Made by a program: the position numbers and the translations under genes. Shown piece by piece: positions 1-21,893 of a stretch of DNA of 21,893 nucleotides (positions within the stretch are counted from its first letter, which is position 1; the number at the start of each line of letters is the position of its first letter). The stretch lies in IMG/VR virus record IMGVR_UViG_3300025543_000250, positions 1-21,893 of that record. One strand, 5' to 3'. The notes beneath the pieces are model-generated. The model made no database searches. It was not told where the DNA came from and saw only the letters and a program-made list of their open reading frames with translations. This DNA comes from a virus.

Positions 1-2668
1 CTTGATCTTGGGCGAAAAGTACACAAGCACTATTTATGTTCCATGTATTTGATATATGAAAAGATGGAAGAGTATTTATGTTTAAATTTAAAGCTTCTCT
101 ATACATACGTTCAGCAAAATCAGTCATTATTTGATTAGGGTTTCCTGGAAGCATCTGATCAATTTCAATGTAGCCCTGTAGATCTTGCGTTTGAGCTTTA
201 TCCAACAGGCTTGCTATGAAATTTGCTCCTAGGTCGGGATTAGGTGTTACCGTAGCTAAAGCTAGTTCTGGGCTCATTCTTCTGGTTAATTGTTGAATTA
301 GCTTTTCTCTATCCTCATCTCCCATGTTTAATGAATAATTATTCATTCTCAGGAAAGCCGCTGCATCCCCTGCGGTTGTAATAGGAAAACTTCCAGTTCC
401 TAAAGGAAGCACTCCTGTAGCTACATTAGACGCTCTGCGTTCGACCATTTTCTGAAATCCCATTTGTAGCTGACCCAAGTAAACTCCACCAAATTTAAAT
501 TTAAGATCTAGTACATTTGGATTTGTAGTATTATATCTAAAAATAGAAATTTGTTTTTGTTTTATGTATTCTTTTTCCTGTTCTGAAAAATTGCTATATC
601 CAAACTCATCAGGAACATATGAAATATTTCCAAAAGATCCTTCTAAATCGCTTGATGGAACAGCAGGATACAGTATTTCCTTAAGAGGCTTGTTGTAGGA
701 TGTCTTTGTTAATATCTGTCTATCCAGCGGGTGGAGGGGAATCTGTAGTATTCTAGATCTAAGAGCTTCATCTGAAGCGAGCTTGTTCGCTGAGGCTTCT
801 TGTGCTCTCCTGGCTATTGCCTCATCATAGGCTGCTTGCTCGGCTTCAATGAGCATGGTGGGTGTTAGATCTTGCGAGGGAAGAAGCTCTACAGCATTTT
901 GAGGAGCAACAACTGGCTCGGGAGGAACATCTTCAAGAAGTCGTTTAGAAAAAGACTTAAGCTGCGCTACCTTTGCGGCGGCAGATTTAGCCTTCAACGC
1001 TGCTGTCTCGGCTTCTTGTTCCTCTAAGTTAACTTCAGCATATAAATAATTTTTAATCAGAGCAGAGTCTCCGACAATTATAGCTTCTTGTTTATTATTA
1101 AACTTATGATATCCTCCAAACAAAGGAAAATGTGTAGCCCCTTCTCCTAAATCTCCTGTTTTAGACCAATGATCCAAGACATTTATATCTGTCTCATTGA
1201 ATTGAACAAGATCAATGTTGTATTCACCTTTTGATAGTTCATTAATTCCATTGATTACATTCTTAACAACTCCCATGTGATCAGGAATTCCTTTAGAGCT
1301 TGATTTCTGGAGTGATGCGAAGTGAGCTAAGTCTGTGTACAGTTTTTTAAATCGTTCTTTTGCTGTTTTAGCTTTTTCAACAGATGTAAATTTTAACTTC
1401 TCTGCTTGGGCTAGAACACTATTTGAAAGTTTTAGGATTGGATTTACAGATTCCAACTGTATTCCAACCTTAGCTAAAAAGTCTTTAACAAATTCTGCTT
1501 TTTTTCCTACTTCTCTTGCTTGTTTTGAGTCACCAAAGTTCATATCCACTTGATTGGCCGCATTTGATCCTGCCTCTCCTTTAAACTCTGCTACTTGCTG
1601 GGCTTGCATTGCAGTCGAAGTAGATGCTACTCTCGCATTCTTAGCTAACTCATCAATAGTCTTTCTACAAATAAGATTTATATTTGGAAGTAACACAATT
1701 ACATTTGAATTTGATGTTGCTGTTTGAATATAATTTCTTAAAGTATCAACAACAATAGCGTGAAGATCAAAATCACCGATGTTAGATGCTAAATCTGAGT
1801 AACCTAAGTTATCAAAAATTTGATTTAATTCATCCCTAAACTCTGTAACAGCTTTTTTACCCACATGACGATTTAAGTATTCCAACGGATCATACGGAGG
1901 TTTGTTTGGCTCGTCTCTTAATGCTTGCCACTCTCTGAGGTGAGCGAGCCACTGCGTAGTGCCTTGTTCGTAGGGGTTGTGGTATTCTGAATCTACTAAC
2001 CTATTAAGTTTAATAGGCTTTGAGGTCCCATTGTATCTCATGGTTGCTCCCCTGAGATTTAAATTAACGGGTTCATTATATGCCCCTCGTCTTTGACCCA
2101 TAATTACAGGTCTAGCGGTAGGTGTTAAAGTTAAAGAAATTTTTCTTGCGCCCTTTACGGCAATATCAGCAGACTGAAGAACTGTACGATGAGGTCCTGA
2201 CCAGAGACTAAGGTTCTCTCCAGTTCCATAGGCAACATATATCTCTTTTCTCCCATGCGTTGCTGTATATTGTTTTTTGAAATCATCAATATACTCTTTA
2301 GGGTAATCGGACAGGCCCTCTTTCATTTGTTTGTTTTTTCTATCACCAATAATAGAAGGCTGTTGATCTTCAGGTGCATAGCCGTATCCCGCCATATTTT
2401 CTAACATACTGTCACTAAGGTATCTTTTTTCAAATTCTCCTTTTGGATCAATAAACTCAAGCGTCATTCTCATGCCAGGACCGAGACCAATAGAATGTTC
2501 AAAAGAAATAAAATTTGGGTTAGATTCTGAATTAAACAAGATCGCCGTATCTTCTCCATCATCAGTAAGGGTAGACAATAAGCTTGTTGCTGTAGAACCT
2601 GCGGAAAATAGTCTTTCCATAGTAGCTCTGTTAAAAGCTACTACTATATTTGCTGTCGGGACTTTCAT
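1..2668 (-). CDS. Large tail/baseplate hub-like protein, C-terminus cut by window edge
   Basis: An open minus-strand frame starts at ATG 2668 and runs off the left edge, giving about 889 residues without a stop. The start overlaps the previous stop as ATGA, which suggests translational coupling; no strong Shine-Dalgarno is visible. The N-terminal 200 residues look beta-rich, with patterns such as FEHSIGLGPGMRMTLEFIDP and YGTGENLSLWSGPHR, reminiscent of gp27/gp44-type hub domains. The middle (about 330-590) is rich in Ala/Lys/Glu helices. The visible end contains LPSFHISNTWNINSA, a motif style I associate with large baseplate proteins. It lies downstream of tape measure, XkdP-like and LysM-like genes, the usual place of the hub gene in contractile tails. 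The hub role is therefore inferred from position and weak sequence resemblance. It could be another large baseplate or virion protein. Confidence 0.6.
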   Translation of the reverse strand, partial: MKVPTANIVVAFNRATMERLFSAGSTATSLLSTLTDDGEDTAILFNSESNPNFISFEHSIGLGPGMRMTLEFIDPKGEFEKRYLSDSMLENMAGYGYAPEDQQPSIIGDRKNKQMKEGLSDYPKEYIDDFKKQYTATHGRKEIYVAYGTGENLSLWSGPHRTVLQSADIAVKGARKISLTLTPTARPVIMGQRRGAYNEPVNLNLRGATMRYNGTSKPIKLNRLVDSEYHNPYEQGTTQWLAHLREWQALRDEPNKPPYDPLEYLNRHVGKKAVTEFRDELNQIFDNLGYSDLASNIGDFDLHAIVVDTLRNYIQTATSNSNVIVLLPNINLICRKTIDELAKNARVASTSTAMQAQQVAEFKGEAGSNAANQVDMNFGDSKQAREVGKKAEFVKDFLAKVGIQLESVNPILKLSNSVLAQAEKLKFTSVEKAKTAKERFKKLYTDLAHFASLQKSSSKGIPDHMGVVKNVINGINELSKGEYNIDLVQFNETDINVLDHWSKTGDLGEGATHFPLFGGYHKFNNKQEAIIVGDSALIKNYLYAEVNLEEQEAETAALKAKSAAAKVAQLKSFSKRLLEDVPPEPVVAPQNAVELLPSQDLTPTMLIEAEQAAYDEAIARRAQEASANKLASDEALRSRILQIPLHPLDRQILTKTSYNKPLKEILYPAVPSSDLEGSFGNISYVPDEFGYSNFSEQEKEYIKQKQISIFRYNTTNPNVLDLKFKFGGVYLGQLQMGFQKMVERRASNVATGVLPLGTGSFPITTAGDAAAFLRMNNYSLNMGDEDREKLIQQLTRRMSPELALATVTPNPDLGANFIASLLDKAQTQDLQGYIEIDQMLPGNPNQIMTDFAERMYREALNLNINTLPSFHISNTWNINSACVLFAQDQ

Positions 2669-2973
2669 CTCATTATGGGTATAAGTATTTTTTGGTTTTG
2701 AGTAAACCCTTCAAATGGATCGGCTATTCCATTAACCAACATAAGAAGCCACCAGTTTTTGGGAGTCCCATAGAAAACATTAGATATTAAGTCTGGTCGA
2801 TGCTCGTATCCAGCAGGGACATACCCTACTTCATACTCATAAGCTTTTCCTAAATCTACTAAGATATCATCAAATTTAGGAGTATTTATGATTGTTTTAG
2901 TTAGAACTGTTCTATGCCGAACCAGTTGGGAATCCAAGGCATAGGGGCCTTTTTTGTTTTCACTTATTTCCAT
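2665..2973 (-). CDS. Baseplate wedge gp53-like / LysM-like small protein
   Basis: A 102-residue protein. Its C-terminal half has the pattern FYGTPKNWWLLMLVNGIADP followed by a hydrophobic ILIP ending. This is the signature of T4 gp53 and related LysM-like baseplate proteins, where an aromatic 'YG...WW...N.I.DPF' core precedes the last strand. T4 gp53 is about twice as long, so this is a short version carrying mainly the LysM-like module. The start codon overlaps the upstream stop as TAATG, and its own stop overlaps the next ATG as ATGA, so it is embedded in a coupled tail operon. In Bacillus PBSX-type tails a LysM domain follows the XkdP N-terminal domain in one polypeptide. Here the two seem to be separate neighbouring genes. 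It probably acts in the baseplate near the tail-tube end. Family assignment is fairly secure; the exact location is inferred. Confidence 0.7.
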   Translation of the reverse strand: MEISENKKGPYALDSQLVRHRTVLTKTIINTPKFDDILVDLGKAYEYEVGYVPAGYEHRPDLISNVFYGTPKNWWLLMLVNGIADPFEGFTQNQKILIPIMR

Positions 2974-3962
2974 TAGAAGATTCCTCCGTATCCAGGATCC
3001 ATACTATGGGTATCTCCTAAGACAACTGCTTCCCATCCAGCAAGGTTGTCTTTTTTGATAATACTTGTAGTATCAAACTCTCCAAAATCTCCAGTCCTGA
3101 TTTCTTCTAATTTAAGATTAATCTTTAATTGTCTAGGTAGGAGAGTGTCCATGTCATATCCTGCGGCTTCATTATAATCAATTGAGTAGCTAGTACAAAT
3201 ACACGGAATATCTTGATATAGGATTCCATGTCTCAACCTTATAATAGGAGGTCCATAAATTGGATTTTTAGAGTAATTAACTACACTTGACCTAACGATA
3301 TTTGTCCAATAAATAATTAAATCAATAATACGATACTTTAATTGCTTCTGCTGATTATCATCAATAACTATGGGCTTGATTGGAACGATTGTAGGATCTT
3401 CCTCTACTACAGTTCTGTTCGTAACAAAAGGACTAATATTAGTTGGGACTATACCATAACTTTGAGAAAACTCAGCGTGTTCTTGGGATGTCATGCCTTG
3501 AAGAGCCCAGTCTGAATTTAAAACTTGTTTTGCAGATTCTGTAGCCAATGTTTTTGTGTAATTAGTTCCTAGTTGAAAAGCCATCCCCTTTGTACTAGAA
3601 TCTCCTTTATAAGGTTTTTTAAACTTCTCTCTTTCAGCATCAACATTGTCTTTATCTCCTTGATAGTTTATATACTTTTCAAGGGTTAGCCCTGGATGAA
3701 GATCTACAATATGAGGCATTGTCATGTTAAAACTAACATTAAGGGTTCTTGAATCGGCTCCAAGGTAACTGTGTAGGTTACTAGATCTAGAAATTAAAGA
3801 GTACTTTTGATATCGTGCTTTCTTAGTTTCTTTAATAGAAACATTTTCAAAGAACGGCAACTCTACAACGTAATAATCTGATCCCTTAGTGGGAACAGGA
3901 AAGTAAAACATTAGCTTTGCTCTTTCAGGAAGTTTACGATCTACTAAGTGCCTGTTACCCAT
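2973..3962 (-). CDS. Probable baseplate/tail-tube-end protein (XkdP N-domain-like)
   Basis: A 329-residue protein with no signal peptide or membrane segment. Early residues contain a beta-rich stretch with ENVSIKETKKARYQKYSL and SRTLNVSFNMTMPHI. The C-terminal third has LPRQLKINLKLEEIRTGDFG. This pairing of 'rules about residual field plus R-x-hydrophobic beta strand L-x-L-x-E' resembles the N-terminal domain of LysM-containing baseplate proteins such as XkdP. The gene follows the tape measure, overlaps it by 8 bp, and is coupled to the LysM-like gene by TAATG, exactly where XkdP-like genes sit. The likely role is connecting tail tube and baseplate hub. The resemblance is by eye only. The alternative is an unrelated virion protein fixed in this position. 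Confidence 0.5.
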   Translation of the reverse strand: MGNRHLVDRKLPERAKLMFYFPVPTKGSDYYVVELPFFENVSIKETKKARYQKYSLISRSSNLHSYLGADSRTLNVSFNMTMPHIVDLHPGLTLEKYINYQGDKDNVDAEREKFKKPYKGDSSTKGMAFQLGTNYTKTLATESAKQVLNSDWALQGMTSQEHAEFSQSYGIVPTNISPFVTNRTVVEEDPTIVPIKPIVIDDNQQKQLKYRIIDLIIYWTNIVRSSVVNYSKNPIYGPPIIRLRHGILYQDIPCICTSYSIDYNEAAGYDMDTLLPRQLKINLKLEEIRTGDFGEFDTTSIIKKDNLAGWEAVVLGDTHSMDPGYGGIF

Positions 3963-5715
3963 TTAAACTATTCTCCGCTTTACTTTCCATAGAACCTGGT
4001 TCTTTAGACATTGCAATTATATTGGCAGCCTTTAACTCTTCTAACATTTCTTCAGAAGTAGTGTCTCGACCAATTCCCAAGATGTTTTCAATGCTTTCAG
4101 ACAAGATGCTTGCTGTCTCTCCTAAGAACTCAGATTTGGTAGCTATCTCAGGTGTTTTATTATTAATCTCCTCTGTGTTTTTTGCAGTTTCTGCGGCAGA
4201 CTCATTAGCCCTAGTTCTCAAAGCAACATCACTTTCTATGTTGCTCCTGATGTTATTTAGTTGGTTAAGCATGGAACTCAGCCCTTTATTAATTGGGGAT
4301 TCTTTCGCAGTAAAGTCTTTAGTAAAATCAAAATCTGACGAGGATCCACCTGCTCTTCTATGAGCTATGAATGCTTGTACTAAAGCTTGTTGTGTTTTAT
4401 CATCACCCGCTTGGCGAACCATGTCAATATCACCTTTAAGTTTTATTGCCGAAATATTTAGGTTCTCAGCTATATCTTTTGTTCCTGCTCCTAATAAATC
4501 CGCAGCCAACAGGACTGCGGAAGTAAGTTGTAACATTGCCATTTTGAAGATATCAAAAGTGCCTCCAGATTGAAAGATAAGAGTAATTTTTTCTTTCATA
4601 AACCCAAAAACATCTTCTATCTTACCTAAAGCAAGAATAGAAAAATCAATAACAGCCAGTTTAAATTTTTTCATGGTCGCTGCTGCTCCGTCCTCCCCTC
4701 CAAGACTTTCTGCAAACTTCTTAAACCTCTGTCCTACTGTGTTCATAACTGCTGAAATAACATCCATAGCTTCTAAGAGGAACGGAAAAGCTACAGCTAA
4801 TCCTTCTTGGAACGGAACCAAAATTTCATTTTTTAAATTGGATAATGTTTTTCCAAAGTCGGCTGTTTGGTCGATCTCCTGTCTTGTCCTATCTCCAAAC
4901 GCATCAGCAACAGTTGTGAAATCAATAGCTCCTCGACCCAAATTTTCCGTAGCAATTCCGATCTGACGGAAGAATGTGTCCGAACCAGCGGTGTGCATTT
5001 TAAATGTATCCGAAGCCGTCACGAATGCATCTTTTAATATTGTCCTGGCTTCGGCTTCACTCTTAGCCGCTGAAAGTTGTTCTCTTATACCACCAAGGCC
5101 CAGCTTGGTTAAGGTTGCAAACCCCTCTTCGCTGGTGTCCATTACAGACTTCATAACGCTATTGAGTGGTCCTGCCAATTGAGGTCCTAACTCAGCTTGG
5201 AGAGAAGCTACTGCTCCCATCACATCTTTACCCATTCCAGATAATTTCTGGGCAGGGAATGTGTCTTTTAATGCATCAATAGCACCAACCAGCTTATCAG
5301 TACTAATACCGTACTCGGCTCCTGTGTCAATTAAGCTTTCAGAAAGAGCGTTTGTATCTGCCCTAGAAAGGTTCATACCTGCTTCTAAAGTAGCAAAAGC
5401 TTTTGCGGTTTCTCGATATGCTGTTCCTGTTAACTGCTGCTGGTTTATTAGCTTGGCTACTCCCGCTGTGTTGCCTTGTAAACCTGCTTCCATACCAGCA
5501 ATGGCTGCGCCGAACCTCTGGTTGATATCCCCACGAAGGCCCTCCATAGTGCCTCCAAGAGAATCTCGGGTCTGCTCATATGTCTGGCCTAGAGCTAATG
5601 AAGCCTTCTGAGCGTTATCAGCAAACGCAAGGGTTTCCCTTAAAGCATTTTTTAAGCCATCGACTGCTCCAATTAGCTGCCCCGCTACTGCGTCACTCAA
5701 CATTCCGACTACCAT
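3955..5715 (-). CDS. Tail tape measure protein
   Basis: A 586-residue protein, mostly alpha-helical and rich in Ala, Gly, Leu and Thr. The N-terminal region alternates long amphipathic helices (about 1-300). Hydrophobic helices follow near residues 300-330 (FQEGLAVAFPFLLEAMDVIS) and 390-410 (MAMLQLTSAVLLAADLLGAG), and the C-terminus is polar and low-complexity. These are hallmarks of tape measure proteins, which fill the tail tube and set tail length. The length is close to that of T4 gp29 (590 residues), which would predict a tail of roughly T4 length. The start ATG immediately follows the upstream stop (TAAATG), with GGAG about 11 nt before it. The gene overlaps the following baseplate gene by 8 bp. 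The tape measure role is well supported by composition, size and position; direct homology to gp29 is not claimed. Confidence 0.82.
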   Translation of the reverse strand: MVVGMLSDAVAGQLIGAVDGLKNALRETLAFADNAQKASLALGQTYEQTRDSLGGTMEGLRGDINQRFGAAIAGMEAGLQGNTAGVAKLINQQQLTGTAYRETAKAFATLEAGMNLSRADTNALSESLIDTGAEYGISTDKLVGAIDALKDTFPAQKLSGMGKDVMGAVASLQAELGPQLAGPLNSVMKSVMDTSEEGFATLTKLGLGGIREQLSAAKSEAEARTILKDAFVTASDTFKMHTAGSDTFFRQIGIATENLGRGAIDFTTVADAFGDRTRQEIDQTADFGKTLSNLKNEILVPFQEGLAVAFPFLLEAMDVISAVMNTVGQRFKKFAESLGGEDGAAATMKKFKLAVIDFSILALGKIEDVFGFMKEKITLIFQSGGTFDIFKMAMLQLTSAVLLAADLLGAGTKDIAENLNISAIKLKGDIDMVRQAGDDKTQQALVQAFIAHRRAGGSSSDFDFTKDFTAKESPINKGLSSMLNQLNNIRSNIESDVALRTRANESAAETAKNTEEINNKTPEIATKSEFLGETASILSESIENILGIGRDTTSEEMLEELKAANIIAMSKEPGSMESKAENSLNG

Positions 5716-6108
5716 TTACTGAAGTTCTCCATCTATTGTTGCTTTTTTGCGTATCCTGTGAATGGGTCCATAGATATTGGTCATAATATAGGTTCTGTAA
5801 TTATCTATGGGTAAGGACCTATTTTTATATAGAGTTACTAGAGATTCTGGGGTGTAATTACCTTGCTCAGGAACTCTGAAACCAACTAACAGTAAGTTTC
5901 CCGTAGCTGGCTCCTTAGTGATTGGCTCAACAACCATAAATATACGGGCTGCCCTGCTACCCTTCCCTATTCCAAGTTTATATCTAAAAAATAAAATATC
6001 CCCAGGGTTGGCACAAGACTGCGATTTAGGCACCATCTGTACGTTTAACTCGGAATCCGCTCCCACAGCATCTAAAAAGTTTTGGATTTGTTTTGAAAAT
6101 TTAGCCAT
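5716..6108 (-). CDS. Uncharacterised 130-aa protein upstream of tape measure
   Basis: I do not recognise this family. The 130-residue protein has an N-terminal amphipathic helix (KQIQNFLDAVG). A beta-rich body follows with GDILFFRYKLGIGKG near residues 37-51, a hydrophobic strand LLLVGFRVPE, and a basic end HRIRKKA. This looks like a small beta-barrel (SH3-like or KOW-like) fold, but that is a guess. It is the first gene of the leftward tail block, and its stop is directly followed by the tape measure ATG. Proteins in this position are often tail-assembly factors or tube/baseplate components. It starts at ATG 6108 with no clear Shine-Dalgarno; a TATAATATA box lies just upstream, so the transcript could be nearly leaderless. 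Confidence 0.6.
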   Translation of the reverse strand: MAKFSKQIQNFLDAVGADSELNVQMVPKSQSCANPGDILFFRYKLGIGKGSRAARIFMVVEPITKEPATGNLLLVGFRVPEQGNYTPESLVTLYKNRSLPIDNYRTYIMTNIYGPIHRIRKKATIDGELQ

Positions 6109-6144
6109 CTGTGTATATTATATATTGAATATTGAGTTTAAACC
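6109..6144. promoter_or_regulatory. Short divergent promoter gap with TATATTATA box
   Basis: The 36-bp gap separates two divergent genes. It contains TATATTATA at 6114-6122, read as TATAATATA leftward, and TATATT at 6121-6126 rightward. The first ends 5 nt from the leftward ATG. The same 9-mer recurs in the terminase/glycosyltransferase gap. It resembles a -10 box or a T4-type late TATAAATA box, but AT-rich gaps produce such matches easily. No good -35 element is seen. Confidence 0.35.
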
Positions 6145-6450
6145 ATGAATAACAACCTAGACATAGACATTATTGATTTTCTTGATTTAATAAATGAAAC
6201 ATTAAGTTATTCATTCGTAGAAAAGTGGAGACATAAGTTCTCTGAAAAGTTTGTTAAGCATTTTCAGCTTAAAGTTCTGGATGCAATGAACAAACAGAAA
6301 CCAATTAAACTAGAGATGCTGTATAATTACTTAACTAAGAAGTGTAAGTACTCACCTGATCAAGTAAATAAGTTCTTTGTCTCAATAGAGATTGATATCT
6401 ACCACCCTTTTATATATGGTAGCTACCCTAAGACTTCTTCTTCTTCCTAG
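6145..6450 (+). CDS. Small protein of unknown function
   Basis: A 101-residue, probably all-helical protein, acidic at the N-terminus (NNNLDIDIIDFLDLINETLS) and more basic in the middle. It has no recognisable motif or membrane segment and ends in a Ser run. It stands alone on the plus strand between two leftward genes. It converges with the nuclease gene, and the last 23 bp are shared. In that overlap a CTT/AAG repeat encodes Ser on this strand and Lys on the other. The ATG has no obvious Shine-Dalgarno. Codon use is AT-rich, as in the phage late genes. Function unknown; a helical nucleic-acid-binding or regulatory protein is only one possibility. Confidence 0.55.
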   Translation: MNNNLDIDIIDFLDLINETLSYSFVEKWRHKFSEKFVKHFQLKVLDAMNKQKPIKLEMLYNYLTKKCKYSPDQVNKFFVSIEIDIYHPFIYGSYPKTSSSS

Positions 6451-7204
6451 ATTTTAAGTCTTCTATTGTCTTCTGTACCTCATGCATTGTACAGAACTCA
6501 GGGCAAGCAGTCTTGTAGGCACACCAGTTACAGTATTCATTCCTATTAGCCTTCATCTCATCCTTCTTCTTCTTGCGGATCTTCCAGACCTCATCAACGA
6601 TCTTTCTTAGGTGAGCATTGATTTGGGGTACTGAGTACTGCACATGTACAAAGTTATTCGTTAGAGGGTAGTAGTGTGCAGCAATAATCTTAGAGACGGG
6701 GACCTTGTATAGCTTGCTGATGGCGTATACATAACCTTTCAGTTGTGTGTCCTGATAAAGCTCTACTTTACTTTTTTCTCTCTTAGAAGTCTTATAGTCA
6801 ATGATAAGGAATCCTCCATCCTCACCCTTGATGATACGGTCGATTACGCCGTTCAGCGTTATGTCATCTTTGACGGGGACTTCAAAGACTAGTTCAGTTC
6901 CTACCGTCTCACCTAGTTTTGCGTTGAAGGAAAGAAAATTGTCGATACATTTTAAATCCTTGCCCTCGTACTTCTTTGATACCTTGTATGAGCCTTTCAC
7001 TTCTTCAGCGATCAACTTCATCTCATCTTGAGATTTTGCGTTCACTCCGTCCTCAAGGATCTTGTGGATGTATGATCCAAAGTGAAGAGCCTCGGTGTTG
7101 GTCTCAGGGGGTTCAGGAAGCCTATCAACATACCGATAACGGTATTTTAACTGGCATTGTTTAAAGGTCTGGAATTTAGATTCGGAAATTGTTTTTATGT
7201 ACAT
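6428..7204 (-). CDS. PD-(D/E)XK nuclease, Cas4/RecB-like, with Fe-S cluster cysteines
   Basis: A 258-residue nuclease of the RecB/Cas4/AddB type. Visible motifs are FGSYIHKILE with His47 (motif I), GVIDR with Asp122, the core IIDYKTSK with Asp136 and Lys138, and QLKGY (Gln154, Tyr158), the usual QxxxY. Cys17 near the N-terminus plus Cys225, Cys228 and Cys234 (CNWC...C) match the split four-cysteine 4Fe-4S site of Cas4, Dna2 and AddB; Cys238 is extra. Such enzymes are DNA exonucleases or end-processing nucleases. Next to a primase and near UvsW, a role in phage replication or recombination is likely. GAGGTG lies 5 nt before the ATG. The start codon lies in the palindrome shared with the divergent primase. 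The C-terminus is a Lys-rich tail (RKKKKS) overlapping the convergent small gene. Confidence 0.85.
   Translation of the reverse strand: MYIKTISESKFQTFKQCQLKYRYRYVDRLPEPPETNTEALHFGSYIHKILEDGVNAKSQDEMKLIAEEVKGSYKVSKKYEGKDLKCIDNFLSFNAKLGETVGTELVFEVPVKDDITLNGVIDRIIKGEDGGFLIIDYKTSKREKSKVELYQDTQLKGYVYAISKLYKVPVSKIIAAHYYPLTNNFVHVQYSVPQINAHLRKIVDEVWKIRKKKKDEMKANRNEYCNWCAYKTACPEFCTMHEVQKTIEDLKSRKKKKS
7197..7204. other. Palindrome ATGTACAT shared by two divergent start codons
   Basis: The palindrome ATGTACAT contains the ATG of the primase on the plus strand and the ATG of the nuclease on the minus strand, so both proteins begin Met-Tyr-Ile. The genes have no spacer, and each gene's ribosome site and any promoter must lie within the other's coding sequence. 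A Shine-Dalgarno (GAGGTG, 7210-7215 read leftward) is clear for the nuclease; none is clear for the primase. Confidence 0.75.
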
Positions 7205-8189
7205 TATAGCACCTCAGTTTATTAGAGACTACATCACGCGAAACTTCTCGTCTATTGGCAAACTATCTGCTAGTGGACGCGAGTTTATTATGGAATCCCT
7301 ATTCGTGAATAACGATTGGAAGAAGCACATGAGCGTCAATGTAGATAGTGGCATGTGGCAGTGCTTTAAGACAGGTAGGTCAGGAAACTTTGTCCGACTG
7401 TACTCCGAGGCAGAAGGCATTCCTTACTTCAGAGCGCAACGCGATCTAATGATTAGGAACTTTGAGTTCTTAGGTGAAGAGATTCCCGAATTAGATATCC
7501 CCCAAAAGGAGCTAGAGCTAGACACTAGCAGATTAATTCCTATCAATCTAGAGTCAGTGGACTCAGAAAACAAGAAGGAGGTTGACGCTTGGAGCTTCTT
7601 ATTTGGTCGTGGCTTGTTCAACCTCAACGAAGAAGAAGAAGCCCCGTTTTACCTTTGCACCGAGGGCAAGTTCTCTGACAGGATTATTATTCCTTTCAGA
7701 TCAGAGGATACCGTGTTCTACTTTCAAGCCCGTGCCCTGTACGACCAGTCCCCGAAATACTTAAACCCCTCAACCGAGATTGCCCCGAAGCCCTCTGACA
7801 TCCTTTATCCATATGACGAAGGGGAAGACTACCTAGTTGTATGTGAGGGGCCTCTCGACGCTCTCTCGCTTCAGCGGAAAGGAATCAACGCCACTGCTAC
7901 CATTGGAAGCTCAATCAGCCCCAGACAGGCTGAGATCCTCTCTACCTTCAAGGGAAAAGTAATCCTAGGCTACGACAACGATGAAGCAGGACAACGGGGA
8001 ATTGACAAATTTGATAGAACTAGAAAAGAAATGAGGATGGCAAGCTTTGAGATCTGCCCACCACCCTCGGGATACAAAGACTGGAATGAAGCACACATGG
8101 CTGGAGAAGACCTCTTCTCATGGATTATGGATAAGTCCCAGTCGTATGATTTTGACTACAAGTCTGCTAATATGCTCAACTCACTGTGA
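7197..8189 (+). CDS. DnaG-type DNA primase with degenerate zinc domain
   Basis: A 330-residue primase. The N-terminal domain (about 20-80) has the SVNVDSGMWQCFKTGRSGNF pattern of CHC2-type zinc-binding domains. Only Cys56 remains, so zinc ligands appear lost while the fold outline is kept. The C-terminal half is a TOPRIM domain: CEGPLDAL (Glu217, Asp221), then GYDNDEAG (Asp260, Asp262), then KDWNEA (294-299), the usual 'KDxNE' motif of DnaG-type primases. The length fits T4-like primases without a fused helicase. It would make RNA primers on the lagging strand, probably with a replicative helicase encoded elsewhere. The start is fixed by the shared palindrome with the nuclease. The last 14 bp overlap the convergent structural gene. 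GC-ending codons look more common here than in the neighbouring virion genes. Assignment is secure; activity with a degenerate zinc domain is inferred. Confidence 0.9.
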   Translation: MYIIAPQFIRDYITRNFSSIGKLSASGREFIMESLFVNNDWKKHMSVNVDSGMWQCFKTGRSGNFVRLYSEAEGIPYFRAQRDLMIRNFEFLGEEIPELDIPQKELELDTSRLIPINLESVDSENKKEVDAWSFLFGRGLFNLNEEEEAPFYLCTEGKFSDRIIIPFRSEDTVFYFQARALYDQSPKYLNPSTEIAPKPSDILYPYDEGEDYLVVCEGPLDALSLQRKGINATATIGSSISPRQAEILSTFKGKVILGYDNDEAGQRGIDKFDRTRKEMRMASFEICPPPSGYKDWNEAHMAGEDLFSWIMDKSQSYDFDYKSANMLNSL

Positions 8190-9123
8190 AGTAGTATGGA
8201 ACACTAACTAAAGTTTCATTTAGTAAGTCGTACTTAACCACCACTCGGTAGGCTCCTGTTAGTCCTGCAAAATCAGCAACATTGGGATGGGTAGCCAATG
8301 TGGTTGTATCAAATTTAAAAATGATGGTATTATCAGAGGTTATATCAATAAGCGAGCTAGTGTCTGAATACCCCGATACATTTACATGAGAAGGAAGAGC
8401 AACAGCGTCTTCATTCATCTTTTCAATTTTCATTTGAGCATTGGTAATAGCTGAATCTTTAAAGATATTTTTAATACTTTCATCAAGATCTCTATTTTGA
8501 ATAGTAATATCCGTTGTAATCTTTAGGTTTTCTATAGAATTCAATGTTATGTGTTTGTTAATTAATTTATTTCTAGCAGACAACATAACAGGTTGCGTAG
8601 TGCTAAAGAAGGTATCATTATATAACGCGAAGTCGTTTGTTAGGGTATTATAATCAGACCCTGACGAAAACTTAATAGTCCAACAGTCGATGTAATCTCC
8701 CACAGAACTGGCGGAGTTTGTAACAACAAGAGAGGATCCGTAGAATGTATACTTTCCCTGCTGCGTCTGCGTTCCATCAAGGACACAAATATACTCGCCC
8801 TGTTTTACCCTATAGATTCCACTAAGGGTAGCAGCGTGAGCAGGATTATATGCGGAAGGGTCCAGACCAGGCGTTCCACCGAAGTTAGCGGAAACCCCAA
8901 ACTGCATAACAACATCAGAGGCTGTAATTGATGAAGCAACTACATTGTCAGTAATAACAGAACTAGGGGATAAGTTTGCTGCTTGGTGAAATACTGTAAC
9001 CCCACTGATATCATGAGGATCATAGTATTCTCCATCATTAATAAAGAAAGCGCGGAGTGCTACTTTTTGAATTACTGTGGGCCTATTGTGTCTATCAACT
9101 ACCGTGGTGTTGTTTAGCTGCAT
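8176..9123 (-). CDS. Probable virion structural protein, unknown family
   Basis: A 315-residue, beta-rich protein, high in Ser, Thr, Val and Asn with few charges, as in phage virion proteins. It has no signal peptide or membrane helix. Notable stretches are VALRAFFINDGEYYDPHDIS near the start and a C-terminal immunoglobulin-like pattern (GAYRVVVKYDLLNETLVSVP). Repeated 'YR-V-G-Y' patterns suggest beta-sandwich domains. It lies between the gp26-like tail gene and the tape measure block. A purine-rich GAGAG lies about 8 nt before its ATG. Its first 29 bp overlap the -1 frame extension of the gp26-like gene. Position and composition suggest a tail or baseplate component, or a neck/fibre part. 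I do not recognise the family. Confidence 0.6.
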   Translation of the reverse strand: MQLNNTTVVDRHNRPTVIQKVALRAFFINDGEYYDPHDISGVTVFHQAANLSPSSVITDNVVASSITASDVVMQFGVSANFGGTPGLDPSAYNPAHAATLSGIYRVKQGEYICVLDGTQTQQGKYTFYGSSLVVTNSASSVGDYIDCWTIKFSSGSDYNTLTNDFALYNDTFFSTTQPVMLSARNKLINKHITLNSIENLKITTDITIQNRDLDESIKNIFKDSAITNAQMKIEKMNEDAVALPSHVNVSGYSDTSSLIDITSDNTIIFKFDTTTLATHPNVADFAGLTGAYRVVVKYDLLNETLVSVPYYFTVS

Positions 9124-9286
9124 CGTTTTCTCTCTCTAGATCTTCTCTAAGAAGCTTTAAAAATATTGTTCTCTCTGTACGAGTCATACTCCTTACATCC
9201 AAATATGTAAAGTTTGCTCGTTTCACAAGTATATAGGCTTCTAGAAGAAGTGAATCAATATCAATTACTTCATCTAGTTCACATCG
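9095..9286 (-). CDS. -1 frame extension of gp26-like protein (frameshift product tail)
   Basis: This 63-codon open stretch ends at TGA 9097-9095 and has no start of its own that would explain its 5' part. It is entered by a -1 shift at the in-phase heptamer T TTT TTC (9292-9286), giving a fusion of 245 + 63 = 308 residues. The extension begins RCELDEVIDIDSLLLEAY and continues with ANFTYLDVRSMTRTER, then FLKLLREDLERE. The 'short strand, MTxxER, long charged helix' layout resembles the T part of tail-assembly chaperones and small gp26/gp51-type tail proteins. An internal ATG (the M of SMTR) with AAGGAG just upstream could also express about 30 residues alone. The protein-like composition, exact frame, slippery site and stem-loop support real translation. 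Confidence 0.75.
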   Translation of the reverse strand, partial: RCELDEVIDIDSLLLEAYILVKRANFTYLDVRSMTRTERTIFLKLLREDLERENDAAKQHHGS

Positions 9287-9292
9287 AAAAAA
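9241..9292 (-). promoter_or_regulatory. Programmed -1 frameshift signal: T TTT TTC plus stem-loop
   Basis: On the minus strand, TTTTTTC (9292-9286) lies in the zero frame as T TTT TTC, matching the X XXY YYZ rule. The zero-frame stop TAG (9276-9274) follows 9 nt later. After an 8-nt spacer, CTAGA (9277-9273) pairs with TCTAG (9245-9241) and GAAG (9271-9268) with CTTC (9250-9247). They are separated by one T-T mismatch, with a 17-nt loop. GTGAA (9282-9278) can also pair with TTCAC (9254-9250) as a competing structure. Heptamer, spacer and stem match a classical -1 frameshift site. Confidence 0.75.
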
Positions 9293-10020
9293 CTCGCGTC
9301 AATTGGCAGATCGACAATCGACACCCCTCCGCAGTCCTTACAGGCAAATTTAATCTTAGTGTCAACACCATATTCGGACTTTATGGAGTTTAGAATGGTT
9401 TTTACATCTCTCAACGGTAGTCGATCCATAACAGGAGCGATAATTGATTTATCAGTATGCCCATCAATGGATACTACAAATCTCCACAATTGATCTAGCA
9501 CTGCTGCACTATCATCAAAAAGTTTTTCGTCTTTAACCCTAGGGAGGCGCACTACAACTTCTTTCTTTAATTCAGGAAGAATAATTGTTGTAGGGTCTTC
9601 AAAATCATCAGGGACAGGGTTAACATTTAGTTGCGACAACATAACAGTAGTAGGATTCTCTGCTCCACAATGGGTGCAAAGTAATAAAGTACTATAATCA
9701 TCTCCGTAAGAAATTTCTCTTAATTTCATAATTAAGAAAAGCTTATCCATAGGGAGGAGGTCATTAACCTTTACATTTGTGACGCACTTTTGAAGAACCA
9801 GGTTAACAGGATCCTCCGTTTTCTTAGCGGTTACAATGCTTTTTTCATCATCGAACGTCATAGGTCGAATAGTTACTGGCAAATCCTCGTCTTCTAATGT
9901 GTATGCTTTACACTCAGAAGGAAGATTAACTTCTACTGCGGTATCAGTAGGAAGCTCTTTTAACAGATCATTAATAATTTCTTGCTTGGCAGAGTCGTTC
10001 TGCGGATTGTTCGTTATCAT
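9274..10020 (-). CDS. gp26-like baseplate/tail-assembly protein (zero-frame product)
   Basis: A 248-residue protein of the T4 gp26-like baseplate type. The N-terminal region contains LPVTIRPMTFDDEKSIVTAK, the typical 'v.lRpmt..dek.l' strand-helix pattern of this family. It is followed by LFLIMKLREISYGDDYS. Two Cys pairs, CTHC near residue 118 and CKDC near 231, suggest a zinc ribbon. The acidic N-terminus resembles tail-assembly chaperones. AGGAG lies 6 nt before the ATG, in the 41-bp gap shared with the divergent uvsW. The gene lies upstream of the tape measure, though separated by other genes. Near the end a slippery T TTT TTC allows -1 frameshifting into a 63-residue extension. Family membership is well supported. 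I infer that the ratio of short to long product matters for tail or baseplate assembly, as in lambda G/GT. Confidence 0.78.
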   Translation of the reverse strand: MITNNPQNDSAKQEIINDLLKELPTDTAVEVNLPSECKAYTLEDEDLPVTIRPMTFDDEKSIVTAKKTEDPVNLVLQKCVTNVKVNDLLPMDKLFLIMKLREISYGDDYSTLLLCTHCGAENPTTVMLSQLNVNPVPDDFEDPTTIILPELKKEVVVRLPRVKDEKLFDDSAAVLDQLWRFVVSIDGHTDKSIIAPVMDRLPLRDVKTILNSIKSEYGVDTKIKFACKDCGGVSIVDLPIDASFFDVN

Positions 10021-10061
10021 ATCATCTCCTGTGGATAAGATTTCTAAACTATAATAGTGTG
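10021..10061. promoter_or_regulatory. Divergent gap with CTATAATA box
   Basis: The gap between the gp26-like gene and uvsW holds CTATAATA at 10049-10056. Rightward, TATAAT (10050-10055) lies 6 nt from ATG 10062, a distance that would make the uvsW transcript leaderless. Leftward, the complement TATTATAG could serve as a -10 box, with a leader that keeps the AGGAG ribosome site. No clear -35 is seen. The same 8-mer occurs at 19178-19185 in the other divergent gap. Confidence 0.35.
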
Positions 10062-11441
10062 ATGAAGATCCATGTAGGCATTCAAAATTCTCGCATAGAG
10101 AGCGATAACCCCAAACTGCTCCAAGCCTTGTATGAGTTGTACTCTTTTAAGGTGCCAGGAGCAGAGTATTCCGCTGCATACAAAAGAAGGCAGTGGGATG
10201 GAAAAACTCACTTTATTTCTAAAACAGGTGTTTTTAAATCAGGACTATTATCTAGGCTCCTAGTTGATTTAAAGAAGATTGAGTGTGAGCCAGAGGTGAT
10301 AACAGAATCGGTTAAAGAAATAGAGCCAAATCTAGATTACGATATTGAAGGATTCAATTACTATGTATATCAAGAAAACTTGATCATTGACGCTCTTAAA
10401 CATAAACGAGGCATCATTAAATCACCTACGGGATCAGGAAAAACTTTGATCATGGCTGGACTCATTAAGGCTTTGGCTGGAAGGAAAATGGTAATTCTTT
10501 TCAACGCAAAGCAACTACTAACACAAACATATGATTTTCTTACTGAAACTTGTGGGATGGACAACATTGGCCTTTGTTTTGGCGAGGGTTATATTTACGG
10601 TGATGTTATGCTTTGCACTGTCCAGAGCATTGAAAAAATCCTCGACACACACCTTGAAGAAGCCGAAGTCCTTATGGTAGATGAGTGTCATGAGTTTGGC
10701 AACGGAAAGACTACCCTAGCTGCTCTTAGAAGCTTTCCTAAGGCCGTGTATCGCCTTGGGTTCACCGCAACGCCTCCGAGGGACTCCGTGCCTAGATACA
10801 ACCTAGAGGGGGCCTTAGGCGGCGTTTTAGAGGCCGTTGACACAGCGGACTTGGTTGAGTCAGGAAAGCTAACAAAGCCTCTTATTCAGTTAATAGATAG
10901 ACCTTACACAGCTAGTGGCGTAGATGAAGATTTAGGATACTTGGATGTATATGAAGAATACATAGTAAATAACGAACAACGAAATAATATTATTAAGGAG
11001 ATTGTAAATGACATCTTATCAAAACAAACAGGCAAAAGAAAAGCTCGTATACTTGTACTTACCAAATCACTCGACCACGGAAGAGCCTTGGAAGACTTAC
11101 TTGGGGGCAATTGTGAATTCCTCCAGGGGTGTGATTCGGTCGGAGAAAGGTATGAAGCTATATCTAGATTCCGAGGATGTGGAGAATCTAGCATCCTCAT
11201 TGGTACTAAAATCCTCCAAACAGGGGTTAATATTGAAGAAATAACACACTTCATCAATGCTAGGGGTATGAAGTCCGAGATAGCTACGTTACAGGCTTTA
11301 GGAAGAGCCCTTAGACGGCACGACAGTAAAGAGGTAGTGTACATCTATGATTTCATGGATAAGGAAAAATATTTACGAGAACACTCTATATCTCGAAAAC
11401 GACACTACGAAAGAGAAGGACACCAGGTAACCGTATGTTAA
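10062..11441 (+). CDS. uvsW: UvsW-like SF2 DNA helicase
   Basis: A helicase of 459 residues from ATG 10062 (460 if GTG 10059 is used; the ATG is preferred because the mature start MKIHVG matches the family). The N-terminal domain has KVPGAEYSAAYKRRQWDGK, a DNA-binding UvsW signature. Helicase motifs, numbered from GTG, are PTGSGKT (123-129, Walker A), DECH (208-211, Walker B), GFTATP (234-239, motif III) and QALGRALRR (motif VI). UvsW unwinds branched DNA and R-loops and promotes the switch from origin to recombination-dependent replication in T4. This protein is somewhat shorter than T4 UvsW. Its last 7 bp overlap the oxygenase start. No Shine-Dalgarno is seen; TATAAT lies only 6 nt upstream. 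Family assignment is secure. Confidence 0.9.
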   Translation: MKIHVGIQNSRIESDNPKLLQALYELYSFKVPGAEYSAAYKRRQWDGKTHFISKTGVFKSGLLSRLLVDLKKIECEPEVITESVKEIEPNLDYDIEGFNYYVYQENLIIDALKHKRGIIKSPTGSGKTLIMAGLIKALAGRKMVILFNAKQLLTQTYDFLTETCGMDNIGLCFGEGYIYGDVMLCTVQSIEKILDTHLEEAEVLMVDECHEFGNGKTTLAALRSFPKAVYRLGFTATPPRDSVPRYNLEGALGGVLEAVDTADLVESGKLTKPLIQLIDRPYTASGVDEDLGYLDVYEEYIVNNEQRNNIIKEIVNDILSKQTGKRKARILVLTKSLDHGRALEDLLGGNCEFLQGCDSVGERYEAISRFRGCGESSILIGTKILQTGVNIEEITHFINARGMKSEIATLQALGRALRRHDSKEVVYIYDFMDKEKYLREHSISRKRHYEREGHQVTVC

Positions 11442-12025
11442 AAATAGTAGATAATTTTTATAAAGATACAGATCTTTTAGATGAACTTTATACATACTTT
11501 CATTACTCTGGTGGTTGGCAATTCGACTATATGCCGAATACCTACGTCTGGAAAGACAAGCAATCAACTGAAATTGAAGAAAAGATCTGCGCGTTGATTC
11601 GTAGGATTTGCGTTACCAACCCCAATTTCGGATCAATGGGTTATGAAGTGTGGTCTAATGTTCTCAACCAGGACACAGATCACTTGAATCATCATGTGGA
11701 TTGCGACGAAGAGGCAGAAGGAATAGAGCCAGCCAAGATGACGGCTATTCTGTATCTAGGAAGCAATGAAGGCTTAGAGGGAGGCGAGCTTGCCATCGAC
11801 ACGAATGAAGGCGCACTCCAAGCAGGATTTTATGATAACATTTATGATCTAAAAAATAATTTAGACAATGGGTGGATTAAAATTCCATATAAGTATAATA
11901 GGTTAGTCCTATTTGATAGCAACTACCCCCATGCAATTTTGCCTATAGTGGGGATAAAACAAGGAGAAGATCGCATTGGTTTGTCGATTAGCTCCTGGGA
12001 TAAGAAGATAAAGGTACAAAGATGA
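11435..12025 (+). CDS. 2OG-Fe(II) dioxygenase (prolyl-4-hydroxylase-like)
   Basis: A 196-residue 2-oxoglutarate/Fe(II) oxygenase. The metal motif is His87-x-Asp89 (LNHHVDCDEE), with distal His166 (NYPHAILP) and the 2OG-binding Arg180 (GEDRIGLSIS) completing the facial triad and cofactor site. The segment TAILYLGSNEGLEGGELAID is the core beta-strand pair of the prolyl-4-hydroxylase branch. Such enzymes hydroxylate protein side chains or occasionally nucleobases, and small versions are common in aquatic T4-like phages. The start overlaps uvsW and its stop overlaps the next gene by ATGA, so the three genes form a coupled operon. The substrate cannot be read from the sequence; a virion protein is one candidate. 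Confidence 0.85.
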   Translation: MLKIVDNFYKDTDLLDELYTYFHYSGGWQFDYMPNTYVWKDKQSTEIEEKICALIRRICVTNPNFGSMGYEVWSNVLNQDTDHLNHHVDCDEEAEGIEPAKMTAILYLGSNEGLEGGELAIDTNEGALQAGFYDNIYDLKNNLDNGWIKIPYKYNRLVLFDSNYPHAILPIVGIKQGEDRIGLSISSWDKKIKVQR

Positions 12026-12249
12026 AAACAAGACAATCCATTGAAAAGCAAATGTTCGCTATTTCAGAAGAAGAAAGATCAAATCTACGGAGTCTCGTAG
12101 AAGATATTAATCAAATAGTAGAAAAGAAAACAGTTAATGAAGAAACTCTTAGAAAGTTTACAAATATTATAACTGTTTTAGAAAGCCTTAAAGATAATTA
12201 TATGTGGAGAATGCTTAGAGCAGCAAAGCAGAACCATATGCTAGACTAG
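12022..12249 (+). CDS. Small helical protein, unknown function
   Basis: A 75-residue, charged, predicted all-helical protein with heptad-like spacing (NLRSLVEDINQIVEKK and TNIITVLESLKDN), so a short coiled coil is likely. It starts in an ATGA overlap with the oxygenase and ends with a 4-bp convergent overlap with the leftward membrane-protein gene. No motif or membrane segment is present. Co-translation with the oxygenase and UvsW suggests an accessory role there, but the function is unknown. Confidence 0.6.
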   Translation: MKTRQSIEKQMFAISEEERSNLRSLVEDINQIVEKKTVNEETLRKFTNIITVLESLKDNYMWRMLRAAKQNHMLD

Positions 12250-12485
12250 TTGTTTACGCCTGGAATCTCAATATCAGGGTTCTGTAGTTTTAACTTCAGG
12301 CCCCAATTTTCCATATCTCGCTTGGTCCACTGCTCTTCCAAGCTTGCTTCTAGTAAATCTAGCTTATTATGAATTAAGCTTAGTTGACTGCTAATCCAGA
12401 CTACACCACCGCAGAGTGCAATCACCATACCCAAAGGCATTAAAGTATCTTTTGAAATCGTCATTTTCTTATCTTGTGTGGTCAT
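12246..12485 (-). CDS. Small single-pass membrane protein with coiled coil
   Basis: A 79-residue protein. A short polar N-terminus is followed by one hydrophobic helix (about residues 16-33, LMPLGMVIALCGGVVWIS) and then a charged helix (HNKLDLLEASLEEQWTKRDM) ending in a Pro/Asn tail. The layout suits a single-pass inner-membrane protein with a cytoplasmic or periplasmic coiled coil. A holin, antiholin or lysis-related role is possible, but a head/tail-linked membrane role is equally open. It is the last gene of the leftward head block, coupled to the fibre-like gene by TAATG with GAGG about 8 nt upstream. Confidence 0.6.
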   Translation of the reverse strand: MTTQDKKMTISKDTLMPLGMVIALCGGVVWISSQLSLIHNKLDLLEASLEEQWTKRDMENWGLKLKLQNPDIEIPGVNN

Positions 12486-13345
12486 TACTTAAGCCTCTTA
12501 ATAGTTACTGTTGTTCCTATTTGTGCTGCTGTAGTTTGTGCCGAGGTGGCTTCGTAGGTAACATCTACAACATCATCAACGGCACATGTGAATATAGCAG
12601 ATATCGTTCTTTCAACAGGATCAACAGTAGTGTGAGCCCGAGGGTTCGCTGTGTTAACAGGAGATCCCTCTACATTAACATGAAGCTCGATTAGCGTAGA
12701 ACCCCCTTCGAAAAAGAGCCTCCCCACACATTCATATGTACCCGCTTTCTTTACAACAAAGTTTTTAGCAGAATCGTCCCAACTGATATCGGCGGTATTC
12801 GAAACGACAGAAGTGGGAGTATTAGAATACCCTACATGTTTTTCATCAGAGGAGGCTACATCATCTGAGGTTAGTTGAATGTATGCAAAGGGAGGAGGAT
12901 ATGGCATACCATTAAAGGTAAGCCCTGAAACGGCTGTAGCGGAGACGCTTGCCCCTGTAATTGTAGGAGAAGTAAACGCAAAAGCACTAGCCGTAACATT
13001 ATCAGAAGTAAACGTATTTGTGGTTATTAATTTAGCTTCAAGGGCACTTGTAATAAATGTTTTCCCTGTAATGTTAATATCAGCCACCCCTGATTCGGGA
13101 GTAATACTACCAGTGCCAGTATTGTAAACTAGCCCAACAGATTGTTGTGCAGTTGCTGACACACCTGATGCTAATTCATTAACAATGATACTAGAACCCA
13201 AACCAATAACAACTCCAGAAACGGAGGTATTACCAGTCCCTCCTAACTCTTGAGGAACAACATCAGTGCCCGAAACAAACTCGGCCAAGCCAGTTGGACG
13301 GTCTAACTCGTCAACTTCAACAAAAATAGGAGTACGATCAGCCAC
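12485..13345 (-). CDS. Tail-fibre-like virion protein with C1q/TNF-like C-terminus
   Basis: A 286-residue protein, rich in Ser, Thr, Val and Gly. The N-terminal 40 residues (VEVDELDRPTGLAEFVSG, then GGTGNTS) match a start common in marine phage fibre or appendage proteins. Residues about 50-145 form low-complexity beta repeats of short 'VSA-FTSPTITGA' type. The C-terminal 135 residues have AGTYECVGRLFFEGG and a final TIKRLK strand, typical of a C1q/TNF-like jelly roll, often a trimeric receptor-binding head. It lies in the leftward block after two small virion genes and is coupled to both neighbours. It likely adorns the capsid or forms a short fibre. Receptor binding is inferred from the domain type. 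Confidence 0.65.
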   Translation of the reverse strand: MADRTPIFVEVDELDRPTGLAEFVSGTDVVPQELGGTGNTSVSGVVIGLGSSIIVNELASGVSATAQQSVGLVYNTGTGSITPESGVADINITGKTFITSALEAKLITTNTFTSDNVTASAFAFTSPTITGASVSATAVSGLTFNGMPYPPPFAYIQLTSDDVASSDEKHVGYSNTPTSVVSNTADISWDDSAKNFVVKKAGTYECVGRLFFEGGSTLIELHVNVEGSPVNTANPRAHTTVDPVERTISAIFTCAVDDVVDVTYEATSAQTTAAQIGTTVTIKRLK

Positions 13346-13764
13346 TAGGAACCCCCAGAAAATTTACAATAATCTGTAATGCTACTTGCAAAAGTAGTTC
13401 CATTATCAATTGCTCCAACGATCTCCATGTTTACAAGTCTGTTAACAGTAGCATTTCCGTTTACTGCTCCCATGAGATTAGCCATCCCACCAGTCCTTGT
13501 AATTGTAACTAGGATGTCTCCTTTTGGATTAACAAGCCTAAACGAAAATCTACCACTGCTAACTTTATAAAGAAGAACTCTCCACTGGTTTCCTGCTGCT
13601 CCACCTGCTCTGCTGTTTGAGTTTAATTTAAAAACAACAAAGTTAGTTCTATCTTCATACATCACGCAAATAGCGGGACTAGACTTTGATCTAGAGCCTC
13701 TACTTTTATTAGATAGTGGACCAGAAACGAAACTCCTAGGCCCTAAGGGTCTAAGTCTAACCAT
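13345..13764 (-). CDS. Small probable virion protein, unknown family
   Basis: A 139-residue protein. The first 30 residues are basic and Ser/Gly/Pro-rich (LRPLGPRSFVSGPLSNKSRG) and probably unstructured. The rest is beta-rich, with WRVLLYKVSSGRFSFRLVNP and a Gly/Asn-rich GGMANLMGAVNGNATVNRLV segment. No motif is recognised. It directly follows the previous gene (TAAATG) with AGGA about 8 nt upstream and overlaps the fibre-like gene. Position between the head genes and the fibre gene suggests a capsid decoration, neck or fibre-attachment protein. Confidence 0.55.
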   Translation of the reverse strand: MVRLRPLGPRSFVSGPLSNKSRGSRSKSSPAICVMYEDRTNFVVFKLNSNSRAGGAAGNQWRVLLYKVSSGRFSFRLVNPKGDILVTITRTGGMANLMGAVNGNATVNRLVNMEIVGAIDNGTTFASSITDYCKFSGGS

Positions 13765-14202
13765 TTAATTTCCTATAGGGCGCTCGTTATCTCGTCCAGG
13801 GTTTCCGTGCTGGACTTGTCCATATGTAAGAAAAAAGTTACAAGCTCCGACTTGATCTAGTTGAATATCAATTACACTAGCTCTATCAGCGTCAGAAAGT
13901 AAATATTCAACAACTCCTTTGTTTACACTAGCAAATCCCCCGCAGATACCGCTTAAGGTACTACCCATGGCACTTGAGGTGTCAGCGTTTAAAGATTTAG
14001 CTGTCACTAAGGCCGCAGGATTGTCACCAGGGTTGGTAGCAACAGAAAAATATGCGTCTGGATTTTCTCCAGAAGCTTCAACAGAAATAAAGTTACATTT
14101 AAGAGCAGTCCCTGCTGTATCTCGTAAAGTAACAGAAGATGGGGATACCTCGTTTCCTGCTAAACTCATAACCATAGAAAACGGTCTAAATTGTGCTTCC
14201 AT
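13765..14202 (-). CDS. Small probable virion protein, unknown family
   Basis: A 145-residue protein with a beta-rich, low-charge composition (Ala, Gly, Ser, Asn, Val) and no membrane segment. It opens EAQFRPFSMVMSLAGNEVSP and ends DNERPIGN. The pattern 'YFSVATNPGDNPAALVTAKS' resembles beta-sandwich decoration or fibre proteins, but no family is clear. It is coupled to the acidic 539-aa head gene by TAATG. A decoration or neck role is inferred from position only. Confidence 0.55.
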   Translation of the reverse strand: MEAQFRPFSMVMSLAGNEVSPSSVTLRDTAGTALKCNFISVEASGENPDAYFSVATNPGDNPAALVTAKSLNADTSSAMGSTLSGICGGFASVNKGVVEYLLSDADRASVIDIQLDQVGACNFFLTYGQVQHGNPGRDNERPIGN

Positions 14203-15821
14203 TATTCAGTTTCCTCCTCATCGTTGTCCATTCCAAGTTCAGCGGCAATATCAGCAACCATGTTTTCGAGATCAGCTAAGTCACTAACAACTTCGTTTTC
14301 GCCCTGTGTTTCTGGGACAACAGGAGCCTCTTCGTTTCCTGGATCAATAGGAGCCTCTTCCGCAGGAGGAACTGCTTCCCCTGCAACATCAGGTCCTGCC
14401 CCTGTGGGATCTGGTGACGGTGCTGGTGCCTCAGCGGCAGCTTCTTGATCTGCCATTGCCTGATCGTCCAGATTTTCATCACTAGAATACTCTTGGTCTT
14501 TAACAACCTTATCTTGAAGAGTTTTCACTAAATCTTGAATATCAGTTAAGTCTTTATTTACTCTTTTAAAGTTTACTTTAGGCAAGGTATCCGTATCAGC
14601 TTCTTCTAAAAGCTGATCATAGCCCACTGCGATAAACATTTCTAACAAGTAATCGTTAACGTCGATGCATTCAACACCTGATTTTGTTTTTAAGCTTTGT
14701 CCCATTTCAGATAATACTTCTTTGAGAACAGACCCCTTTGGAGATAATCGAGAGAGTGCTTCAAATATTACAACTTGCGTATTTGCCAAGCTTTTAAACG
14801 AAGCAGGGTTTTGAAGATTTTGAATGTTTACACCATATTTTTCATTAATAGTTTCAATAAATGATTCCTTAACTTCTTTCTTATATTCAAAAATCCTAGA
14901 AGAGTATGATTGAATATCTTTATCAGATACCCCAATACCGTTGCTATGGCCTAAACAATTAGAGAATGTATTAAACAAACTCTTTTTAGAGGCTAAAGCT
15001 AGATAAGGAATTTCTTGTAATGCTTCCGAAAGAGCACTAACAACTTCTTCATCGCTGCCAAACACTAGACTGGCAAGCTTTTGGATAGATGCGTTGTCTG
15101 CCCAAATAGTGTCGAAGCTCCTCTTAGACTCAAGAAGTTCTCTCTTAACCAACTCTTGTCGGCAAACCATATCATAAATGGAAGGAGTAACTCCATCTTT
15201 AAGAGTATAACTTTTACCTTCTTCAAGCTCTTCTACAGTTAACCTAGGAAAGTTAAAAGCGTTAGACACTGCATTTGAAAGGTTAATTGCATTTCTAATT
15301 TCAGGAACACTAGTAACTTTTTCAAAGTTTTCTTTTAAAAACTCATGAAGTTGGGGAGAAACTTCAACAAGCTTTTGAAACTCAGCAGTTTCGATAATAT
15401 CTTCAACGGCTGCTAATCTATTTGATTGCTCGTATAACTTAGCCTGAACTGTTGAAAGCTTTAGTCTATTTTCCCAAAGAGACAGGACATCGGAGAACGA
15501 GTCATCAGCAGATGAATATTCGCCATAATGAATGCTTTCAACAAACGAATGAATCTTTTCATTTACAAAAGAATCAAGTTGTTCTCCATCTTCAAATACA
15601 GAAGAATCTTGAACCTTAATCGAATTGATTGTAACATCTTTGTCCATGGAATACTTTCCACTAATAACCTTGCCACTTTCCGTGAGATAAGAAACTTGCG
15701 AATTATTGCTATCAATAGCAAACAAGCTTACATTCTCCCGTAAAGATCGGGCTACACAATCACCTAATTTAACAAGGTGGGTAATAGTCTTATCTCTTTC
15801 TTCAAATAGTTTCGAAAACAT
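14202..15821 (-). CDS. Acidic head protein, prohead core/scaffold candidate
   Basis: A 539-residue protein of unrecognised family. Residues 1-440 are mostly helical, with charged stretches (EERDKTITHLVKLGDCVARS, ELEEGKSYTLKDG). The last 95 residues (from about 445) form a Pro/Ala/Glu/Asp-rich acidic tail ending in DNDEEETE, which suggests a disordered scaffold-like or cleavable segment. It follows the portal gene, as prohead core genes do in T4-like maps. GGAGAT lies 7 nt before the ATG. Although it lies in the right place for gp67/gp68/gp22-type core proteins, none is recognisable. It could be a portal-associated or internal head protein. A homology search would settle it. Confidence 0.55.
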   Translation of the reverse strand: MFSKLFEERDKTITHLVKLGDCVARSLRENVSLFAIDSNNSQVSYLTESGKVISGKYSMDKDVTINSIKVQDSSVFEDGEQLDSFVNEKIHSFVESIHYGEYSSADDSFSDVLSLWENRLKLSTVQAKLYEQSNRLAAVEDIIETAEFQKLVEVSPQLHEFLKENFEKVTSVPEIRNAINLSNAVSNAFNFPRLTVEELEEGKSYTLKDGVTPSIYDMVCRQELVKRELLESKRSFDTIWADNASIQKLASLVFGSDEEVVSALSEALQEIPYLALASKKSLFNTFSNCLGHSNGIGVSDKDIQSYSSRIFEYKKEVKESFIETINEKYGVNIQNLQNPASFKSLANTQVVIFEALSRLSPKGSVLKEVLSEMGQSLKTKSGVECIDVNDYLLEMFIAVGYDQLLEEADTDTLPKVNFKRVNKDLTDIQDLVKTLQDKVVKDQEYSSDENLDDQAMADQEAAAEAPAPSPDPTGAGPDVAGEAVPPAEEAPIDPGNEEAPVVPETQGENEVVSDLADLENMVADIAAELGMDNDEEETE

Positions 15822-15860
15822 TTTTAATCTCCATTTATACGAACTCTAAACTTATATATG
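15822..15860 (-). promoter_or_regulatory. Short gap with TATATAAG and strong ribosome site
   Basis: The 39-bp gap between portal and the acidic head gene carries, read leftward, TATATAAG (about 15856-15849) and TATAAAT (15839-15833), then GGAGAT (15832-15827) as ribosome site. The second box lies too close to the ribosome site to be its promoter. The first could drive a late transcript with a short leader. AT-richness makes chance matches likely. Confidence 0.3.
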
Positions 15861-17627
15861 TTAGCTTTTAGTTGTACTCTGTGCTTTTTCTTGTTGTTTT
15901 TTAATTATTCTAGAAATAACTTCCTTTTTGTCATCTTCTAGAACTAAATCTCGTAAAGATTCTAACTCAGAACCCCTTTCTTCATTAGCCGTAGGGGGTA
16001 CGTTTTCAGCAGGTTCCTGCCCTCCCGCTTCCCCAGGCCCAGGACCAGCCATAGCAGCTTGCTCTTGCTGCTGATCCATATCTTTCTGTTGCTGTTCATC
16101 CATCTCTGAAGTCATTCGTGCAATTTCTTCATCTGTCATATCATAGAATTCTCTATAGATTGAATCCTTAGAAAATAAACCCAGTTGCTGAACAGCAGCG
16201 ATTACTCTTGTTTTTTGTTCATCAATATCAAGCTTTCTCTTGGCTGACATATCAGAAGGCTCAGGAAGAGCAATTCGTAGTTTTTTAATTAAAGCAGCAG
16301 GAAAACCCTTAAGCTGCAAGTGACGTTTCGCCATATTCTCTAAACCAGCCTCAATATCTACTTGAACCCTTTGAATAGTTCTAGCAAACTTAACGTCAAG
16401 CTGAGAGAGGTTAGCTTTCCTTTCAGGAGACTGATCTTTCTCAACTAAGTAGTCTTTAGGAACTTTGAGAGCAGCAAGCAGTTTATCACGGTAGTATCGA
16501 ACATCTTCAATCTCTCCAAGGTTCGTTGCTCCAGGAAGAGTATCAATCTTTGTACCTCTTCCGTTCTTAGTAGGCACAAAGAAGTCCTCATCCATAGACA
16601 TCGGATTATATCTAGAATCAATAGTACCTTTGCTAGAGTTATAAAACTTCTCCTTCTTAAACTTCTGCTTTAGACGTTCAATGAACATCTCTGCCTTGCT
16701 TGTAGGAAGATTCCCTGTATCAACATAAAAGATGCGTCTCTCAGGTGCGCGAGAAAGTCTATAAATCATCATCGCATCTTCCATCATCTTAAGAGATCGG
16801 AAAACACGATGACATAATGCCGCAATTGATTTTCCATACGGATAAAACACTGGGTCAGAAGTGTGCATTCTGTAGTGTACAATTTGATTCTTGTCAAGCT
16901 CAATGTACTTCATTGGTCTGACATTTTCAGACTGACCTACTTCAGAGTACTGTAAAGATTCTAAATTAGGGATTTCTTGCAAGAATTTCTTAAGATAGCC
17001 ATACTCAGTCTCGACTCTCAGAATCCAGTTAGGGTTAAGAATCTTAATTTTCTTAATTCCCTCTTCAGGCTTGTTAACATCGAGAATAAGCTCTGTAAAG
17101 CAATCACCATACTTTACGGTATTACGAACAATGTCCCAAAGAAACTTGTGCATGTTAACTTGCTCGAATAACCTATTGACCTCATCTACAACAAGATCAC
17201 TTTCTGATTTAATTGTCCATCTTTCTGAACGAGTTCCTTTTTGAGTAGAGTCATCTGCATAGATATCAAACGCCGCACCAATTTCAGGATACTCATCCAT
17301 CTCTTCATACTCTTTATACCTTCTGCGTCGATTTAGCTCTAGTTGGGGTAGAATTGGGTTTCTTTGAACGCCCCCGATAGCGGGTCCACCATCAACTTCT
17401 TGATCTTTGATAACTTCTGTGCTTACAACAGTATCACCTTGCTCAGGCGTTACTTTACCTTGATCAATAGCCCTCGCTGCGGGGACTTGTGCTTTAGTAG
17501 CAAAGAATTTGGCAAAGAACCGCCCAATGGGACCCGTAGGGGTATAGTATGACGCTGTTCTTTGTTGGGTTCCACCAAATGTGGTGTATCCACTCTCATT
17601 TAGTTCATCATTTATTTCATCAGCCAT
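15861..17627 (-). CDS. gp20: Portal vertex protein, T4 gp20 family
   Basis: A 588-residue portal protein. The family core is clear: YEEMDEYPEIGAAFDIYADD early, then HYRMHTSDPVFYPYGKS, then IYRLSRAPERRIFYVDTGNL and MSMDEDFFVPTKNGRGTKID, followed by LPGATNLGEIEDVRYYRDKL. These are the gp20 hallmarks. The portal forms the ring at the capsid vertex through which DNA is packaged and to which the neck attaches. It is somewhat longer than T4 gp20 (524 residues), mainly through N-terminal residues and a Gln/Pro-rich C-terminal tail (about 520-570). The start lies inside the terminase gene (16-bp overlap), with AGGAAG 7 nt upstream. The terminase-portal order is conserved. Assignment is secure. Confidence 0.93.
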   Translation of the reverse strand: MADEINDELNESGYTTFGGTQQRTASYYTPTGPIGRFFAKFFATKAQVPAARAIDQGKVTPEQGDTVVSTEVIKDQEVDGGPAIGGVQRNPILPQLELNRRRRYKEYEEMDEYPEIGAAFDIYADDSTQKGTRSERWTIKSESDLVVDEVNRLFEQVNMHKFLWDIVRNTVKYGDCFTELILDVNKPEEGIKKIKILNPNWILRVETEYGYLKKFLQEIPNLESLQYSEVGQSENVRPMKYIELDKNQIVHYRMHTSDPVFYPYGKSIAALCHRVFRSLKMMEDAMMIYRLSRAPERRIFYVDTGNLPTSKAEMFIERLKQKFKKEKFYNSSKGTIDSRYNPMSMDEDFFVPTKNGRGTKIDTLPGATNLGEIEDVRYYRDKLLAALKVPKDYLVEKDQSPERKANLSQLDVKFARTIQRVQVDIEAGLENMAKRHLQLKGFPAALIKKLRIALPEPSDMSAKRKLDIDEQKTRVIAAVQQLGLFSKDSIYREFYDMTDEEIARMTSEMDEQQQKDMDQQQEQAAMAGPGPGEAGGQEPAENVPPTANEERGSELESLRDLVLEDDKKEVISRIIKKQQEKAQSTTKS

Positions 17628-19156
17628 TTAAAATCTTCCTGGGTCATTCCACCATACGCTGTCTTAAAGTTATGCTTGAAACTTTGACTGGGCGCTAAAG
17701 GTTTTTGTTGTTTTTCAAGTTTTGATACAAATTCAATATGAGTCGTATCTAACAAGTTTTTATAAGCATGAACAGCGAGAGCAAGACTCATAACAAGATC
17801 ATCATGATGATTCTTCTCAGCCTCAACTCTTCCGTTTTCAGTTATAATAAATGTCATTAGTTCATCACAAGTTCGAACTGAGTTGATTTTAACTAAATCA
17901 GTCCTAATTGCTTCTTCTAGTTCAGCTAGTATACTTTCTCTATTCTTTGCAGTTACCTGAAAGCCGATTTCATCTTTATCATCAGCCCAAAGGTTCTCGT
18001 ACTCATAGATATTATAGAGCCAGTCAATTAAGTTATTTCCAATAGTGTTTCGCTCACAGATTATGTGCGCTACATTATATAGCATACCTTCATTAAATAA
18101 TATTTTAGCAAAGTCATTTATGGGTGTTCTATTAGAATAAAACTCAGCAACTTGCTGTCCATTATACATGTTGATCACATGAAATGCAGAGTAATCCCTG
18201 TCCCGTCCAAGAGAAGTATCACATGCTATGAGGTAGGAGTACTGTGGTTGCGGCTCTTGCCAAACCCTCATTCTATTGTTATATTTGGTGAAATACTCCT
18301 CACTTGTTTGAGACGATATCTGTTTTAGAGTCTCTCCCTCAATATAAGTATCCCCTGTTCCAAGGAAGGAGCATTCATACTCTTGTAACCACTGCTTCAT
18401 GGGCATATTAGCTTTAGTGGTTTCTTCCCATTTATGAATATCTAACCCTTTTTCTTCCATCTCCCTATAGAGATGACTAAAATTCTCATTATAGTTGTAC
18501 TCAGGATGTTCTTGCCATCTAATATCAATTGGATTAAATGAGTTATCTCCCGTCATAGCTTTTTGATAAACTTCGTGATACCAATTACCAATACCGTTAA
18601 CAGTGGACAGAACAAAGGCTCGACCTCCTGTAGAGATAATGGGATATACAGCAGCCCAGATAGTATCAATGTTTTCAATGAAAGCGGCCTCATCAATGAT
18701 TAGAAGTGATCCTGCTAAAGAACGCCCTGACTGCTTGCCTGATGGGCGAGATTTAATAGTAGATCCCGTCTTAAGCTTAAGTGTGTGTTTATTATCCTCT
18801 TGAATTCCTGGCTTTAAAAACTCAGGAAGCTCATCATACATTAATTTGATCCTGTCAAGAACCTCGGTAGACTCAGCATCACCTTTAGAGAGGATAACGA
18901 CCTGCTTATGCTTTTGAAATATAATCATCCACAGGGAGTAGGCAGCGGCAATAGTAGTACATCCAGCCTGACGGAACTTGCGTAGGATATTAAACCTGTT
19001 CTCCTCAAGGTCAGACAAAATCCTTTCCTGGAACGGATAGAGTCTAAACGGAACCAGACCTCGAACTGGGTGTGTAACCTTAATGTACTGGGAGATGAAG
19101 TGCTCAGGGTCAGTTGAACACTTCTTAAACTCTTGAATTAATTCTTGTTTTTCCAT
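17612..19156 (-). CDS. terL: Large terminase subunit (gp17-like packaging motor)
   Basis: A 514-residue terminase. The ATPase domain has a deviant Walker A, RKFRQAGCTT (59-68), with Cys where Lys is canonical and Lys60/Arg62 earlier, as in other phage terminases with a shifted Lys. Walker B is LLIIDEAA (151-158; Asp155, Glu156), and the coupling motif is LSTVNG (183-188). The RNase-H-like nuclease has Asp313 (ACDTSLGRDRDYSAF), Glu368 (ICERNTIGNN) and Asp452/453 (NHHDDLVMSLALA). It pumps and cuts concatemeric DNA into the prohead at the portal. The C-terminal residues GGMTQEDFKWL may contact the portal. It starts at ATG 19156 in a divergent gap, and its end overlaps the portal start by 16 bp. 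The small subunit is not in the window. Assignment is secure. Confidence 0.95.
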   Translation of the reverse strand: MEKQELIQEFKKCSTDPEHFISQYIKVTHPVRGLVPFRLYPFQERILSDLEENRFNILRKFRQAGCTTIAAAYSLWMIIFQKHKQVVILSKGDAESTEVLDRIKLMYDELPEFLKPGIQEDNKHTLKLKTGSTIKSRPSGKQSGRSLAGSLLIIDEAAFIENIDTIWAAVYPIISTGGRAFVLSTVNGIGNWYHEVYQKAMTGDNSFNPIDIRWQEHPEYNYNENFSHLYREMEEKGLDIHKWEETTKANMPMKQWLQEYECSFLGTGDTYIEGETLKQISSQTSEEYFTKYNNRMRVWQEPQPQYSYLIACDTSLGRDRDYSAFHVINMYNGQQVAEFYSNRTPINDFAKILFNEGMLYNVAHIICERNTIGNNLIDWLYNIYEYENLWADDKDEIGFQVTAKNRESILAELEEAIRTDLVKINSVRTCDELMTFIITENGRVEAEKNHHDDLVMSLALAVHAYKNLLDTTHIEFVSKLEKQQKPLAPSQSFKHNFKTAYGGMTQEDFKWLMK

Positions 19157-19188
19157 AAAAGTATCTTTGGCTCCATATATTATAGTAT
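19157..19188. promoter_or_regulatory. Divergent gap with TATATTATAG box
   Basis: The 32-bp gap between terL (leftward) and the glycosyltransferase (rightward) contains TATATTATA at 19176-19184, identical to the 9-mer at 6114-6122. Rightward, TATATT ends 7 nt before ATG 19189, compatible with a leaderless message. Leftward, TATAAT (19184-19179) gives terL a leader of about 15 nt with a weak AAAGAT site. No -35 is evident. Confidence 0.4.
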
Positions 19189-19881
19189 ATGAACATCTAC
19201 GCTATAATATGTACTAGAGATAGAAATGAGGTAAGCGATACCACTGATAAATTACTTAGTTTTTTATGCTCTGGGGGAATAAAAGTATATTTGCTGTCTG
19301 GTGCTAAATCAATCTTTGCAGCATACCACGGTGCTTTTAAGAAAATTAACCCAAACGAAGAAGACATTATTCTTTTCTGTCATGATGATATTGAAATTAG
19401 AGAAAATGCTGATGATTTTGTAGAAAAACTAAAAAAATCATTATCTAAACCAGAGGTTGGGTTTGTTGGAGCCGCAGGAACCAAGTCATTAGGTCCTGAT
19501 GCAGTATGGTGGGACCAGACAAGATGGCAACAAGGAAAGCATAGTGGAACAGTAATCCATGTAGACCCTCAGGGAAGAGAATACACGACCCCTTACGGAC
19601 CTCCAAGTGATGTTGTAACCCTAGACGGCCTATTTTTAGCGGCCAAACGTAAAGTTTTGAATGATGTTGGGCTTGAAAAGCCAGAATACTTCGAAGGAGA
19701 GTGGGATTTCTACGATATTTACTATACATCTCAAGCATTTCTTAAAGGTTACACAAATAAAGTGATGGATATTAATATTTTTCACAATTCTAGAGGAGAA
19801 TTAGTCGGAAGAGACTCTTGGCACAAGAATCGAGCGGCTTTTATCACAAATAATGATCTTCCAATCGAGATTATAGACTGA
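19189..19881 (+). CDS. GT-A family glycosyltransferase-like protein
   Basis: A 230-residue protein resembling family 2-type glycosyltransferases (the 'Glyco_tranf_2_5' style). It opens IYAIICTRDRNE, a nucleotide-sugar-binding strand. It then has FCHDDIEI (His65-Asp66-Asp67, the metal-binding DXD equivalent) and VTLDGLFLAAKR (acceptor-side loop). EGEWDFYDIYYT and IFHNSRGE (His199) end the catalytic core. Such enzymes transfer sugars to proteins, lipopolysaccharide or DNA bases. In phages they may modify DNA or virion proteins or alter the host surface; the sequence does not tell which. The gene starts a two-gene rightward unit with the next gene 1 nt away. No Shine-Dalgarno is seen, and the TATATTATA box lies just upstream. 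Confidence 0.82.
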   Translation: MNIYAIICTRDRNEVSDTTDKLLSFLCSGGIKVYLLSGAKSIFAAYHGAFKKINPNEEDIILFCHDDIEIRENADDFVEKLKKSLSKPEVGFVGAAGTKSLGPDAVWWDQTRWQQGKHSGTVIHVDPQGREYTTPYGPPSDVVTLDGLFLAAKRKVLNDVGLEKPEYFEGEWDFYDIYYTSQAFLKGYTNKVMDINIFHNSRGELVGRDSWHKNRAAFITNNDLPIEIID

Positions 19882-19882
19882 A

Positions 19883-20518
19883 ATGAGTAAACGATTAACA
19901 AAACACAACATAATTGGTCACACAGGAGGTGGAGATCACAAAAATAACCACTGGCCGCACCCAATGAATGAAGAATTTAATAATGTAATGCGATCTGTAG
20001 TTAATATTTACGGAATTGGCAACCCGAATGAACAGCAGCTTCTTAAAGAGTGTAAATCTTATCTTCAATCACGCTTAGATCTCTTAATTGGTCATAAAGT
20101 TAGGCGAGATACTGAGGAACATTACAAAGTTATGAGTATTCGAATAAGAGAGGGATTCCACAAAGCACCTCATGAACGCCAGCAGTTAATTGAAGAGTCT
20201 GATCTCCTTTTATGTGTAGGAGATTGGAAAAGTAGCAAGGCAGCGATAGAAGAATATAAGTTTGCTACGATGCTAGGGAAACCAAAGTACGAAATGTACC
20301 ATAATCCGAATATTCCAATAGAAAATATTATTCGATACCTGCAACCCGTTAGACCTATTAAAGATTCAGTATGGGATTCTACAAAGCAGGACAATGTTCT
20401 TATTTACGAAACCAAGGATGGTCTCATGGAGCTTATGGATGGAAACCATAGGCATGAGTTTGCTAATAGAGTAGGTGGAGTTACACACCTAAGCGGTTGG
20501 ATTATTAAGGAAGTATAA
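19883..20518 (+). CDS. Unknown protein with possible deoxyribosyltransferase-like and ParB-like segments
   Basis: A 211-residue protein. Residues 100-136 (IEESDLLLCVGDWKSSKAAI, then EEYKFATMLGKPKYEM) resemble the 'D-hydrophobic...GW..S.GA..E...A..LGK' motif of nucleoside 2-deoxyribosyltransferase-like or DUF4406-like proteins. Residues 186-197 (DGNHRHEFANRV) match the DGxHR motif of the ParB/sulfiredoxin fold. The N-terminus is His/Gly-rich (HTGGGDHKNNHWPHP). It is translationally linked to the glycosyltransferase (1-nt gap), so a joint role in nucleotide or sugar modification is possible, but this is inference. The stop codon lies at the edge of the leftward terminator's T-tract. Motif matches are short and by eye; the domain assignment is tentative. 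Confidence 0.6.
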   Translation: MSKRLTKHNIIGHTGGGDHKNNHWPHPMNEEFNNVMRSVVNIYGIGNPNEQQLLKECKSYLQSRLDLLIGHKVRRDTEEHYKVMSIRIREGFHKAPHERQQLIEESDLLLCVGDWKSSKAAIEEYKFATMLGKPKYEMYHNPNIPIENIIRYLQPVRPIKDSVWDSTKQDNVLIYETKDGLMELMDGNHRHEFANRVGGVTHLSGWIIKEV

Positions 20519-20549
20519 AAAAACTCCCCACTAGTAATGTAGTGGGGAG
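20517..20549 (-). terminator. Intrinsic terminator of the rightmost leftward operon
   Basis: A perfect 10-bp stem, CTCCCCACTA (20524-20533) with TAGTGGGGAG (20540-20549), has a 6-nt loop. Read leftward it is followed by seven T (the A-run at 20517-20523), a textbook Rho-independent terminator. On the plus strand no T-tract follows, so it acts mainly on leftward transcripts from the 20605-21559 genes. It overlaps the stop codon of the convergent rightward gene. Confidence 0.9.
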
Positions 20550-20604
20550 CGGTTGCGAAGTTCCATACCACAGAAAGGCGTAACGTGCCTACCCTGCCGT
20601 TGGT
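20550..20604 (-). other. GC-rich 3' untranslated stretch before the terminator
   Basis: This 55-bp segment between the basic-protein stop and the terminator hairpin is more GC-rich than its surroundings. Read leftward it can form AGGC...GCCT around ACGTTAC, and other short stems. It may be a stable 3' leader of the terminator or a small RNA. No tRNA or known RNA motif fits by eye. Confidence 0.25.
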
Positions 20605-20805
20605 CTAGTCTTTTTTAGTAGCTTTCTTAGCTGCTTTCTTTTTGGCTTTCGGTTTTGCTTTAGGCTTCGGAGCCTCTTCGACTGTTTCCCCTTTCCAGCC
20701 CAGCTTCTCAAGCTTCCGTAGATTAACGCGAGCCCTTCTACCGTTGGGATTTCGTCTTCTAGCCAGTTTTGCTAACTCTTTTTCAATTAAAATTTTATTA
20801 TCCAT
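20605..20805 (-). CDS. Small Lys/Ala-rich basic protein, histone H1-tail-like
   Basis: A 66-residue, strongly basic protein. The N-terminal half is a charged helix with an Arg/Asn stretch (KLARRRNPNGRRARVNLRKL). The C-terminus is a Lys/Ala/Pro repeat (KPKAKPKAKKKAAKKATKKD) like histone H1 or bacterial H1-like tails. Such tails bind DNA or RNA non-specifically, so a nucleoid or DNA-condensing role is likely but unproven. A weak purine-rich site (AAGAG) precedes the ATG. Its first bases overlap the end of a possible tiny basic ORF. It is the last gene before the terminator. Confidence 0.65.
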   Translation of the reverse strand: MDNKILIEKELAKLARRRNPNGRRARVNLRKLEKLGWKGETVEEAPKPKAKPKAKKKAAKKATKKD

Positions 20806-20944
20806 TATTTAATCTCTTACTGTGTTTTCTTTTTGATTCTATTCTGAAGAAGTGTTGTAACTTCTTTTTTACATTGCCTAACCGTTCAAAGTATTTAGGT
20901 CCCTTGTTATTGAAACGCTTGTTCTTTTTATTCGGTTTCTGCAA
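20798..20944 (-). CDS. Possible tiny basic ORF between two small genes
   Basis: A 48-codon open frame from TTG 20944 to TAA 20798 encodes a very basic peptide (for example FNNKGPKYFERLGNVKKKLQ). It fills almost exactly the gap between its neighbours and overlaps both, like the tight spacing elsewhere in the phage. However, it has only a TTG start and no Shine-Dalgarno. The basic composition may simply reflect A-rich sequence. It could instead be untranslated spacer. Confidence 0.3.
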   Translation of the reverse strand: MQKPNKKNKRFNNKGPKYFERLGNVKKKLQHFFRIESKRKHSKRLNNG

Positions 20945-21152
20945 TTACTGGTTCGACAACTACGGGTTGTTCAATTACCGTAGCATCCTCTGCGTTACTT
21001 AAGTTCATAATCCATAGACCAAACTGACCAATGCCATAACCTGCTCCAAAGAGAATTCCCCCTAGTACTAGAACCTCTGCTAAACTCATTTTATACACTG
21101 AGAATGGTGTGCGAATTGTGTCTTTAAATAATATTGCCCAAAGTGGATTCAT
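20928..21152 (-). CDS. Small membrane protein, unknown function
   Basis: A 74-residue protein with a short amphipathic N-terminus (NPLWAILFKDTIRTPFSVYK), one hydrophobic Gly-rich helix (about residues 24-49, LAEVLVLGGILFGAGYGIGQ onward) and an acidic, Val/Pro/Glu-rich C-terminal tail. It is coupled to the two-helix membrane protein by ATGA, with GAGGT just upstream. A lysis accessory (such as an antiholin) or a membrane-anchored partner of the upstream protein is plausible. No family is recognised. Confidence 0.6.
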   Translation of the reverse strand: MNPLWAILFKDTIRTPFSVYKMSLAEVLVLGGILFGAGYGIGQFGLWIMNLSNAEDATVIEQPVVVEPVIAETE

Positions 21153-21559
21153 TGTTTACCTCTAAATGTTCTAGGATCATCTTCATCCTTGCCGTCCCCA
21201 TTTTCTACAATCCCCTTGAGAATGGTCGATAGATTAGTTACGACCAGCGTGATCAAACCTGCGACAACAGCAATTGAGGTCTCAGGTACGAACTGGATCG
21301 AGAAAATGAACGTGCAGACTAAGAACGTCAAATAAAATCCAGCGAACTTCGCCAGGTGCTTTGAGGCTGTCTCTTTCGCGCTCTCACGAATTAAAAGCTC
21401 TCTGAACTTAGCATCAGACTCAGCATTAAGTTTATCAACCTCAACGCGACCAGCAGCCTCTCTAGACTCCCTCTCCACACGCCCCTCAGCCTCTTTAAGC
21501 TTAAGCGCCGATTGTACATCAATGTACCCCTTATTATCCATCATTGGTTTGTCAGCCAT
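21149..21559 (-). CDS. Two-helix membrane protein with N-terminal coiled coil, holin candidate
   Basis: A 136-residue protein. Residues 15-65 are a long charged helix (LKEAEGRVERESREAAGRVE) that may form a coiled coil. Two hydrophobic helices follow: about 70-91 (FAGFYLTFLVCTFIFSIQF) and 95-115 (SIAVVAGLITLVVTNLSTIL). The C-terminus is short and polar. Two closely spaced transmembrane helices and small size suit a class II-type holin or similar membrane pore. The long N-terminal helix is less usual, and no endolysin is visible nearby. GGTGAG lies 5 nt before the ATG. It is the first gene of the leftward right-end operon. Confidence 0.6.
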   Translation of the reverse strand: MADKPMMDNKGYIDVQSALKLKEAEGRVERESREAAGRVEVDKLNAESDAKFRELLIRESAKETASKHLAKFAGFYLTFLVCTFIFSIQFVPETSIAVVAGLITLVVTNLSTILKGIVENGDGKDEDDPRTFRGKQ

Positions 21560-21893
21560 AATCTCACCGTCCTATTGTATGTAGGACTTACTCAAGGTTT
21601 TTGCGCCGAATTTTTTTTAACAGCGTTCTAAGTTATTGGGAACTCCTTTATGGGACCCTACAAGAAGTTTAGAGTTAACTCAGAATAAATTTTTATGAGT
21701 CCCAACTTTTTAGAATTTTATAGGAGTCCCATAGGATTAACTAGGAGTCCCTTAAATTTTTTTTTATTTTTTTTTTTGACCACTAATAATATTTGTATGA
21801 GTATCTATAGGTCGCGTAGCCGTTCCCAGGAGTCCCAATCACGCGATATTTTCCCTAAGCATATGTAAACAAAGGACTTACGACGATGAGAAA
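21560..21893. repeat. Repeat- and T-rich non-coding region with GGAGTCCC motifs
   Basis: This 334-bp stretch contains no gene until its last bases. GGAGTCCC occurs at 21723-21730, 21744-21751 and 21829-21836, with a partial copy GAGTCCCAA at 21697-21705. Inverted, degenerate copies lie at 21638-21646 (GGGAACTCC) and around 21645-21659. GGACTTAC occurs at 21584-21591 and 21874-21881. GAGTTAACTC (21672-21681) is palindromic. T-tracts of 9 and 11 flank one A (21757-21777), and T8 is at 21611-21618. Such clustering suggests protein binding sites: an operator array, replication origin or early promoter control. No clear sigma-70 promoter pair is seen on either strand. Confidence 0.6.
21886..21893 (+). 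CDS. Possible start of a rightward gene cut by the window edge
   Basis: ATG at 21886 begins Met-Arg, then the window ends. AGGA at 21873-21876 lies 9 nt upstream, an acceptable ribosome site. The repeat-rich region before it would then be an intergenic promoter region between divergent genes. Only eight bases are visible, so this is a guess from the ribosome site and the change of direction. Confidence 0.35.

Follow-up and report, generated by a model that had tools for sequence, protein, structure and literature searches.

Tailed phages commonly use frameshifting to make a chaperone in two forms, one short and one long. For the lambda pair gpG/gpGT, the roles of the two forms have been described (PMC5009743) and provide the model for the mechanism considered here. 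With regard to T4-like phages, the gp26/gp51 family was proposed in 2022 as the tail assembly chaperone (TAC) pair (Vladimirov, Gautam and Davidson 2022, as cited in PMC10885494 and PMC12846349). According to the citing papers, this work covers T4-like phages in which the short form and the long fusion each have their own gene, with no frameshifting (Vladimirov et al. 2022, via PMC10885494), as well as poly-T slip sites in the TAC-N genes of T4-like phages (Vladimirov et al. 2022, via PMC12846349). T4 gp51 has been reported to be absent from the particle (PMC3004832).

We analysed a stretch of 21,893 nucleotides of viral DNA (IMG/VR record IMGVR_UViG_3300025543_000250), referred to as the window, in which the end of a gp26-family gene overlaps a second open frame. 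This locus very probably encodes the G/GT-type tail assembly chaperones of a marine T4-like phage, in a short form and a -1-shifted long form. The features at the locus are as follows:

9274..10020, minus strand: gp26-family open reading frame of 248 codons, encoding the 248-aa short form (TAC-N)
9286..9292, minus strand: slippery heptamer T TTT TTC, in phase with the 248-codon open reading frame
9274..9276, minus strand: zero-frame stop codon TAG that ends the short form, 9 nt past the heptamer
9095..9286, minus strand: extension in the -1 frame, 63 codons from CGA (9286), followed by TGA at 9097-9095
9241..9277, minus strand: hairpin and likely stimulator, stem 9277-9268 with 9250-9241, 8-nt spacer

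A first-pass annotation, made from the window alone, had noted the in-phase heptamer, the TAG 9 nt further on, the 63 open codons in the -1 frame and a stem with one mismatch after an 8-nt spacer. When the coordinates were re-derived, all of these agreed; the -1 frame runs to the TGA, translation across the shift gives a fusion of 308 aa (TAC-NC), and the observation at 9274-10020 on the minus strand is confirmed as real. The peptide predicted to span the shift junction is SFFRCELDEVIDIDS. As a chance estimate, about 19% of the window's stop triplets have at least 59 open -1 codons after them, and the open frame alone is thus weak evidence; an in-phase slippery heptamer together with a long -1 extension is found in one of the 24 window genes, the gp26-family gene. 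GGAGGGG, located 5' of the slip site, was considered as a Shine-Dalgarno-like stimulator and rejected, as it lies about 31 nt away, which is too far, and codes for the CxxCGG motif.

A scan of IMG/VR viral contigs yielded 35 relatives with 39-79% identity, for a total of 36 sequences with the window; codon and hairpin counts rest on 29 distinct sequences. The alignment of homologous loci that the first-pass annotation had proposed as a check came out in favor of the frameshift, as the gp26 stop is preceded by T TTT TTY at a distance of exactly 16 nt in all 36 sequences, and beyond this stop the -1 extension is open for another 50-60 codons in each of them; because both heptamer and extension are conserved throughout, the reality of the frameshift arrangement is settled. 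Mismatches in the extension fall at -1 frame codon positions 1, 2 and 3 in 7273, 4262 and 10821 cases, respectively, with the third position dominating, and the median dN/dS is 0.20; judged by these substitution patterns, the extension is under purifying selection. The comparison of synonymous sites, likewise proposed beforehand, pointed the same way: the first Phe codon of the slip site is TTT in 29 of 29 sequences and represents the sole single-codon column among 53 conserved gp26 columns, whereas Phe overall is encoded by TTC in a quarter of cases. On this comparison of homologues, the initial proposal of a -1 shift that yields 248- and 308-aa products is strongly supported.

The hairpin is less uniformly conserved. 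In the window, the stem consists of 9 pairs and one T-T mismatch, and the hairpin folds at -11.5 kcal/mol (z -2.6). When homologues were folded singly, a stem-loop starting 8 nt past the heptamer was found in most of them (mean z -1.8 over 29; -6.2 in L026). Conservation of the stem, another of the proposed checks, was therefore borne out in about 24 of the 29 distinct sequences and not in about five, the stem-loop being absent or weak in L015, L029, L030, L033 and L034. RNAalifold, run on the full homologue alignment, predicted no common structure, and the helix was then counted directly on a fixed 13-pair model. On this model, 70% of cells pair, versus 43-52% when the partner is slid, and changes on both sides occur in 27 helix cells, more than in any of 500 shuffles; however, the control is not clean, as a slide of -1 scores 0.18 for covariation, versus 0.21, and has just as many double-changed cells. 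Strong stems are also found 3' of the slip site in the phages S-PM2 (z -5.8), P-HM2 (z -4.5) and Cr30 (z -3.8). The RNA structure of a canonical -1 site lies 5-9 nt past the heptamer; the 8-nt spacer falls within this range, while not every homologue has the structure. Based on these folds, the hairpin is a likely, though not proven, frameshift stimulator.

The 248-aa product matches PF12322 (T4_baseplate) with an E value of 1.2e-17 (64.8 bits, against a curated cut-off of 24.5) and phrog_150 with an E value of 5e-21, and contains two CxxC motifs (C115/C118 and C227/C230). A search of PDB sequences with a gp26 profile found no relative, and a Foldseek search of an AlphaFold2 model of the gp26-family protein (pLDDT 85.6) against PDB gave nothing at E <0.001. 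When this model was realigned with 594 PDB chains, only four reached a Z of 2. The top two, YqbN of B. subtilis and the HK97 tail assembly chaperone, both have a Z of 4.8, followed by 2.1 for the next chain; these two matches were raised only by a second-look aligner and span about 75 residues (139-216 of the model), and a Z of 4.8 is modest and unsafe to rely on alone. The matching viral structure models, where named, are mostly baseplate hub proteins, with SP-15 first.

With regard to the extension, it matches phrog_634, annotated as "baseplate hub assembly catalyst", with an E value of 3.6e-4, and phrog_634 is gp51. In a single comparison, a profile of the window fusion aligns with T4 gp51 through to the C-terminus (E 6e-5). 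Of the 282 positions of phrog_150, T4 gp26 matches 14-235 and T4 gp51 matches 13-280, and 235-282 are matched by the extension from C48C1, a cyanophage relative; gp51 thus consists of a gp26-like domain plus the extension. On the strength of these profile matches, we identify the extension as the C-terminal domain of gp51. Its AlphaFold2 model is helical (pLDDT 87.3); a tblastn search with the extension alone against phage records returned nothing useful.

Alternative explanations have to account for the same conservation. Transcriptional slippage at the T6 run could make the long form instead of a ribosomal shift, and a homopolymer of 6 to 8 T is indeed present at the slip site in all 36 sequences; six T are, however, short for efficient polymerase slippage. 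In addition, the unit that is frozen is the in-phase T TTT TTY, often ending in C, as required for tandem slippage by the ribosome, and it is followed at ribosomal spacing by an RNA hairpin that shows compensatory changes; all of this makes transcriptional slippage very unlikely. We consider it still less probable that the extension represents a separate small gene (gp51) with its own translation by coupling or internal initiation. Public records of S-PM2, P-HM2, phiN3 and others annotate it in this way; indeed, wherever the extension is annotated, gp26 and gp51 appear as two ordinary, unjoined genes. The annotated gp51 lengths differ widely among these records, however, and cut into the conserved domain, and T4 carries this domain as an in-frame fusion to a gp26-like one. 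Furthermore, many homologues offer no possible start codon (ATG, GTG or TTG) until extension residue 30-33, which lies midway in the conserved part, and the L035 extension has none at all; independent translation therefore cannot explain the extension.

A sequencing error at the junction, or a frameshift mutation that broke up a decaying pseudogene, would be suggested by the homopolymer, a typical site of errors, but 36 contigs and independently sequenced isolated phages share the arrangement, and dN/dS in the extension is 0.20. Because the arrangement is conserved, this reading is excluded for practical purposes and has a negligible probability. Ribosomes thus almost certainly slip back by one base near the end of the gp26-family gene, as far as comparison of homologues can tell.

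In the mechanism that we propose for this ribosomal shift, most ribosomes would stop at the TAG and release the 248-aa gp26-like short form. At T TTT TTC, a minority, whose P and A sites each hold a tRNA-Phe and which are slowed by the hairpin 8 nt downstream, would slip back by one base and read on in the -1 frame, giving the 308-aa form with the gp51 C-terminal domain as its tail. If lambda gpG/gpGT is a guide, the tape measure protein would be coated by the short form, and tail nucleation would begin with tube or baseplate components brought in by the long form. We infer the slip itself, the slip rate and the binding partners, as well as which tail parts would be recruited and the ratio of short to long form.

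The same arrangement extends well beyond the relatives of the window. T TTT TTY with a -1 extension is also found in C48C1 and its contig relatives, in nine of ten further T4-like phages examined (S-PM2, P-HM2, phiN3, Cr30, Melnitz, CZ01, YB07, AS-szw and DSL-LC02), and in the jumbo phages RAS14 and LR756511; hosts named for phages with the frameshifted arrangement include cyanobacteria (cyanophages), Sinorhizobium, Caulobacter, Vibrio, Aeromonas and Stenotrophomonas. Vibrio phage K382 (L069 1048-2004) retains the -1 extension but has no X XXY YYZ heptamer; its shift may occur at CTTTTC before the stop. SP-15, LIS04 and GXN1 (L036, L037 and L039) have a gp51-like extension in the +1 frame, and each carries NCC CGA T near the end of gp26 as the likely shift point; the direction of the shift has apparently changed inside one family, as judged from the frames. 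In Alishewanella phage Slickus01 (L040 4851-5800), too, an extension lies in the +1 frame, and the junction differs. In T4, genes 26 and 51 are separate and on opposite strands. We slightly favor a history in which the -1 shift is ancestral in the T4 supergroup, T4 and its close relatives lost the shift via a duplication that gave 26 and 51, and SP-15, LIS04 and GXN1 turned to a +1 shift (NCC CGA) for the same protein pair.

The surroundings of the locus include three further features on the same strand:

9230..9238, minus strand: GCC TAT ATA, synonymously frozen, inside the extension
8176..9123, minus strand: gene for a 315-aa protein of unknown function, whose start lies inside the extension
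3955..5715, minus strand: gene for a 586-aa candidate tape measure, proposed by position, length and composition only

The three codons GCC, TAT and ATA are conserved in 28, 29 and 29 of 29 sequences, respectively, while most conserved codons nearby vary synonymously. The element was not observed in cyanophage relatives; it could be an RNA element or an internal late promoter that serves the 315-aa gene. The 315-aa gene itself adjoins the extension in all homologous loci. At the other end, a near-palindrome, ACTATTATAG, which is kept in most homologues, is located between the gp26 start (10020) and a divergent helicase start (10059) and is probably a two-way late promoter. The 586-aa candidate has no informative family match; its synteny is conserved and its length is similar to that of T4 gp29 (118878-120650, about 590 aa). 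In the clade of the window, four genes separate the chaperone gene from this candidate. A DnaG-like primase gene (7197-8189, plus strand, i.e., the opposite strand) and a Cas4-like nuclease gene (6428-7204, minus strand) lie in this interval, in an order that is the same in the homologues that reach that far. The annotated tape measure of LIS04 is the next annotated gene after the gp26-family gene, and in Cr30 two small genes intervene, beginning with the extension itself.

The first-pass annotation had regarded the G/GT design on a baseplate gene as unusual, which is not supported: gp26/gp51 was already proposed as a TAC pair in 2022, what extends the protein is the C-terminus of gp51, and most T4-like phages examined share the T TTT TTY shift. 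Since the family and the poly-T slip sites are credited, in the papers that cite it, to Vladimirov et al. 2022, the window locus is of a kind already known. This study adds a clade-wide case for conservation, a likely hairpin and further lineages, including the apparent +1 cases; some of the lineages listed may already be included in that work. The locus shows the relationship between gp26 and gp51, two classical proteins of T4. In most of the T4-like phages examined, gp51 amounts to no more than the C-terminal part of gp26 reached by frameshifting, which supports a role of both as tape-measure chaperones and provides a direct test of this view. It also suggests that public records listing gp26 and gp51 as two plain genes should have them joined by a frameshift.

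Among known systems, HK97 gp14 and YqbN (PDB 2ob9 and 3klu) are the best structural matches to the gp26 model, but only one domain matches, and the gp26 family adds an N-terminal part and two CxxC motifs. As in G/GT-type pairs, the two predicted products share their N-terminal part and the shift lies near the 3' end, as read from the sequence. The lambda pair gpG/gpGT resembles the window locus in that a small tail gene is read with a -1 shift close to its 3' end to give a minor longer form, but no sequence similarity was seen in family searches, and the window tape measure candidate is not the next gene. The lambda slip site is G GGA AAG, compared to T TTT TTC in the window. The TAC locus of Adele and the Vandenendeviridae likewise has a -1 frameshift at a poly-T site that is conserved through the phage family, but it belongs to a different phage family and uses a GTTTTT motif (PMC12846349). 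The chaperones gp26 (short) and gp51 (long) of T4-like phages belong to the same family (PF12322, phrog_150/phrog_634) and, per the citing papers, form the same short/long pair; T4 encodes each form in a gene of its own, which is characteristic of T4 rather than of the protein family, whereas the window has one locus read in two frames through a -1 shift.
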